64,000 nucleotides of DNA from Hyphomicrobium sp. LHD-15. GTDB lineage: Bacteria; Pseudomonadota; Alphaproteobacteria; Rhizobiales; Hyphomicrobiaceae. Shown here one piece after another: positions 1 through 64,000 of this stretch (position 1 is the first letter of the stretch; the number at the start of each line of letters is the position of its first letter). Both the position numbers and the translations under genes were made by a program. Under the pieces are notes generated by a model that was not told the origin of the DNA, ran no database searches, and worked only from the letters and a program-made list of their open reading frames with translations. The stretch spans positions 1 to 64,000 of the forward strand of contig NZ_JAVIFT010000005.1 of the NCBI RefSeq assembly GCF_031157355.1, in the 5' to 3' direction.

Positions 1-1
1 G

Positions 2-1348
2 CGGCCCCAGGACGCCGCCCATCCTGGCGCACAGCTGCCGCCGCCGCTGACGCTGCCCAAGGGCCAGCCGTCGATGCCGCCGGTCGCCGCCCAGAACGCA
101 CCGGGCCTTCCGCCCTTCGTGACCGGCCGCGTCGCCGCGCCGGCATCCGACGCTGCTTTGCCCGGCCAGCGCACGGTTAACGCCGCGCCGCAGCCGCAAC
201 CCGCCGCACGCCCGCCGCAGGCAACCTCGCCCCGCCAGGCCGACGTCGAGGTGATCCAGGACGCGATCAAGCGCCTCCTCGAGGAGGTCAACGCGGCCGA
301 GCAGCTCGAAGCCCGCGCAGCCGCGCAGCAAGTCGGTCAGTCCGGCCCGCCGTCGCTTCCGCAGCGCAACGCTTCTCAGGACACGTCGAACGCCGCCATC
401 GAGCAATCGATCGAAGCCCTGCGCATGACCGCCGGCACCATGCGCTCGGCAGTCGGCGACCACCGCGCGACACCGCCGCCCGTGCCTGCCGCCGCGCCGC
501 GTAACGCAGCCCCTCAACCGCCGCCGCTTCCGCCGTTCGTGCGGGGCGCCGCTCCGCAGCGGGCCAGCTCCGCATCCGATGCCCGCGCACGTTTGATGGC
601 CGACGCCATCTCGGCCGGACGCATCGACGTCGCGCTCGAACCGATCCTCGGTCTCGAAGACCAGCAGACGCGTCATTACGAGGTCAGCGTTCGCCTGCGC
701 GATGCCGATGGCAATCCGCTCGACATCACACCCAATGGCCCCGACCTCCGCGGCACCGGCCTCCTGCCGCTGTTCGACGGCGTGCGCATCACGCGCACCG
801 CAGCCGTTGCCCGCCGCCTCGAAGAGCGCGGCAAGGGCGGCTCGGTGTTCTCGGCCTTCAGCGGCGAGTCCGTTGCCGACGAGCACTTCCTCGGCGAACT
901 CGCCGAAACGCTGCATCAGCGCGCGACCCTCGCGAGCCAGCTCGTTCTGTCGTTCAGCCAGAGCGACGTGCGCGGCTTCTCGACGCCGGAATGGGATTCC
1001 CTCGCCGACATGCGCTCGCTGGGCTTCCGCTTCGCGCTGTCCGCCATCACCGACCTCGACATGGATTTCGAGGCGCTCGCCGAGCAGGGCTTCGCCTTCG
1101 TGAAGCTGGACGCCGCGGTGTTCCTGGACGGCCTGCCCGCTCCGAGCGGACGCATCCCGTCGAGCGACGTCTGCCGTCACCTAGCCATGCACGGCCTGAC
1201 GCTGGTGGTGGAGCGCATCGACGACGACGAGAAGCTCGCCCGCGTGTTCGGTTTCGGCGTTCTGCTCGGCCAGGGCCAATTGTTCGGCGGCGCGCGTCCG
1301 GTCCGATCAGATGTCGTCGGCCGTCGCACCAACACCGTCGCAGCCTGA
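2..1348 (+). CDS. EAL-domain protein with degenerate motif, 5' truncated by window edge (possible TipF-like)
   Basis: The frame is open from base 2, so the true start lies outside the window; the ATG at 74 is internal. The visible part starts with about 130 residues rich in Pro, Ala and Gln, including a short helical, charged stretch (VEVIQDAIKRLLEEV), and ends with an EAL-type domain from about base 590. In active c-di-GMP phosphodiesterases the first strand carries E-A-L; here the matching place reads YEVSVRLRD, and the later metal-binding acidic motifs are not evident, so catalysis is unlikely. A non-catalytic c-di-GMP receptor role is inference. The next gene is a TIGR01459-type HAD hydrolase; as I recall, the flagellar regulator TipF of other alphaproteobacteria has such a neighbour, which is the reason for the tentative comparison. 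Confidence 0.8.
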   Translation, partial: RPQDAAHPGAQLPPPLTLPKGQPSMPPVAAQNAPGLPPFVTGRVAAPASDAALPGQRTVNAAPQPQPAARPPQATSPRQADVEVIQDAIKRLLEEVNAAEQLEARAAAQQVGQSGPPSLPQRNASQDTSNAAIEQSIEALRMTAGTMRSAVGDHRATPPPVPAAAPRNAAPQPPPLPPFVRGAAPQRASSASDARARLMADAISAGRIDVALEPILGLEDQQTRHYEVSVRLRDADGNPLDITPNGPDLRGTGLLPLFDGVRITRTAAVARRLEERGKGGSVFSAFSGESVADEHFLGELAETLHQRATLASQLVLSFSQSDVRGFSTPEWDSLADMRSLGFRFALSAITDLDMDFEALAEQGFAFVKLDAAVFLDGLPAPSGRIPSSDVCRHLAMHGLTLVVERIDDDEKLARVFGFGVLLGQGQLFGGARPVRSDVVGRRTNTVAA

Positions 1349-1404
1349 CACCGCCTGCTTTGTTCCAAGCCAGCCTCCTGGCGTCTGTCATCCTGTCATG
1401 AAAT

Positions 1405-1436
1405 AGCGGCGTGCGAGCCTCGGTTCGCACGCCGCT
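1405..1436. terminator. Perfect 12-bp inverted repeat between EAL and HAD genes
   Basis: Arms agcggcgtgcga and tcgcacgccgct enclose an 8-base loop. There is no T tract after the stem, so intrinsic termination would be weak; it may instead protect the mRNA end or act with Rho. Confidence 0.45.
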
Positions 1437-1470
1437 TGCCCATTACCGGGCCAGAGGCTACCCATGCGGA

Positions 1471-2343
1471 ATGGAAACATCCGCATCCCCCGGCACCCGC
1501 CCAATCCCGATCCTGTCGTCCATCACCGGCCTCGCAACCGGCCGCGAGGCTTGGCTGACCGACATCTGGGGCGTCATGCACAACGGCGTCGAACCGTTCG
1601 CGGCCGCCAGCGACGCCTGCACGCGCTTTCGCCTGTCCGGCGGCACGGTGTTGCTGCTGTCGAACGCCCCGCGCCCGGCCGAGAGCGTTGCTGCACAGCT
1701 CGATCGCATCGGCGTGCCTCGCTTCGCCTGGGACGCCATCCTGACCTCGGGCGATGCCGCCCGCGCCCTTGTCGGCGCCTATGCCGGCAAACCCGTCTTC
1801 GCACTCGGCCCCGAGCGCGACCTGTCGCTCTACGACGGCCTCGGCATCACGCTGTCGGACGCAGGCGACGCCGAAGCCATCTCCTGCACCGGATTGTTCG
1901 ATGACGAAATCGAAACGCCCGACGACTATGCCGAGCTGCTAGCGGGATTCGCGGCGCGCAACCTGCCGATGGTCTGCGCCAATCCGGATCTGACGGTGGA
2001 GCGCGGCTCCAAGATCATCTACTGCGCGGGCGCGCTCGCGTCGGCTTACGAGAAGCTCGGCGGCCGCGTAGCCTACGCGGGCAAGCCGTATCTCCCTGTC
2101 TACGACATGGCCCTCGCACTGATCGAGAAGGTCAAGGGCAAGGCGGTTCCACGCGAAAAAATTCTCGCGATCGGTGACGGCATCCGCACCGACATCGAAG
2201 GCGCCGCCACCGCCGGGATCGATAGCGTTTTCGTTGCGAGCGGCGTTCACGCGCCCAGCGGGCTCACCAGCGAAATCCTCACCGAGCTCTTCCCCGACCC
2301 GGCCATTCGCCCGATCGCCGCGATGCCGTCGCTCGTTTGGTAG
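1471..2343 (+). CDS. TIGR01459-like HAD superfamily class IIA hydrolase
   Basis: This is a 290-residue cytosolic hydrolase of the NagD-like HAD branch. Residue 31 begins motif I (DIWGVMHNG), holding the Asp nucleophile and the Gly-Val of class IIA enzymes; LLLSNAPRP is motif II, GKPYLPVYD carries the motif III Lys region, and ILAIGDGIRTDIEGA supplies the acidic metal-binding motif IV. The substrate is not predictable; sugar phosphates or nucleotides are typical of the family. An in-frame upstream start at 1411 would lie inside the hairpin that precedes the gene, so the ATG at 1471 is preferred, although its ribosome binding site is weak. It ends three bases before the convergent quinone oxidoreductase gene. 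Confidence 0.85.
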   Translation: METSASPGTRPIPILSSITGLATGREAWLTDIWGVMHNGVEPFAAASDACTRFRLSGGTVLLLSNAPRPAESVAAQLDRIGVPRFAWDAILTSGDAARALVGAYAGKPVFALGPERDLSLYDGLGITLSDAGDAEAISCTGLFDDEIETPDDYAELLAGFAARNLPMVCANPDLTVERGSKIIYCAGALASAYEKLGGRVAYAGKPYLPVYDMALALIEKVKGKAVPREKILAIGDGIRTDIEGAATAGIDSVFVASGVHAPSGLTSEILTELFPDPAIRPIAAMPSLVW

Positions 2344-2346
2344 TCT

Positions 2347-3348
2347 CTACGCGACCGTCAGCACGATCTTGCCGATGTGCTGGCTCGTCTCCATGCGCGC
2401 GTGGGCTTCTCCAGCCTTGAGCAGCGGGAACGTGCTGTCGACGACGATCTTGACCTTGCCCGACGAGACCAGAGGCAGGACCTGCGTTTCGACCCCGTGC
2501 GAGATGGCTCCCTTGATCTCCGTCGGCCGGATGCGCAGCGTCGATCCCGTCAGCGTCAGCCGCTTCAGCATCACGCGCATCATGTCGACTGTCACCTTCG
2601 AGCCCGACTGATAGCCGATATTGACGAGCCGGCCGTCATCGCCGAGCGAGCGGATGTTGCGGTCCACGTAGTCGCCGCCCACCATGTCGAGAATGACGTC
2701 CACGCCGCGCCCTTGCGTCTCGGCTTTCACGACCTCGACGAAATCTTCCGTCGTGTAGTCGACCGCACGTGTCGCGCCGAGTGCCACGCACGCCGCGCAT
2801 TTCTGCGCCGACCCCGCCGTCGTGATGACTTTCGCGCCGAACGCCGCGCCGAGCTGGATCGCCGTCACGCCGATGCCGCTGGAGCCGCCGTGCACGAGCA
2901 GCCATTCGTCGGGCTTCAACGCGCCGCGCTCGAACACGTTGTACCACACGGTGAAGAACGTCTCCGGGAGGGCCGCCGCTTCGATCATCGAAACGCCTTC
3001 GGGAACCGGCAGCGTCGCAGGCTCTTCGGCGAGCGCGAATTCGGCGTAGCCGCCGCCGTTGAGCAGCGCCATCACGCGCTCGCCGACCTTGAACCGCGAA
3101 GCGCCGCTTCCGACCGCTGCAATCGTGCCCGACACCTCGAGGCCCGGCAGCTCCGAATGCCCCTTCGGTGCCGGATAAAGCCCCTTTCGCTGCAACACGT
3201 CGGGGCGATTGACGCCCGCCGCCTCGACCTTGATCAGCACCTGCCCCGCACCCGGCGCCGGGACTGGCCGCTGCTCCGCGATGAGCACCTCCGGCCCGCC
3301 TTTGCCTTGAATGGCAACGGCAGTCATGGTCTCGGGATAGGTGCTCAT
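2347..3348 (-). CDS. NAD(P)H-quinone oxidoreductase, PIG3/zeta-crystallin type
   Basis: A 333-residue medium-chain dehydrogenase/reductase without the zinc ligands of alcohol dehydrogenases. It begins MTAVAIQGKGGPEVL, has the family segment EAAGVNRPDVLQRKGLYP near residue 45, and the Rossmann nucleotide site HGGSSGIGVTAIQLG near residue 153. This subfamily (TIGR02824, PIG3-like) reduces quinones with NADPH in the cytosol. The ATG is preceded on its strand by a clear AGGAG, so the start is secure. It is transcribed away from the small DUF1192 gene. Confidence 0.9.
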   Translation of the reverse strand: MSTYPETMTAVAIQGKGGPEVLIAEQRPVPAPGAGQVLIKVEAAGVNRPDVLQRKGLYPAPKGHSELPGLEVSGTIAAVGSGASRFKVGERVMALLNGGGYAEFALAEEPATLPVPEGVSMIEAAALPETFFTVWYNVFERGALKPDEWLLVHGGSSGIGVTAIQLGAAFGAKVITTAGSAQKCAACVALGATRAVDYTTEDFVEVVKAETQGRGVDVILDMVGGDYVDRNIRSLGDDGRLVNIGYQSGSKVTVDMMRVMLKRLTLTGSTLRIRPTEIKGAISHGVETQVLPLVSSGKVKIVVDSTFPLLKAGEAHARMETSQHIGKIVLTVA

Positions 3349-3513
3349 GCGGGGCTCCTGAAAGCGATCTTGAGGTGGTGAGTAGCAGGCGACATACCTG
3401 CCAAACCGCGCACGAGGTTACAAGCACACGCGCTTGAGTGAGATCTGCGAAAATGACACGCTAGACCAGTGACAAAACACCTCGAACAACAGAACAACGG
3501 TGAGGAGCCCGCG

Positions 3514-3711
3514 ATGAATTGGGATGACGAACGGCCAAAAGCTGCGAAATCCGCAAGCCTCGGCGACAATCTCGAAACCTTGTCGGTTGCCGAGCTCGAG
3601 CAACGCATCGAAGCCTTCGCCGCCGAAATCGAGCGCGTGAAAGCGGAGCTCGCACGCAAACGATCCCACGAAAACGCTGCCGCCGCCCTGTTCAAAAAAC
3701 CGGGCGACTGA
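3514..3711 (+). CDS. DUF1192 family small protein
   Basis: A 65-residue acidic/basic helical protein (MNWDDERPKAA... ending FKKPGD). The middle (SVAELEQRIEAFAAEIERVK) is a likely coiled coil. Members of DUF1192 are short alphaproteobacterial proteins of unknown function. TGAGGAG at 3501-3507 is a good ribosome binding site for the ATG at 3514, better than the upstream start at 3469. It sits divergent to the quinone oxidoreductase, in a neighbourhood that I recall being shared with rcdA and rpmE in related genomes. Confidence 0.85.
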   Translation: MNWDDERPKAAKSASLGDNLETLSVAELEQRIEAFAAEIERVKAELARKRSHENAAAALFKKPGD

Positions 3712-3807
3712 CGAATATTTGCAGAACATCGGCGCAGAACACCGGATTTTCCCGACATTGACCGACGGGCGGCCGGTCTATAGCATCCGCTCCCTTCGCA
3801 GCATGGA

Positions 3808-5121
3808 GTGGCTTCGACTAATCAGTCGGCCGCAAACAAAGTGACCGAAATTTTCATCGTCTTGGCCCTGATCCTCATCAACGGGCTTTTTGCGCTCTCC
3901 GAACTCGCAGTCGTCTCATCCCGCCAACCACGGTTGAAAGCCATGGCCGCCGCCGGACATGCCGGAGCGGAAAGCGCACTCGCTTTGTCTGCCGATCCAG
4001 GCCGCTTCCTGTCCGCTGTCCAGATCGGCATCACGCTGGTCGGCACCATCAACGGCGTGTATTCGGGCGAAACCTTCGGCGAATACGCCTTCACCGCGCT
4101 GCGCGACGCTGGCGTTCCCGAGAGCGTCGCGACACCACTTGGCTACGGCACCGTCATTGCCGTCATCACCTATTTGTCGGTGATCATGGGCGAGCTGGTT
4201 CCGAAGAACATCGCGCTTCGCAATTCCGAAGGCATCGCCTGCATCGTCGCTCCGGCGATGGCCACGTTCTCGAGCGTGGCGCGCCCAGCCGTGTGGCTGC
4301 TCGACACGTCGACCCGTCTCGTTTTCCGTCTCTTCGGACAGCAGGGAGCGAGCGAGAACCAGGTCTCCGACGAGGAGATCTCGATCCTGATCGCGGAAGC
4401 CGAAGCAGCCGGCGTTCTCGAAACGCACGAGCGCGAGATGATCTCGGGCGTCATGCGTTTGAGCGATCGCACGGTCGTCGGACTGATGACACCGCGCACG
4501 GATGTCGATTGGATAGACATTTCCGTGCCCGCAGACGAAATCCGCACTCAGCTGATCGAAACGCCTCATTCGCTGATCCCGGTCGGCGACGGCTCCGTCG
4601 ACCAGCTGCTCGGCATCGTGCGAACGCGCGAGCTGCTCGCAACCATTCTGCAAGGCAAGCCGCTCGACATTCGCGGCCATCTCCGCAAGGTGCCGATCAT
4701 TCCCGAAACGATGGACGCGCTCGACGCTCTCGCGGCACTGCGCGAAGCGGATGTGCCGATCGCGCTCATCCATGACGAGTACGGCCACTTTGAAGGCCTG
4801 GTGACGCCGGCCGACGTCCTCGAGGCCATCGTCGGCGTGTTCAAGTCGGACTCGGACGAACCCAACTCCACCCAGCGCGAGGATGGCTCCTGGCTTCTTT
4901 CGGGCTCGATGCCTGTCGATGAGATGGCAGCCGAACTCGGCTTCCCGCTACCGGAAAAGCGCAGCTACGCCACAGTGGCAGGCTTGGTGCTGGCCGAACT
5001 CCAGCACATTCCCAAAACCGGCGAGATCATCGACGCCAGCGGCTGGCGCTTCGAGGTTGTCGATCTCGACGGGCGGCGTATCGACAAGGTGCTGGCATCC
5101 CGCATTGCCACCGCCGCCTGA
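3808..5121 (+). CDS. CNNM/CorC-type membrane protein (DUF21, CBS pair, CorC_HlyC)
   Basis: A 437-residue inner-membrane protein of the family often labelled hemolysin or CorC/HlyC. Residues about 12-200 form the DUF21 membrane domain (starting IFIVLALILINGLFALSELA), residues about 215-335 hold two CBS domains (MTPRTDVDWID opens the first), and the last 80 form the CorC_HlyC domain. Homologues take part in Mg2+/Co2+ resistance or Na+-coupled Mg2+ export; the true substrate here is unknown. The start is uncertain: GTG at 3808 and GTG at 3841 are both possible and neither has a strong ribosome binding site. The second starts closer to the first membrane segment. Confidence 0.88.
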   Translation: MASTNQSAANKVTEIFIVLALILINGLFALSELAVVSSRQPRLKAMAAAGHAGAESALALSADPGRFLSAVQIGITLVGTINGVYSGETFGEYAFTALRDAGVPESVATPLGYGTVIAVITYLSVIMGELVPKNIALRNSEGIACIVAPAMATFSSVARPAVWLLDTSTRLVFRLFGQQGASENQVSDEEISILIAEAEAAGVLETHEREMISGVMRLSDRTVVGLMTPRTDVDWIDISVPADEIRTQLIETPHSLIPVGDGSVDQLLGIVRTRELLATILQGKPLDIRGHLRKVPIIPETMDALDALAALREADVPIALIHDEYGHFEGLVTPADVLEAIVGVFKSDSDEPNSTQREDGSWLLSGSMPVDEMAAELGFPLPEKRSYATVAGLVLAELQHIPKTGEIIDASGWRFEVVDLDGRRIDKVLASRIATAA

Positions 5122-5252
5122 TCGCTCGCCTTGACGCCGGATCTCCACCGATCCCGCCGGGCGCCGTCCCTCATGTCTCAATCTGAGGCAAAGCCTTTAC
5201 TGTGGGACACGCGGCAAACGTGAACGGGAAATCGACTCGAAATCGACAATCG

Positions 5253-5267
5253 TTAAGCGTTCGTTAG
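5253..5267. promoter_or_regulatory. CtrA-like box with one mismatch
   Basis: Plus strand reads TTAA-GCGTTCG-TTAG; the CtrA consensus is TTAA-N7-TTAA(C). On the minus strand the second half-site is a perfect TTAAC and the first has one mismatch. It lies about 25 bases before a candidate small RNA and about 255 bases before rcdA. Confidence 0.35.
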
Positions 5268-5285
5268 GACATCCGGGCTTATTCT

Positions 5286-5386
5286 CTTCGTCATCCAGTT
5301 ACATGGATCCTGGGTGGTGCCTAGCCACCCTGTTTGACGCCTCCCTGTTGACTTCTGAGCCGCCGCGAGGCGGCTCATTTTTTTCG
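5286..5386 (+). ncRNA. Candidate small RNA or leader RNA upstream of rcdA
   Basis: The 400-base gap between the CNNM gene and rcdA holds no credible ORF but shows RNA-like structure: a 6-bp hairpin gggtgg/ccaccc around 5311-5330, a pyrimidine-rich single-stranded segment gcctccctgttgac at about 5338-5352 that could pair with Shine-Dalgarno sequences, then a textbook terminator. A discrete transcript ending near 5386 is inferred; the 5' end is a guess. I could not match it with certainty to a known RNA family. Confidence 0.35.
5357..5384 (+). terminator. Rho-independent terminator in the gap before rcdA
   Basis: Stem gagccgcc / ggcggctc with loop gcga is followed by attttttt. It lies 138 bases before the rcdA start and 236 bases after the CNNM stop, which suggests that it ends a separate short transcript. 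Confidence 0.75.
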
Positions 5387-5521
5387 GCGCGACAATTGCA
5401 AGGATCCGAACGTGGGTCATGCCATCGTGTTGTCTCCTTCTTGGCCAACTTTGTTAACCCTGGTCTCTTAGGATCTAACGATGGTATGGTGACCAGAGTG
5501 TAGGCGTTTGTATCGAAGCGT

Positions 5522-6082
5522 ATGATGAACAACGGTTCCAGCGTAGAAAGCTTGTTCGTGAACACGGGCGAAACGGTCTCCTTCGGAGAGCGTTTCCAGG
5601 CGTCCGAACAATTCGACAAAGTCTTCTCTGAAGGCATGGCTCTGGTCGAGCGATCGGCCGCGTATCTCGACGGCGAAGGTCGCCGCGAGTCGAAGGGGCT
5701 CCCCAATCAGGTCACGGTTCTCTATGCCACCGAGAGCATGCGTCTCACGACGCGGCTGCTCGAATTGGCGTCATGGCTGCTGATCCGCCGGGCCTTGAAG
5801 GAAGGTGAGATCACCACCCAGGAAGCGGAGACCAAGCGCGCGCGCGTCAAGCTGCAGACGCTCGGACGTCCCGCACACACCAAAGGTTTCGGCGAGCTCC
5901 CGCAAGGCCTGCGCGACCTGATCGACGCGAGCTTCATGCTCCATGATCGCATCGTGCAGCTTGATCGCGCCATGGTTCCGCAAACCGAAGTGGCCGGCGA
6001 CGTTGCTGCCATCAATCCCGTCGCAACTCAAATCAGCGCGCTCGAAAGCGCGTTCTCGGCTCGCCGCGCCGCCGCGCGCTAG
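5522..6082 (+). CDS. rcdA: RcdA-like regulator (DUF1465)
   Basis: The 186-residue protein matches the DUF1465/RcdA family in length and core: VSFGERFQASEQFDKVFSEGMALVE, then ESMRLTTRLLELASWLLIRRAL and the RPAHTKGFGELP segment. In Caulobacter RcdA is an adaptor that helps localise and deliver CtrA and other substrates to ClpXP at the cell pole. It acts in the cytosol. Two ATGs occur in a row (5522 uses tat-gATG context; the next codon is also Met-Asn), so the start may shift slightly. A terminator follows directly, so it is probably monocistronic. CtrA boxes elsewhere in the window fit a CtrA-containing organism. Confidence 0.85.
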   Translation: MMNNGSSVESLFVNTGETVSFGERFQASEQFDKVFSEGMALVERSAAYLDGEGRRESKGLPNQVTVLYATESMRLTTRLLELASWLLIRRALKEGEITTQEAETKRARVKLQTLGRPAHTKGFGELPQGLRDLIDASFMLHDRIVQLDRAMVPQTEVAGDVAAINPVATQISALESAFSARRAAAR

Positions 6083-6109
6083 CCATATCGTCTGACACAG
6101 CGAGATCTG

Positions 6110-6140
6110 AAAAAGCCCGGCCGCAACGTCGGGCTTTTTT
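6110..6140 (+). terminator. Rho-independent terminator of rcdA
   Basis: Arms aaaaagcccg and cgggcttttt surround a 10-base loop with an extra T afterwards, 27 bases past the rcdA stop. Confidence 0.85.
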
Positions 6141-6194
6141 CATGGGGTTACGAACGTTCGTCTGTGCGTAGGGCCCGGCAAGAATGAACCCAAC

Positions 6195-6226
6195 AAAAAA
6201 GGCCCGGTCGCTTGACCGGGCCTTTT
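6195..6226 (-). terminator. Rho-independent terminator of rpmE
   Basis: Arms of 13 bp (aaaaggcccggtc / gaccgggcctttt) with a 4-base loop; on the minus strand it ends in six T. It starts about 20 bases beyond the rpmE stop codon. Confidence 0.88.
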
Positions 6227-6246
6227 CAGATCGCTTTGAAAGCGAA

Positions 6247-6477
6247 CTATTCCTTGATGAAGCCTTCGAACTTCTTCTTGAAGCGCGACAGACGGCCGCC
6301 ACGGTCCATCAGGCGCTGATCGCCGCCCGTCCAGGCCGGATGCGAGCTCGGATCGATGTCGAGATGGAGCTCGTCACCTTCCTTGCCGTAGGTCGAATAG
6401 GTAACGAATTGCGTCCCATCGGTCATCTTGACCGTGATTTGATGATAATCGGGATGCAGGTCGGCGTCTTTTTTCAT
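6247..6477 (-). CDS. rpmE: 50S ribosomal protein L31
   Basis: A 76-residue ribosomal protein starting [20 protein letters not shown], with the family hallmark SHPAWTGG and [11 protein letters not shown] at the C-terminal side. It lacks the CxxC zinc-binding cysteines of zinc-type L31, as is usual for alphaproteobacterial forms. It joins the central protuberance of the large subunit. The ATG at 6477 gives the correct family length; upstream in-frame sequence has no family resemblance. It is monocistronic, with its own terminator, and is divergent from the ABC exporter. Confidence 0.95.
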
Positions 6478-6908
6478 AACCGTTGCTCGTTGCAAATGGG
6501 GCCGGAGACAAGCGAACCGCGTTTCGCGACGCGGAAGCACCCTGAAAGCGGCGGAATGGCCGACACGGCACGACCCCGAATTTCTGGATGCGCTTCTATA
6601 ATCGAGATGCCCGACCCGCACAAGCACCGAAAAATCCCGCTACTTAAGGGACTTACCTTGAGCGAAAACAAGGAGGCACCGCTCCAGCCCGATTAAACAT
6701 TGTCGAACCGGACCAGAACGCGGCATTCCGTTTCAGGCTGCCGGATGACGTTGACGGCGGGGCGGTATGTCACGCATGGTCCATGCCTAGATAAAAGGCA
6801 CCCAAACGTGCGTCCGGAAAAGTCGAAAACGGCGTCCGGCAACAAGCACCATCAAGCAAAAAGCCAGGGTGCGAAGCCGGGGAAACGTCCAATGCGAAAG
6901 ACCGAGAT
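6478..6908. other. Intergenic region between rpmE and the ABC exporter
   Basis: 431 bases hold the promoters of the two divergent genes. Short open frames here have no codon pattern or family resemblance that I can defend. No convincing operator or riboswitch was found. Confidence 0.5.
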
Positions 6909-8741
6909 TTGAGCCCGAGCGAACATTCCGAGCGTCCGACCGCGCCTAAGGCCGAGCAGCCCTCCTCCGACGAGTCCGCGAACGCCGGCCGCAAGTCGGT
7001 GCGTCCTCTCCTCGCGCTGAAGCCCTATCTGATCCGCCATCCCGCTTACCTTGTCGGCGCCGGCATCGCCCTCGTGCTTTCTGCCGCCGCGATGCTTGCG
7101 GTTCCCATGGCCGTGCGCCGCATGATCGACCACGGCTTCGGCGCCGGCGACACCGGCATGATCAATCAGTATTTCATGATGATGATCGTGATCGGCATCG
7201 TGCTCGCCGTCGCGAGCGCATCCCGCTTCTACTTCGTCAACTGGATCGGCGAGCGTGTCGTCGCGGATTTGCGCGCGGATGTCTTTGCCCACCTTGCCCG
7301 GCTCGGTCCCAATTTCTACGAGCAGACCCATTCCGGCGAGGTCATGAGCCGCCTCACCGCCGACACCACGCAGGTGAAAACCGTCGCCGGATCGGCCATC
7401 TCGCAGGCCTTGCGCAACCTCATCATGCTGGTCGGCGCGCTCGCTCTGATGCTGATCACGAGCCCTAGCCTCTCGCTCCTCGTTCTCGTCGCCATTCCCG
7501 TCATCGTGCTGCCGTTGATCGGCTACGGCCGCATGGTCCGCCGCCTGTCGCGGCGCGCGCAGGATACGCTTGCGGAAGCCTCAGCCTACGCGGCCGAAAA
7601 CCTCGCAGCGGTCCGCACCATGCAGGCGTTCGGACACGAAGGCGCCGTCGCCAACCGCTACGCGTCTGCCGTCGAGAAATCCTTCACCGCCGCCCGCGAG
7701 CGCATGCTGGCGCGTGCAGGACTGACCGGGCTCGTCATCCTGCTCGTGGTCTCGAGCATCGTCGGCGTGCTCTGGTACGGCGCAGCGTCCGTGATCAGCG
7801 GCGAGATCTCCGGCGGCCGTTTGAGCCAGTTCGTGATCTACGCGCTGCTCGCCGCTGGCGCGCTCGGAGAGCTGTCCGAGGTTTGGGGAGAGACCACGCA
7901 GGCGGCAGGAGCTGCCGAACGCATCACCGAGTTTCTCACCATCGAGCCCGAGATCAAGTCTCCTGAGCGGCCGGTACCGCTGGCAAAGCCGGTCAAGGGC
8001 GACATCGAATTTCGCAACGTGCGCTTTGGCTATTCCGGCCGCCCCGGTGTGTCCGCGCTCGACGGCATCTCGTTCCGTGTCGCACCCGGCGAGCGTGTGG
8101 CACTGGTCGGCCCATCCGGCGCCGGCAAATCGACCGTGCTCAATCTGATCCTGCGCTTCTACGATCCGGTGAGCGGCCAGATCCTGATCGACGGAACCGA
8201 CATCGCCACCGTCGATCTCGACGAGCTGCGCGGCACCACGGCGCTCGTGCCGCAGGAAGTCGCGCTTTTCGCCGATACCATCAACGAGAACATTCGCTAC
8301 GGCACCCCTAACGCCAGCGAGATGGACGTCGTGCGTGCGGCCGTTGCCGCCCAGGCCGACGGCTTCATCCGCGCGCTTCCGCAAGGCTACGAAACCCGCA
8401 TCGGCGAGCGCGGCGTCTCGCTCTCCGGCGGTCAGCGCCAGCGCATCGCCATCGCACGCGCCATTCTGAAGAATGCTCCGATCCTGCTGCTCGACGAAGC
8501 GACCAGCGCCCTCGACACCGAGAACGAACTGGCTGTGCAGCGCGCGCTCGAAACGCTGACCAAGGGCCGCACGACGATCGTCGTCGCCCATCGACTTTCG
8601 ACGGTGCAGAACGCCGACCGCATCCTGGTCCTCGACAAGGGCCATATCGTCGAGAGCGGCACGCACCGCGAGCTGGTCCAGCGCAGCGGTCTTTATGCGC
8701 GCCTCTCCGAGCTTCAGTTCGGCAGCGAAGCCGCCGAATAA
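6909..8741 (+). CDS. ABC exporter, MsbA-related half-transporter
   Basis: 610 residues combine a six-helix membrane domain (about 35-330) and an ATPase domain (about 370-600). Walker A GPSGAGKST is near residue 400, the signature LSGGQRQR near 505, Walker B with D-loop LLLDEATSALD near 527 and the H-loop His in VVAHRLSTV. The protein should dimerise and export a lipid or hydrophobic compound from the inner membrane. It resembles the TIGR02204 MsbA-related group that often follows rpmE in Rhizobiales (from memory). A TTG at 6909 is the best start, with GAAAGACCGAGA just upstream; an Asp/Glu/Pro-rich cytosolic tail precedes the first helix. Confidence 0.9.
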   Translation: MSPSEHSERPTAPKAEQPSSDESANAGRKSVRPLLALKPYLIRHPAYLVGAGIALVLSAAAMLAVPMAVRRMIDHGFGAGDTGMINQYFMMMIVIGIVLAVASASRFYFVNWIGERVVADLRADVFAHLARLGPNFYEQTHSGEVMSRLTADTTQVKTVAGSAISQALRNLIMLVGALALMLITSPSLSLLVLVAIPVIVLPLIGYGRMVRRLSRRAQDTLAEASAYAAENLAAVRTMQAFGHEGAVANRYASAVEKSFTAARERMLARAGLTGLVILLVVSSIVGVLWYGAASVISGEISGGRLSQFVIYALLAAGALGELSEVWGETTQAAGAAERITEFLTIEPEIKSPERPVPLAKPVKGDIEFRNVRFGYSGRPGVSALDGISFRVAPGERVALVGPSGAGKSTVLNLILRFYDPVSGQILIDGTDIATVDLDELRGTTALVPQEVALFADTINENIRYGTPNASEMDVVRAAVAAQADGFIRALPQGYETRIGERGVSLSGGQRQRIAIARAILKNAPILLLDEATSALDTENELAVQRALETLTKGRTTIVVAHRLSTVQNADRILVLDKGHIVESGTHRELVQRSGLYARLSELQFGSEAAE

Positions 8742-8771
8742 GAACACCGCTCCGCGCTGCCGCCGGCCCGC

Positions 8772-11000
8772 CTAAGGCTCCACCCTCTCCGCGGCCGCCG
8801 ACTGCTGGCCATGGCGCTTGAGCACCGCTCGCGCCCGCTCCACCACGGAATCCGCGATCGCCGCGTGCCCTTCCGCCGTAGGATGGAACGCGCCCGAATA
8901 AGTCGAGGCCAGCAGCACCTGGAACCACGAGAAACTCTGCAGCTTGAGCACCTTCTGCATCACCGAGCCGGCGACATGGAAATTGCCGGTGAGGAAGGCG
9001 TCGTTCGGGGTGCGGAACCAGCGTTGCCGCGCCGCATAGGGCTCGTAGTGCGCCGGGTTGTAGGGCACCCACACACCACCGTGCCGCCTCGGCAGACGAA
9101 GATCGTCCGCGATCGAGCCTCTCCCGCTGGTATGCCCGGCGCAAAGGCCGCGTCCGACGAACGTTTTGCGATGCCCGGAGACGAACGTCCAGCCGTGCAG
9201 CTTTGCGCTCTTGTCCATGATCTGGTCGAGCTTGTCGGCAAGCCATGAGCTCGACAGCGCAGCTTTCTGCGTGATCGAGAACTCGTTGAACACCTCCATG
9301 CCCGCCGACCCGTCCGGACACATCGCCCCTTGATCGTCGAGCAGCGCGAACGGCGGATAAGCCGTGAGGATGACGCGATCGCTTTCGTCCCAGGGAATGT
9401 GGAGGATCCCGTGGAGCGCCCGGTTCATGGCCTTGTAGCGGGCATCGAGACGTTCGAGCAGCGCCTCGCTTTCCTGGTTGCCGTGCACCTGTCCGAACCA
9501 GCCGCCGAGACTGCGTACCAGCGACGTATCGGACAACACCGCGTTGGCGACCAGACGCGCGAAGCCGATGTCGTTGCCGCCGACCGACATCATCAGGAGA
9601 TCGATCTTGCGGGATTCATCCGCGGGGCACTTGCTGAGCACGAGCCCGCCCTGCAGTTCCGAGATCGTACCGTTGATGTGATAGGCCTCGGGCATATCCT
9701 GCAGCCGCGCCTCGCGCTTGCCGCACTGCGCATCCGCCACCGCAGAGATCTGCGAAAGATCGGGCGGGCGCGGCACCCATTCGTTGCCCTTGTAGCGCAG
9801 AAACAAGCCCCACGTGACTTCCGCGCCCGAGCAGGCGAAGCCCGTGTAGGTCACCGCCCGGTGTGGATCCTCTACCGCAAGCTCGAGCGCCGCGCGAAGC
9901 TGGTACGAGTAGAGCGAGCGATGGCAGGCCTGGTCGAGCCAGCGCGCATTGCCCTCGACGAAGGCGTCATCGCCGACCTGCTTCCAGGAACCGACGCGCG
10001 CGGGATATCCCGAGAGATCCGCAGTGCCGTCGCCCTTGCCGTATTCGATCGTGCGTTCCGGCGAGAAGCGCACAGGCACGTCGGGATTGCCTTCGCCGGA
10101 TCCGAAGCTGTCTCCAATGCCGACCACGAAGATGTCGCGCACCTTGACCTCGGTGGAGGCGACGGTGATCCCGCCCACTTCCACGCGCACCGAAAGCCCG
10201 GTGGGATAAGGCGCCGTCAGCACCACAGGCTCACTGCACGGCACGGTATTGACGCTTTCGCCGCCGTCGCCCCCGCCAAGCGCGTTGGAGAACCACCGGC
10301 ATTCGACGGAAGGTTCCGGAACACCTTTGAGCGAGACGACCACGCGATGACGATCCGGGTTGACGTAATCGCCCTTGTCCGGACAGACGTGCCGATTGCG
10401 CGGCCCAGCCCAGCACGTCTTACGGACGACAGATTCAGCCCACCCCGCCTCGTAGCGCCGGCTCAACGCATGTTCGGACGCGAGCACTGGCGCGCTCTCG
10501 CGCTGCTCCGGCGAAAGCGCAAGATAAGTGGCACGATGGACGTCGGTATCCTTGGCATCGGCGAAGAAGCGGAACGGGTTCTCGACGCGCCACTCGATCT
10601 CGACCGAAGCGAACGCATTGAGATCCTCGATGCCCGGTGCATTCGGCGCGAACGGTACGGGAGTGGTGCCGGGCCGCGGAGCCAGCAGCGGATCGATCGC
10701 ATCGCCGATCGAAGGCCCGCGCGCCGGCGGAATGGGTGGAAGAGCCGGGTCGCTCGGAGTGGCCTCGCTCGGAACGGTACTGCCCGGCGTGCTCTGTGCA
10801 TCCGGCGCGGCAGCCGGCGTGTTCGGATCGGCAGGCTCGGTCGCGTATTGACGAAACCCGTCCGGCGGCGCTTCGCGATCCGCAGGCGGCGCCACTACTG
10901 GCGGCAGGTCTTCAACCTGTTGAGCAACCGCCACTCCCACCGCGAGCGCATACGCGAGCACGAGGCTTGTCAGGATGGGGGAAGCAAGTTTTCGAACCAT
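8772..11000 (-). CDS. Large secreted GDSL/SGNH-family hydrolase
   Basis: 742 residues from the ATG at 11000, which opens a clear signal peptide (MVRKLASPILTSLVLAYALA ending AVA-QQ). A Pro/Ala/Thr-rich linker follows to about residue 120, then a domain of about 170 residues that I do not recognise, with several cysteines. The SGNH fold starts near residue 296: block I GIGDSFGSGEGNPD with the catalytic Ser, block III GGNDIGFA near 475, and block V HPTAEGH near 710 with the Asp replaced in spacing but the catalytic His present. Family members hydrolyse esters of lipids or polysaccharides in the periplasm or outside the cell. At about twice the usual GDSL size, it has a non-catalytic N-terminal half. 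It is downstream of the squalene-synthase-like gene on the same strand. Confidence 0.85.
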   Translation of the reverse strand: MVRKLASPILTSLVLAYALAVGVAVAQQVEDLPPVVAPPADREAPPDGFRQYATEPADPNTPAAAPDAQSTPGSTVPSEATPSDPALPPIPPARGPSIGDAIDPLLAPRPGTTPVPFAPNAPGIEDLNAFASVEIEWRVENPFRFFADAKDTDVHRATYLALSPEQRESAPVLASEHALSRRYEAGWAESVVRKTCWAGPRNRHVCPDKGDYVNPDRHRVVVSLKGVPEPSVECRWFSNALGGGDGGESVNTVPCSEPVVLTAPYPTGLSVRVEVGGITVASTEVKVRDIFVVGIGDSFGSGEGNPDVPVRFSPERTIEYGKGDGTADLSGYPARVGSWKQVGDDAFVEGNARWLDQACHRSLYSYQLRAALELAVEDPHRAVTYTGFACSGAEVTWGLFLRYKGNEWVPRPPDLSQISAVADAQCGKREARLQDMPEAYHINGTISELQGGLVLSKCPADESRKIDLLMMSVGGNDIGFARLVANAVLSDTSLVRSLGGWFGQVHGNQESEALLERLDARYKAMNRALHGILHIPWDESDRVILTAYPPFALLDDQGAMCPDGSAGMEVFNEFSITQKAALSSSWLADKLDQIMDKSAKLHGWTFVSGHRKTFVGRGLCAGHTSGRGSIADDLRLPRRHGGVWVPYNPAHYEPYAARQRWFRTPNDAFLTGNFHVAGSVMQKVLKLQSFSWFQVLLASTYSGAFHPTAEGHAAIADSVVERARAVLKRHGQQSAAAERVEP

Positions 11001-11060
11001 GCCGGTCAACGTTCCCGATGATCTCCCGCCGCCAGCCGGCTCCAATCTAAGAACCCGGCA

Positions 11061-11930
11061 TCAAATCTTTCCGCGCCAGTGAGCGAACCACAGTCTCGTG
11101 ACACGCGAAAGCGGCGAAATATCCGCGACTTCCAGCAAAGCATCCCGCCCCGGCCTGCCAACAGCCTTGAGATACGGCTCGATCAGACACATCGGCAGGA
11201 ACGCCGTGACGAGTTTCTTCACCACGCGAGCCTGCCCGCCCCGGTAGCGCCCGAGCGCCAAGAGCGCTTCGCCCGCTACGATCTGCGTGAGCCCAAAAAC
11301 CGCGTCACGCGCCTCGGACTGGGGCAAACCACGCGGATCGCGAACCCGCGCCACCCAGTCTTGCGGAAGCGGCAAGCGACCTTGCGCAACATGCTGTGGC
11401 AGAGTGAGGGCAAGCCGTGTCAAAGCCAAGGCACGGGCGCCGTCGTCCGCGGATCGCTCCGCCTCACGCAGATCCGGGCCGCCAAGGATGGCGAGAGCGA
11501 GCCGAATTGCCGCACCGTCGGTTTCATATGCATATTCGTCGAGCTCCCGCTCATCGCGGACGCCGTCCTCATAAAGCTCGCGCGAAAAACCCTCGAGCGG
11601 CGCGAGAAGCAGATCGCGGCGAAGCCCATGCCGGCGAGCGACGTCGAGCAAGGCATCGGCGATGGGATGGCCGGTCGTCTGGTCCGACGCGCCCGCCGCC
11701 AGCGCATCGCGCCACCATTGCAGACGGATCTCGCCGATCGCGGCATCCTGCGTCAGCAGCGGAATGCGCCGGATCTCACCGAAGAATGCCGCGAGCGTGA
11801 CGAGATCGTCTCGAGCACCGGTCGGTGCCAGCAAGGCGGAAAGATAGCGATCCCGATCGTAGGTGCGCGCTGTGTCCCGGACGGACGATCCTTGCGGCAA
11901 ATGCGATGCGAGCGGATCTTGCTCGCTCAT
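11061..11930 (-). CDS. Squalene/phytoene synthase family protein (NDUFAF6-like)
   Basis: A 289-residue all-helical protein. It has the family signatures YDRDRYLSALLAP near residue 24, EIRLQWWRDAL near 67 and DEYAYETDGAAIRLA near 130. In true squalene or phytoene synthases two Asp-rich DxxxD motifs bind Mg-diphosphate; here the first reads YDRDR and the second EYAYETDG, so prenyl-transfer activity is doubtful. The resemblance is stronger to the mitochondrial complex I assembly factor NDUFAF6, a non-catalytic member; that role is inference. It follows secF and the Mth938-like gene at 10 bases, an order I recall from other Rhizobiales. Confidence 0.82.
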   Translation of the reverse strand: MSEQDPLASHLPQGSSVRDTARTYDRDRYLSALLAPTGARDDLVTLAAFFGEIRRIPLLTQDAAIGEIRLQWWRDALAAGASDQTTGHPIADALLDVARRHGLRRDLLLAPLEGFSRELYEDGVRDERELDEYAYETDGAAIRLALAILGGPDLREAERSADDGARALALTRLALTLPQHVAQGRLPLPQDWVARVRDPRGLPQSEARDAVFGLTQIVAGEALLALGRYRGGQARVVKKLVTAFLPMCLIEPYLKAVGRPGRDALLEVADISPLSRVTRLWFAHWRGKI

Positions 11931-11940
11931 GGCTGGGTTC

Positions 11941-12315
11941 CTATTCGACGGCGATCAACGCTGCCGCAATCGCCCGGCCCTCGGCAAGCAGAACGTTATA
12001 GGTCCGCGCGGCCGCTCCGGTGTCCATCACCTCGAGCCAAAGACCTGCCTCCTTGAGCGCATCGGCGACATCGCGCGACGGACGCACCAGCGATCGACCG
12101 GTGCCGAGAAGCAGGAACGTCACCTCGCCGCCGAGGCCAAGCACCGGGCTCAATGCAGCCCGGTCCACCGCCTCGATCGAATCGACCGGCCATCCCCAGA
12201 TGCCCGACGGCAAGCACAACAGCGAGCCGCGATGGCTCATGCCGCCAAAGCGGAACCCGCCGTTTCCATAGGCCTCGATCGGAACCTGCTGAGGCAGATG
12301 CTGCGGCGCGCCCAT
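11941..12315 (-). CDS. Mth938-like domain protein (DUF498 family)
   Basis: 124 residues starting MGAPQHLPQQVPIEAYGNGG. Motifs include GGFRFGGMSHRGSLL and LLLGTGRSLVRPSRDV, typical of the Mth938/NDUFAF3-like fold. In mitochondria NDUFAF3 works with NDUFAF6 in complex I assembly, so it is striking that the next gene is NDUFAF6-like; whether the bacterial pair acts on complex I is unknown. The ATG lies 23 bases after the secF stop, so it is very likely translated from the sec operon mRNA. Confidence 0.85.
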   Translation of the reverse strand: MGAPQHLPQQVPIEAYGNGGFRFGGMSHRGSLLCLPSGIWGWPVDSIEAVDRAALSPVLGLGGEVTFLLLGTGRSLVRPSRDVADALKEAGLWLEVMDTGAAARTYNVLLAEGRAIAAALIAVE

Positions 12316-12338
12316 CCGAGAATGCGCCTCCGGCTTGC

Positions 12339-13301
12339 CTACGACCTTGCAGCTGCACCAGCGGCGGGCTTCTTCACGTCGTCGCTCCAGTCGCGCTTGA
12401 TGCCGAGATAGTCGATCACCGGCGCCGAGATGAAGATCGACGAATAGGTGCCGATGATCACGCCGAACAGCATCGCGAACGTGAAGTTCTGCATCACTTC
12501 GCCGCCGAGGAAGAACAGCGCGAACAGCACCGCGATCGTCGTAACGCCGGTCAGGATCGTGCGCGACAGCGTCTCGTTGATCGACAGATTGAGCAGTTCC
12601 GTCAGCTGCATTTTCTTGTATTTGCGCAAGTTCTCTCGGATGCGGTCGGCGACGACGACGGAGTCGTTCACCGAGTAGCCGAGAATGGTGAGCAGAGCCG
12701 CCACGATCGAGAGATCGAACGCGAGCTGGAAAAGAGAGAAAATCCCCGCCGTCACCAGCACGTCGTGGAATAGGCCAAGCACGACGCCGACCGAGAATTG
12801 CCACTCGAAGCGGAACCACACGTAGGTGACGATCGCCGCGATCGACGCGAGCACCGCGATGAGGCCGGTCGTCCGAAGCTCGCTCGAAACCGCAGGTCCC
12901 ACGACCTCGATACGCCGCTGCTCGTAGTCGCTACCCAGTGTCTCGAGAACCTTGTTCGCCGCCACCTGCTGGGCTTCTTCCTCGCCGGGCTGCTGCTCGA
13001 TGCGGATCAGGGCATCCGCTTCCGTGCCGAAGCTCTGGATCTGCACTTCGCCAAGCCCCAGCGTATTGAGCTTGTCGCGCATCGCTCCGAGGTCGGCCGT
13101 GCCGGATTTCGCGCGAACCTCGATGAGCGAGCCGCCCTTGAAGTCGACGCCGTAGTTGAAGCCCTTGACCAGAATGACGCCGAGCGACAGCACCATCGCC
13201 ACGATGGAAAGCCCAACGCAGATTCCCTTGTAGGCCATGAACGGCAGGCGCGTTCCGTGGGGGAAGAAGTCGTTACCCTTGAAATCAGGGACGATGAACA
13301 T
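12339..13301 (-). CDS. secF: Protein translocase subunit SecF
   Basis: 320 residues with six predicted membrane helices. The first periplasmic loop has GVDFKGGSLIEVRAKSG, and the C-terminal half has LTILGYSVNDSVVVADRIREN and the TILTGVTTIAVLFALFFLGG helix, all typical of SecF. With SecD it uses the proton gradient to pull exported proteins into the periplasm. It starts 15 bases after secD ends, so they share one mRNA. Confidence 0.96.
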   Translation of the reverse strand: MFIVPDFKGNDFFPHGTRLPFMAYKGICVGLSIVAMVLSLGVILVKGFNYGVDFKGGSLIEVRAKSGTADLGAMRDKLNTLGLGEVQIQSFGTEADALIRIEQQPGEEEAQQVAANKVLETLGSDYEQRRIEVVGPAVSSELRTTGLIAVLASIAAIVTYVWFRFEWQFSVGVVLGLFHDVLVTAGIFSLFQLAFDLSIVAALLTILGYSVNDSVVVADRIRENLRKYKKMQLTELLNLSINETLSRTILTGVTTIAVLFALFFLGGEVMQNFTFAMLFGVIIGTYSSIFISAPVIDYLGIKRDWSDDVKKPAAGAAARS

Positions 13302-13316
13302 GGGGGCGGACCCTCT

Positions 13317-14945
13317 TTAAATCGGAACGACGAGCGAGCGGCCCTTGGCCTTCGCGTTTTTGAGCCACATGGCGACGAGGAGACGCGTGATGGTCACCGC
13401 GGCGAACACGGACGTGATGATGCCGAGCGTCAGCGTGACGGCGAAGCCGCGGATCGGCCCGGAGCCGAGCCAGAACATGATCACGGCCGCTGCCAGCGTG
13501 GTGAGCTGGCTGTCGAGAATGGTCACGAACGCGCGCTGGAAGCCGGATTCGATGGCCGCGATCGGCGTGCGCCCGGCCCGAAGCTCTTCGCGCATGCGCT
13601 CGTAGATCAGCACGTTTGCGTCGACGGCCATGGCGATGGTGAGCACGAAGCCCGCGATGCCGGGCAGCGTCAGCGTCGTGCCGATCATCGACATCAGCGC
13701 GAGAATGAGGATGCCGTGAACCAGGAGGCCGATCACCGCATAAACACCGAACGTGCCGTAAGCGAGGACCGTGAGAACCGCGGTTGCGACGAGACCGACG
13801 ATACCGGCAAGCTTACCGGCTTCGATGCTGTCGGCGCCGAGCGACGGGCCTACCGTGCGCTCTTCCACGATCGTGAGCTTTGCCGGCAGCGCGCCCGAGC
13901 GCAACTGGATGGCGAGGTTGTTCGCGCTCTCGACGGTGAAGTTGCCTGAGATCTGGCCTGAGCCGCCGAGGATCGCTTCGCGGATCACCGGCGCCGAGAT
14001 CACCTTGTCGTCGAGGACGATGGCGAACGGCTCACCCACGTGATCCTTCGAGAAGTTGCCGAACTTGCGCGCACCCGACTGGTTGAAGCGGAAGCTGATG
14101 ATCGGCGCGTTGGTCTGCTGGTCAAAACCCGGCTGCGAGTCGACGAGGTCGTCGCCCTGCACCACCGGCGCTTCCTGCAGCACGTAGTTTTGATCGTATC
14201 CCGGCTCGCGCTCGGTCGATTCATAGATGCGATAGCCGACCGGCGGACGCGTGGTCTTGGCCTCCTCGGCCGAGATCGTCGGATGCACGGCGTGGAAAGA
14301 GAGCTTCGCCGTCTTGCCGATCAGGTCCTTGAGCTGCTTGGTGTCGGTGAGGCCCGGGTACTGGACCAGGATGCGATCACGCCCCTGCCGCACCACCGTC
14401 GATTCCGACGTGCCGAGCGCGTTGACGCGCCGATTGACCGTTTCGATCGAGGCCGAAGCCGCGTTGGAAATGCGCTCCTGCAGCCCGATCGACGTCGGCT
14501 TGATCAGGATGAGGCCGGGCTCACTGCCCTTCTCGAGTTCGGTGTCGTTGCTGCTGGTGCCGAGGATGGCGTTACCGATCGGCTGCGACAGCTTCTTGAG
14601 CTCCTTCAGTGCCGCATCGGTGTCCTCTGGCTTGACGAGACGCACCTGAACGGCATCTCCGGTCACGCCGATCGCCGAGAAGCCGATCTTGGCTTCGCGC
14701 AACGTCTTGCGCGCGTCTTCGCGAATGTTCGAAAGCCAATCCTTGCGGATCTCGTTCTGATCGAGGGCGAGCAGAAGATGCGCGCCGCCCTGCAGGTCGA
14801 GGCCCAGCGGCATCTGCCACTTCGGCATGAAATTAGGCCACGATGCGACCGTCTCCTTGGAGAAGAAGTTCGGCAAGGCAAACAGCAGGCCGACGAGGCA
14901 CGTCGCCACGATCGCAAAGATCTTCCAGCGCTCGAAGTGCAGCAT
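13317..14945 (-). CDS. secD: Protein translocase subunit SecD
   Basis: 542 residues, near the usual size of stand-alone SecD. After an N-terminal helix comes PLGLDLQGGAHLLL, the P1 periplasmic domain, and then five helices with DANVLIYERMREELRAG near residue 430 and the GSGPIRGFAVTLTLGI segment. It is an inner-membrane part of the SecDF-YajC complex. The start ATG at 14945 matches family N-termini. Confidence 0.96.
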   Translation of the reverse strand: MLHFERWKIFAIVATCLVGLLFALPNFFSKETVASWPNFMPKWQMPLGLDLQGGAHLLLALDQNEIRKDWLSNIREDARKTLREAKIGFSAIGVTGDAVQVRLVKPEDTDAALKELKKLSQPIGNAILGTSSNDTELEKGSEPGLILIKPTSIGLQERISNAASASIETVNRRVNALGTSESTVVRQGRDRILVQYPGLTDTKQLKDLIGKTAKLSFHAVHPTISAEEAKTTRPPVGYRIYESTEREPGYDQNYVLQEAPVVQGDDLVDSQPGFDQQTNAPIISFRFNQSGARKFGNFSKDHVGEPFAIVLDDKVISAPVIREAILGGSGQISGNFTVESANNLAIQLRSGALPAKLTIVEERTVGPSLGADSIEAGKLAGIVGLVATAVLTVLAYGTFGVYAVIGLLVHGILILALMSMIGTTLTLPGIAGFVLTIAMAVDANVLIYERMREELRAGRTPIAAIESGFQRAFVTILDSQLTTLAAAVIMFWLGSGPIRGFAVTLTLGIITSVFAAVTITRLLVAMWLKNAKAKGRSLVVPI

Positions 14946-14986
14946 AACGGAGCGAACCTCTCCCCTTGAGCCTTATCGCGTCGAGC

Positions 14987-15017
14987 GCGAACGCCACCGC
15001 CTGAGACGGGCGTTCGC
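14987..15017. other. 9-bp inverted repeat between yajC and secD
   Basis: Arms gcgaacgcc and ggcgttcgc with a 13-base loop lie in the 87-base gap between the yajC stop and the secD start. Without a T tract, it may tune yajC/secD mRNA levels. Confidence 0.35.
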
Positions 15018-15032
15018 AGTCTCGCGCCATTG

Positions 15033-15377
15033 TTATTTCGTGACCGTCTGATCCTTGACCGGCTCGCCCTTCGAGCGCACGTCGAGAAGCGTGCTCTTGA
15101 GCACACGGACCTTGAGCGTATCGCTGAGATCGACGTCGATCTCATCGGAGTTGTCCGGCACGCGCGAAACCTTGCCGATGAACCCGCCCGACGTGACGAC
15201 CGTATCGCCGCGGCGTACGCGCTCGATCATCTCGCGGTGCTGCTTCTGGCGCTGGCTCTGCGGCCGGATCACCAGAAAATAGAAGATGAGGACCATCAGC
15301 AGCATAGGGATGAGGAGACCGCTGAGGGGGTCTGACATCGGGCTTGCCGATTGCGCGTAGGCCGGTGAAATGAACAT
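15033..15377 (-). CDS. yajC: Preprotein translocase subunit YajC
   Basis: 114 residues: one membrane helix (GLLIPMLLMVLIFYFLVIRP) followed by a cytosolic part with QRQKQHREMIERVRRGDTVVTSGG, the standard YajC motif. It is an accessory of the SecDF complex. First gene of the yajC-secD-secF-Mth938-like-squalene-synthase-like unit; its promoter should lie in the 377-base gap to the divergent DUF815 gene. Confidence 0.95.
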   Translation of the reverse strand: MFISPAYAQSASPMSDPLSGLLIPMLLMVLIFYFLVIRPQSQRQKQHREMIERVRRGDTVVTSGGFIGKVSRVPDNSDEIDVDLSDTLKVRVLKSTLLDVRSKGEPVKDQTVTK

Positions 15378-15754
15378 GTGGAAGTGGTCCTTGCCGGATC
15401 GTCTATCTGGTAGTGTCGAGAGCCTGAGCGTCGGAGGGCGAGCGATCCTGCCTGAGGCAGATGGAGGAGTGCGCCCGCACCGAGACCGTAACGCAGCCTC
15501 TTAACCCTATAAGCGAAATACGGCCAACCTTGTGGAGGATCGCCTCCGCAAGCCTGTCCGCCTGAGATCGCGCGCGACTATAGTGCCCAGGGCCCGCTTT
15601 GCAACCCTCGCAGCTCCCTCCCCGACACCCCTAAGTAGGCTGGTCTGGCCCCCGCCCGCTCCCTCGGTCTATAGAAAGCGCGAGAAGCAGCCCGGTCCGC
15701 ATTTCCAGCAGCCGGACCAACGGAAAACACCAGAAAATCAAGGCAAAGCCGAAC
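15378..15754. other. Divergent intergenic region yajC / DUF815
   Basis: It should hold both promoters. It contains no ORF with family resemblance, no tRNA and no strong hairpin that I can find. Confidence 0.5.
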
Positions 15755-16651
15755 ATGACCGATCACTCCGACCTGGCCAGCCGCCTCGATCGCATTGCGG
15801 CAGCCCTGGAACGGTTCACGCCGCCCCCGCCTGCGCCCCCTCACTTTGACGAGGCCGAAGCTTTCGTCTGGCAGGCGGCAACCCTCTCGTTTCTGCCGGT
15901 CACGGCGGTGAACAGGGTTCCGAGCACGTTGTTGAAGGGCATCGATGGCTCAGCCCGCCAGCTTCTGGAAAACACCCGCCGCTTCGCAGACGGCCTGCCC
16001 GCCAACAACGCGTTGCTATGGGGCGCGCGCGGCATGGGAAAATCGAGCCTCGTGAAGGCGGTCCATGCCGACGTGCAGGCGGCCGTGGCCGGCCGCAAGA
16101 GCAAGAAAAAGGGTGAGACGGCGACAGGTCTCAAGCTTATCGAGATCCATCGCGAGGACATCGCGACGCTCCCCGCGTGCCTTGCCGCCATGCGCACGTC
16201 GTCTCATCGCTTCATCGTGTTCTGCGACGACCTGTCGTTCGACCGCGACGATTCGAGCTACAAATCCCTGAAGGCCGTGCTCGAAGGCGGCATCGAAGGC
16301 CGCCCCGCCAACGTGCTGTTCTATGCCACGTCAAACCGGCGCCACCTCATGCCGCGCGACATGGTCGACAACGAGCGCTCGACCGCGATCAATCCGTCGG
16401 AAGCCGTCGAAGAGAAGGTTTCGCTTTCGGATCGCTTCGGCTTGTGGCTGGGCTTTCACAACTGCAGCCAGGACGACTACCTCGCGATGGTGTCGGGCTA
16501 CGCCGAACATTTCGGCCTGCCGATCAAGCGCGACGAGCTGGTTCGCGAAGCATTGGAGTGGAGCGCCACGCGCGGCGGCCGATCGGGTCGCGTTGCCTGG
16601 CAGTTCACCCAGGATCTGGCGGGCCGTTTGGGTAAGACGCTACCGCTCTAG
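15755..16651 (+). CDS. DUF815 family AAA+ ATP-binding protein
   Basis: 298 residues. Residues near 89 give Walker A GARGMGKSSLVKA, and FIVFCDDLSFDRDD near 152 is the Walker B strand; SNRRHLMPRDMVDN is a DUF815 hallmark. The N-terminal part (SDLASRLDRIAAALERF) is helical. The cellular role of this widespread family is not established. ATG at 15755 is the only fitting start. It ends immediately before a tandem repeat and converges with the LysM/M23 gene. Confidence 0.9.
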   Translation: MTDHSDLASRLDRIAAALERFTPPPPAPPHFDEAEAFVWQAATLSFLPVTAVNRVPSTLLKGIDGSARQLLENTRRFADGLPANNALLWGARGMGKSSLVKAVHADVQAAVAGRKSKKKGETATGLKLIEIHREDIATLPACLAAMRTSSHRFIVFCDDLSFDRDDSSYKSLKAVLEGGIEGRPANVLFYATSNRRHLMPRDMVDNERSTAINPSEAVEEKVSLSDRFGLWLGFHNCSQDDYLAMVSGYAEHFGLPIKRDELVREALEWSATRGGRSGRVAWQFTQDLAGRLGKTLPL

Positions 16652-16731
16652 TTCGGCATTCGGCATTCGGCATTCGGCATTCGGCATTGGGCATTCGGCA
16701 TTCGGCATTCGGCATTCGGCATTCGGCATTC
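16652..16731. repeat. Tandem heptanucleotide repeat (ttcggca), 11 copies
   Basis: Eleven consecutive 7-bp units begin on the base after the DUF815 TAG stop; unit 6 is ttgggca and the rest are identical, with a trailing ttc. Because 7 is not a multiple of 3, copy-number change would not matter to the upstream gene, whose stop precedes the array. It sits between two convergent genes. Confidence 0.97.
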
Positions 16732-16778
16732 TCGAACTTCGATTGCCGGTTGCCTAGTGCCGCTTGCCACCTTTGCTC

Positions 16779-18404
16779 TTACAGCCGCTCCATGAACGGC
16801 GTCGGATCGACCGGCTTCTGGCCCTGCCGCAGCTCGAAGTGAACCTGCGGCTGGTCGACCTGACCGGTGCGGCCGGCCTTCGCGATCACCTGCCCGCGCT
16901 TGATGCGGTCGCCACGCTTGACGAGAATTTCGTCGGCATGCGCGTAAGCCGTCACCCAGCCGTTGTCGTGGCGGATCAGCACGAGGTTGCCGTAACCCTT
17001 GAGCTCGTCGCCCGAATAGGCCACCACGCCGTTTTCAGCGGCATGAATGTCGGTGCCCATCGGCGCAGCGAAGTTGACGCCGTCGTTGTGCGTGCCGTCG
17101 GGACGCGGACCGAAGCCGGCGATGATCTTGCCCGCAACCGGCCAACGCAGTCGCGAACCCGCGACCGATCCGGAGTTCTGGCTGCTCGACGGCGAAACCG
17201 CATCGCTTGCCGCGCCCGGCGTTTCCGCCCGCGCAACACGCTCCACGTGCACCGGCGGCTGGGAAGCACCAGAATTCGAACCATTGAGCAGCGTCGGCTG
17301 CTGTGCCGACGACGGCGCAGGCCCGTTCGTCACTTCGCCGAGGCGGACGGCGCCCGGGGCAGGTGCCGGCGTTTCACTTGCGACATCGCGACTACCCGTA
17401 TCGCGGGGGGCGCTGTCGCGGCTCGGCGCCGGATCGTAGGACGGCTGAGACACGGCAGGCGCAACCTCGGCCACCGCTTCCGGCGCAGAACCGTTGGCGG
17501 GCAGCTTCAGCACGGTGCCCGGCTTCACCTTCCGTGAATCCGAAATGCCGTTGTAACGTTCGAGCTCAGCAAGCTTCACGTTGTTCTGTCGCGCGATCGC
17601 ATAGAGCGAGTCGCCGGAGCGGACGGTGTAGCTGCCGGTCCAATCCGACGGCGCATCTGCCGCGGCGGTCTGAGCCGGAGCAGGCGCTGCGGCCGTGTCG
17701 TAAGCTTCACGCGGCGGACGCGCGGTCTCGGATGCACGCGACGCGCGCACGCCGGACGGAAGATGCAGCTGCTGGCCCGGCTTGAGGTTCGGCGACGACA
17801 GCCCGTTGGCCGCCATCATCTCGTTGACCGAAACGTTGTGCCGGCGCGAAAGCGAATAGAGCGTGTCGCCGGGACGAACCTCGATGCTTTCGCCACCCGC
17901 GCTCGCACCCGCATCGCGCGAGGCGATCGGCGCGACGTTGTGGGACGGCACGTTGCTCGGGCGATATGCGCCAGGCGCGTCATAGCCGGCCGATCCCGAA
18001 TAGCCGGAGCCCGAAGCCGCGCCGCCCTGACCATAACCGCCCTGCGGTTGCTGACCGTAGCCGGACTGACCCTGCTGGCCGTTGCCATAAGACGACGGAT
18101 TGTCTTGCGACCGGATCGCGCTGGTCGTCAGCGGTTCCTGCGGCCGCGGCAGCTCAGAGCGCTGCACGCTGCTGCCCTGATAAGCCGGCCGATCATAACC
18201 CGCCGAGCCGAACTCGTTGGACGCCTGACGTCCGGGCGTCGAACCATAGTTGGATTGTGCGCTGGCGCCTTCGGGATTGCCGAGGTCAAAGCGGGCGATA
18301 TCCGCGCTGCATCCTGCCAATACGGCAGCGGCCGAGAAGATCAATCCGACCTTCAATCCCTGCACGCCGGAGGATTGCTGACATTTACGCAATGAACTTA
18401 ACAT
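16779..18404 (-). CDS. LysM and M23-domain lipoprotein, NlpD/DipM-like
   Basis: 541 residues. The lipobox VLAGC places the lipidated Cys at about residue 32. A long Gly/Gln/Ser-rich linker precedes two LysM domains (about 173-217 and 255-300) that bind peptidoglycan, then a second linker and an M23 domain (about 418-536). In active M23 peptidases the first zinc motif is HxxxD; here it reads HNDGVNFAAP, with Asn for the Asp, as in catalytically degenerate NlpD/DipM amidase activators; YAHAD and QVHFELR are also present. It therefore probably activates amidases at division rather than cutting. The ATG at 18404 has AGGGTG upstream and a CtrA box 45 bases away. It lies after surE in the usual order, but pcm is absent between them. 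Confidence 0.9.
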   Translation of the reverse strand: MLSSLRKCQQSSGVQGLKVGLIFSAAAVLAGCSADIARFDLGNPEGASAQSNYGSTPGRQASNEFGSAGYDRPAYQGSSVQRSELPRPQEPLTTSAIRSQDNPSSYGNGQQGQSGYGQQPQGGYGQGGAASGSGYSGSAGYDAPGAYRPSNVPSHNVAPIASRDAGASAGGESIEVRPGDTLYSLSRRHNVSVNEMMAANGLSSPNLKPGQQLHLPSGVRASRASETARPPREAYDTAAAPAPAQTAAADAPSDWTGSYTVRSGDSLYAIARQNNVKLAELERYNGISDSRKVKPGTVLKLPANGSAPEAVAEVAPAVSQPSYDPAPSRDSAPRDTGSRDVASETPAPAPGAVRLGEVTNGPAPSSAQQPTLLNGSNSGASQPPVHVERVARAETPGAASDAVSPSSSQNSGSVAGSRLRWPVAGKIIAGFGPRPDGTHNDGVNFAAPMGTDIHAAENGVVAYSGDELKGYGNLVLIRHDNGWVTAYAHADEILVKRGDRIKRGQVIAKAGRTGQVDQPQVHFELRQGQKPVDPTPFMERL

Positions 18405-18448
18405 GCCACACACCCTGAATACCCACTCTCCAGGTAACCCTTAACCAG

Positions 18449-18464
18449 TTAAGAGAACCTTAAC
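18449..18464. promoter_or_regulatory. Perfect CtrA-type box upstream of the LysM/M23 gene
   Basis: TTAA-GAGAACC-TTAAC fits the CtrA consensus TTAA-N7-TTAAC without mismatch and lies 45 bases upstream of the chosen start of the LysM/M23 lipoprotein gene. A further TTAAC at 18441 overlaps the cluster. The remaining 347-base gap (18405-18751) has no credible gene. Confidence 0.6.
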
Positions 18465-18751
18465 GGCGGGGTACGATTGCGCTCGAGCCGGACCATGATC
18501 ACGCCAGATCCTATCGATCTGAAGTGTGAATCACCGGTTCGGTCGACGACAAAGCGCGCGCTTAAAACCCATGAAAAATGGTCGCGCGCCCGGCAGGGTT
18601 CGAAAATTGGCAGCCCGGCAACATGCCCTAAAATCGGGCCCCGCACAGTCTTCACTTACGCTGGGAATGTGCTGCGATGACGGAGAAATCTCGGCGACTT
18701 GGCGACGTTTGACCGAGTTGTACTTAACAAACGACGTCAAATTCGAGCGAT

Positions 18752-19546
18752 TTAGCCCACATCCTTGAGCGGGCTCGCGCGATCGAGCGAGAGCACTTCG
18801 CCCAGGGCCTCGCGCGCGCCTTCATGCGTCAAGTTGAGGTGCAGCGGCGTCACCGAGATGAAGCCGTCGGCGATCGCGCGCAGATCTGTTCCTTGAGGCG
18901 GATCGGACCGGCGGCGCTCGAACCCGACCCAGAAATAAGGATCGCCCCAGGTGTCGCTGCGCTCCTGGATGTGGAGCCCACCCTGGTCGCGTCGGCCTTG
19001 CCGCGTGGCGACGACGCCGCGCACGTCGCCGGGGGCGAGATCCGGATAGTTGATGTTCATCAGCGTCATCGCCGGCCATTCCGCATCAAGCAGCTGCTTG
19101 ACGAGACGCGGCCCGTGCTCGACCGGCGACTTCCAATGCTGCTTGCCTTCGGGATCGAACCCGATCGTGAGGCTCATCGCGATCGACCGGATCCCGAGCA
19201 GCGTGCCCTCCATGGCGCCCGCGATGGTGCCGGAGTAGGTGACGTCCTCGGCGAGGTTCGCGCCGTGATTGACGCCCGACAGCACGAGATCCGGCGCCTT
19301 GTCCTTGAGCACGTGCTTGACGCCCATGATCACGCAGTCGGCCGGCGTTCCGCGCACGGCAAAGGCGCGCTCGCCGATCTCGCGATAGCGCAGCGGCACC
19401 TGCAGCGTCAGCGCGTGCGAAGCCCCGCTCTGGTTGGTCTCCGGCGCCACGATCCAGACGTCGTCGGAGATCGCCTTCGCGATCTGATGCAGCACCGAAA
19501 GACCGTGCGCGCCCGCTCCGTCGTCGTTGGTGATCAGAATCCGCAT
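18752..19546 (-). CDS. surE: 5'/3'-nucleotidase SurE
   Basis: 264 residues starting MRILITNDDGAGAHG, which holds the metal-binding Asp pair, and containing LSGVNHGANLAEDVTYSGTIAG, the signature Asn/Gly/Ser stretch. SurE dephosphorylates nucleoside monophosphates and short polyphosphates in the cytosol. GGAG before the ATG at 19546 decides this start over the GTG one codon upstream. It is 42 bases downstream of serS. Confidence 0.96.
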   Translation of the reverse strand: MRILITNDDGAGAHGLSVLHQIAKAISDDVWIVAPETNQSGASHALTLQVPLRYREIGERAFAVRGTPADCVIMGVKHVLKDKAPDLVLSGVNHGANLAEDVTYSGTIAGAMEGTLLGIRSIAMSLTIGFDPEGKQHWKSPVEHGPRLVKQLLDAEWPAMTLMNINYPDLAPGDVRGVVATRQGRRDQGGLHIQERSDTWGDPYFWVGFERRRSDPPQGTDLRAIADGFISVTPLHLNLTHEGAREALGEVLSLDRASPLKDVG

Positions 19547-19588
19547 CACTTCTCCAGTCTCCTTCCCCGCCCTTGCGAGGATAAGAGA

Positions 19589-20866
19589 TTACTTCTCGAG
19601 CTTCGCCAAGCCGCCCATGTACGGCCGCAAGGCCTCCGGGATTATGACGGACCCGTCGGCCTGTTGATAGTTTTCCAGAACCGCGACCAGCGTGCGCCCG
19701 ACCGCGAGCCCCGAGCCGTTGAGAGTATGCACGAACCGCACGTCTTTTCCGCCCGCAGCCCGGTAGCGCGCGCCCATCCGCCGCGCTTGGAAGTCGCCGC
19801 AAACCGAGCACGACGAGATCTCGCGGTAGGCGTCCTGTCCCGGCAGCCACACCTCGATGTCGTAGGTTCTGCGCGAAGCGAAGCCCATGTCGCCGGTGCA
19901 GAGCAGCATCGTGCGATACGGCAGCTCCAGCCTCTTCAGCACCTCTTCGGCGCAGTTGGTCATGCGCTCGTGCTCGGCGAGACTTTCCTCCGGCGTCGTG
20001 ATCGAGACCAGCTCCACCTTCGAGAACTGGTGCTGGCGGATCATGCCGCGCGTATCGCGCCCGGCCGCGCCCGCTTCCGAGCGGAAGCACGGCGTCCATG
20101 CCGTCATACGCATCGGCAGCTCGGCTTCATCGAGGATGCGATCGCGCACGACGTTGGTCAGCGAAACTTCTGCGGTTGGAATGAGCCAGTAGCCATTGGT
20201 CGTCTGAAACAGGTCTTCGGCGAACTTCGGCAGGTTGCCGGTGCCGAATGCCGCATCGTCACGCACCAGCAGCGGCGGGTTCGTTTCGGTGTAGCCGAAC
20301 GTGCCGGTGTGCAGATCCAGCATGAACGATCCGATCGCGCGGTCGAGACGCGCCAGCGCGCCTTTCAGGAACACGAACCGCGCACCCGAAACCTTGCCCG
20401 CGGTCTCGAAATCCATGAGGCCCAGCGCCTCGCCGATTTCGAAATGCTGCTTCGGCTTGAAATCGAGAACGCGTGGCTCGCCGACGCGGCGCACTTCCAC
20501 GTTGCCTTTCTCGTCCGAGCCGACCGGCACGTCTTCGCGCGGCAGGTTCGGAATGACGGCGAGCGCGTCGTCGAGCGCGCGGGTCAGCGTGCGCTCTTCC
20601 TCTTCACCCTGCTGGATGACCTCCTTGAGCTCCGCAACTTCCGCCATCAGCTTGGCAGCCAAGGCGTCGTCTTTCGCGCCCTTCGCCTTGCCGATCTCTT
20701 TCGACGCGGAATTACGCCGGCTCTGCGCATCCTGGAGCTTGGTGAGATGCTGGCGCCGCGCCTCGTCGAGCGCGATCACCTTGTCGGCCAGCGGCTCGAG
20801 CCCCCGGCTCTTCAAACCGGCATCGAATGCGGCAGCGTTGTCTCGGATCCATTTGATGTCGAACAC
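19589..20866 (-). CDS. serS: Seryl-tRNA synthetase
   Basis: 425 residues with GTG start. Residues about 1-105 form the long coiled-coil tRNA arm ([15 protein letters not shown]...), then the class II core: motif 2 [21 protein letters not shown] and motif 3 [32 protein letters not shown] is the familiar serine-site region. It charges tRNA-Ser. Synteny with surE and tatC matches other Rhizobiales. Confidence 0.97.
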
Positions 20867-20911
20867 GGGCGGGGCCTCGGCGTGATTGTGGTAGCGTTCA
20901 CCAATCCAACA

Positions 20912-20999
20912 ACGTCATCCCGGCGGAGGCCGGAATCCAGACACGTCACCACTTTGATGTGGTTGCTGGCGTGGATGGCCGCCTGCGCGGCCAGGACGT
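20912..20999. repeat. REP-like palindromic intergenic element
   Basis: The 207-base gap between tatC and serS has the sequence cgtcatcccggcggaggccg, which resembles the gtcatcccggcg-type REP units common in alphaproteobacteria, then a perfect hairpin GGCCGC-ctgc-GCGGCC at 20977-20992. I see no second copy in this window. Confidence 0.5.
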
Positions 21000-21073
21000 C
21001 GATTAGAACGGAAAGCAGCGGTTTCAAAGCGACGGTATAGGACGCCCAGCACCGGAGGTCCAGACAACCGGCG

Positions 21074-21889
21074 TTAAGTCTCGGCGGCATTCCCCGCGGC
21101 ATCCTTCGCCGCCTGCTGCCTCTCGACCCAGGCGACCGCCAGGATCGAAAGCTCGTAGAGCAGCACCGTCGGCAGCGCCATGATGACCATGCTGAGCGCG
21201 TCCGGCGGCGTCAAAATCGCAGCCACAGCGAAAATCCCGACGATGGCGAAGCGCCGCCCGCTGCGAAGCGTCGCCGAGGTCACGATGCCGGCCCGCGCGA
21301 GCAGCGTCAGCACCACCGGAAGCTGGAACATCAGCCCGAACCCGAAGATCAGCGTCATGATCAGCGAGAGATATTCGGAGACCTTGGGCATCAGCTCGAT
21401 GGTGGCGGGACCGGCTTCGCTCGCCGAATGCGCAAGCCCCATCGAGAACTTGATCAGGATCGGCATCGCCAGGAAGTAGACGACCGCCGCGCCGAGCACG
21501 AAGAAGAACGGCGTCGCGATAAGGTACGGCAGGAACGCGTGCCGCTCGTTCTTGTAGAGACCGGGCGCGACGAACTTGTAGATCTGGGTCGCGATCACCG
21601 GAAACGACAGGAACGCCGCGCCAAACATCGCGAGTTTCAAATGCGTGAAAATCTGCTCGAGGAAGTGCGTCGCGATGAGGCGCACGTGATCGCTGCCCGA
21701 GGCCCACACGTAAGGCCACACCAGCACCTCGTAGATGTGGCGCGCAATCGTGAAGCAGAGGATGAACATCGCGAAGAACGCGACGGCCGCATAAATCAGC
21801 CGCTGGCGTAGCTCGATCAGATGATCGAGCAGCGGAGCCTTCGATGAGTCGATGTCGTCCTGCCCCGGACGCGGCAAGCTCTCTTGCAT
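21074..21889 (-). CDS. tatC: Sec-independent translocase TatC
   Basis: 271 residues with six membrane helices. It has the N-terminal LLDHLIELRQRLIYA motif and FIAxHFLEQIFTHLK-type loop, and GFGLMFQLPVVLTLLARAGI in the fourth-fifth helix region. TatC recognises twin-arginine signal peptides. Its ATG overlaps the tatB stop by one base (TGATG), indicating translational coupling. Confidence 0.96.
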   Translation of the reverse strand: MQESLPRPGQDDIDSSKAPLLDHLIELRQRLIYAAVAFFAMFILCFTIARHIYEVLVWPYVWASGSDHVRLIATHFLEQIFTHLKLAMFGAAFLSFPVIATQIYKFVAPGLYKNERHAFLPYLIATPFFFVLGAAVVYFLAMPILIKFSMGLAHSASEAGPATIELMPKVSEYLSLIMTLIFGFGLMFQLPVVLTLLARAGIVTSATLRSGRRFAIVGIFAVAAILTPPDALSMVIMALPTVLLYELSILAVAWVERQQAAKDAAGNAAET

Positions 21890-22371
21890 CAGACCGGCCT
21901 CGATGTGGTATCGAGCGGCGCATCCGCCGGCCGGCTCGCCTCGGTTTCACCAGTACTCGCGGCCTCGCCCGAAGAGGGAGACGCCGGGCTCGCGCTTTCT
22001 CCCGCACTCGCTGCCACGCTGGCCACGGCCGGGGGCGCCGCCGCTTCGTTCTCGGTCTTTGGAGGGGTGGGTTGCGGCAGGGCGTCGGCCTCGACTTTCG
22101 TCGCCGCCTTGATCTCGTTCACGGAGCGCGTCGCATCGTTGAGCGACGCCTTCACGCCATCGCTGACCGCCTGGACTTCCTTCTTGAGCTGATCCATTTC
22201 CGCTTCGCGCATCGCCTGATCGAATACGGCGCGAAACTCGTTGGCCTGGCGGCGGACGATGCCGGCGTAACGGCCGAGCGTGCCGAGAAAGCGCGGCAGT
22301 TCCTTTGGCCCCACGAAGATCAACGTGACCAGGCCAAGGATCAGAAGCTCGCTCCAACTGACATCGAACAT
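21889..22371 (-). CDS. tatB: Sec-independent translocase TatB
   Basis: 160 residues. MFDVSWSELLILGLVTLIFVGPKELPRFLGTLGRY is the classic TatB membrane helix, Pro hinge and amphipathic helix; the remaining C-terminal half is acidic, Ala/Pro/Ser-rich and poorly conserved. It partners TatC in substrate binding. Confidence 0.95.
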   Translation of the reverse strand: MFDVSWSELLILGLVTLIFVGPKELPRFLGTLGRYAGIVRRQANEFRAVFDQAMREAEMDQLKKEVQAVSDGVKASLNDATRSVNEIKAATKVEADALPQPTPPKTENEAAAPPAVASVAASAGESASPASPSSGEAASTGETEASRPADAPLDTTSRPV

Positions 22372-22511
22372 CTGAAAGTCCAGATTAACTCGAAAGGCCC
22401 CGGCTACGGCCCACCCGGCCGCCAGGACTGATCAGCCCAAGAAAGGCAAAACGCGCGTGGGCTCACGAAGCGCGCCACGCAGAACGGAGAGCCAGCGCAC
22501 GGCGCCGGGCA

Positions 22512-22733
22512 TCAGCCCGCTTTCGACCGGTCGCGCTCGGCGGCTTGGGCTGCTGCGGAATTGTCGATGACCTTGGGATCGACGGGGGCAGTCGGCTCGT
22601 CCTCGGAGAGCCCCTTCTTGAAGCTCTTGATGCCCTTCGCCACGTCGCCCATCAGATCGGAGATCTTGTTCCGGCCAAACAGCAGGACCACCACGACCAG
22701 AAGCAACAGCAGATGGGTCGCACTCAACCCCAT
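22512..22733 (-). CDS. tatA: Sec-independent translocase TatA
   Basis: 73 residues from the internal ATG at 22733 ([20 protein letters not shown]), giving the standard short helix, then [21 protein letters not shown] amphipathic helix and acidic tail. Upstream in-frame residues MVERRRF do not belong to the family. TatA oligomers form the transport pore. First of tatA-tatB-tatC. Confidence 0.93.
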
Positions 22734-22962
22734 GAAACGCCTCCTCTCGACCAAGGTCGCGCGAGATCGGCTAGATCGGCGCGCAGCACCTCAAGTCATG
22801 CAACGGTTTCGAAACGTAGCCACCGAAGAACGTTCGATTTTCCGGCACGCTACGCCCGAGCGGCATTCTAAGCCACTCGCTAAAAGGTGGCGCACTATTG
22901 CAGAAACACCACCCCCCCGCAAGCAGGCCGCATTTCCGAAATATGAATTAATATATTGAGTT

Positions 22963-24054
22963 TCAATAGACTTTATCGTCGCTCGAAGGAAAAACCAGAG
23001 CTTGGGCTGGGTCGATCAAGACCTTGACCTCACTCCCCTCCTCGATCCCTGCGCCCGCGCTGGTGCGAATGTTGAGCGGGGCTTCGAAACCCTCGACCAA
23101 AACTTCGCAGCGCACGGCGTCGCCTAGGAACTTCGCCGTCTTCACCCGCCCCACGAGACCGCCACCGTTCGCGCGCCCGTTCGCTCCGGCAGCCGCCAAA
23201 TCCATCCCCCGCTCGCGCAGGCAAAGCGTGACTGTCTCACCCTCCGCGGCGCCTGGCGCCGCCAGCGATCCGATCGGCGTCGCGATGCGCCCCCCGGACA
23301 CCCGGTAGGCAACCTCGTTGATTTCCGAGAAGAGACGCGCGACGAACAGCGCCGCCGGTCGCAGATAGAGCTCCTGCGCACGGCCGGTCTGCACGAGTTT
23401 GCCCGCCCGCATCACCGCGATCCGATCGCCGAGGCGCATCGCCTCTTCCGGATGATGCGTGACGATCATCGTCGTCGCCCTAGCTTCGCGTAGCAGCGCC
23501 AGCGTTTCTTCCTGCATGGCGTCGCGCAACTGCACGTCGAGACCGGAAAACGGCTCGTCCATCAGCATCACCGCCGGACGCGGAACGATCGCCCGCGCCA
23601 GCGCAACGCGCTGCTGCTGTCCACCCGAAAGAATGTGCGGATATTGCTCCCCGTACCGTTCGAGCCCAACGCGAGCGAGGATGCGAAGCGCCGCCCGCCG
23701 CGCCTCCTCGCGCGAAAGCGCCTTGAGGCCGAACGCGACATTTTCGAGAATGGTGAGATGCGGAAACAGCGCGAAGTCCTGGAACATCAGGCCCACGCCG
23801 CGATCTTCCGGCTGCACGAACCGCCCCGGCCCCGCCACCTCGACGTCGTTGATCAGAATGCGCCCGCCGGTCGGCCGTTCGATGCCGGCCGCAAGCCGAA
23901 GCAACGTCGTCTTTCCGCATCCCGAGGGCCCGAGCAGGCAGACCACCTCGCCCGGAGCGATGTCGAGCGAAAGGCCGTCGACCGCCTTCTGCTCGCCGTA
24001 GCTTTTTTCGATGGCGTCGAACACCACGCGCGCGGCGACGTCCGGCACACGCAT
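22963..24054 (-). CDS. ABC transporter ATP-binding protein, FbpC/PotA-like
   Basis: About 363 residues from ATG 24054 (a GTG at 24126 would add 24). Walker A LLGPSGCGKTTLLRL, signature HILSGGQQQRVALARA, Walker B VMLMDEPFSGLD and H-loop VTHHPEEAMRLGDR mark an importer ATPase; the C-terminal part (about 240 onward) is a TOBE-like substrate regulation domain. It most resembles iron(III) or polyamine importer ATPases. No permease or binding protein gene is nearby, so partner and substrate are unknown. It interrupts an otherwise conserved scpB-tatA neighbourhood. Confidence 0.88.
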   Translation of the reverse strand: MRVPDVAARVVFDAIEKSYGEQKAVDGLSLDIAPGEVVCLLGPSGCGKTTLLRLAAGIERPTGGRILINDVEVAGPGRFVQPEDRGVGLMFQDFALFPHLTILENVAFGLKALSREEARRAALRILARVGLERYGEQYPHILSGGQQQRVALARAIVPRPAVMLMDEPFSGLDVQLRDAMQEETLALLREARATTMIVTHHPEEAMRLGDRIAVMRAGKLVQTGRAQELYLRPAALFVARLFSEINEVAYRVSGGRIATPIGSLAAPGAAEGETVTLCLRERGMDLAAAGANGRANGGGLVGRVKTAKFLGDAVRCEVLVEGFEAPLNIRTSAGAGIEEGSEVKVLIDPAQALVFPSSDDKVY

Positions 24055-24245
24055 CGCCGGTCCGCCCCCTGGCCTGTCATCGGCGACGGCGGAGCTGAAG
24101 GGATTGCTGAAAGGCCAATTGACCACGCGACCTACGACCTTGAACGTGCAGCGTCCCTTGCCCAGGGCGTGTCGGGCCTCATGGCCCGAACGCGGCTAGA
24201 CCATGATCGCTTCGCGCTCTAAGGGGCGTGCGTAAGTTGACTTTC

Positions 24246-25130
24246 TCAGTTCGGCTTACCTTCGCCGTCGTCCTGGGGCAAGTCACGATCGGAGGCGGTG
24301 TCGATGCCCCGATCCTCGCCGGCCTCGTCGAGACCCTCTTCCGCGTCGGTATCCTCGGCGGACGGCTCCTCTTCCGCTCCGTCTTCCAGCGGCAATTCGT
24401 CCGGCATGAGCGCCGCGACCATAGCCGGATCGGGTACGGTAAAGCCTGGCGGCAGGTGCCCATCGAGCAAGCCCTGAGCCTTGAGATCGGCAAGCCCGGG
24501 CAGATCCTTGACGCCATCGAGCCCGAAATGGGCAAGGAAGCTATCGGTCGTGCCGTAGGTCAGCGGCTTGCCCGGCGCGCGGCGCCGTCCGCGTGGACGA
24601 ATCCAGCCTGCTTCCATCAGGATGTCGAGCGTACCCGCCGACGTCGTCACGCCGCGGATCTCCTCGATCTCGGCACGCGTCACCGGCTGATGGTAAGCGA
24701 TAATCGCCAGTGTCTCGAGCGCAGCCCGCGACAGGCGTCGCTCCTCGACCGACTGGCGTTCGAGCAGATAGCCGAGATCTTCCGCCGTGCGGAACACCCA
24801 CTTGCCCGCCACGCGAACGAGGTTCACGCCGCGTACTGCGTAGGCGGCCTTGAGATCCGACAGCACGCTCGCGATGTCGCTGCCGTGACGCAAATGCTTC
24901 CGAAGCCACTCTTCATCGAGCGGCGTCGAGGAGGCGAACAGCAACGCCTCGACGATGCGCAAATCCTCGAGCCGCTGCTCGGGCGAAAGGGCCGTGCCGG
25001 CTTCGACCGCCTCGGCCTCGGACAAGGCGCGCGCCAGCTCGACAGCCTCCTGGGCCTCGGGCTCGTCGTCCCGTTCGAGGTCGCTTTCGACCCCGTCCCG
25101 GCTCACCAGTCTCAGCTTCGGCGGAACCAT
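24246..25130 (-). CDS. scpB: Segregation and condensation protein B
   Basis: 294 residues. The central winged-helix core includes RIVEALLFASSTPLDEEWLRKH and LETLAIIAYHQPVTRAEIEEIRGV, then GRRRAPGKPLTYGTTDSFLAHFGL. It has an acidic N-terminal extension of about 60 residues and an acidic C-terminal tail. With ScpA and SMC it forms the condensin complex that organises the chromosome. It follows scpA on the same strand, 66 bases downstream. Confidence 0.95.
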   Translation of the reverse strand: MVPPKLRLVSRDGVESDLERDDEPEAQEAVELARALSEAEAVEAGTALSPEQRLEDLRIVEALLFASSTPLDEEWLRKHLRHGSDIASVLSDLKAAYAVRGVNLVRVAGKWVFRTAEDLGYLLERQSVEERRLSRAALETLAIIAYHQPVTRAEIEEIRGVTTSAGTLDILMEAGWIRPRGRRRAPGKPLTYGTTDSFLAHFGLDGVKDLPGLADLKAQGLLDGHLPPGFTVPDPAMVAALMPDELPLEDGAEEEPSAEDTDAEEGLDEAGEDRGIDTASDRDLPQDDGEGKPN

Positions 25131-25196
25131 ATCGCCATCCCTGTTTCAATCGAACGCCCGGGGTGTCCCGGTCATCTCGCCGTTACGCACCAAGCC

Positions 25197-26066
25197 TCAC
25201 GCGCCCGACGCCTGCGACCCGCCCTGTATGACTTCCAGCCGCTGCCATTCGGCACCGGCCTCGCATTTGCGCATGTAGATCGGAGCGAACGGCTCGTCCT
25301 GACGCAGCTCGATCACGCCTTCGCGCGCCATTTCGAGCGTCGCACCAAACGAGCTTGCGACAACCGTTTTGTCTTCTTCGGCGGTCGCGAGATAGGTCTT
25401 GAGGCAGGTCTCAAGCTCCACCCAGTCGCCGACGGCATGGCCGACGAGAACTTCGAGCTTGGTACGCGCCTGCTTGATCGACCACACGCGCCGCGCCTTG
25501 ACGACATGCGTGACCTTGATCGTGCGCCGGCGCAGTTCGCCGTACGCTTTGAGAAGATCGTATATTTCGGCCGTCCAGCGCACTTCGGTGGTCGTCACCG
25601 CCTGCTCCGGCATGCCGCGCTGGAAAACATCCTGATCGAGGCGCTTGCGCGTCATCAGCTCGCCCATCGCGCGGCGCATGGCCTCGAGGCGCATGAGGCG
25701 GAACGAGAGCTTTTGCGCCATCTCCTCGGCGGAGAGCTCGTCGGCGTGCTTTTCTTCGCGCGGCAGAATGAGCCGAGACTTGAGGAACGTCAGCCACGCC
25801 GCCATCACCAGATAGTCGGCCGCGATCTCGATCTTGAGCCGCTGCGCTTCCGATATGTAGGTGAGGTACTGATCGACCAGCGCCAGGATCGAAATCTTCG
25901 AAATGTCGACCTTGTGCGTGCGCGCCAGCGCCAACAGCAAATCGAGCGGCCCCTCGAAGCCCGCCACGTCCACGATGAGCGCTTCCGAAGCCGAGGGCGC
26001 AAGATCGCCGTCCGGGGCTTCCCAGCCCGGCTCGCCTCCACCCATCTGCGCTGCGTCGTCGGTCAT
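25197..26066 (-). CDS. scpA: Segregation and condensation protein A
   Basis: 289 residues from ATG 26066. FEGPLDLLLALARTHKVDISKISI is the kleisin N-terminal motif, DYLVMAAWLTFLKSRLILP follows, and the C-terminal winged helix ends MREGVIELRQDEPFAPIYMRK. The kleisin links SMC heads and binds ScpB. GGGCGGGAACG precedes the ATG and supports it over the upstream start at 26111. Confidence 0.95.
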   Translation of the reverse strand: MTDDAAQMGGGEPGWEAPDGDLAPSASEALIVDVAGFEGPLDLLLALARTHKVDISKISILALVDQYLTYISEAQRLKIEIAADYLVMAAWLTFLKSRLILPREEKHADELSAEEMAQKLSFRLMRLEAMRRAMGELMTRKRLDQDVFQRGMPEQAVTTTEVRWTAEIYDLLKAYGELRRRTIKVTHVVKARRVWSIKQARTKLEVLVGHAVGDWVELETCLKTYLATAEEDKTVVASSFGATLEMAREGVIELRQDEPFAPIYMRKCEAGAEWQRLEVIQGGSQASGA

Positions 26067-26161
26067 CGTTCCCGCCCGGAAGCTTTGAAAAGCGCACTGG
26101 CCATCAAACACGCCAGCTTCGCACAGGCCTACCGGTGCTTATCTGGAATCTTAACGCCAGA

Positions 26162-27193
26162 TTACACTGATTCAGGGTGCCGTCTGCCGGTTCCAAGCAC
26201 GAAGGCCAATTGTGCCTCTGCCCGAGCCGAATCATAGGGCTCGTTCCGGCCGCAGACGGCGGCGGCTGCGCGGAATCGCCTCAGGGCATCTCCCGAAAGC
26301 GCCGGGACCTCGGCGGCGATCTGCTCCATCTCGGCCAGCACGCCGTTGCAATGGAGCGCGAGATCCGATCCCGCCGCAAGAACGCCCTTCGTGCGCTCGG
26401 CAAAGCTGCCCGAAAGCGCCTTCATGCTGAGATCGTCGCTCATCAACAGGCCATCGAAACCGATCTCGCCGCGAATGATGTCCTGGGTCACGCGCCGCGA
26501 CGTGCTCGCCGGATTGGCGGCATCGATCGCGGTGAACACCACATGCGCCGTCATCGCCGCCGGCATGTCTGATAAGGCTTTGAACGGCGCGAAATCGGTG
26601 TCCGTCAGCAGCGCATGCGTCTCCGTCACCACCGGCAGTTCGTGATGGCTGTCCTTGGTCGCGCGGCCATGACCGGGAATATGCTTGATGACCGGCAGCA
26701 CGCCGCCCGCCATGAACCCTTCGGCGACGGCGCGCGCCAGAGCCGCCACCTGCACCGGCTCGCGGCCGTAGGCACGATCGCCGATGACGTCATGAGCCCC
26801 CGCCACCGGAACGTCGAGCACCGGCGCGCAATCCGTGTTGATGCCGAGGCTCTTGAGATCGTCGGAAAGCAGCCTGGCCGCGAGAAAGGCCGCTTCCCGC
26901 GCACCGGCCGGATCACCGGCATAGAGCTGCGCGTATTGATCGGCTGCAGGCAACGCGCGGCCGAGAGGCGGGCGAAGCCGCTGCACGCGTCCGCCCTCCT
27001 GATCGATCAGCACCAGGAACTCGTCGCTGCCGACAGCACTCCGCACGTCCCCGACGAGGCGGCGGATCTGGTCATGACTGATGCAATTGCGCGCGAAAAG
27101 AATGAGCCCGGCCGGACGCGCAGATCTGAGAAAGCGGGCCTCGTCAGGCGCAAGCGTCTCGCCCAGAACGCCGATGATGAACGCGTTTGTCAT
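26162..27193 (-). CDS. nagZ: Beta-N-acetylhexosaminidase NagZ
   Basis: 343 residues of glycoside hydrolase family 3. Visible motifs are LIDQEGGRVQRLRPP near residue 63, the substrate loop KHIPGHGRATKDSHHELP near 170 with the catalytic His, and LLMSDDLSMKAL with the nucleophile Asp. NagZ removes N-acetylglucosamine from recycled muropeptides in the cytosol. Its gene lies 21 bases after the SPOR gene, so both could be co-transcribed. Confidence 0.95.
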   Translation of the reverse strand: MTNAFIIGVLGETLAPDEARFLRSARPAGLILFARNCISHDQIRRLVGDVRSAVGSDEFLVLIDQEGGRVQRLRPPLGRALPAADQYAQLYAGDPAGAREAAFLAARLLSDDLKSLGINTDCAPVLDVPVAGAHDVIGDRAYGREPVQVAALARAVAEGFMAGGVLPVIKHIPGHGRATKDSHHELPVVTETHALLTDTDFAPFKALSDMPAAMTAHVVFTAIDAANPASTSRRVTQDIIRGEIGFDGLLMSDDLSMKALSGSFAERTKGVLAAGSDLALHCNGVLAEMEQIAAEVPALSGDALRRFRAAAAVCGRNEPYDSARAEAQLAFVLGTGRRHPESV

Positions 27194-27214
27194 TGTGCCG
27201 TGCTTAAGCTCGCG

Positions 27215-29038
27215 TCAGTAAGCCGTGACCCAGCACCCGCTGTAGCCCTCGGCCTTGAGCTGCGTGCAAACCGAGCTTGCGGCATCGCGCGAGCCGGGCG
27301 GCCCAACGAGCAGGCGATGATACGTCCCCTTCTCGCCGAGGTTCGCTTCCTGAACATCCGGCGTCTTGTTCTGCAGGATGGTTCCGTACTTCTGCTGCAT
27401 GTCGGCAAACTGCTTCAGCGCATCGATGCGGCTGCTGCCGGAGGCCGGTACCGAAGCGAGCACTGCCACGTAGCCTGCGCCCGTCGGACGCGGTCCCGTC
27501 ACCACCGGATCGGCGGCGGCCACGCGCTCTTTTTTCGGCGGCGTCACAGTCGCTTTCGTCTGCACGGCGGCCGGCGTCGAAGAGTCCGCACTCGCGATCA
27601 GATTGGTGGGCTTCTTCGGCTGTTGCTTCTCAGGCGGCGCGACGACGATCGGCCGCTCGGCGTTGGAGGCAGCCGCCATTTGGACAGGCGGCGCCGAAGC
27701 TTGTTGCTGCTGCTGGACGCTCGGCCCGGCCGGCCGGTTGGGCGAAGGCCCGCCACCACCCAGTCCGTCGATCACCGTCAAACCGGGAACCGCAACAACG
27801 GCGCGTGTCTGCTCTTCGGGTGCCGCGGCAGCCGGCGGCTGGATCGAGCCGTCACGTCCGACGACGACGACCGGCACCTTGCGCACACCATTGCCCGTGT
27901 CGGCATCGGCGGAGGTTTCTCCCTCGCCGAGGCGGCCCATGATCTTGCTGTCGGCATGGGCGAACTGTTTGCCGCCGGGCTCCGATGGCTTCACCTTCGA
28001 GGGGCCAGCCGCACCTTTTACCAGCGGCGTCGGACCGCTGCTGCCCGACCCCATGATGCTGCTGTAGGCGAACGTCAGCGCGCCGCCGACGATCACCGTC
28101 GACGCAACGAGCACCGCAACCTTCTTCCAGCTGGAGCGCGGCGGCTCCTCTTCGTATTGATCGTCTTCGGCATAGCTCTGATCGAACGAGGCGTGCTGTT
28201 GCTGCCCGTTCGCGTAGCCCTGATGCGCGAGCGCGGGATCCATCTGCGGATCGCCGTACATGTCGCCGCCCCACTGGGCCTGCGCGCCCATCGCGCCATT
28301 GCCGTGGCTGCCATTGGCCAAACCGGGATTCGCATAGCCGTGGCCGTCGTAATCGCGCGGATCGAGCGTCAAGCCTTGCGCGCCGCCTAGCCCCTGCCCG
28401 TTCCACTGATCGGCGAGCGGGCTTTGCGGCGCATAGCCGTTGCCTGACGCAGGAGATGCGTAGCCGCCCGCATACTGCGAATTCTGCGGCTGCAGCGAGG
28501 GCTGCGCGCCATAAGAACCGAACGACGGCGCTTGCGGAGCGGGCGCAGCGGATTTGGCGCCGTAAGCCGCAGGAGCCGGAGCGGCAGGTTGAGCACCGTA
28601 CCCATAGGCGCCGTTCGCGCCGTACGGATCGCCGGCGTTACCAAACTGCTCGAAAGCCGGCTGCGGTTGCGGCGGCGTTTGCCGCTGGCCAAACGAAGGC
28701 TGGCCGCCCGCTGGCTGCGGCGCGGTGTACCCGGCAAGCCCATAAGGATCGGCGACAGGCTGCTGCACGGGCTGCTGATAGCCGTAGCCGTCGGGCCGCA
28801 GCGCTGCATAGGGATCGTGGTGAGCGGTGGGCTCGGCGCCGTAGCCCTGGTCGGCATAACCGGAACCGGCTGGACGACCACCGGTGCGCGGCGCACCTGG
28901 CTGAGGCCAGCCCTCGGGCTCGGATTGGGGCGGATAGGCGTAACCCTGCTGCTGCCCGGCACCCGCCGGACGACCCTGCGAATGCGGCACCTGGTTTGGC
29001 GGCACCTGATGCGGCAGAGGATTGCTATACCGTGTCAT
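27215..29038 (-). CDS. SPOR-domain protein with Gln/Gly/Pro-rich cytosolic region
   Basis: 607 residues from ATG 29038, which has GAGGGG upstream. The first 300 residues are extremely rich in Gln, Gly, Tyr, Ala and Pro and probably disordered; a membrane helix (VAVLVASTVIVGGALTFAY) comes near residue 304; a Pro/Ala/Ser periplasmic linker leads to the C-terminal SPOR domain (GAGYVAVLASVPASGSSRID to GYSGCWVTAY). SPOR domains bind denuded glycan strands at the septum, so a division role is expected. Located between argS and nagZ as in other Rhizobiales. Confidence 0.9.
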   Translation of the reverse strand: MTRYSNPLPHQVPPNQVPHSQGRPAGAGQQQGYAYPPQSEPEGWPQPGAPRTGGRPAGSGYADQGYGAEPTAHHDPYAALRPDGYGYQQPVQQPVADPYGLAGYTAPQPAGGQPSFGQRQTPPQPQPAFEQFGNAGDPYGANGAYGYGAQPAAPAPAAYGAKSAAPAPQAPSFGSYGAQPSLQPQNSQYAGGYASPASGNGYAPQSPLADQWNGQGLGGAQGLTLDPRDYDGHGYANPGLANGSHGNGAMGAQAQWGGDMYGDPQMDPALAHQGYANGQQQHASFDQSYAEDDQYEEEPPRSSWKKVAVLVASTVIVGGALTFAYSSIMGSGSSGPTPLVKGAAGPSKVKPSEPGGKQFAHADSKIMGRLGEGETSADADTGNGVRKVPVVVVGRDGSIQPPAAAAPEEQTRAVVAVPGLTVIDGLGGGGPSPNRPAGPSVQQQQQASAPPVQMAAASNAERPIVVAPPEKQQPKKPTNLIASADSSTPAAVQTKATVTPPKKERVAAADPVVTGPRPTGAGYVAVLASVPASGSSRIDALKQFADMQQKYGTILQNKTPDVQEANLGEKGTYHRLLVGPPGSRDAASSVCTQLKAEGYSGCWVTAY

Positions 29039-29280
29039 CTGTCGGGACCCCTCGTCGCACATCCCAAGCGGCGCCCCGCGCTCGTCTTGGGTTAACGTCC
29101 TTTCGGCGGAACTGTAGCGCCGGCGGAATTTTCCCGCCAACGCAATTCCGATCTCTACCCCGCAGCAAACCGGCCCTCGTGAACCTTGCTTGGCACCCCG
29201 AACCGATCATCGGTTCGAGGCAAACCAGTTAGCCCACACCTCTAAGCCCCTTTGCCGGATAGAGCGTCCGAATCAGGACT

Positions 29281-31095
29281 CTAGCGCATCGCCTCCGGCG
29301 CTCCGACACCGAGCACCGTCAGACCTGAGGATAACACGTGCTGCAGTGCTGCAATGAGCGCGCACCGAGCCGCTGTTAACGCGCGATTGTCGGCCTGGAT
29401 AACTCGCAATTGTGGCAAATCATTGCCTCGCGTCCAATGGCCGTGAAAAGCGGAAGCCAAATCATAGAGATAGAAGGCGACCCGGTGCGGCTCGTGGGCC
29501 CGCGCCGCGCCTTCGATCAGGCTCGGATAGAACGAGGCCTTCTTAACCAAATCGAGTTCACCCGCGTCCGTCAGCAGGGAAAGGTCAGCAACCACCTTGC
29601 CGCCCTCGGCAAACGCGAGTCCGGGAAATGTCTCGCGGGCGTTGCGCAGCACCGAGGCCGCGCGCGCATGTGCGTACTGCACGTAGAACACCGGGTTGTC
29701 CTTCGACTGCTCCGTCACCTTGGCGAAGTCGAAATCGAGCTGCTCGAGCTCTTTCCGGTAGAGCATCATGAAGCGCACCGGATCGCGCCCCACCTCATCC
29801 ACAACGTCGCGCAGCGTCACGAACGTGCCCGCCCGCTTGCTCATCTTGAAAGGTTCGCCGTTTTTGAACAGCTTGACGAGGTTGACGACCTTGATGTCGA
29901 GATCGGCGCTGCCGCCCGTTGTGTGCCAGTGCTTGAGCTTGCCCTTGGCGTCGCGCTCCACCGCGCCGCCAGTGAAAGCCGCCACCGTCGCCAGCATGCG
30001 CGGGATGTAGCCGATGTGATCGGCACCGAACACGTTGATGAGATGGCGATAGCCGCGGCCGAGCTTGTCGTAGTGATAGGCGACGTCGCCGGCAAAATAG
30101 GTGTAGCTGCCGTCCGACTTCATCAACGCGCGATCGGCTTCGTCGCCGAACTCGGACGATTTGAAGAGCGTCTGCTCGCGATCTTCCCATTCCTCGTCGT
30201 CGTGGCCCTTAGGCTTCTCGAGCCGGCCCTCGTAGATGAGGCCGCGCGCGCGCAAGTCCGCGACCGCAGCTTGAACCTTGTCGGTTCCGCCCTTGGTAAG
30301 GGAAGCCTCCGAAAAGAACACGTCGTGCTTGATGTTGAGTGCGGCGAGATCGTCCTTGATCATCGGCATGATCTGATCGATCGCGAACGTGCGCACGTCA
30401 GCGAGCCATGCACTCTCGGGCTGGCCGACGAGTGAGTTGCCCTTTGCTTTCGCGAGCGCTTCGCCGACCGGCTTCAGATATTCGCCCGGGTAAAGGCCTG
30501 CCGGAATCTCGCCGATGTCCTCGCCCAGCGCCTCGCGGTAGCGCAAGAAAACCGAGCGCGCGAGCACGTCCACCTGCCCGCCCGCATCGTTGATGTAGTA
30601 CTCGCGCGTGACGTCGTAGCCGGCAAACTGCAGCAGGTTCGCAACCGCATCTCCGAACACCGCGCCACGGCAATGGCCGACATGCATCGGTCCGGTCGGA
30701 TTGGCCGACACGTACTCGACGTTGGTACGCTCTCCGGCGCCGATGCTGGACGCGCCGTAGCGCGCGCCCGCGCCGAGGATCGTACCGATCACTGCATGCC
30801 AGAACGCAGGCTTCATCCTGAGATTGAGAAACCCGGGACCGGCGACCTCGACCGAAAGAATATCGGGATCGGCCTTGAGCGCGGCCGCGAGCGCGTCCGC
30901 GATGTCGCGGGGCTTGAGCTTGGCCGCCTTCGCCAGCACCATCGCCGCGTTGCAGGCGAGATCGCCGTGCGATGGATCGCGCGGGTGCTCGACGGCGACG
31001 TTGCCGAAATCGAGCCCCTCGGGAAGCACGTCTTGCTTCTGCAGCCCGGCCAGTGCGTCGAGAACCTTGGACTCGACTTCTGCGAACACGTTCAT
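29281..31095 (-). CDS. argS: Arginyl-tRNA synthetase
   Basis: 604 residues from ATG 31095. It has the class I HIGH-type motif in [17 protein letters not shown], the [15 protein letters not shown] loop and the C-terminal DALR anticodon-binding region ([16 protein letters not shown] onward, ending [19 protein letters not shown]). It charges tRNA-Arg. Upstream in-frame residues do not fit the family N-terminus. Confidence 0.97.
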
Positions 31096-31189
31096 GAACC
31101 TGCGTCCTCGGAAACGGCGATCTTGCCCCGCTACCACCTCAAGGGTGTGCGCCTCTGCTTCGCCTCATGCGCGGAAATTACTGGCCCGG

Positions 31190-32425
31190 CTATCGTAATT
31201 CCGGCGTCGCGTCAAACAGACGGCGGTGCTGGTCGATGGCGTAGCGGTCGGTCATACCGGCCACGAAATCGGCAATCACCCGCGCCCGAGCCCGTTCGGA
31301 CAGCCCCTCCTGGGCCGCCCGCCAGGCCTCCGGAAGCGCGCTCGGATCGGATAAATAGCGCCCGAACAGCGCCGCCACGATCGCCTGCGCCTCGTCCATG
31401 ACATGCATGACCCGCTGGCTGCGATAGACCCGTTGCATGAGAAACGCCTTGAGATCGCGGATGTCGGCGGTCATCCGGGCCGAGAACGACACCGTCGCCT
31501 GTCCGGCGCCGCGCACGTCGTCCGGCGAGAGCGGAGCGAGCACCTCGAGCCTCGCCCGGCTTTCCTGCACCACGTCCTGAATGAGCCGCGTGATCATCCG
31601 CCGCGTCACCTCGTAAGTGAGCCGCCCGCGCTCGCCCGGACGCGCCACCGAAGGCAAGCCCGCGACGATCTCGCCGGCGAGCGGCGCCCCGGAAAGGTCG
31701 TCGAGCGTAAGCAGCCCCGCGCGCAAGCCATCGTCGATGTCGTGGCTGACATAGGCAATGTCGTCGGCGAGCGCCGCCGCCTGGGCTTCGCCCGACGCCC
31801 AGCGCGCAGGATCGAGGCTCTGCCAGGGTTCAAGCTTTGCGATCACCTTGCGAACAGGCTCATGCTCTTCGCCCACGATCGGACCGTTGTGTTTGGCGAG
31901 CCCTTCGAGCGCCTCCCACGTCAGATTGAGTCCGTCGAATGCGAGATATTTCCGCTCCAACGCCATCACAACCCGCAGGCTCTGCGCATTGTGATCGAAC
32001 CCGCCGAAGTCGGCCATCAGCCGGTCGAGCGCTCGTTCACCCGCATGCCCGAACGGGGGATGCCCGAGGTCGTGCGCCAGCGCCAGGGCTTCCGCGAGAT
32101 CCTCGTCGAGCCGCAGCTGACGCGACATCGTGCGCGCGATCTGCGCCACCTCCAGGCTGTGCGTCAGCCGGGTCCTGTAGTGATCGCCCTCGTGGTAGAC
32201 GAACACCTGCGTCTTGTGGATCAGCCGACGGAAGGCCGTCGAATGCAGGATGCGGTCGCGGTCGCGCTGGAAGGGGCTTCGGGTCGGACAGTCGGCCTCC
32301 GCGAATCGCCGCCCGCGCGACGGCACGGCGCTCGCCGCATACGGCGCCGGCGCTCGCGCCCCGGGGGCCAGTTCGGCCCCGTAAGCGGTTTCGCGCCCCA
32401 AAGCGGCTGTTTTCGACGTCCCCAT
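31190..32425 (-). CDS. dgt: Deoxyguanosinetriphosphate triphosphohydrolase-like protein
   Basis: 411 residues. [19 protein letters not shown] opens the HD domain; the metal ligands are in [16 protein letters not shown] and [17 protein letters not shown] (H and HD), with [16 protein letters not shown] further on. Such enzymes hydrolyse dNTPs to deoxynucleosides and triphosphate. It is divergent from the erpA-like gene and followed by argS. Confidence 0.93.
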
Positions 32426-32578
32426 GGCGATCCAGAACCCCTGCGGCTCCGTTTACAGCAGTAACAGGCCGAGGCAAGCCATTTGACTTACATCAGCCGG
32501 CTACTATCTTTCTCCAAGCTTTATACGCCGGAGACCGGCTCGAAGGCCCCTTATTCCGCCTCCAACGACGGCGAGAGC

Positions 32579-32926
32579 ATGACAGAGAACCTAGCACTAG
32601 AGACCCGCGTGACGCTGACCGACCGCGCCGCGCACCGCATCGAGGAAATCGTGGCCGACGAGCCCGCAGGCACCATGCTGCGCATTTCCGTCGAGGGCGG
32701 CGGCTGCTCCGGCTTCCAGTACAAGTTCGATCTCGTCGATTCCGTCGCCAGCGATGACGTGATCATCGAGAAGAGCGCCGCCAAGGTGCTGATCGATCCG
32801 GTCTCGATCGAATACCTGTCCGGCTCCGAGATCGACTTCGTCGACGATCTAATGGGCGCCTCGTTCAAAATCCAGAATCCGAACGCGACCGCCTCCTGCG
32901 GCTGCGGCACCAGCTTCGCACTCTGA
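32579..32926 (+). CDS. erpA: Iron-sulfur cluster insertion protein, HesB/IscA family (ErpA-like)
   Basis: 115 residues from ATG 32579. The three conserved cysteines are in VEGGGCSGFQYKFDL and the C-terminal SCGCGTSFAL. A-type carriers deliver Fe-S clusters to client enzymes such as isoprenoid synthesis enzymes. The alternative start at 32483 would add residues with no family resemblance. Confidence 0.93.
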   Translation: MTENLALETRVTLTDRAAHRIEEIVADEPAGTMLRISVEGGGCSGFQYKFDLVDSVASDDVIIEKSAAKVLIDPVSIEYLSGSEIDFVDDLMGASFKIQNPNATASCGCGTSFAL

Positions 32927-32966
32927 GTTTCGCCCGCCTGCTGCCCTCTGCCTCCTGCTTGAGCCC

Positions 32967-33746
32967 ATGAAAATCACCACCTGGAACATCAACGGCATCA
33001 AGGCCCGTATCGAAGGCGCGCTCGCCTACGTTCGCGAAGCCAAGCCCGACGTGTTGTGTCTGCAGGAGATCAAGTCCGTCGACGAGGGCTTCCCGGTCGA
33101 AGCTTTCACCGATCTCGGCTATCAGGTTGCGACCCACGGGCAGAAGGGCTTCAACGGCGTCGCACTCTTGTCGCTGTTTCCGCTCGAAGACATTTCGCGC
33201 GGCCTGCCGGGCGACGACGCGGACATCCAATCACGCTTCATCGAGGCGACGGTAACCGAAGGCGATCTCTCGGTGCGCGTCGCGTCGATCTATCTGCCGA
33301 ACGGCAATCCGCTTGGCACCGAGAAGTTTCCCTACAAGCTCGCCTGGATGGCGCGCCTCGAAGCCCATGCCCGTGCACTGCTCGAAAGCGAGATGCCGGT
33401 CGTGCTGGCCGGCGATTTCAACGTCATCCCCGAACCCGCCGACGCCAAGCGTCCTGCCGCCTGGGTCAACGACGCGTTGTTCCAGCCCGAAACCCGCTCC
33501 GCGTTTCGCAAGATCGAGAACCTCGGCTACCAGGATGCCGTGCGCGCCTGCCATCCGGAACCGGGCGTCTATACGTTCTGGGACTATCAAGCCGGCGCCT
33601 GGCAGAAGGACGATGGCATCCGCATCGACTTCCAGCTCTTGTCACCACAGGCGACCGATCGGTTGTCGGCCGCCGGCGTAGACCGTTTCACGCGCGGATG
33701 GGAGAAGCCCTCCGATCACGCGCCGGTGTGGGCAACCTTCGCCTGA
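32967..33746 (+). CDS. xth: Exodeoxyribonuclease III
   Basis: 259 residues of the AP endonuclease family. Motifs are MKITTWNINGIKARI, VLCLQEIKSVD, the AGDFNVIPEP strand, RIDFQLLSP and WEKPSDHAPVWATF with catalytic Asp and His. It removes abasic sites and 3' blocks in DNA repair. It starts 40 bases after erpA. Confidence 0.95.
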   Translation: MKITTWNINGIKARIEGALAYVREAKPDVLCLQEIKSVDEGFPVEAFTDLGYQVATHGQKGFNGVALLSLFPLEDISRGLPGDDADIQSRFIEATVTEGDLSVRVASIYLPNGNPLGTEKFPYKLAWMARLEAHARALLESEMPVVLAGDFNVIPEPADAKRPAAWVNDALFQPETRSAFRKIENLGYQDAVRACHPEPGVYTFWDYQAGAWQKDDGIRIDFQLLSPQATDRLSAAGVDRFTRGWEKPSDHAPVWATFA

Positions 33747-33807
33747 GATTCGAGATCCCGTCGGCATGGACGCGCTTCGAACTTTATAGGTCCGAAGCGC
33801 GAATGCT

Positions 33808-34827
33808 TTAGCGCGTATAGCCGAGTGGCTGTTCCTTCGGCGCGGCCGCCGGAGCGTTGACGTCACGCATCTTGGGAAGGTCTCCCGAAGCGGTGCCATA
33901 GTTGAAGCTCCGCACCGCCGGAACCTGCGGAGAGGCGAGTTCGGCCTTCGGCGCGATCACATCGACGACCTCGCCGTTCTTGCAGGTGCGCACCGGGCCG
34001 ACCGTGAGCTGCGCAAGCCCGCTGCGATCCCGCTGCTCGGTCGGCTTGCGGCCGTACCTGTTGCCCCACTGGGCAACGATGCCGGTGGCCTGACGCCGAG
34101 TTCCCTCGGCAGCCCCGCAGAAGATGTTCTGGTAGATGTCCTCGATCCACATCGCATCCTGCGGAGGAGCGTTGTCGACCGCAACCGCGATCAGCGCCAG
34201 CGCACGCGCCGGATCCGGCTCCACGTGCTTGCCGCGCCAGAGCAGATCGGCGAAGAAAGCCTGCGCGCCCGCATGTCCGTTCTGGCTCAGAACCGACAGC
34301 CAATGCCGGCCGAGCGCCACGTTGGTCTCGACGCCTTCGCCCTTGAGCTGCAGCTTGGCGAGTTCGAACTGGGCGTCTTCGTCGTTGAAGGTGGTGGAGG
34401 CGTTCTTGAGATAGAACACCGCGCGCTCCGCATCCGGTGCGAGGCCGATCTCCGGCAAGCCGCGCAGCACGTAGCCAGCGAGAGCCGTCAAGGCCTTGCC
34501 GACATACTGCGCCCGAGGATCATCCGGGTCCGCATCGAGATGCTCGTCCGCGATCTTTTCGAACAGCGCGTACGCTTTGGCGTGGTCGGTGTAAGCCCCG
34601 GTGCTGTCCTGGTAGATCTTCGCGAGATAGTAGCTCGCGATGAATTCACCATTCTTCGCCGCGTAATCGAGCGCCGGCATGGCAAGTTCGTAGTAACCGC
34701 CCTGATAGGCACTGACGCCTTGTCGAAGCGCTTCGCGCGACGAGCTGAACGTCGCCGTTTGTGCGAGCGCGATTGCCGGCGCCAGCATCATCATTACAAA
34801 ACCGAGAACGAGCCTAGATGTCCGCAT
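33808..34827 (-). CDS. Exported SEL1-repeat protein
   Basis: 339 residues with a signal peptide ([23 protein letters not shown]). Helical repeats of the SEL1/TPR type fill the middle: [57 protein letters not shown]. Such repeats bind other proteins; the partner is unknown. The C-terminal 90 residues have no repeat. Its ATG overlaps the last 14 bases of ilvD, so it is probably translated by coupling. Confidence 0.82.
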
Positions 34828-36538
34828 AGCAAACAATTTCCGCTTTCCCGCCTTCGTGGGTGACGGCCCCGTAACGAGCCGACCCGACCTGGTTCGCAAA
34901 TTTTCTAAGTGCCCCGCTCTGATAGGGATTGGCGGGGGCCGTCCACGCTTTACGCCGACGCTCGAACTCGGCCGGCTCGACCTCGACGTCGAGTTGGCCG
35001 GTTTCCGTGTCGATAACGATGATGTCGCCGTCCTTGATGAGACCGATCGGTCCGCCGAGCACCGCCTCCGGTCCGACATGGCCGATGCAAAGGCCGCGCG
35101 TCGCACCCGAGAAGCGCCCATCGGTGATGAGCGCGACCTTGTCCCCGGAGCCTTGACCGTAAAGCGCTGCCGTCGTCGACAGCATCTCGCGCATACCGGG
35201 GCCGCCCTTGGGACCCTCGTAACGGATCACGAGAACCTCGCCGTCCTTGTAATCGCGTGCTTCGACCGCGCGGAACGCATCCTCTTCGCAATCGAAGCAG
35301 CGCGCCGGACCGCGGAACTGCAGCATCTTGAGACCGGCAACCTTCACGATCGCGCCATCGGGTGCAAGCGTGCCCTTGAGGCCCACGACACCGCCCGTCG
35401 GGCTGATCGGATTGGAGACCGGATAGATGATTTTCTGCTCGGTATTGAACGTCACGGTCGAGAGGTTCTCGGCCATCGTCTTGCCGGTTACCGTCAGGCA
35501 ATCGCCATGCAGGAAGCCGCCCTCGTGGAGCGACTTCAGGATCTGAGGCACGCCGCCGATATCGAACACGTCCTTGGCCACGTACTTGCCGCCGGGCTTG
35601 AGGTCGGCGATGTAAGGCGTGCGCTTGAAGATCTCGGCGACGTCGAACAGATCGAAATCGATGCCGCATTCGTTGGCCATCGCCGGCAGATGCAGTGCGC
35701 CGTTGGTCGATCCGCCGGTCGCGGCGACCACCGTCGCGGCGTTCTCGAACGCCTTGCGCGTGCAGATGTCGCGCGGACGGATGCCGAGCGCGATCAGCTT
35801 CATCACCGCTTTACCGCTCTCGACCGCATATTCGTCGCGGCTCTCGAACGGCGCGGGAGCTCCCGCCGATCCCGGCAGCGCAAGGCCTATCGCCTCGGAA
35901 ACGCACGCCATCGTGTTGGCGGTGAACTGGCCGCCGCATGCGCCCGCGCTCGGGCAGGCGACGCATTCCAATTGATGCAGGTCGTCATCGCTCATGCGGC
36001 CGGCCGAGTGCATGCCGACGCCCTCGAACACGTCCTGGATCGTGACGTCCTGGCCTTTGAATTTGCCGGGCAGAATGGAACCGCCGTACATGAAAACGGA
36101 GGGCACGTTGAGGCGCAGCATGGCCATCATGGTGCCGGGCAGGCTCTTGTCGCAGCCTGCGATGCCGACGATCGCGTCATAGCTGTGGCCGCGCATCGTC
36201 AACTCGATGCTGTCGGCGATCACCTCGCGCGAGACCAGCGACGACTTCATGCCCTGGTGTCCCATGGCGATGCCGTCGGTCACGGAAATGGTGCAGAATT
36301 CACGCGGCGTGCCGCCGCTCTCCTTCACGCCCGCCTTGGCGGACTGGGCCTGGCGCTGCAGCGCGATGTTGCAAGGAGCGGCTTCGTTCCAGCAGGACAC
36401 GACGCCGACGAACGGACGATGGATCTCTTCTTCGGTAAGTCCCATGGCATAGTAGTAGGACCGGTGAGGCGCACGCGACGCACCTTCCGTGACATGCCGG
36501 CTCGGCAACTTCGACTTATCGAACGTCCTCGCGTCCAT
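34814..36538 (-). CDS. ilvD: Dihydroxy-acid dehydratase
   Basis: 574 residues from ATG 36538. Cluster-binding cysteines are seen in [26 protein letters not shown] and [19 protein letters not shown], and the substrate region includes [18 protein letters not shown]. The enzyme makes the 2-oxo acids for valine, isoleucine and pantothenate synthesis. The N-terminus [19 protein letters not shown] is typical of alphaproteobacterial IlvD. A perfect inverted repeat lies 38 bases upstream. Confidence 0.96.
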
Positions 36539-36575
36539 CCACTCACTTCCAATCGCGCTTACATCACCAACGGAC

Positions 36576-36598
36576 TGTCGTACTTTGTGCGTACGACA
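36576..36598. promoter_or_regulatory. Perfect 8-bp inverted repeat upstream of ilvD
   Basis: tgtcgtac-tttgtgc-gtacgaca is a 23-base palindrome centred about 49 bases upstream of the ilvD start, a fitting position for a dimeric repressor or activator site. The regulator is unknown. Confidence 0.45.
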
Positions 36599-37159
36599 CC
36601 GCCAGTCACGAGCCGGAAACAATGGTCTGCCAGTAGGCCGCTTCGGAAAAAATGCGCGGAGAACCGTCCGGCAATTGGACGTTCCCGCTGGTTCCGAACC
36701 TGAAGCCCCCGCTGCTTCCGTTCTCTCCAAGAATTCGTCGCTCTTATTTGTGGCCCAAACGAGGCACGTAGGCCCGGATTTCGTGGCCCTCGTGCAACAA
36801 CCCCCGTCTGAGACCTCCTGTTTCGGGACGATCCGAACAACGTTGCAAAGCGACCACAGTTAACGCTGACCACCCTCCACTGGGACCAACATATAGTCGG
36901 CGAAACCGGCCGATGATTGACCCGACTGCGGCCGTTCAGCGGCCATTCATCCGCCTCGTGAGAAGCTCACTGAGCATCCTGGAAATTGATAAAAGATCGC
37001 ATGTTATCATCACATTGAGCGCCAAGCGCCTTGCCACGGCCTACCCCCCTTAATCCGTGAGAACGACAGAGATCGGCCCGAACGCTGCCTAAATTCTAGG
37101 ACTATATGGTGAACGCCGCAGGCACCCGCCGGATCGGGAAGCCCGCGCGAGGACATCGG
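36599..37159. other. Intergenic region upstream of ilvD and the DUF2939 gene
   Basis: About 560 bases without a credible gene. It is less GC-rich near 36965-37016. It should contain both divergent promoters. Confidence 0.45.
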
Positions 37160-37765
37160 ATGAAGAAGCTCCTACTCGCCGCCCTGGCGCTCGTTCTTCT
37201 GGCTGCAGCCTACATCGCCTCGCCCTTCCTCGCGGCCTGGAGCATCCGGGAAGCCATCCGCACCGGAAATTCGGAGTATCTAGCGGCCAAACTCGAATGG
37301 CCGACAGTACGCGCCACGCTGCGCGCCTCCCTGACCGAATACGCGATCGGCCAGACGCCCGTCGCAACTGCCGGCTCTGGTGCCGCCAAGCCCGGCATCT
37401 GGCAGCGGATCAAGAATGGCTTCAGCCGCCGCGCCGTCGACAACATCGTCGAAAGCTACGTCACGCCCGAAGGCCTGCCGCAGTTGTTCGGCATGCGCCA
37501 GTACTATCGCGAAAACGTTTCGGGAGCCGCGGCAGCGGACGCGGCCCGCCCCTGGCATGAGCGCGTCGCAAGCTTCTGGTCCCGCATCAAGCGGGCGGAA
37601 TTCCACTCTCCCACGGAGTTCGAGATCGAGATGGCCGACCGCAACGATCCGACGCGCCACTACATCGGCCTTCTGAAGCTTCGCTGCGTCGAATGGAAGC
37701 TGACGGAGCTGCGCCTGCGCACGCTCGACGAGGCAGCCCTTCCCCTCGCTGCCGATCCCGCCTGA
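37160..37765 (+). CDS. DUF2939 family exported or membrane-anchored protein
   Basis: 201 residues starting MKKLLLAALALVLLAAAYIA, an N-terminal hydrophobic helix or signal peptide, then SPFLAAWSIREAIRTGNSEYLAAKLEW, the conserved start of DUF2939 domains. Function unknown. GAGG is placed 7 bases before this ATG, supporting it over the upstream ATG at 37106. Confidence 0.8.
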   Translation: MKKLLLAALALVLLAAAYIASPFLAAWSIREAIRTGNSEYLAAKLEWPTVRATLRASLTEYAIGQTPVATAGSGAAKPGIWQRIKNGFSRRAVDNIVESYVTPEGLPQLFGMRQYYRENVSGAAAADAARPWHERVASFWSRIKRAEFHSPTEFEIEMADRNDPTRHYIGLLKLRCVEWKLTELRLRTLDEAALPLAADPA

Positions 37766-37943
37766 GCCGTCTATCCGGTCACCGATGGCTCCGCTGCAAA
37801 ACAATCCAGGAATCCTTCGTTAGCGCTCTTTCTCCGCGATGCTACCCGGAACGGGCCAGTCCGTGGAAACCAGGCCGTGGAAGATCGCGTCCGCCGAGAC
37901 TTCGGTCCACGAGATTGGTGACCGCTTCGTGGAGCCCTTCCGA

Positions 37944-39065
37944 ATGTCCATCTCGAAATTCGTGCGCACCGCTTCTCTGACCGCGCTTCTTGCCGTGCCT
38001 CTGGCACCAACCGCATCGCAAGCCGAAACCTCGCCCGCCCGCGTCACCATTCTCTATGACGCGTTCGGCAAGGAAGCGAGCGTTCGCAAGGATTGGGGCT
38101 TCTCCGCGCTCGTCGAAGTAGGCGGTAAGCGCATCCTGTTCGACACCGGCAACAACGCGGACGTGTTCCTCGCAAACGCCAAAGCCAAGGGCGTCGACTT
38201 CACGACGCTGGATTTCGTTGTCCAGTCGCACCGTCATGCCGATCATCTCGCAGGCCTCGCCGAGGTCCTGAAGGTCAATCCCAAGGTCAAGATCTATGGA
38301 CCCAAGGAAGGCTTCGGCGTCTATGGCTCGTCGCTGCCGTCGAGCTTCTACCGCAAGAACGAGCAGCTCCCGCCCGAGCAGCGCTACTACGACGGCAAGC
38401 CGCCGGAAACTCTGCAGTTCGGAACGGCCTGGAACGGCGCCAACATCGAGGTCATCGACAAGACGACCGAGATCGCGCCCGGCATCTGGCTGATCGCGCT
38501 CGTCTCCGATCAGAAGGGCACGCTGGAGCTCAAGGAAGTTTCGCTCGCCATCAACACGCCCGAAGGCATCGTGCTGCTCGTCGGCTGCTCGCATCCCGGT
38601 ATCGAGAAAATCGTCGAGGCAGCCAGCGCCATCAATCCGAAGATCCATTACGTGTTCGGCGGCTTCCATCTCGTGAACGCGCCCGACGAAACCATCGCGT
38701 CGGTGTCGGCTTCGCTGCGCGACAAGTGGAAGATCGAGAACGTCGCCCCTGGCCATTGCACGGGCGAGCCGACGTTCGCCGGGCTACGCGAAGCCTTCGG
38801 CGATCGCTACGTCTACGCAGGCGCAGGCTCGGTGCTCGAGTTGGGCAAGTCGCGTAGGGCGGAGCTGAATTCGTACATCCACAAGGCGTCGTACTCGGCC
38901 GCAACATCCTCGTCGGAGTTGCGCGGCGAGGCGGCAGCCTTGCGCGGCAGCGACCTCGAGTACTACCGCGCGCGGTCGGCCACGAGCCCTGACGCGAGAG
39001 AGCCCGCTATGATGAAGTGGCTGCGCGCCTCGTTCCGCCTCCCCGAACCGGAAGCGCGGAAGTAA
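37944..39065 (+). CDS. Secreted metallo-beta-lactamase fold hydrolase
   Basis: 373 residues with a Sec signal peptide (MSISKFVRTASLTALLAVPL...ASQA). The zinc motif SHRHADHLAGL is near residue 96, with GCSHPGIEKIV and GGFHLVN further on. The fold resembles the group annotated as 7,8-dihydropterin-6-methyl-4-(ribofuranosyl)-aminobenzene 5'-phosphate synthase-like, but the signal peptide points to a periplasmic substrate that cannot be named. GGAG lies upstream of this ATG. It converges with valS. Confidence 0.85.
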   Translation: MSISKFVRTASLTALLAVPLAPTASQAETSPARVTILYDAFGKEASVRKDWGFSALVEVGGKRILFDTGNNADVFLANAKAKGVDFTTLDFVVQSHRHADHLAGLAEVLKVNPKVKIYGPKEGFGVYGSSLPSSFYRKNEQLPPEQRYYDGKPPETLQFGTAWNGANIEVIDKTTEIAPGIWLIALVSDQKGTLELKEVSLAINTPEGIVLLVGCSHPGIEKIVEAASAINPKIHYVFGGFHLVNAPDETIASVSASLRDKWKIENVAPGHCTGEPTFAGLREAFGDRYVYAGAGSVLELGKSRRAELNSYIHKASYSAATSSSELRGEAAALRGSDLEYYRARSATSPDAREPAMMKWLRASFRLPEPEARK

Positions 39066-39075
39066 TGCATCCAAT

Positions 39076-39103
39076 CCCTCTCCCTGCCCACACGGGGAGA
39101 GGG
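39076..39103. terminator. Bidirectional hairpin between MBL-fold gene and valS
   Basis: Arms ccctctccc and gggagaggg enclose a 10-base loop in the 42-base gap of two convergent genes. The sequence resembles the ccctctcc...ggagaggg intergenic hairpins frequent in Rhizobiales. Confidence 0.5.
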
Positions 39104-39107
39104 TGCA

Positions 39108-42023
39108 CTACCCCTCGATGCGCTTCAAAGCCGCCGAAAGTCGCGTGATGCGGTCGCTGGTTTCGACGACGCGCTCGCGGTTGAGCTCCACCACATGCTC
39201 TGGCGACTTCGCGACATTGGCCTCGTTCGCGAGCCACGCCGTCGCTTTGCCGCGATCGCCCTCAGCCTTTTCAATCTCTTTCTGAAGGCGCTTGCGTTCG
39301 GCCCCCATGTCGATGACGCCTTCGAGCGGCAGCGCGACGGTCGCTTCCCCGATCACGATCAGCGCCGCGCCCTTGGGCGCCGCCTGCGCGAACGTGATGC
39401 TCTCGAGGCGCGCCAACCGCCGGATCGTTTCATCGTGCCGGCGCGCGCGCGCAGCCGTGGCCTCGCTCGCCCCCGTGATGACCAGCGGGATTTTCGCACC
39501 AGCCGGGATGTTCATCTCCGTACGCACCGAGCGAACCTCGGAAACCAGCTTCACCACCCAGCCGATTTCCTCGTCGGCTTCCGTGCTCGAAAGTCCCGAA
39601 AGGCGCGGCCACTCGGACAGACACAGGAGCGACTTGCGCGCATGCCCGTGCTCGACCATGTGCGCCCACAGCTCTTCGGTGATGAACGGCATGAACGGAT
39701 GCAGCAGCTTGAGGCACTGATCGAGCACCCACGCCGTGCAGGCGCGCGTTTCGAGGATCGCGTCCTCGTCGTCACCCGCCAGGATCGGCTTGATCAGCTC
39801 CAGGTACCAGTCGCAGTAGACACCCCACACGAACTCGTAGATGGCGCCGGCCGCCTCGTTGAACTTGTAGCCTTCGAGCCCGGCCGTCACGGCGTTTGCC
39901 GCGCGCTCCGTCTCGCCGACGATCCACCGGTTCAGCGTGTGCTTGACGGAATGCGGATCGAAGTCGAACTGGCGCACGCATTCGTTCATCTCGCCGAAGC
40001 GCGCGGCGTTCCAGAGCTTGGTCGCGAAGTTGCGATAGCCCTCCACGCGCTGTGGCGCCAGCTTGATATCGCGGCCCTGCGCGGCCATCGCGGCGAGCGT
40101 GAAGCGCAGCGCATCCGCGCCGTACTTGTCGATGATCTGCAAGGGATCGATGACGTTGCCCTTCGATTTCGACATCTTCTGCCCCTTCTCGTCGCGAACG
40201 AGGGCATGGATGTAGATGTCACGGAACGGCACCTCCTGCATGAAGTGCTCGCCCATCATCATCATGCGGGCGACCCAGAAGAAGATGATGTCGAAGCCGG
40301 TGACGAGCACGCTGGTCGGATAGTAGCGTTTCAGCTCGGTCGTATCGTCGGGCCAGCCGAGCGTCGAGAACGGCCACAGCGCCGAGGAGAACCACGTGTC
40401 GAGCACGTCTTCGTCGCGATAAATCGGAATAGGAAGCAGCTTGTCCTTCGGATTGCCACTGAAGCGCGTTGAGAATTCCAATTCGTTTGAAACAATCTCT
40501 ACTGACAACCCGTAGTAGGCTCGGGCTTTCTCGAGCGCTTCTTCCTCGGAGGAAGCAACGAAAAACTCACGTTCAACGAGCGACAGTACACCTTCTGCCT
40601 TTTTGGGCCCGTACCACGCCGGAATTTGATGGCCCCACCACAGTTGGCGCGAAATGCACCACGGCTGGATGTTGCGCATCCACTCGAAGTAGGTCTTTTC
40701 CCAGTTCTTCGGCACAAACTGCGTCTTGCCGCTCTCGATCGCAGCTATCGCGGGCTTCGCAAGCTCCTCCGCATTGACGTACCACTGGTCTGTCAGCCAC
40801 GGCTCGATGACGTCATTCGACCGATCGCCGTGCGGAACGGTGTGCGTCGTCGGCTCGATCTTGGCGAGCAGACCCAGCGCCGCGATATCCGCAACGATGC
40901 GCTTGCGCGCTTCGAACCGGTCGAGCCCGCGATAGGCCTCCGGCACATCCGCGTCTTGGAAGATCTTGCCAAACGCATCGAGCACGTTGAGCTTCGCGAG
41001 ATCGTGCCGCTTCCCAACCTCGAAGTCGTTGAAGTCGTGCGCCGGCGTGATCTTCACCGCGCCCGTTCCCTTCTCGGGATCGGAGTACTCGTCGGCGACA
41101 ATCGGAATCTCGCGGCCAACCAGCGGCAGCAGCACCTTCGCGCGAGCCTTCACGAGCGCTGCGTAGCGCTCGTCCTCGGGATGCACAGCAACGCCCGTAT
41201 CGCCCAGCATCGTCTCGGGACGCGTCGTCGCGACGATGATGTAGGAGCGCGTCTCGAACGCCGTGGGCTTGCCCTCGTCGTCGAATGCAATCGGATGCTC
41301 GTAGGTTTTGCCGTCCGCCAGCGGATAGCGGAAATGGTACATGTGCCCTGAAGGATCCTTCTTCAGAACCTTCGCCAGCGCCTCCGCATCGAACGGCGTC
41401 TCGGGATCGCCGTCCACCCATGTGAACGAGCCCTTCTTCTCGACCTGCACGACCTCGAGATCCGAGATCGCGGTCTGGAACTTGGGGTCCCAGTTGACGA
41501 GCCGCTTGTCCTTGTAGATGAGCCCCTTCCGGTGCAGCTCGACGAACACTTTCACGACCGCGCGCGAAAGCCCTTCGTCCATCGTGAAGCGCTCGCGCGA
41601 CCAGTCGCACGAAGCACCGAGCCGGCGGAGCTGGTTGACGATGGTCGATCCGCTCTCTTCCTTCCACGCCCACACCCGGCGCACGAATTCCTCGCGCCCG
41701 AGCTCGCGGCGGTTCGGCTGCTGCCGCTCCATCAGCTGACGCTCGACCACCATCTGCGTCGCGATGCCCGCGTGGTCCGTGCCCGGCTGCCACAGCACGT
41801 CGCGCCCGCGCATGCGCTCGAAGCGCACCAGCACGTCCTGCAGCGTGTTGTTGAGCGCATGCCCCATATGGAGCGAGCCGGTCACGTTCGGCGGCGGGAT
41901 CACGATCGAATAGGGCTCGGCGCCGGCGCGCTCCGGGCGGCCACACTTGAAAGCGTCGGCCTTGTTCCACTCTTCGTTGATCCGCGGCTCGATCTCGGCG
42001 GGCTGATAGGTCTTGTCGAGCAT
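39108..42023 (-). CDS. valS: Valyl-tRNA synthetase
   Basis: 971 residues from ATG 42023 ([19 protein letters not shown]). HIGH motif in [19 protein letters not shown] and [15 protein letters not shown] loop; the editing domain with [19 protein letters not shown] is present and a C-terminal coiled coil closes the protein. It charges tRNA-Val. It is followed upstream by the popZ paralogues on the same strand. Confidence 0.97.
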
Positions 42024-42222
42024 GGGTCGCGCGAGCCTTTGCGGATGAAATTGGTGTGCGGACGGAAAAGCCGGACGCTTTCCCGGCACCGGCACGAGAA
42101 ACGGAGTTGTGGCGTCCTACGAACCCGCTTGCCGCCTGTCAATCGGCAGCGAGCGAGCCGCACGCGCCCGCGAGGGCGAATGCGCGAAGCGCTCTGGATC
42201 GTTCAGGGAAACGCGTGCAAAA

Positions 42223-43830
42223 TCAAGACCCGGACGGCTTGGAGCCAGGACGGACCGGATTGCTCACCTCGTTGCGCAGCGCTTTCTCGATGATGCGCGG
42301 CATATTGTCGGCGACCCACTGCTGCAGCATCGGGCGCAACATGTCGGCAACGGCATCCTCGAGCGTACGAGCAGCAGCCGGCACTGCGCCGCCCGCAGCC
42401 CCCGGCGCTGGCGTCAGCGCGTTGACTGGGGGCAACCCGGCGGCACCGGCGGGCTCCACGATCGGCGTCAACGGAATGGCTGCCTGTGCAGACGACTGGG
42501 TCACCCCTGCAAAAGCCGACGCGGCAGCCGAGGCCGCAAGCCCCTGTGCGAGAGCATCGAGAGCCTGCGCCGCGGCAGTTTCTGCAGCTGGAGCCGCAGT
42601 CGCGAAACGCGGTGCCGGCTCGACCACCGGCGAAGCCGGAGGAGGCGCGATGTTGCCGAGCGCGGAAAAACGATCGGAAAACGGCCTCGTGGCCGCGGCA
42701 GGTTTCGATGCCGGCGCCGGATTGATCGGCGCGACGGGGGCAATATCGATCGGCGCAACATCAACGACGGGAGCAGGCGCGAAAGATACCGGCTCGACGA
42801 GCTCAGCCTCGACGTCGGTTGAAGCGTCGATGATCTCCGCATCCGCCCGAGGTGTATCGCGTCCGTTTCCGCTATCGGGTGCACGCCCGAACGCCTCGAA
42901 GGCGGGCTCGGCCACGGCACTCCGGAACGGTGCGGGCGTTTCGAGAGCAGGCAGCCCCGTCGAAACGTCGGCGTCGTTACGCAAGGAGGTATCGCGATCG
43001 AGCGAAGACGAGGCCGGACGAACCTCGGTCGCGGGCTTCGCCTCGGGTGTCGAAAAAACCGGCGAGCCAAACAGCGTCGATGTCGATGCGCCCGTCTGAG
43101 CGGATCCCGACGAGATCTCGCCCGGCACCACGGCGCCAAGGCCGGAAAGCCGCTTCAGCTTTTCCTCTGCGCTCTCGGGCGGCGAAGCCGCGGCTGCCCG
43201 CGAAGATTCCACAGGCGGAAGCGGCGGCAGCACCGGCATCGCGTTCTGCGGCGGATAAAACCCCTGCTTCCGGAGCGGCGGAAAACCGAAATTGCGCGGC
43301 GCAGGCGGCGCGACATCCTTGACCGCCTCGCTATCGGAGCCCCCGAACGGCAGCGGCGGAACGAACGAGGACGATGACGCGGAGGTTGGCTGCGAAGCCG
43401 AAAGCTGAGGCGGCAGCAACGCGGCCCCGTTCAATGCAGGCTTGTCGCTCGCTTCCGCCGAAGCGGACGACTTCGATGCCGTCGAAAACGACAGCTCAGG
43501 CTTCGGCGCCGCGAGAGCAGCGCCTTGCGCGTCGCCTTCGTCGAACATGTCGGCGAGGTCCTGGTCGAACGACAACGGGCGCTTGGAGCCGAGCGGATTC
43601 GTGGGCGGAAGCGACCCGTTCCGGAGCACGCCATTCAGCCGATCGAGCAACGGCGGCGTCCGCGTATCCAAAGGCGTCGCGCCACCGGCACCGGACGACT
43701 TGGGCACGAGAGGATTGGCGTCGATAACGGCGTCAGAACGATCGGACGACGGCTCATCCGCGATGATCTGGCGGATCGAAGCCAGAATCTCTTCCATGCT
43801 CTGCTCGCCGGCTTTGTCCGGTCTGTTCAT
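42223..43830 (-). CDS. PopZ-like polar organising protein, long form (paralogue 1)
   Basis: 535 residues, about three times the size of Caulobacter PopZ. The N-terminus EQSMEEILASIRQIIADEPSS and C-terminus LEDAVADMLRPMLQQWVADNMPRIIEKALRNEV are the two conserved DUF2497/PopZ regions. A very long Pro/Ala/Ser-rich acidic linker lies between them. Just before the C-terminal region is LAASAAASAFAGVTQSS, resembling the Ala/Ser segment of Caulobacter PopZ. PopZ self-assembles at the cell pole and tethers ParB and cell-cycle proteins. ATG 43830 has a TAGGTAGGG upstream. A second paralogue precedes it. Confidence 0.88.
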   Translation of the reverse strand: MNRPDKAGEQSMEEILASIRQIIADEPSSDRSDAVIDANPLVPKSSGAGGATPLDTRTPPLLDRLNGVLRNGSLPPTNPLGSKRPLSFDQDLADMFDEGDAQGAALAAPKPELSFSTASKSSASAEASDKPALNGAALLPPQLSASQPTSASSSSFVPPLPFGGSDSEAVKDVAPPAPRNFGFPPLRKQGFYPPQNAMPVLPPLPPVESSRAAAASPPESAEEKLKRLSGLGAVVPGEISSGSAQTGASTSTLFGSPVFSTPEAKPATEVRPASSSLDRDTSLRNDADVSTGLPALETPAPFRSAVAEPAFEAFGRAPDSGNGRDTPRADAEIIDASTDVEAELVEPVSFAPAPVVDVAPIDIAPVAPINPAPASKPAAATRPFSDRFSALGNIAPPPASPVVEPAPRFATAAPAAETAAAQALDALAQGLAASAAASAFAGVTQSSAQAAIPLTPIVEPAGAAGLPPVNALTPAPGAAGGAVPAAARTLEDAVADMLRPMLQQWVADNMPRIIEKALRNEVSNPVRPGSKPSGS

Positions 43831-44030
43831 GCCCTACCTACCGCCCGATGCGCACCGCGCGGCTCGGTTGCCATGGACCGGCCGCAAACGGAATAGCGCA
43901 ACAAAAATCGCCTCTTGGGAAGACGTACCCCGGCATCGACATGGCTTCAATGCGTCTCGACCACCCTATCCGCACTCTTCTCACCGTATATGCTCAACCG
44001 CGCATACGACGTTTTCGAGGCAAAAACGAT

Positions 44031-44046
44031 GTTAAGACGGCATTAA
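44031..44046. promoter_or_regulatory. Perfect CtrA-type box between popZ paralogues
   Basis: On the minus strand it reads TTAA-TGCCGTC-TTAAC, matching the CtrA consensus exactly. It lies 201 bases upstream of the popZ-like paralogue 1 start and within 9 bases of the stop of paralogue 2, so it would act on paralogue 1 only if it drives it alone. Confidence 0.6.
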
Positions 44047-44054
44047 GTCGTGTC

Positions 44055-45074
44055 TCAGGGCTTCTTCGGCGCCTTGACGCTCTCCGCGATTTCGATGTGG
44101 AGGGCCTTTTCGACCATGCGGGGCATATTGTCCGCGAGCCACTGGCGTAGCATCGGCCGCAAAAGATCCGCGGTTGCATCTTCGATCGTGCCCTCGGGCT
44201 GAGCAGCCGCAGGCACAACCGCATCCGGCGCCGGCGCGCTCGATGAGGGAAGCGGCGGCGGCGGCATCGCCGCGACCGGAGGCGCGGCGGCGACCGGCGG
44301 AACCACCACTACGAAGGGTTCCTCAGGCACTTCCGTCACGACGAACTGAGATGGGTTAATCGGAGTCGGCGAGACCCGCTCGAACTGGCCCGGAACAATA
44401 GCGCGGAAATCGACAGGAGAGCCGGCCGGCGGCTCGGGTGTGCGCTGGACGACCGGCGCAGGCTCGGGCGTGGCGGCAGGAGCAGGCGACGGAAGCGCGC
44501 CGGTGGGCGCGGCCATGCGGAGAAAATGCGTATCCTTGAACGCGCTCATCACCCGCTTGGGAGCATCACCGCCTTCCGGTGCGCTCGAGGCGGAGGCCGG
44601 AGCCCCCCCGGACGACTGCGAAACCGGCGCGGCAGGCGCGCTCGCAGCGTGTGGGTCGCTCGGAGCGGATTCGCTCGGCCGCACGCTCTTGAGAGAGCTC
44701 AAGCCTGCATTGGGAGCGGGGGATTCGGACGAAAGCGCACCACCCTCTACCGGCGCGCCCCGGGAGAAATCGTCGTCACCGTTGAACAGCGGGCGAGTTT
44801 CGGGCTGTGCCGACGTCGCGCCCCGAATCGCATCCGTGAGACGGCCAAGCAGCGGCGTCTGCTTCTCGCTTGCGGCCGGAGGCGAAGATCTGAAAATTGC
44901 GGGCAGATCGAAATCGCCAGCATCGTCGAGCGCACTATCGCCCCTAAGCATGATCGGCGTACCGCGAAGCTCCCCATGGGAGCCATGCCCGGCGGGTTCC
45001 TCGGCAATGATCCTGCGGATCGATGCCAGGATCTCCTCCATGCTCGGCTGGCCGTTTTTCTCTGTCATGTTCAT
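44055..45074 (-). CDS. PopZ-like protein, paralogue 2
   Basis: 339 residues from ATG 45074 (GGAG upstream; MNMTEKNGQPSMEEILASIR). It has the same N-terminal motif (MEEILASIRRIIAEEP) and a C-terminal block (IEDATADLLRPMLRQWLADNMPRMVEKALHIEI), with a Pro/Ala-rich linker. The Ala/Ser AASAFA-like segment of paralogue 1 is not evident. It ends ESVKAPKKP. Either a second polar scaffold or a modulator is possible. Confidence 0.87.
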   Translation of the reverse strand: MNMTEKNGQPSMEEILASIRRIIAEEPAGHGSHGELRGTPIMLRGDSALDDAGDFDLPAIFRSSPPAASEKQTPLLGRLTDAIRGATSAQPETRPLFNGDDDFSRGAPVEGGALSSESPAPNAGLSSLKSVRPSESAPSDPHAASAPAAPVSQSSGGAPASASSAPEGGDAPKRVMSAFKDTHFLRMAAPTGALPSPAPAATPEPAPVVQRTPEPPAGSPVDFRAIVPGQFERVSPTPINPSQFVVTEVPEEPFVVVVPPVAAAPPVAAMPPPPLPSSSAPAPDAVVPAAAQPEGTIEDATADLLRPMLRQWLADNMPRMVEKALHIEIAESVKAPKKP

Positions 45075-45404
45075 TACGCCACTCCCTACGCACACCACGA
45101 CAAGCACTGCGACACCCGACCCGCATGGATGCCGTCCCCGACTGAGGCCACCGCAATTCCCCGATTGCAGTGCCTGACCCCGCGTGCGCACACGACGAGG
45201 CGTTCGTAGAGCTGACGTGCGCCAAGGATCACCCGCGCCCTGGCAGACGCAGCATTTCCGCTAATACAAAAGTTGTGTGTGGGACTCCCACCGCGCTCGA
45301 AGCTAAGCGCGATAATGGGCAACGATGTGGCAAAGCCACAGCACAACACAAATCGACAGCGATTAGCCTCAGCTAACCCGCCGACTGTGCCCTGCTCAAG
45401 GATT
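45075..45404. other. Intergenic region upstream of popZ paralogue 2
   Basis: 330 bases between popZ paralogue 2 and the TolC-like gene; contains its promoter. No credible gene and no CtrA box with correct spacing. Confidence 0.45.
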
Positions 45405-46838
45405 TTATTTTACGGGATCAGACGCCGGCAGCTCTTCGGTGCGGCCGTCGGAATGGGTTATCGAAGTGCCCCAAGGTTTACGGCGCACTTCCTGATAATG
45501 TGCTTCAGCATCGTAGGCGATCGACGTGAAGCCGATATTCACAGCATCGAGCCGTCCGATCGCTGCCAGCACCGCGTAGTTGGCAACGACAACGTTACGA
45601 CGCGTCGTCTCGAGCGTGACCTGCGAGGTCAGAAGCTCCAGCTCCGCGTTGAGCACGTCGAGAAGCGTGCGCTGCCCAACTCGCTCTTCTTCGCGCACGC
45701 CGGTGAGAGCCGTCGTATTGGCGCTGACCTGCGACTGATCGGACTGGACCTGCGCGCGGAACGCGAGCAGCTGCGACCAGGCTCCGACGACGTTCGCCTC
45801 GGTCTCGCTCCGGGCCTGCTCGATCTCCTGCAGGCGGCTGACATGAATGTGCTTCTGCTGACGAACGCGCGCATAGACTTCGCCGCCCTCGTAGATCGGC
45901 ACAGTCAAACGGCCGGTAACGACGGCATCTTCCGTCTCGTTGATCCCGACCGAGGTGTCGAAACGATCGGTATACGAAGCCTCGAGCTGAACCGACGGCA
46001 GCAGTTCACCGCGAATCCGATCCACGCCAAAACGGGCGGCCTGCTCGAGATAGAGCGAATTGACGACGGCCGGGCTCTCCGAGGTGCCGATCCGGGTCGC
46101 CTCTTCCAGAGATCTCGGAACCAGCCGCTCGTATCCGCTCGGCTCGACCAGATTGTCCGGCGCATGACCAACGACGCGCTCATAGGTGGCGCGGCTTGTC
46201 TTGAGATTCGCCTTGGCAAGATCGAGCGCCGACACGGAACCAGCGCGGCGCGCCTGCGCCTGCGCTACGTCCGTGCGCGTCACTTCGCCGACAGCGAAGC
46301 GATCCTGCGTTGCTTTGAGTTCGCGCGAGAGCACGTTCACGTTGTTTTCGCGCAGCTTCAAGATCGCCTGATCGCGCACGACATCCATGAACGCCGTGAC
46401 GGCATCGAGCAGAACGGCTTGCTCGACCGAACGCAGCGTCTCACGGCCGGCGCGGACGTTCGCCTCTTGCTCGTTGACCGAGTTGATGGTGCGGAAGCCG
46501 TTGAAGATCGGCTGGACGGCCTCGACCGAATAACCCTTCGGCTTGAGTTCGTTCTCCGTCGTACCGGTTATCGCGCGCGTTTTGGTGTTCTGATAGTTGA
46601 CGTCGGCGTTTCCCGTGATCACCGGCCGGAAGCCGGACCGAGCGCGCGTCACTTCTTCATCGACTGCGCGCAAGCGCGCGCGCTCTGCATCGAGCTGCGG
46701 ATTGTATTGATAGGCCGAGGCGAGTGCCTGATTGAGCGTCTCGGAGCGAACCTCGGTCGGCAAGCCCATGACAGCTCCACCCGCTACCGCGAGGGCAGCA
46801 AGAACGGAAAGCTGCAAATTCCGTTTGAGCGCGACCAA
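45405..46838 (-). CDS. tolC: TolC family outer-membrane channel
   Basis: 477 residues from TTG 46838, which has GGAG six bases upstream; a signal peptide follows (LKRNLQLSVLAALAVAGGAV...EVRS-ETL). The TolC fold is visible in repeated long helices: LNQALASAYQYNPQLDAERARLRAVDEEV near the start and ATRIGTSESPAVVNSLYLEQAARFG in the second half. It forms a trimeric outer-membrane exit duct for type I secretion or efflux. No cognate ABC or HlyD gene adjoins it, although an HlyD-like gene is at 55.6 kb. A TTG start further upstream (46871) is possible. Confidence 0.9.
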   Translation of the reverse strand: MVALKRNLQLSVLAALAVAGGAVMGLPTEVRSETLNQALASAYQYNPQLDAERARLRAVDEEVTRARSGFRPVITGNADVNYQNTKTRAITGTTENELKPKGYSVEAVQPIFNGFRTINSVNEQEANVRAGRETLRSVEQAVLLDAVTAFMDVVRDQAILKLRENNVNVLSRELKATQDRFAVGEVTRTDVAQAQARRAGSVSALDLAKANLKTSRATYERVVGHAPDNLVEPSGYERLVPRSLEEATRIGTSESPAVVNSLYLEQAARFGVDRIRGELLPSVQLEASYTDRFDTSVGINETEDAVVTGRLTVPIYEGGEVYARVRQQKHIHVSRLQEIEQARSETEANVVGAWSQLLAFRAQVQSDQSQVSANTTALTGVREEERVGQRTLLDVLNAELELLTSQVTLETTRRNVVVANYAVLAAIGRLDAVNIGFTSIAYDAEAHYQEVRRKPWGTSITHSDGRTEELPASDPVK

Positions 46839-47190
46839 AGTAAACTCCAAGCCCTGCTCGCTTCCTTCCAAGCCTCTGAAAACAGAGGCATCCAGATGAA
46901 GGTCGCGAATTCACCCCCAGTGCCAACTCTTAACGTCTTAGAGCAGTGATTTGATTCGAAGAAGGGCGGCGGAGGGGTCTCACCCTACAAGCTCGGAAAA
47001 GCGTGGCCGCATTCCCACACACCAGAAATCATCGCCCACCGGAGTTACCGGTAAGTAACATGAGCGAATATCAGCTAATTCATTGATTTAACGGAACAAC
47101 ATGGTCAGTCCGTCAACGGATCTTCGGCCCGCCGCGGGTCCGGTGGATAAGCAACGGTCAGCCAGATGCAAGGGTTGTCGCCGACTATTT
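46839..47190. other. Intergenic region tolC / methyltransferase
   Basis: 352 bases with the tolC promoter. It is comparatively AT-rich near 47055-47095. I found no gene. Confidence 0.4.
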
Positions 47191-47220
47191 TCAAAAGGCG
47201 AATTCGTGCGCTTTTTGAAA
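47189..47220 (-). terminator. Imperfect inverted repeat at the end of the methyltransferase gene
   Basis: Arms tttcaaaaggcg and cgctttttgaaa match at 11 of 12 positions across an 8-base loop, overlapping the stop codon. The T tract on the minus strand is short. Confidence 0.35.
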
Positions 47221-47847
47221 CCCCGGTAGCAAATCGGCGGTGGCATCGAATATTGCGAGATGCCCGAAGGTCCCTGCATCACGCCGCCAGACGGTCGCGC
47301 GACCGATCTTGCCGTCTCCGACGATCGCCACCAGCCGACCACCATCCTTGAGCTGATCGAGCAGCTGGGATGGCACGTCTTGTACGGCACCCTCGACGAC
47401 GATCGCGTCGTACGGGCCTTCGGCCGACCATCCATCCGCGAGATTGCCCTCGACCACCTGAACCTTCTGGCCTTCCGATGCGAGCTTGGCTCGGGCAATG
47501 GCGGCGAGCGCACTGTCGGCCTCGAGCGCAATCACGCTGCCCGCGAGCTGCGCAAGCACGGCTGACGAATACCCGGTCGCTGCCCCCACATCGAGGACCG
47601 CGGCATCCGGATCGATCTGGGCCGCCTGCACCAGCTTGGCGAACACCCGAGCCGAAAGCAGCGAGCGCCCGCCTCCCGTTGTGCCGACCGGCACGGGACC
47701 ATCCATGTAAGCCAGATCCCGCGCACGCTCGGAAACAAACGTCTCCCGCGGCAGCTCGAGCATCGCCCGGATGATGCGCCGGTCAGTCACGTCGCTGGGC
47801 CGAACCTGCGATTCGACCATGTTTTTGCGCTGAATGGCGGTATCCAC
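47191..47847 (-). CDS. Protein-L-isoaspartate O-methyltransferase family
   Basis: 218 residues from GTG 47847, with GGAGG five bases upstream. The N-terminal MVESQVRPSDVTDRRIIRAML and substrate loop PRETFVSERARDLAYMD, then SAM site VLDVGAATGYSSAVLAQLAG and the AEGPYDAIVVEGAVQ strand, are typical. Classical Pcm repairs isoaspartyl residues; this tolC-linked form of Rhizobiales lacks proof of substrate. It is the only Pcm-like gene in the window and not the one usually found beside surE. Confidence 0.87.
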   Translation of the reverse strand: MDTAIQRKNMVESQVRPSDVTDRRIIRAMLELPRETFVSERARDLAYMDGPVPVGTTGGGRSLLSARVFAKLVQAAQIDPDAAVLDVGAATGYSSAVLAQLAGSVIALEADSALAAIARAKLASEGQKVQVVEGNLADGWSAEGPYDAIVVEGAVQDVPSQLLDQLKDGGRLVAIVGDGKIGRATVWRRDAGTFGHLAIFDATADLLPGFQKAHEFAF

Positions 47848-48007
47848 TGCGTCCTCCCGAGCACTTCCTGCCGAACGTCCAGCTCGGACGATCGGCGCGA
47901 TGCGAACGACCATACTCAAACTCGCGCGGCGCGGCCACAGCCCGCGCGACCGCAGGACGTCGCAAATAAGAACAATTCGCTTAGCGCGCCGAGACCGAGC
48001 GCAGAAG

Positions 48008-48430
48008 TCAGGAATTCACCGGCGGCGCAGTCGGCCAGAATGCCCAGACGACGAGGCTCGCCACCGCAACCCAGATCGTAACGATCAACAGAGCACCGAG
48101 CCGGCTGCGCGGCCGCTCCGCCAGCACCGCCGCCTCCGCGCGCAGCTCCGCCATGATCTCCGGATCGACCGTCCGCACGAGCACGCCGACAACCAGCGGC
48201 AGCAGAATGAGTTCGTCCAGAAACCCGATGACGGGAATGAAATCCGGAATGAGATCGATCGGCGACAGCACGTAGGCAGCCACCAGCACGGCAAACGCCT
48301 TCACCGTCCAGGAGACCCGAGGATGGCGGGCGGCAAGATAGAGCGCGAGGCCGTCACGCTTGGCGCGCCGGGCCAATTCTTCGAGGCGCCCCAGCAACCT
48401 GGCCGCCGTTTCCCGGACCCGACCGCTCAC
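48008..48430 (-). CDS. YkvA-family membrane protein (DUF1232)
   Basis: 140 residues from GTG 48430 with AGGAG upstream. The DUF1232 hallmark SPIDLIPDFIPVIGFLDELILLP is central, flanked by helices, and a C-terminal membrane helix (LIVTIWVAVASLVVWAFWP) ends the protein. Function unknown. Confidence 0.85.
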   Translation of the reverse strand: MSGRVRETAARLLGRLEELARRAKRDGLALYLAARHPRVSWTVKAFAVLVAAYVLSPIDLIPDFIPVIGFLDELILLPLVVGVLVRTVDPEIMAELRAEAAVLAERPRSRLGALLIVTIWVAVASLVVWAFWPTAPPVNS

Positions 48431-48602
48431 GTCCCAGCTCCTTGACCCTCGCCGACCACCCAATCCATATCCATGTGCTTGTGCTAAGCTTCGTCTCTAT
48501 GATAGATGCGTGCGGCGCGCCGTAAAGGCGCCGCTCGGCCGTTCGATATCCGGCCCGAGCCCCGCAACTGGGTTGATCCCCGGGCAGGGCGAAAAATCCA
48601 GA

Positions 48603-48676
48603 GGCCACGTGGCGGAGTGGTGACGCAGCGGACTGCAAATCCGCGTACCCCGGTTCAATTCCGGGCGTGGCCTCCA
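48603..48676 (+). tRNA. tRNA-Cys (GCA)
   Basis: 74 bases with encoded CCA. Acceptor arms ggccacg and cgtggcc, anticodon GCA at 48635-48637, T arm ggttcaattcc and discriminator T, as expected for cysteine. Confidence 0.97.
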
Positions 48677-49059
48677 GTTTTTCCCTTTCGAGACACCAGC
48701 ACCCGCCCCTCCCGCCGATCTGCGGGACGGAAAATCCCAGCGCGCAACCACCATGCGCTGCAGCAAACGCCTGCCCTCATCAATCTGTCCGACAACCGCC
48801 TTTTTTATCTGTCAGGACACGTCCCATGTGGAGACGATCCGGGATATTGAAGGCAGTCATTGCCTACATGCTGAGCAAAGCGCTGCGCAGGAAGCTCAGC
48901 GACAAAGGCTACGTGTGAGCGCGCACGCCCCGAGAGCGGACGCGATGTCGCGCACCGCCTTCATGCTTCCGAACCAATAACCTGACAACCTGCGTCGATC
49001 TTGATCGATGCCCGGCGCGCAGCCGGTCTCGGTCTCCCAGGACGCATGAGGACCAGGCC
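48677..49059. other. Intergenic region tRNA-Cys / fabI
   Basis: 383 bases. A short ORF near 48826 has no recognisable features, so no gene is called. It contains the fabI promoter. Confidence 0.4.
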
Positions 49060-49833
49060 TTGTCAGCTATCGTCGATCTTGCCGGAAAGCGCGGCCTCGT
49101 TGTCGGCATCGCCAACGAGCACAGCATTGCAGCCGGATGTGCGGCGGCATTCGCCGAAGCCGGCGCCGATCTCGCCGTCACCTATCTCAACGAGAAGGCC
49201 GCGCCCTTCGTCGCGCCGGTCGCCGAAAACGTGGCCGCCTCGATCGTCGTTCCCTGCGACGTGCGCATCCCCGGCCAGTTGGAAGCCGTATTCGAACGGA
49301 TCGACAAGGACTGGGGCAAGCTCGACTTCCTCCTGCATTCGATCGCCTTTGCCCCGCGTGAGGATCTGCATACGAGCCTCGTCAATTGCTCGGCTGAAGG
49401 CTTCGCGCTGGCGATGGACGTGTCGTGCCACTCGTTCATCCGCATGGCCAAACTCGCGGCTCCGCTGATGAAGGACGGCGGCTGCCTTTTGACCGTCAGC
49501 TTCTACGGGGCCGACAGGGTTGTCGAAAACTACAACCTGATGGGACCGGTGAAAGCCGCTCTAGAAGCCAGCGTCCGCTACGTTGCCGCCGATCTCGCCG
49601 GCCAGCGCATTCGCGCCCACGCCATTTCGACAGGTCCGGTCAAAACCCGTGCCGCCTCCGGCATCGACCGCTTCGACGAGCTGCTGGACGAGGTGCGCCA
49701 GCGCACGCCCGCGGGGCGCCTGGTCGGAATAGAGGAAATCGGCCGCGTCGCCGCGTTTCTCGTCAGCGGCGCAGCCGCCCCTCTTTCGGGCTCCGTTGTC
49801 TACGCCGACAACGGCTACCACACGATGGCCTGA
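49060..49833 (+). CDS. fabI: Enoyl-[acyl-carrier-protein] reductase (NADH)
   Basis: 257 residues from TTG 49060. Nucleotide motif GLVVGIANEHSIAAGCAAAF, SFYGADRVVENYNLMGPVKAAL with the Tyr-x6-Lys pair of the FabI branch, and the C-terminal ISTGPVKTRAASGIDRFDELL segment. It makes the final reduction in each round of fatty acid elongation. The alternative SDR-type annotation is excluded by the FabI-type Tyr-x6-Lys spacing. Confidence 0.93.
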   Translation: MSAIVDLAGKRGLVVGIANEHSIAAGCAAAFAEAGADLAVTYLNEKAAPFVAPVAENVAASIVVPCDVRIPGQLEAVFERIDKDWGKLDFLLHSIAFAPREDLHTSLVNCSAEGFALAMDVSCHSFIRMAKLAAPLMKDGGCLLTVSFYGADRVVENYNLMGPVKAALEASVRYVAADLAGQRIRAHAISTGPVKTRAASGIDRFDELLDEVRQRTPAGRLVGIEEIGRVAAFLVSGAAAPLSGSVVYADNGYHTMA

Positions 49834-49987
49834 AAAACGGCGCGCGCAGAAGCGGCCGATCCTCTGGCCGAAGGAACATCTTCCGCTCGTCCCGGGATCG
49901 TTTATGGTCCTCCGGAAGCGAGCGCCGGCGCCAGAACCAGACAAAATCGAGAGCCGGACGAAGTCACCGACCGGGGGAAACATCAGG

Positions 49988-50302
49988 ATGTCATCCGACG
50001 ACGCCGCGCGGATCGAGCGCATCGCGCGCGATCCCGAATTTCACGCCCTCGTGCAAAGACGCTCGCGATTCGCCTGGGGCCTCTCGGCCGCCATGGTCGT
50101 GATCTACTTCAGTTTCATTCTGACGGTCGCCTTCGCGCCGAGCCTGCTCGCAGCGCCTCTCGCGAATGGAACGCTGACGATCGGCATTCCCATCGGCATC
50201 GGCGTCATTCTGACCGCCTTCGTGCTCACCGGCATCTACGTGCGCCGCGCCAACGCCGACTTCGACGTCGAAACCCAAAAAATCATCGAGAGGGCCTCGT
50301 GA
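49988..50302 (+). CDS. DUF485 family membrane protein
   Basis: 104 residues with two membrane helices ([17 protein letters not shown] and [20 protein letters not shown]). As in E. coli yjcH it stands directly upstream of actP and shares its stop with the GTG of the next gene (GTGA overlap). Its role with the symporter is not fixed. Confidence 0.88.
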
Positions 50303-51885
50303 ACGTCGAAGCCATCGTGATGTTTCTGATCTTCGTGGCGAGCACGCTTCTCATCACGAAGTGGGCCGCAAGCCGCACGCGCACCGCCGCAGACTTCTAC
50401 GCGGCAGGCGGTGGCATTACCGGCTTTCAGAACGGCCTCGCCATCGCCGGCGACTTCATGTCCGCGGCGTCCTTTCTCGGGATTTCCGCGCTCGTCTTCT
50501 CGTCGGGTTTCGACGGGCTGATCTATTCCGTCGGTTGGCTGGTCGGCTGGCCGATCGTGCTGTTTCTGATTGCCGAGCGGTTACGGAACCTCGGCCGCTT
50601 CACCTTCGCCGACGTCGCCGCCTTCCGCCTGCAGTCGACGCCGATCCGGACGCTGTCGGCGGTTGGCACGCTCGCCGTCGTCGCGCTTTATCTGATCGCG
50701 CAGATGGTGGGGGCCGGAAAACTTATCGAGCTGCTGTTCGGCCTGCCCTATTTCTACGCCGAGATCGTCGTCGGCGTGTTGATGGTGACTTACGTCGCAA
50801 CGGGCGGCATGGTCGCCACGACGTGGGTGCAGATCATCAAGGCCTGCCTCCTGCTCGGCGGCGCGACCTTCATGGCAGTAATGGTGCTCGTGCACTTCAG
50901 CTTCTCGCCCGAAGCGATGTTCAAAAGCGCAACCGAAACCCACCCCGGCGGCCTCTCAATCCTCGCGCCGGGCAAGCTCGTAACCGACCCCGTATCCGCC
51001 GTCTCGCTCGGCCTCGCGCTAATGTTCGGCACCGCCGGCTTGCCGCACATCCTGATGCGCTTCTTCACCGTGCGCGACGCCAAGGCTGCCCGCAAATCGG
51101 TGTTCTACGCCACCGGCTTCATCGGCTACTTCTACATCCTGACCTTCATCATCGGCTTCGGCGCCATAACGCTGTTGATGAATGACCCGTCCTATTTCAA
51201 GCCGGGCGAAGGCGGCACCTACGACAAGATCAACGGCTTGATCGGCGGCACCAACATGGCCGCCGTGCACCTCGCTAACGCCGTCGGCGGCTCGCTTTTT
51301 CTGGGCTTCATCTCGGCCGTCGCCTTCGCGACGATCCTTGCCGTCGTCGCGGGGCTGACGCTGGCCGGCGCCTCGGCCGTGAGCCACGATCTCTACGCCA
51401 ACGTCTTCGCAAAAGGACGCACGTCGGAGGCAACGGAAGTGCGCCTGTCGAAAATCAGCGCCGTCGTGATCGGCATCATCGCGATCCTGCTGGGTTACAT
51501 CTTCGAGAAGCAGAACGTCGCGTTCATGGTCGGCCTCGCCTTTGCCGTCGCCGCGAGCTGCAATTTCCCGGTGCTGCTGATGAGCATCTTCTGGCGCGGC
51601 ACGACAACGCGCGGCGCGGTCGTCGGCGGCTTTCTCGGATTGGCCTCCGCCATCGGCATGGTGGTACTGAGCCCGGCCGTATGGGTGAAGACCTTCGGCT
51701 TCGCGCAACCCCTGTTCCCCTACGACAGCCCAGCGCTCTTTTCGATGACGCTCGCGTTCCTCGGAATCTATGTCGTTTCGAAACTCGACCGGAGCGCGTC
51801 GGCCGAGGCGGAGCGGCGCGCCTTCGACGCACAGTTCGTGCGCTCGGAGACCGGGATAGGCGTAGGCGCCGCGGTATCGCACTAG
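50299..51885 (+). CDS. actP: Cation/acetate symporter ActP
   Basis: 528 residues of the sodium/solute symporter family. The N-terminus [22 protein letters not shown] leads into [31 protein letters not shown], the SSS hallmark, with about 13 helices in all. It takes up acetate or related short acids. It overlaps the DUF485 gene by four bases, so the two are translated together. Confidence 0.93.
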
Positions 51886-52143
51886 AATGTCTACCGCGCG
51901 CCCGGCGTCAGGATCGTAGGCCGATGCATCTCGCGGAAGCCCATTTTCCTGGTGTCTCTGCGACGCGGCCAATGATCCTCTTGCCAGCCGGCGCTCCGGC
52001 GGCTAGGGAACAGCGTCTTGCGAACATCGCCTGCCGAAAGCCGGACGAAAACGGTCTGGATTTGGTGAGATTTTTCGCTTTGCCTCTGGCCCTGGCAGCA
52101 AGCATCTGCTATGAGCCCGGCTCTCAAAGACGTTTACCGGCAT

Positions 52144-52218
52144 TCCGTGGTAGCTCAGTGGTAGAGCATCCGACTGTTAATCGGACGGTCGTAGGTTCGA
52201 ATCCTACCCACGGAGCCA
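52144..52218 (+). tRNA. tRNA-Asn (GTT)
   Basis: 75 bases with encoded CCA. Acceptor arms tccgtgg / ccacgga, anticodon GTT at 52176-52178, T arm ggttcgaatcc and discriminator G. No repeated 3' fragment was seen downstream, so island insertion is unproven. Confidence 0.97.
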
Positions 52219-52495
52219 ATTTTTCCCTTTGATATAAATGGCCTAGCGATAATCGACTCCGCACGCGGGGCCGACTTTCGAGGGATTCTCCAAGAGATGC
52301 GGCCCTGAGCAGGCGAACATGCCACTCGGGCACCTTTACAGGCCCCTCCCCTTACACGCGCCAGGGCGGCTCACCTCAGACAGCCCCACAAATTACAAAC
52401 CAACCGAATGTCTTCGTCGCAGCGTCCAGTTGCTGGGCTGCAACAGCGCACGCTAACCTCATGCCCGACGCAAATCGCGTACGCGGGACAAACGC

Positions 52496-53305
52496 ATGAG
52501 AGCCATCGTGAGAATTCTGCAGCGCTTGGCCGTGCTGAGCCTTGGCATCATCAGCATCTGGCTGATCGTGTATGTCTTCGAGTTCACCGACAAGAAGGTC
52601 CCAACTCTTTTCGCGCTCGGCATCACTTACGGCATCGGAGCTTATGTCATCCTGCCGCGCGCGGTTCGCATGGGCCTCAAGCTGCTCCAGCGCAAGCATG
52701 TGCCGCGCTTCACGGTCACGGGTGATGGACTTGTCGGCGATCCCGTCAATCTCGCGCTCGTGGGCACGTTAGATCAACTCCGCACGGCCTTCGCTGGCGC
52801 CGGCTGGGTCGAAGCGGACCCGCTGAATATCAAAACGTCGTGGCTGATGGCTAAGGCCTTCGTGCTGAACAAGCCCTATCCAACGGCGCCGTTCAGCACC
52901 CTCTACCTATTTGGACGCGGGCAGGACATCGGCTTCCAAAAGGCCATCGGCAACAGCCCCCGCAAGCGCCATCATATCCGCTTCTGGGCCCAGGACGTCG
53001 CAAACGCGCAGGCAAATGCAAACACGCTCGACTTCTGGCTCAACACAGACCGTCCGCATCATTCGGAACTTGCGCTTTGGGTGGGTGCTGGCACGCGGGA
53101 CACAGGCTTTTCGCTGACGCGACTAACGTTTCAGATCACGCACGCAACCGACGCGGACACCAACGCCGAACGCGACTTCATAATCGGCGAGCTCACTCGG
53201 TGTGGCGCCATCCGGCATGCTGTGTTGTTCAAGCCCGGAGACCGCCTCGAACGCGTCAATCACTATATCGCCGACGGCGAGATCGCAGTCGCCGAGATCG
53301 CGTAG
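52496..53305 (+). CDS. LssY C-terminal domain membrane protein
   Basis: 269 residues. Two N-terminal helices (about 5-25 and 35-55) precede a soluble domain with ALVGTLDQLRTAFAGAGWVEADP, KPYPTAPFSTLYLFGRGQDIGFQK and RKRHHIRFWAQD, the LssY_C family pattern. LssY is known from the Legionella Lss secretion locus; the biochemical function is not established. It is the first gene after tRNA-Asn. Confidence 0.82.
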   Translation: MRAIVRILQRLAVLSLGIISIWLIVYVFEFTDKKVPTLFALGITYGIGAYVILPRAVRMGLKLLQRKHVPRFTVTGDGLVGDPVNLALVGTLDQLRTAFAGAGWVEADPLNIKTSWLMAKAFVLNKPYPTAPFSTLYLFGRGQDIGFQKAIGNSPRKRHHIRFWAQDVANAQANANTLDFWLNTDRPHHSELALWVGAGTRDTGFSLTRLTFQITHATDADTNAERDFIIGELTRCGAIRHAVLFKPGDRLERVNHYIADGEIAVAEIA

Positions 53306-53347
53306 CTTCCTTGCGGACATTGGCTCTGCGGCAGCAGGATGGCAACT

Positions 53348-53578
53348 CTACTGCCCGTTCGATCGAGCTCGCGTCATCCACTGATGATAGCGATCTCCGT
53401 CGTGCGCCGGCGACCCATGCAGCTGCCAGTGTTGGTCCGTTGCGAGCTTGTTGACGGCATACGCGAGCTGGAGCGGTGTGGAAGCCGAAACGATGCAGAA
53501 TGAATCTGCGACCGTGATATCGAACGGCTCGCCGCTGGGATCAGTGCTGAATACGCCGGGCATGCCCAAAGTGGTCAT
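53348..53578 (-). CDS. Small protein with DUF1737-like end
   Basis: 76 residues from ATG 53578. VADSFCIVSASTPLQLAYAVNKL followed by HWQLHGSPAHDGDRYHQW recalls the DUF1737 pattern (xVVxxxxxxxLxxxVNxxxxxGWxxxGG). No strong ribosome binding site is seen, so a different start or a shadow frame is possible. It is on the opposite strand to the LssY_C gene. Confidence 0.5.
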   Translation of the reverse strand: MTTLGMPGVFSTDPSGEPFDITVADSFCIVSASTPLQLAYAVNKLATDQHWQLHGSPAHDGDRYHQWMTRARSNGQ

Positions 53579-53880
53579 GCTTTTTAGGTTCTTGTACACG
53601 CTTCTCTCCGGGCTTCTCGCCTGCAGCGCAGTTGCAAGCTCAGGACGAGCTCGCGAAATGAACGCTCGAGCCGAGCACCACACCGTGACAACGAAACAAA
53701 TCGTGCCACGGGCACGGCGCTCGGCTCGCTGAGCCGGGGAACTCGCGTTTCCCGGAAGGCTCCCCCGAAAGTAAGGCCGTGCATAAGCTCAATGCACAGC
53801 GCGCGAGATCGGGATGCGCATTGGTTGACCCTGAACATGATGGTGAACTGATAAAATGCCATCCCCGGTTTGGGGGAGAC
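53579..53880. other. Intergenic region with short palindrome near the LuxR gene
   Basis: 302 bases between the DUF1737-like and LuxR genes. GTGCAT-aagctca-ATGCAC at 53779-53797 is a 19-base palindrome of the size of a lux-box, but it is downstream of the LuxR gene. Confidence 0.35.
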
Positions 53881-54645
53881 TTAGGGTATCAGGCGCCGCC
53901 GCAGGGCTTGTGCGACGGCGTGTGCTTGCGTTCGAACGCCGAGCTTGGCTTGAGCCTTCTTGACGTGGCTGCGGATCGTCTCTTCACCGAGATCGAGAAG
54001 CCTAGCGATCTCACTGACCTGATTTCCAAGCGAGAGCAACCGCAGCACCGCAAGCTCGCGCGGTGTAAGCATCGCGCCCTTTCCAATTCGAACGACTTGA
54101 GGGCCGAGGAGCTTCTGTAGGCGGATCGCTGCGAATGTAGCGGCCATGAACAGGATTGCTCTGGCTCCCTCGTTCAGGCGCATCGACATGACACTGCGGG
54201 ACCAATAGGAAATGAGCCATCGGCCACCGACGGGACAGTTCAATCGATCCCGCATGCCGTGCTTCAATGCGACCTCGAATGGCCAGCGATCAGCCGCCAA
54301 CGGTTCAAGCGCGCGCATCAATTCCGACATTGTGAATGGCGCGAGTGACAGCAGCGCAAACGACATCCCGAACCCTGGGTGGGCGCGGCTTAGTTCCATA
54401 TGCTCTTCCCACCATCCGCGGGGCACGCTCTTGTGCAGGAAGACCGTCTTTCCTTTTTCAAGGCTTTCCCAGTCGCCATGGTGCAACGGCAGCATGAGGG
54501 CACCGAGCACGTTGATCTGGCACGTTTCGTTAGCGATCAGGTTCAGATTGTCGAGTACCTCGTCGGTCGTGGTCAGACTATCGACGTCTGATATGTACCT
54601 CAGAGTTTCACTGCCGAGCGTCGAAAGACAAATTGGAGTCTGCAT
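53881..54645 (-). CDS. LuxR-family transcriptional regulator, orphan
   Basis: 254 residues from ATG 54645. Residues about 20-170 resemble an autoinducer-binding domain (weak similarity), and the C-terminus has a textbook LuxR helix-turn-helix: LTPRELAVLRLLSLGNQVSEIARLLDLGEETIRSHVKKAQAKLGV. It should bind DNA and respond to a small molecule; no luxI-type synthase gene is present in the window, so it is an orphan. Target unknown. Confidence 0.87.
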   Translation of the reverse strand: MQTPICLSTLGSETLRYISDVDSLTTTDEVLDNLNLIANETCQINVLGALMLPLHHGDWESLEKGKTVFLHKSVPRGWWEEHMELSRAHPGFGMSFALLSLAPFTMSELMRALEPLAADRWPFEVALKHGMRDRLNCPVGGRWLISYWSRSVMSMRLNEGARAILFMAATFAAIRLQKLLGPQVVRIGKGAMLTPRELAVLRLLSLGNQVSEIARLLDLGEETIRSHVKKAQAKLGVRTQAHAVAQALRRRLIP

Positions 54646-55197
54646 CACCCGCGCTCCGCTGGAATGAGGCTACGTCTCCTGTGTCGTCCTGCTCACGAAC
54701 AACCGCTGGCTCAGGCATTCGAACATTTGCACTGCGCCCACGCAGCAGGCTCTCAATCGTCTGAGCGCCAGCAAGCTGGCCTCGTACAGGCACCAAACAA
54801 AGATTGGCTAGCGACCGCACACGCGGCGACGGAAGTCGAGCTGAGGTCCTGCATCGACTTGAGTTGCGCGGACCTCAGCCGAGCGTCCAGCATGCGAGAG
54901 AATGCGTCGGACACAATCGCAAACTAATCCAGCCGCGCATCCCGCAGCGCGCCAATTCGCAGTGATTGGTTACTCAATCAATGGAAGTGTCGTCTTTTTC
55001 AATAACATCGCACATATGCAGTTTTCTGCCCGAGACCGCCACGAAGTCGTCTTCCATCCTTGGCGGACCAGACTCCCGGCGCCGGTATCCGCTCGCACCC
55101 GACGCTCTCTGCAGGCATCGCGGTTTGTCAGAACGTTGCTAAATTGCCGTAGTCGCCCTACCATCCGCAAACCAACTATCGGCAGTTGAGGGGCGTC
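54646..55197. other. Intergenic region LuxR / small membrane protein
   Basis: 552 bases with both divergent promoters; a small inverted repeat caact-atcggc-agttg at about 55172-55187 abuts the ribosome binding site of the next gene. No convincing gene. Confidence 0.4.
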
Positions 55198-55614
55198 ATG
55201 ACACCAACGCAGCACCCTCTCGCATCGCACCATTTGCCGTGGTTCCTGACGGCGCCCGGTCAAACCGACGTACTATTCACGATCACGACGATCGTTGTCG
55301 TTGCCATTGTGCTCGGACTCGGCGTGATATTCTTCCGCTTGCACTCGCTACCCGAGCGCTTAGGTCATAAGAAATTCCAGTTCGAGATCGTGGCCGTTCT
55401 CGGCTTGCTATCTCTCTTCACCCACGTGCACGCGTTCTGGGTCGCGGGCCTGCTGCTGGCCCTGATCGATATTCCCGATTTCCAAACTCCGTTGAAACGC
55501 ATGGCCGCTTCGCTCGAGCGACTGTCCGGCGTCGAGCCTCCTGCGGAGGAGGTTCCCGCACCCGCGGCCCCACCCCACAAACCCGCCGATCCGCAGCCCG
55601 AGCCGGGAGCCTAG
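55198..55614 (+). CDS. Small two-helix membrane protein paired with HlyD-like gene
   Basis: 138 residues from ATG 55198 with GAGGGG upstream. Two membrane helices (TITTIVVVAIVLGLGVIFF and ILxxLLSLFTHVHAFWVAGLLLALI) and a Pro/Glu-rich tail. I do not recognise the family. It stops three bases before the HlyD gene, so they form a unit. Confidence 0.8.
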   Translation: MTPTQHPLASHHLPWFLTAPGQTDVLFTITTIVVVAIVLGLGVIFFRLHSLPERLGHKKFQFEIVAVLGLLSLFTHVHAFWVAGLLLALIDIPDFQTPLKRMAASLERLSGVEPPAEEVPAPAAPPHKPADPQPEPGA

Positions 55615-55617
55615 GTC

Positions 55618-56850
55618 ATGCTGGAAATCGCGCTCTGTTCGCTGTTCACGATCCTTCCCGACTATCTTTACCGGCGCTATGCGCAAGGCAAGCGGATCGG
55701 ATACGAGATCACGCAGTACTCCGTGTGGTTCGAGTTGAGATGGGGAATTACGACCTGTCTCATGCTCGCGATGCTCCTGATCACGATCATCTTTTACCAC
55801 CATCCCTCGACATCGAGCGCCACGCCTTTCTTTCGCACCATTCCGATCCTGCCGGAAACCAATGGCAGAGTGAGCGAGATCTTCGTCCAGTGGCGCGATG
55901 AAATTGAAAAGGGCGCCCCGATCTTCAAGCTGGACAGCACCAAGCAACAGGCGGATCTCGAACTGGCAAAACGGCGCATCTCGGAGATCGACGCACAAAA
56001 AGTGATGACGCAGGCCGACATCGCCGCTGCGGAAGGCCAGATCCAGCAAGCGAAAGGCGCCTACCAGCAGGCGTTGGAAGAGCTGAATACGAAGGCTGAG
56101 CTGAGGCAGCGCAATGCCGATGTCGTAACGGTACGCGAGATCGAGCGGCTGCAGAACGCCGTCGACGGGCGAAAAGGCGCGGTTGTAGCCGCGGAAGCGG
56201 CCAGGCAGGAAGCGGAGACGCGCATATCCACGCTACTTCCCGCGCAAAGGGCCAGTGCCGAAGCGGCCCTCGTTCAAGCGCAGGTCGATCTCGACAAGAC
56301 GACCGTCTACGCCGGAGTGTCCGGCCGGGTGGAGCAGTTCATTCTCAAAGTCGGCGACATCGTCAATCCGTTCATGCGACCCGCCGGCATTCTCATTCCT
56401 TCGGACGCCGGGCGGCAGCAGCTCCAGGCCGGCTTTGGACAGATCGAAGCGCAAGTGATGAAGGTTGGCATGGCCGCGGAAGCGATCTGCATCTCCAAAC
56501 CGCTGACCATCATCCCCATGGTCGTGACTGGCGTGCAGGATTACATCGCAGCGGGACAGGTCCGGGCCGGGGAGCAGTTGATCGAAGTGCAGCAGGTGAC
56601 GAAGCCTGGAACGCTGCTGGTTTTCTTGGAGCCCCTTTATCAGGATGGGTTGGACGGCGTGACGCCGGGCAGCAGCTGCATTGCCAACGCCTACACGAGC
56701 AATCACGACCGGCTGGAGAAAGAGGACGTCGGCGCTTTGACGTGGCTCTATCTTCACATGGTCGACGCCGTCGGCGTCGTGCACGCCATTATCCTGCGTG
56801 CCCAGGCGTTGATGCTTCCGGTCAGGATCCTGGTCCTTGGCGGACACTAA
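55618..56850 (+). CDS. HlyD family membrane fusion protein
   Basis: 410 residues. Two N-terminal helices (RWGITTCLMLAMLLITIIFY), then PxxNGRVSEIFVQWRDEIEKGAPIFKLD, the first lipoyl half, a coiled-coil hairpin (about 95-215, including REIERLQNAV), the second lipoyl half TTVYAGVSGRVEQFILKVGDIV and a beta-barrel. Such adaptors link inner-membrane transporters to TolC. Neither an ABC nor an RND gene adjoins it. Confidence 0.85.
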   Translation: MLEIALCSLFTILPDYLYRRYAQGKRIGYEITQYSVWFELRWGITTCLMLAMLLITIIFYHHPSTSSATPFFRTIPILPETNGRVSEIFVQWRDEIEKGAPIFKLDSTKQQADLELAKRRISEIDAQKVMTQADIAAAEGQIQQAKGAYQQALEELNTKAELRQRNADVVTVREIERLQNAVDGRKGAVVAAEAARQEAETRISTLLPAQRASAEAALVQAQVDLDKTTVYAGVSGRVEQFILKVGDIVNPFMRPAGILIPSDAGRQQLQAGFGQIEAQVMKVGMAAEAICISKPLTIIPMVVTGVQDYIAAGQVRAGEQLIEVQQVTKPGTLLVFLEPLYQDGLDGVTPGSSCIANAYTSNHDRLEKEDVGALTWLYLHMVDAVGVVHAIILRAQALMLPVRILVLGGH

Positions 56851-56936
56851 CACCCACCGCTCCTGGGTGACGTGATCTGTCCTTGGCAGAGCTTTGGCGC
56901 GTCGGAATTCATGTACGCCCGATGTAAAGCCTGTCG

Positions 56937-57191
56937 TCAGTTGTCCTGGATGCCCTCGTGGATCCGACGCGCGAGCCAGAGCGCCGGGAAGATCCCGAAC
57001 ACCGATCCAATCAATCCGACGATCACCAGGCCCTTGACGCCATAAGGCGCCATGGCCGGGACGGCAATCGCGATGAAGGCGGCATTGATCGCGAATGCGG
57101 GGCCCATCAGCGCGAAGCAGAACGCGAGCAGTCCTCGCGGGATAGGCTGCTTCTGCAGGCCATCGGTTCTCGTGCTCTTATGCTCGCCCAT
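56937..57191 (-). CDS. Small two-helix membrane protein at the end of the nor operon
   Basis: 84 residues. MGEHKSTRTDGLQKQPIPRG then two helices (LLAFCFALMGPAFAINAAFIAIA and LVIVGLIGSVFGIFPALWLA). Two bases after norF stops, so it belongs to the operon; no known Nor subunit fits. Confidence 0.75.
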   Translation of the reverse strand: MGEHKSTRTDGLQKQPIPRGLLAFCFALMGPAFAINAAFIAIAVPAMAPYGVKGLVIVGLIGSVFGIFPALWLARRIHEGIQDN

Positions 57192-57193
57192 GC

Positions 57194-57457
57194 TCAGCGC
57201 CCGCTGCCGAAGAGATACAGCGCGAACGCGAGCGCCAGAAACACTCCGATCGCGAGATCGAACGTTCGCATCCAGAAGCGCGAACCTGAAAGCCCAAGAT
57301 AGCGGGAAAGGATCACGCGCGCCTTGAGGCCCGCCAGCGCAAGCACGCCGGCAGCCGTGAACGTACCGCTGTGCCCCGAGGCCTGCACAATCAGAACCGT
57401 TCCGATGCTCAGGGCGATGAGAGCCATCCAGGCTTGGACGAGATCGCGCGCGGGCAT
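57194..57457 (-). CDS. norF: Nitric oxide reductase accessory NorF-like (cytochrome c oxidase subunit IV family)
   Basis: 87 residues with three helices (AWMALIALSIGTVLIVQ, FTAAGVLALAGLKARVIL, FDLAIGVFLALAFALYLF). This size and topology matches NorF, which supports full NO reductase activity. It is 4 bases downstream of norE. Confidence 0.85.
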   Translation of the reverse strand: MPARDLVQAWMALIALSIGTVLIVQASGHSGTFTAAGVLALAGLKARVILSRYLGLSGSRFWMRTFDLAIGVFLALAFALYLFGSGR

Positions 57458-57461
57458 GGCC

Positions 57462-58028
57462 TCACCTCAACACGTAGATGATGGGAAACAACAGCACCCA
57501 CACGAGATCCACCATGTGCCAGAAGGCAACGGCCGCCTCCATGTTGCGCACGCTGTCGGCCCAGCAAACAAGGGCGATGAGGGCAATGCCGGCGACGACG
57601 TGCAAGGCGTGAAAGCCGGTTATGAGATAGTAGAACGTGAAGAACGGACTCGTCTCGATGCCGATCCCCATGGACGCCTTGCTTGCGTACTCGAAGCCCT
57701 TCACGATCAGAAAAACGATGCCGAGGCTTCCAGCCGCAAGTAGCCAGCGACGCGCCGTGCTGCGCGCGCCGCCTTCCCTTGAGCGGATTGCGGCAGCGGC
57801 ACAGAAGCCGCTCGTCACCAGCGCGATCGTGTTGATGGCCCCCGCCGTCGTGTCGAGAAGCGCTTGGTCGGATGCGAACTGCGCCGGGTGTGCGATGCGA
57901 ACGCTCAGAAACGCGAGAAGGGCTGCGCCGAACACCAAGAGCTCGCTCGCGATAAGCACCCACATCATGAGCTCGCCCGGGAGCTCCGAGAGAACATCGG
58001 GATCGTTCTGCGCGTGCCGCGTGCTCAT
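57462..58028 (-). CDS. norE: NorE-like (cytochrome c oxidase subunit III family)
   Basis: 188 residues from ATG 58028, preceded by GAGGGGG. Five helices: ELMMWVLIASELLVFGAALLAF, AINTIALVTSGFCAAAAI, LAAGSLGIVFLIVKGFEY, FHALHVVAGIALIALVCW, WHMVDLVWVLLFPIIYVL. The GFHALHV and VAFWHMVDLVW signatures are of COX3. NorE is an accessory subunit of the NO reductase. Confidence 0.9.
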   Translation of the reverse strand: MSTRHAQNDPDVLSELPGELMMWVLIASELLVFGAALLAFLSVRIAHPAQFASDQALLDTTAGAINTIALVTSGFCAAAAIRSREGGARSTARRWLLAAGSLGIVFLIVKGFEYASKASMGIGIETSPFFTFYYLITGFHALHVVAGIALIALVCWADSVRNMEAAVAFWHMVDLVWVLLFPIIYVLR

Positions 58029-58036
58029 GATCCCCC

Positions 58037-59992
58037 TCACCCGCTGACGAGGTGACGATAGAGATGCGGCAACGCGGCCACGAGCTTCTCGGGATCGGGG
58101 ATCACGACATAGCCGCCCTTGCCGAAAATCCGGCTGAATGTCGCCTGCGATTTGGTGTCGATGGTGACGCCGAAAACCGACTGCCCCTGCCGGCGCGCCT
58201 CACGCACGGCCATGTGCGTATCCTCGATGCCGTAGCGGCCTTCATAATGATCGATGTCGTTCGGCTTTCCGTCCGTCAAAACCAGCAGAAGCCGCCGCTG
58301 GCGGGGCCGCTCGGCGAGCGTGTTCGAAGCATGGCGGATCGCCGTGCCGAGCCGGGTATAGTGTCCGGGCCTGAGCCCCGCGATACGCGCCTCAACCGTT
58401 GCGCCCATGGGTTCGCCGAAGGCCTTGCAGGTCTCGACGAACACGCGTTCGCGGCGACGCGACGAGAAGGCCGCGATGGCGGTATCGTCACCGCACGCGT
58501 CGAGCCCCCAGGCGAGAGCGACCAGCGCCTCGCGGGCGATGTCGATGACCTGCCGCCCCGCGACGTAGGTTTCCGTGGAGCGGGACGCGTCGAGCAGGAT
58601 CGAAACCGCCAGATCGCGCTCCTGGCTGCGTGTCGCGAGATAGACGCGATCGGAATGCTCGCCCGTCGTCGCGAGGTCGACACGCGCTTCGATGGCAGCG
58701 GCGATGTCGATGTCGTGCCCTTCGACCTGCCGCGTGAGCTGAACGCGCTTCGGCCGCAATGTCTCGAACTGCCGCCGCACGCTGCGGATACGGCGGCGCG
58801 CACGCGCGCTGTCGGGCGTTTCGGAGGTATCCAGCAGGAGAGACGCCTTCGCCGCGCCGGCCAGCACCCGGCAATAGTCCGGCAGATAGGTCTTGGTGCG
58901 ATGGTCCCACTCGGGATAGACGTGCACGCCCGCCAGACGCTCGAATTCGGCCTCCTCGGGCGACAAATCAAGGTGGAGCTTCAGGCGCGTTTTGGCGCGT
59001 TGCGGCACCTGCGCGAGGCTGATCTCGTCCTGGTCGTCGGCGGCCTTGCGGGCCGTATCCTCGTCGTCGTCATCGACGCGGCGGTTGATGTTCAAAAGCT
59101 CCGCCCAGGACAGGATGGCCTCGAACTTGTGCAGGATGAGGCTGTCCTTGCGCGCCGCCTGGTCGGACGGCTTGCGTGAGGCCTTGAATGTCCCCGGCTC
59201 CGCATTCGGCTGCGCCTCCGCTTCGCCGTGTGGCGCGTCCTCCTGGACCGACTTGGTTCGCAATGCGAAAGGCCGCAGATCCGGCCATAGCGGAACCGGC
59301 AGAAGCGGCTGGTATCCACGGGGGGCCGTGAACGCCGAAAGGTCGTCCGCCTGGCTCCGAACCGCAGCCGAGATGGCCACCGCAAAATCCAGCTCCGGCG
59401 CTGGCGCCCCGAGCAGATGCAGAACGGTTGCCTCGATTGCAGCCTCGGCGAATGGCAGCTGTCGATCCGGTCGCCGCGCCCGCGTCTCGAGGGCGAGTGC
59501 GCCGTACATCCGGCGCAGCCCGGGGCATTCCGCGAGCGTGTCGCGCGTCATCCTGAGCGCCGCCTGCAGCGTGCGAATATCGGCTTTGAGCGGATCGCTT
59601 TCCCTGACTGGCGCGCGCGCAAACACCGCGCACGCCGCCAGCCATACATAGAGCGCGACATTGGCGTCGCGCTCAGGAAACAACGAGATGCGCTCAGGCA
59701 GCCGCAGTGTCTCCCCGTCGAAGCTCGGCAGCGCGATGCGCTCGGCGCTCTGGCCGAGCGCGCGCCGCCACGAGAGCCGGTGCGCCGAGGTTTCGGGTGT
59801 TGCGACCTTGATCTCGACGTCGCGCGCGCCGCCTAGTCCGCGAAACAGCACGCCGAGGCGCCCACGCGTCTCATCGAGAGTCGCTGCCGCCTCCTCGAAC
59901 TGGCCGGGCGCATCGAGCGTGTGAACAAGCGCGTGCCACAGCTTCCCGACGCTTTCTTCCGGCTCCCAAGGTTCGAACTCGACCACCGCCAT
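58037..59992 (-). CDS. norD: NorD, von Willebrand A protein
   Basis: 651 residues. The C-terminal vWA domain (about 455-640) has the MIDAS motif LAVSILLDASRSTE, GDDTAIAAFSS and VLTDGKPND. The N-terminal 400 residues are specific to NorD. It is thought to act with NorQ as a metal-insertion chaperone for NorB. Confidence 0.92.
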   Translation of the reverse strand: MAVVEFEPWEPEESVGKLWHALVHTLDAPGQFEEAAATLDETRGRLGVLFRGLGGARDVEIKVATPETSAHRLSWRRALGQSAERIALPSFDGETLRLPERISLFPERDANVALYVWLAACAVFARAPVRESDPLKADIRTLQAALRMTRDTLAECPGLRRMYGALALETRARRPDRQLPFAEAAIEATVLHLLGAPAPELDFAVAISAAVRSQADDLSAFTAPRGYQPLLPVPLWPDLRPFALRTKSVQEDAPHGEAEAQPNAEPGTFKASRKPSDQAARKDSLILHKFEAILSWAELLNINRRVDDDDEDTARKAADDQDEISLAQVPQRAKTRLKLHLDLSPEEAEFERLAGVHVYPEWDHRTKTYLPDYCRVLAGAAKASLLLDTSETPDSARARRRIRSVRRQFETLRPKRVQLTRQVEGHDIDIAAAIEARVDLATTGEHSDRVYLATRSQERDLAVSILLDASRSTETYVAGRQVIDIAREALVALAWGLDACGDDTAIAAFSSRRRERVFVETCKAFGEPMGATVEARIAGLRPGHYTRLGTAIRHASNTLAERPRQRRLLLVLTDGKPNDIDHYEGRYGIEDTHMAVREARRQGQSVFGVTIDTKSQATFSRIFGKGGYVVIPDPEKLVAALPHLYRHLVSG

Positions 59993-60002
59993 GCGACCCT
60001 GC

Positions 60003-60809
60003 TCACCCGTAGACCGTCGCGACGAGATCGCTGAGGCCGTGCTTGATGTCTGCGTCGTCGGTGAGTGGCTCGATCAACGCCGCCTGAACGGCTCGCTCGA
60101 TGGGCATGCCCCCCTGGATAAGGCTCGCGCAATAGACGATGAGCCGCGTCGACACCCCTTCCTCGAGGTCTTGTCCCTTGAGAGCACGCAGCTTGCCCGC
60201 GAGCCTGACGAGGGAAGAGACGCGGTCCTTGGCGAGCCCGCTTTCGCGCACGACGATCTCGATCTCGCGCTCCGGCGCCGGGAAATCGAAATCGATGGCA
60301 AGGAACCGCTGCCGCGTGGAGGGCTTCAGCGTCTTCAGGATGTTCTGGTAGCCAGGGTTGTAGGAGGCGACGAGCATGAACTGCGGGCCGGCCTCCAGCA
60401 CCTCTCCCGTACGCTCGATCGGCAACATGCGCCGATCGTCGGTCAGCGGATGCAGTACGACCGCCACGTCCTTACGTGCTTCGACCACCTCGTCGAGATA
60501 GCAGATCGCGCCTTCGCGTATCGCTCGCGTCAGCGGCCCATCGATCCATTCGGTCTCGCCACCTTTGAGAAGAAACCGCCCTATCAAATCTGCGGCTGAG
60601 AGGTCGTCGTGGCAGGCCACGGTATAGAGCGGCCGGCCGAGAAGCGCCGCCATATGCGCAACGAAGCGGGTCTTGCCGCAGCCGGTCGGTCCCTTGAGCA
60701 GCAGCGGCATCTGGTTGCGGTATGCGGCCCGGAAGACGTCGCATTCATCGCCTTGCGGGAGGTAGAAGGGGACCGGTGTCCCCTTCTCCGAGAGCTGTAC
60801 GGCTTGCAT
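60003..60809 (-). CDS. norQ: NorQ, MoxR-type AAA+ ATPase
   Basis: 268 residues. Walker A LLKGPTGCGKTRFVAHMA near 40, Walker B GAICYLDEVVEARKD near 105, and LVASYNPGYQNILKTLKPS with the sensor Asn. It forms a ring that works with NorD to insert non-heme iron into NorB. Confidence 0.94.
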   Translation of the reverse strand: MQAVQLSEKGTPVPFYLPQGDECDVFRAAYRNQMPLLLKGPTGCGKTRFVAHMAALLGRPLYTVACHDDLSAADLIGRFLLKGGETEWIDGPLTRAIREGAICYLDEVVEARKDVAVVLHPLTDDRRMLPIERTGEVLEAGPQFMLVASYNPGYQNILKTLKPSTRQRFLAIDFDFPAPEREIEIVVRESGLAKDRVSSLVRLAGKLRALKGQDLEEGVSTRLIVYCASLIQGGMPIERAVQAALIEPLTDDADIKHGLSDLVATVYG

Positions 60810-60815
60810 GGCGCT

Positions 60816-62192
60816 TTACTCCGCAGGCGACAGTTGCTTCGTCGCGGTGCCGGCCCTGATAACCTCGCGGCGCGGAACCAGGATGGCGAACACGAACAGA
60901 AGCGCACCGAGAACCACCGCGACGCCTGCGCCGAAGCGCATGTAGTGGAACAGCATGATCTGATCCTGAACCTCCATGTAGTACTGCCCCATGACGCGCT
61001 GCAGATGCGTTTGGATGGTACCCGCGAAGGTCAGCACGAAGGTCATGAAGCACATGCCGCCCGCCATCAGCCAGAAGCTCACCATGTTGAGCACCTGGTT
61101 GTAGGGGTCGCGGTTCCTCAGCATCGGGAACGCGTAGGTGAAGATCGCGAGATTGAGCGACACGTAGGCACCGAAGAAGGCCAGATGTCCGTGGGCAGCG
61201 GTGATCTGCGTGCCGTGGGTATAGAAGTTCACCCCGTGCAGCGTGTGCAGGAAGCCCCACACACCGGCGCCGAAAAATGCGAGCGTCGTGCAGCCGAGCG
61301 ACCACAACAGCGCAGCCTTGTTCGGATGATCGCGCCGTCCCTTCCAGACCATGACGAAGCTGAACGACATCATCAGGAAGAAGGGCACGACCTCGATCGA
61401 GGAGAAAATCGAGCCGATCCACTGCCAGTAACCGGGCGCGCCGATCCAGTAGTAGTGATGGCCGGTGCCGAGAATGCCCGAGAACAGCGCGGTACCTACG
61501 ATGACGTAGAGCCACTTCTCGACGATCTCGCGATCCACGCCCGTGAGCTTGAGCATGAGATAGGCGAGGATCGACGCCATGATCAGCTCCCACACGCCTT
61601 CGACCCAGAGATGGACGACGTACCACCAGTACATCTTGTCGAGGCTGAGGTTGTGCGGGTTGTAGAAGGCGAAGAGGAACAGCAGCGCGAGGCCCCAAAG
61701 CCCGATCAGCAGCACGCTCGTGATGGCCGTCTTCTTGCCGGCAAGCACCGTCATCGAGATGTTGTAGAGGAACATCAGCGCCGCCACGACGATGCCGATC
61801 TTCACCCAGAGCGGCTGCTCCAGGAATTCGCGGCCATCTTTACCGAGCAGGATGTTGCCGTGGAACAGGTCGAACACATAGGTGATCACCGCCCCGAGCG
61901 TGCCCACGACCAGGATCGCGAGCTGCCAGTAGGCGATTTTCGGCGAGTGGATTTCGCGCTCGGACTCCTCAGGTATGATGAAGTACGCGGCGCCAAAGAA
62001 GCCGAGCAGCAACCACACGATCAACGCGTTGGTGTGCAACATGCGCACGATGTTGAACGGCAGCACGTCCGATAGAGTGTTCGGAAAGATGTAGATCCAG
62101 CCGGCCAGCAGCCCACCCGAGACCTGCACGATAAACAGCCCTATCGCCACGACGAAATAGGCAAGGGCGATCTTCTGCGTCTGATATTTCAT
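60816..62192 (-). CDS. norB: Nitric oxide reductase subunit B
   Basis: 458 residues from ATG 62192. Heme-copper-oxidase-like protein with 12 helices; histidines that bind hemes and non-heme iron are in WYVVHLWVEGVWELI, GTGHHYYWIG and THGTQITAAHGHLAFFG. It reduces two NO to N2O with electrons from NorC. Confidence 0.96.
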   Translation of the reverse strand: MKYQTQKIALAYFVVAIGLFIVQVSGGLLAGWIYIFPNTLSDVLPFNIVRMLHTNALIVWLLLGFFGAAYFIIPEESEREIHSPKIAYWQLAILVVGTLGAVITYVFDLFHGNILLGKDGREFLEQPLWVKIGIVVAALMFLYNISMTVLAGKKTAITSVLLIGLWGLALLFLFAFYNPHNLSLDKMYWWYVVHLWVEGVWELIMASILAYLMLKLTGVDREIVEKWLYVIVGTALFSGILGTGHHYYWIGAPGYWQWIGSIFSSIEVVPFFLMMSFSFVMVWKGRRDHPNKAALLWSLGCTTLAFFGAGVWGFLHTLHGVNFYTHGTQITAAHGHLAFFGAYVSLNLAIFTYAFPMLRNRDPYNQVLNMVSFWLMAGGMCFMTFVLTFAGTIQTHLQRVMGQYYMEVQDQIMLFHYMRFGAGVAVVLGALLFVFAILVPRREVIRAGTATKQLSPAE

Positions 62193-62218
62193 TTGCTCTT
62201 TTCTCCCGTGCGTCCGCG

Positions 62219-62671
62219 TCAGCCGGAATCTTTCGGTGGCCAGCCCTGTCTGTCGGTCTTGTCGGCCCATATCAGGAAGTCGCTGAGGGCTCGGATGTCT
62301 TCGTCCGACAGGTGGAAACGGGGCATCTGCCGGCGACCTTGAATCCCGGTCGGCTGCGCCTCGATCCAGCCCTTGAGTGCCTGGAAGGCGTCGTCAGGAG
62401 AATTGAGCACGCCCCATCGCGTCATGACGTTTCCGACTTCAGGCGCGAAATACGCGCCCTCGCCATGCAGCGTGTGGCAGTTGATGCAGGCGTTGGCCTC
62501 CCACACGCGTTTGCCGCGTGCGACGGAGTCGGTGAGCGGCATGGCCGCGGTCGATTTGGTGACGATGTAGTAGTGGCTATGGGCTGTCAGCCCGACAAAA
62601 ATCAGAATGAAGAACAGCGACCCGCCATAGAAAATATTTCGGGCCATGGCTTTCGACATGACTTCGCGCAT
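62219..62671 (-). CDS. norC: Nitric oxide reductase subunit C
   Basis: 150 residues from ATG 62671, with GGGAGG eight bases upstream. One N-terminal helix (FYGGSLFFILIFVGLTAHS) and the heme c motif ACINCHTLHGEGAYFAPE, with Met ligand in QMPRFHLSDEDI. It passes electrons from cytochrome c to NorB. First of the operon. Confidence 0.95.
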   Translation of the reverse strand: MREVMSKAMARNIFYGGSLFFILIFVGLTAHSHYYIVTKSTAAMPLTDSVARGKRVWEANACINCHTLHGEGAYFAPEVGNVMTRWGVLNSPDDAFQALKGWIEAQPTGIQGRRQMPRFHLSDEDIRALSDFLIWADKTDRQGWPPKDSG

Positions 62672-63006
62672 TTCGTGTTGCCTCCCGCCGAGGGTCTGGA
62701 AGTGCAATCTCTGACGCGAAACGGCCGGGCGGCTCTTGACGAAAGCTAAGCGGTTAAGAGATTCAGCAGGCATCATGGTCAATGTGCGGATACACGACGC
62801 CAATTGAGCCGGTCAGGCGCGGGCTACTTAGGTATGCGGCGCGGCGTGGTCAGGATCGGCGCTGAGGCACCTGCAAAGAGCGCGAAGGTCGGGTCGACAC
62901 GCGTGCCCAAGGCGCGTTTCTGTCTGGTGTTCAGCAAGCGAATCGCTTGTTGTGTAGAATTGCTGATAATCCGTGCGCGTTGAATTCACCGCTTTGGGGG
63001 ATTACG
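62672..63006. other. Divergent promoter region norC / autotransporter
   Basis: 335 bases hold the nor operon promoter and the autotransporter promoter. A strong FNR/NnrR-type palindrome is not evident; TTGACCATGATGCC at 62769-62782 (minus strand) shows only half of the pattern. Confidence 0.4.
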
Positions 63007-63016
63007 TTGACGCGCC

Positions 63017-64000
63017 TTGTTTTCCGGTTTTTTTTTGCTCGCTCTCTTTGCGGCAGGCGGCTCTGTGTTGCTGCCGGCGTCACCCGCTACGGCAGGCTGC
63101 ACCATGACCGGCACCCATCAGGAGTGCACGGGCGCTGCGGACGGCACGCAGCTGACGCTCGGTGACTCGAGTGTCGTCAGCTCGATCCACATTCACGATC
63201 TCACCCAAACCTTCATCGCACTCGCCGGGTGCGCCATCGATCTCTACCACGTCAGCGGTGTGGGCTCGCTCTCGATCGACGTGAACTCAGGTTCCTTCGG
63301 CATCGAGTCCGTCCAGTATGGATTGACCGCCACGGTCACGACCGGGCCGGGCAGCGTCACCATCGGCAATATCGGCTCAGTGACATCCGGATCGACGCAT
63401 GCAGCCATCTATGGCGAAACGCGCGGCGGTGGTGCGCTCAACATCACGACCAATGGTGACCTTTCCGGCGGCCTCTATGGAATCTGGGCAAAGACGTCCA
63501 ATTCATCCGGTACCGCTGGCGTCATCTCCGTCATTTCAAACGGCGGAGACATCTCGGGCACGACGTACGGCATCCTGGTCGACACGCCGACGGCGTCGCA
63601 CGTGACGATCAACGGCGGATCGGTCTACGGCGGCGACACAGGCATCACTTTCAGCACGCGAAGCTCCGGAACCATCACCAACTACGGCACGATCTCCGGC
63701 GGCGCCTACGCGATCACCATGGATGACGACGACGACACCATCAACAACTACGGCGTGATCCGGGGCAACGTCTTCATGTCTCATGGAGACGACGTCTTCA
63801 ATAACTCCCAATCGGGAACCGTCGAATCCGCCTCGAGCCTCGCCGTCGAGACGTTTGTAAACCGCGGCATCCTTTCGCCGGGCGGCGCCAGCGTTCAGAC
63901 GACACAGTTCTCCGGCGACCTCAATCAGACGAGCACCGGCCGATATCTGGTCTCACTAGCCGAAAGCAGCGGATCGGTGACAGCCGACAGGATAGATATC
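63017..64000 (+). CDS. Autotransporter-like beta-helix protein, 3' truncated by window edge
   Basis: The open frame runs to the last base, so the C-terminal barrel is out of view. 328 codons are seen. From TTG 63017 comes MFSGFFLLALFAAGGSVLL, a signal peptide (cleavage near ATA-GC), then a Ser/Thr/Gly-rich passenger with repeats like SNGGDISGTTYGI, TINGGSVYGG, and TITNYGTISGGAYAIT, typical of autotransporter beta helices. The better start is TTG 63007 (GGGGG at 62996-63000, spacer 6), but this is in another frame; it would produce MTRLVFRFF and join the passenger frame only if the T9 tract at 63028-63036 lost one T. The protein is expected at the cell surface. Confidence 0.8.
   Translation, partial: MFSGFFLLALFAAGGSVLLPASPATAGCTMTGTHQECTGAADGTQLTLGDSSVVSSIHIHDLTQTFIALAGCAIDLYHVSGVGSLSIDVNSGSFGIESVQYGLTATVTTGPGSVTIGNIGSVTSGSTHAAIYGETRGGGALNITTNGDLSGGLYGIWAKTSNSSGTAGVISVISNGGDISGTTYGILVDTPTASHVTINGGSVYGGDTGITFSTRSSGTITNYGTISGGAYAITMDDDDDTINNYGVIRGNVFMSHGDDVFNNSQSGTVESASSLAVETFVNRGILSPGGASVQTTQFSGDLNQTSTGRYLVSLAESSGSVTADRIDI
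63028..63036 (+). repeat. Homopolymer tract of nine T in signal-peptide codons
   Basis: Nine T lie within the start of the autotransporter-like gene. From the TTG at 63007 a T8 tract gives MTRLVFRFFLLALFAAGG (a good basic n-region and h-region) in the passenger frame, while T9 gives a frame that stops at 63163-63165. T11 would also restore the frame. Confidence 0.95.

Follow-up and report, generated by a model that had tools for sequence, protein, structure and literature searches.

PopZ is a protein that organizes bacterial cell poles and the usual model for a single-protein condensate in bacteria, with a function that depends on linker length and helix number. In the first 64,000 nucleotides of contig NZ_JAVIFT010000005.1 of Hyphomicrobium sp. 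LHD-15 (hereafter, the window), two PopZ-family genes lie in tandem, raising the questions of whether the pair is peculiar to this genome and of what a second scaffold might contribute to a pole. As far as the sequences can tell, cell poles in this lineage are probably built from two scaffold proteins in place of one.

The long PopZ, P1 (positions 42223-43830, minus strand; 535 amino acids, starting MNRPDKAGEQSMEEILASIRQIIADEP), was recognized by its DUF2497 match, its locus, and its place in a tree of the terminal blocks. The short paralog, P2 (44055-45074, minus strand; 339 amino acids, starting MNMTEKNGQPSMEEILASIRRIIAEEP), lies upstream of P1 in the direction of transcription and was recognized by its DUF2497 match, its membership of a P2 clade, and its low dN/dS. 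Against a cut-off of 27, the Pfam DUF2497 profile (PF10691) matched P1 with 45.5 bits (residues 485-523) and P2 with 44.2 bits (residues 291-330), and these are the only such matches in the genome, which is rated complete by estimate. The NCBIfam model PopZ_fam (NF052660) gave 59.9 bits (E = 7e-16) and 62.0 bits (E = 1.6e-16), respectively, both below its 125-bit cut-off, which is unsurprising because the linkers of P1 and P2 are so long and the model, with 167 positions, covers a far shorter protein. Neither protein is therefore assigned to that NCBI subfamily; the wider Pfam family was kept on the basis of the profile, helix 1, and the locus. A PDB search with P2 returned no match.

Both proteins share a start of the form ..SMEEILASIR.IIA.EP, which includes the client-binding helix 1 (MEEILASIR), and an end block, LRPML.QW.ADNMPR; counted from the tree alignment rows, their C-terminal blocks are ~70% identical over 34 residues. 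The preliminary description, which saw here two tandem PopZ paralogs with conserved N- and C-terminal regions and linkers of about 430 and 240 residues, thus held up in these respects: both ORFs stand at the canonical popZ locus, the DUF2497 matches and shared end blocks agree with the conserved regions, and the distance between N- and C-terminal blocks is 466 residues in P1 versus 271 in P2, the earlier block edges having been slightly different. Its view of P1 as unusually long did not survive, as single-copy PopZ proteins of the same family range from ~280 to 680 amino acids and most exceed 380.

Downstream of the pair is valS (39108-42095, minus strand), a hallmark of the canonical popZ locus, and upstream is a gene for a tolC-type outer-membrane efflux protein (45405-46871, minus strand). 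The order pcm, tolC, popZ, valS held, for gene or pair, in almost every locus examined; genera with the pair carry it in the tolC-valS interval, where single-copy relatives have one gene. In Magnetospirillum and Caulobacter, too, popZ has been reported to lie between an efflux protein gene and valS (PMC6414705). Several family members (L059, L062, L065, L077, L078, and others) have two consecutive tolC-like genes between pcm and popZ.

How widely the pair is shared was surveyed with PF10691 at E <= 0.001, using one genome per species. The pair was present in all eight sampled Hyphomicrobium genomes, and at least two DUF2497 matches were found in 45 of the 103 genomes of the GTDB family Hyphomicrobiaceae. 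Within this family, eight genera carry the pair (labeled g1, g5, g11, g14, g16, g17, g22, and g23), and a ninth, g2, has a gene of the P2 type at the edge of a contig. Outside the family, 137 of 145 sampled genomes of the order had exactly one match and eight had none, while among the 115 matching genomes from elsewhere in the class all but one (114) had a single match. The only genome there with two (G370) has them unlinked, on separate contigs of a metagenome-assembled genome (MAG) in 410 contigs, and contamination is possible. No tandem PopZ was seen beyond the one family among the sampled genomes of the order and class. The duplication is thus neither recent nor private to this genome. The single PopZ named earlier for Caulobacter and Agrobacterium is the rule in both the order and class surveys, and the pair, for which a survey of this kind had been proposed, is common to related genera of the family. 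A commonplace tandem PopZ together with a silent P2 would have counted against the preliminary description; the tandem is indeed common inside one family, but it is very rare outside, and P2 is strongly conserved.

Some close relatives do without P2. The Hyphomicrobium sulfonivorans group, whose members are budding bacteria, has one copy (L122; 680 amino acids), and a P2 profile did not find P2 elsewhere in single-copy genomes, apart from the beginning of a P2 at the edge of a contig of G022. The one-copy genera, the H. sulfonivorans group included, demonstrate that close relatives can dispense with P2. Additional copies were also observed. Hyphomicrobium MAG RBC040 (G001) has on contig 12 a third, unlinked, fast-evolving PopZ-like gene of 250 amino acids (L034:5002-5751, which is L141:4998-5750) with a degenerate P2 motif, PREMPLCRDRLVVRM, and a genome of g17 (G023; L044, L045, and L046) has four PopZ-like genes, a linked pair and two unlinked, diverged ones.

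The common origin of P2 was examined with a tree of the N- and C-terminal blocks (66 columns), from which all linkers, and hence the P2 motif described below, were left out. All linked P2s formed one clade of 31 rows (support 87/94, which is moderate, from 66 columns), which included the diverged g22 genes, the genes of g11, and the G007 and G114 rows that the initial pattern had not labeled as P2. P1 grouped with single-copy PopZ, outside this clade; this phylogeny, of a kind that had been suggested for the C-terminal blocks, separates the two paralogs. Most likely, P1 is the ortholog of the ordinary single PopZ and P2 a diverged co-scaffold. That several genera duplicated popZ independently and converged on the same layout might be read from g11, where the order is swapped, with the long gene first and the short gene adjoining valS, and from the valS tree, on which four changes of state are needed. 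Yet all linked P2s, the swapped ones too, fall in one clade (87/94) and have one linker motif in common, and we regard repeated duplication as highly improbable; for g11 in particular, it was rejected on the shared motif and the block tree. On the valS tree the P2-bearing genera cluster, with a poorly resolved backbone, and four state changes fit one gain and a few losses. P1 and P2 are paralogs of ancient shared origin.

Comparisons within the genus indicated that both genes are under purifying selection, which is stronger on P2 than on P1. Over residues 1-27, mean dN/dS values were 0.038/0.79 for P2 and 0.097/0.60 for P1, and over the last 50 residues 0.096/1.23 and 0.19/0.94. The slower evolution of P2 argues that it is functional.

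AlphaFold2 models, computed from 19 sequences for P2 and 23 for P1, were mostly disordered (mean pLDDT 53 and 52). In P1, three helices were confidently predicted, at residues 12-25, 416-438, and 490-523. The first lies in the N-terminal block with helix 1 (43750-43830, minus strand; pLDDT ~85), also seen in the alignment, and the last in the C-terminal oligomerization block (residues 488-523; 42262-42369, minus strand; pLDDT 90-95), which coincides with the DUF2497 match. The extra helix between them (42517-42585, minus strand; block mean pLDDT 78) surrounds QALDALAQGLAASA, its residues 422-435 forming an island conserved in the genus; the other islands conserved in P1 are both ends, PLGSKRPLSFDQDLADMF, and GFPPLR. 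Because it lies ~50 residues before the C-terminal helices, on the side expected for PopZ helix 2, this modeled helix could possibly be the counterpart of helix 2, although a profile of helix 2 built from the order's other families did not pick it up. The preliminary description had pointed instead to an Ala/Ser segment of P1 like that of Caulobacter. The letters AASAAASAF are present, but the match is weak, being reached by 15 of 400 local shuffles for the window P1 and by 48-317 of 400 for six further P1s from the genus; the conserved part is the neighboring QALDALAQGLAASA. The segment was discarded as proof that P1 has a helix 2 of the Caulobacter type, since it is not clearly beyond composition and the helix-2 profile was negative.

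In P2, the confidently predicted helices are 12-25 and 298-333. The N-terminal block (residues 1-27; 44994-45074, minus strand) carries a paralog-specific KNG ahead of helix 1, and K6, G8, E13-S18, and R20-I22 were invariant in an alignment of 12 sequences from five genera. The C-terminal oligomerization block (residues 297-333; 44076-44186, minus strand) has both the DUF2497 match and the predicted helix (pLDDT 84-94). A further conserved block, PLLGRLTDAIRGA (residues 74-86; 44817-44855, minus strand), falls in a low-confidence predicted helix (75-88, pLDDT ~57), and P1 has a related block after its N-terminus. AlphaFold2 predicted no counterpart of the extra P1 helix, so that P2 is predicted to lack a helix before its C-terminal block.

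This difference bears on whether P2 might be an assembly limiter, capping or fluidizing P1 condensates with no client role itself. The predicted lack of the extra helix and the shorter linker would suit such a part, as PopZ of Caulobacter turns from solid to liquid or back when helix number or linker length is changed (PMC9512792). Helix 1 and the linker motif, however, would be needless for a pure cap, yet few parts of P2 are under tighter constraint, and we consider a limiter unlikely.

The linker motif, PKRVMSAFKDTHFLRM (residues 172-187; 44514-44561, minus strand), was detected by motif scans and is a conserved island in the genus; the conserved islands of P2 are both ends, RGTPIMLRGDSAL, GDFDLPAIFRSS, PLLGRLTDAIR, and VMSAFKDTHFL. 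Its pattern is R-x-M-x-x-F-x-D-T-[RH]-x-x-x-M, with the consensus R-x-M-x-x-F-K-D-T-R-F-x-R-M; residues 173-187 of the window P2 read KRVMSAFKDTHFLRM, and other genera have KREMAPFKDTRFMRM, RRVMVPFRDMRMSRM, PRQMAAFKDTRFRGM, and KRVMTSFFDTRMSRM. The motif is present in linked P2s of the eight pair genera and in g2, is not recognizable in one g22 member (G113), and was matched by the scans used in no P1 or single-copy PopZ. Across genera, helix 1 of P2 is near that of PopZ in g1, g5, g14, g16, and g23 and diverged in g11, g17, and g22 (e.g., MTQMNGAKHDVEDILASIRTSIAD; g22 genes L081:8063-9007 and L082:7851-8657, and the g11 P2 genes); in these last three genera the client of P2 may have changed. 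These patterns also weigh on the idea that two interchangeable copies are retained for dosage or redundancy. The near-identical helix 1 and C-terminal block of the window pair would be expected of such copies, but the paralog-specific linkers, the P2-only motif, the long separate histories, and the divergence of P2 helix 1 itself in three genera make this explanation very unlikely.

The DNA upstream of P2 contains a stretch conserved in the eight genus members that includes a pair of inverted repeats as well as a GANTC site. One repeat is the palindrome GTGGGAGTCCCAC with its GANTC (CcrM-type) site (45279-45291), a putative element; in the upstream alignment the GANTC site is found in 8/8 members, one of which has GAATC in place of GAGTC. 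The other, TGTGGC-TTT-GCCACA (45326-45340), which may serve tolC as a terminator or act as a promoter/operator, lies inside the conserved tolC-P2 block, and two other genera likewise retain its TTTGCCACA half. GANTC is strongly depleted in the window as a whole (76 sites versus 351 expected from shuffles), the usual mark of a CcrM-methylating alphaproteobacterium. Perfect CtrA-type sites (TTAA-N7-TTAA; 0.01 expected per window) occur between P1 and P2 (44032-44046) and at 18449-18463. CtrA control of P1 was rejected as a conserved feature, since none of the other loci examined, in the genus or in the family, has the 44032-44046 site. The site at 18449-18463 is 36 bases upstream of a LysM/M23-type gene (16779-18413, minus strand) that looks like a DipM/NlpD homolog. 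A scan of 41900-45500 for sigma-70 type promoters found none.

That each paralog has its own upstream region and its own conserved linker islands could suggest a division of labor by place, with P1 and P2 making separate bodies at different poles (of the mother cell, the prostheca tip, or the bud) and each anchoring its own clients. Against this, the ~70% identical C-terminal blocks make mixing likely, and the budding H. sulfonivorans group has one copy. The single PopZ of Hyphomonas neptunium, which is not required for segregation, leaves the old pole for the bud, and the study describing this infers that unknown factors act at the remaining poles (PMC6650430), which speaks for such a division. 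On balance, separate bodies appear rather unlikely, if less so than a limiter.

The reading that we favor, tentatively and at somewhat less than an even chance, is that an old tandem duplication of popZ in Hyphomicrobiaceae led to a composite polar condensate of P1 and P2. After the duplication, both genes were kept adjacent at the tolC-popZ-valS locus. P1 has helix 1 for client binding, then a long linker that is disordered, the extra helix predicted ahead of the C-terminal helices, and the oligomerization block; P2 retained helix 1 and the oligomerization block but has a shorter linker with a paralog-specific linear motif and, by prediction, no extra helix. Given the ~70% identity of the C-terminal blocks, co-assembly through these similar helices would be the simplest expectation. 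P2 would then bring fewer interaction helices per chain into the condensate and could recruit an additional partner through its motif, so that the P1:P2 ratio would set the material state and client set of the pole. PopZ condensates of Caulobacter owe their material state and partner recruitment to linker length and to how many C-terminal helices are present, and altering either shifts PopZ between solid and liquid (PMC9512792); that P1 and P2 differ in these same features suggests, by analogy, a composite condensate tuned by ratio. A stricter form of this reading, in which the two-component condensate is obligate, P2 acts as a client adaptor whose motif binds a lineage-specific polar factor, and the P1:P2 ratio sets pole identity, is possible but doubtful.

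A lineage that keeps two PopZ proteins unlike in linker length and helix number over many species amounts to a natural experiment on how scaffold composition determines pole identity. PopZ itself is well known; what is new, as far as the open literature was searched, is a conserved two-PopZ lineage with a paralog-specific motif. We found no report of two PopZ proteins in Hyphomicrobium in the open literature, which mostly excludes subscription journals. Rhizobiales are reported to be without ZitP and to have mostly unknown PopZ partners (PMC5182065), making the P2 motif a concrete bait for a partner.

Compared with known systems, PopZ of Agrobacterium tumefaciens and other Hyphomicrobiales is of the same family and locus type, and the single PopZ of the order is a relative of P1. 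Unlike the pair, it is single copy in every sampled matching genome of the order outside the family, and there DUF2497 positions 1-75 are mostly matched, whereas in Hyphomicrobiaceae the match mostly begins at ~30, that is, with the last helices only. Hyphomonas neptunium shares the stalked budding lifestyle, but one PopZ copy has been described for it (PMC6650430). Caulobacter crescentus PopZ (177 amino acids; PDB 6XRY covers residues 1-134) resembles P1 and P2 in its N-terminal helix, MEEILASIRRII, its long disordered linker, and its C-terminal LRP.L..W.D.N.PRI oligomerization block, and its gene likewise adjoins an efflux protein gene and valS. No P2-type motif occurs in the 134 residues of 6XRY, and C. 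crescentus has one popZ gene. The linkers differ in make-up (Ala/Pro/Ser in P1 and P2) and in length, with ~93 residues in Caulobacterales (PMC9512792) against ~270 in P2 and 466 in P1.
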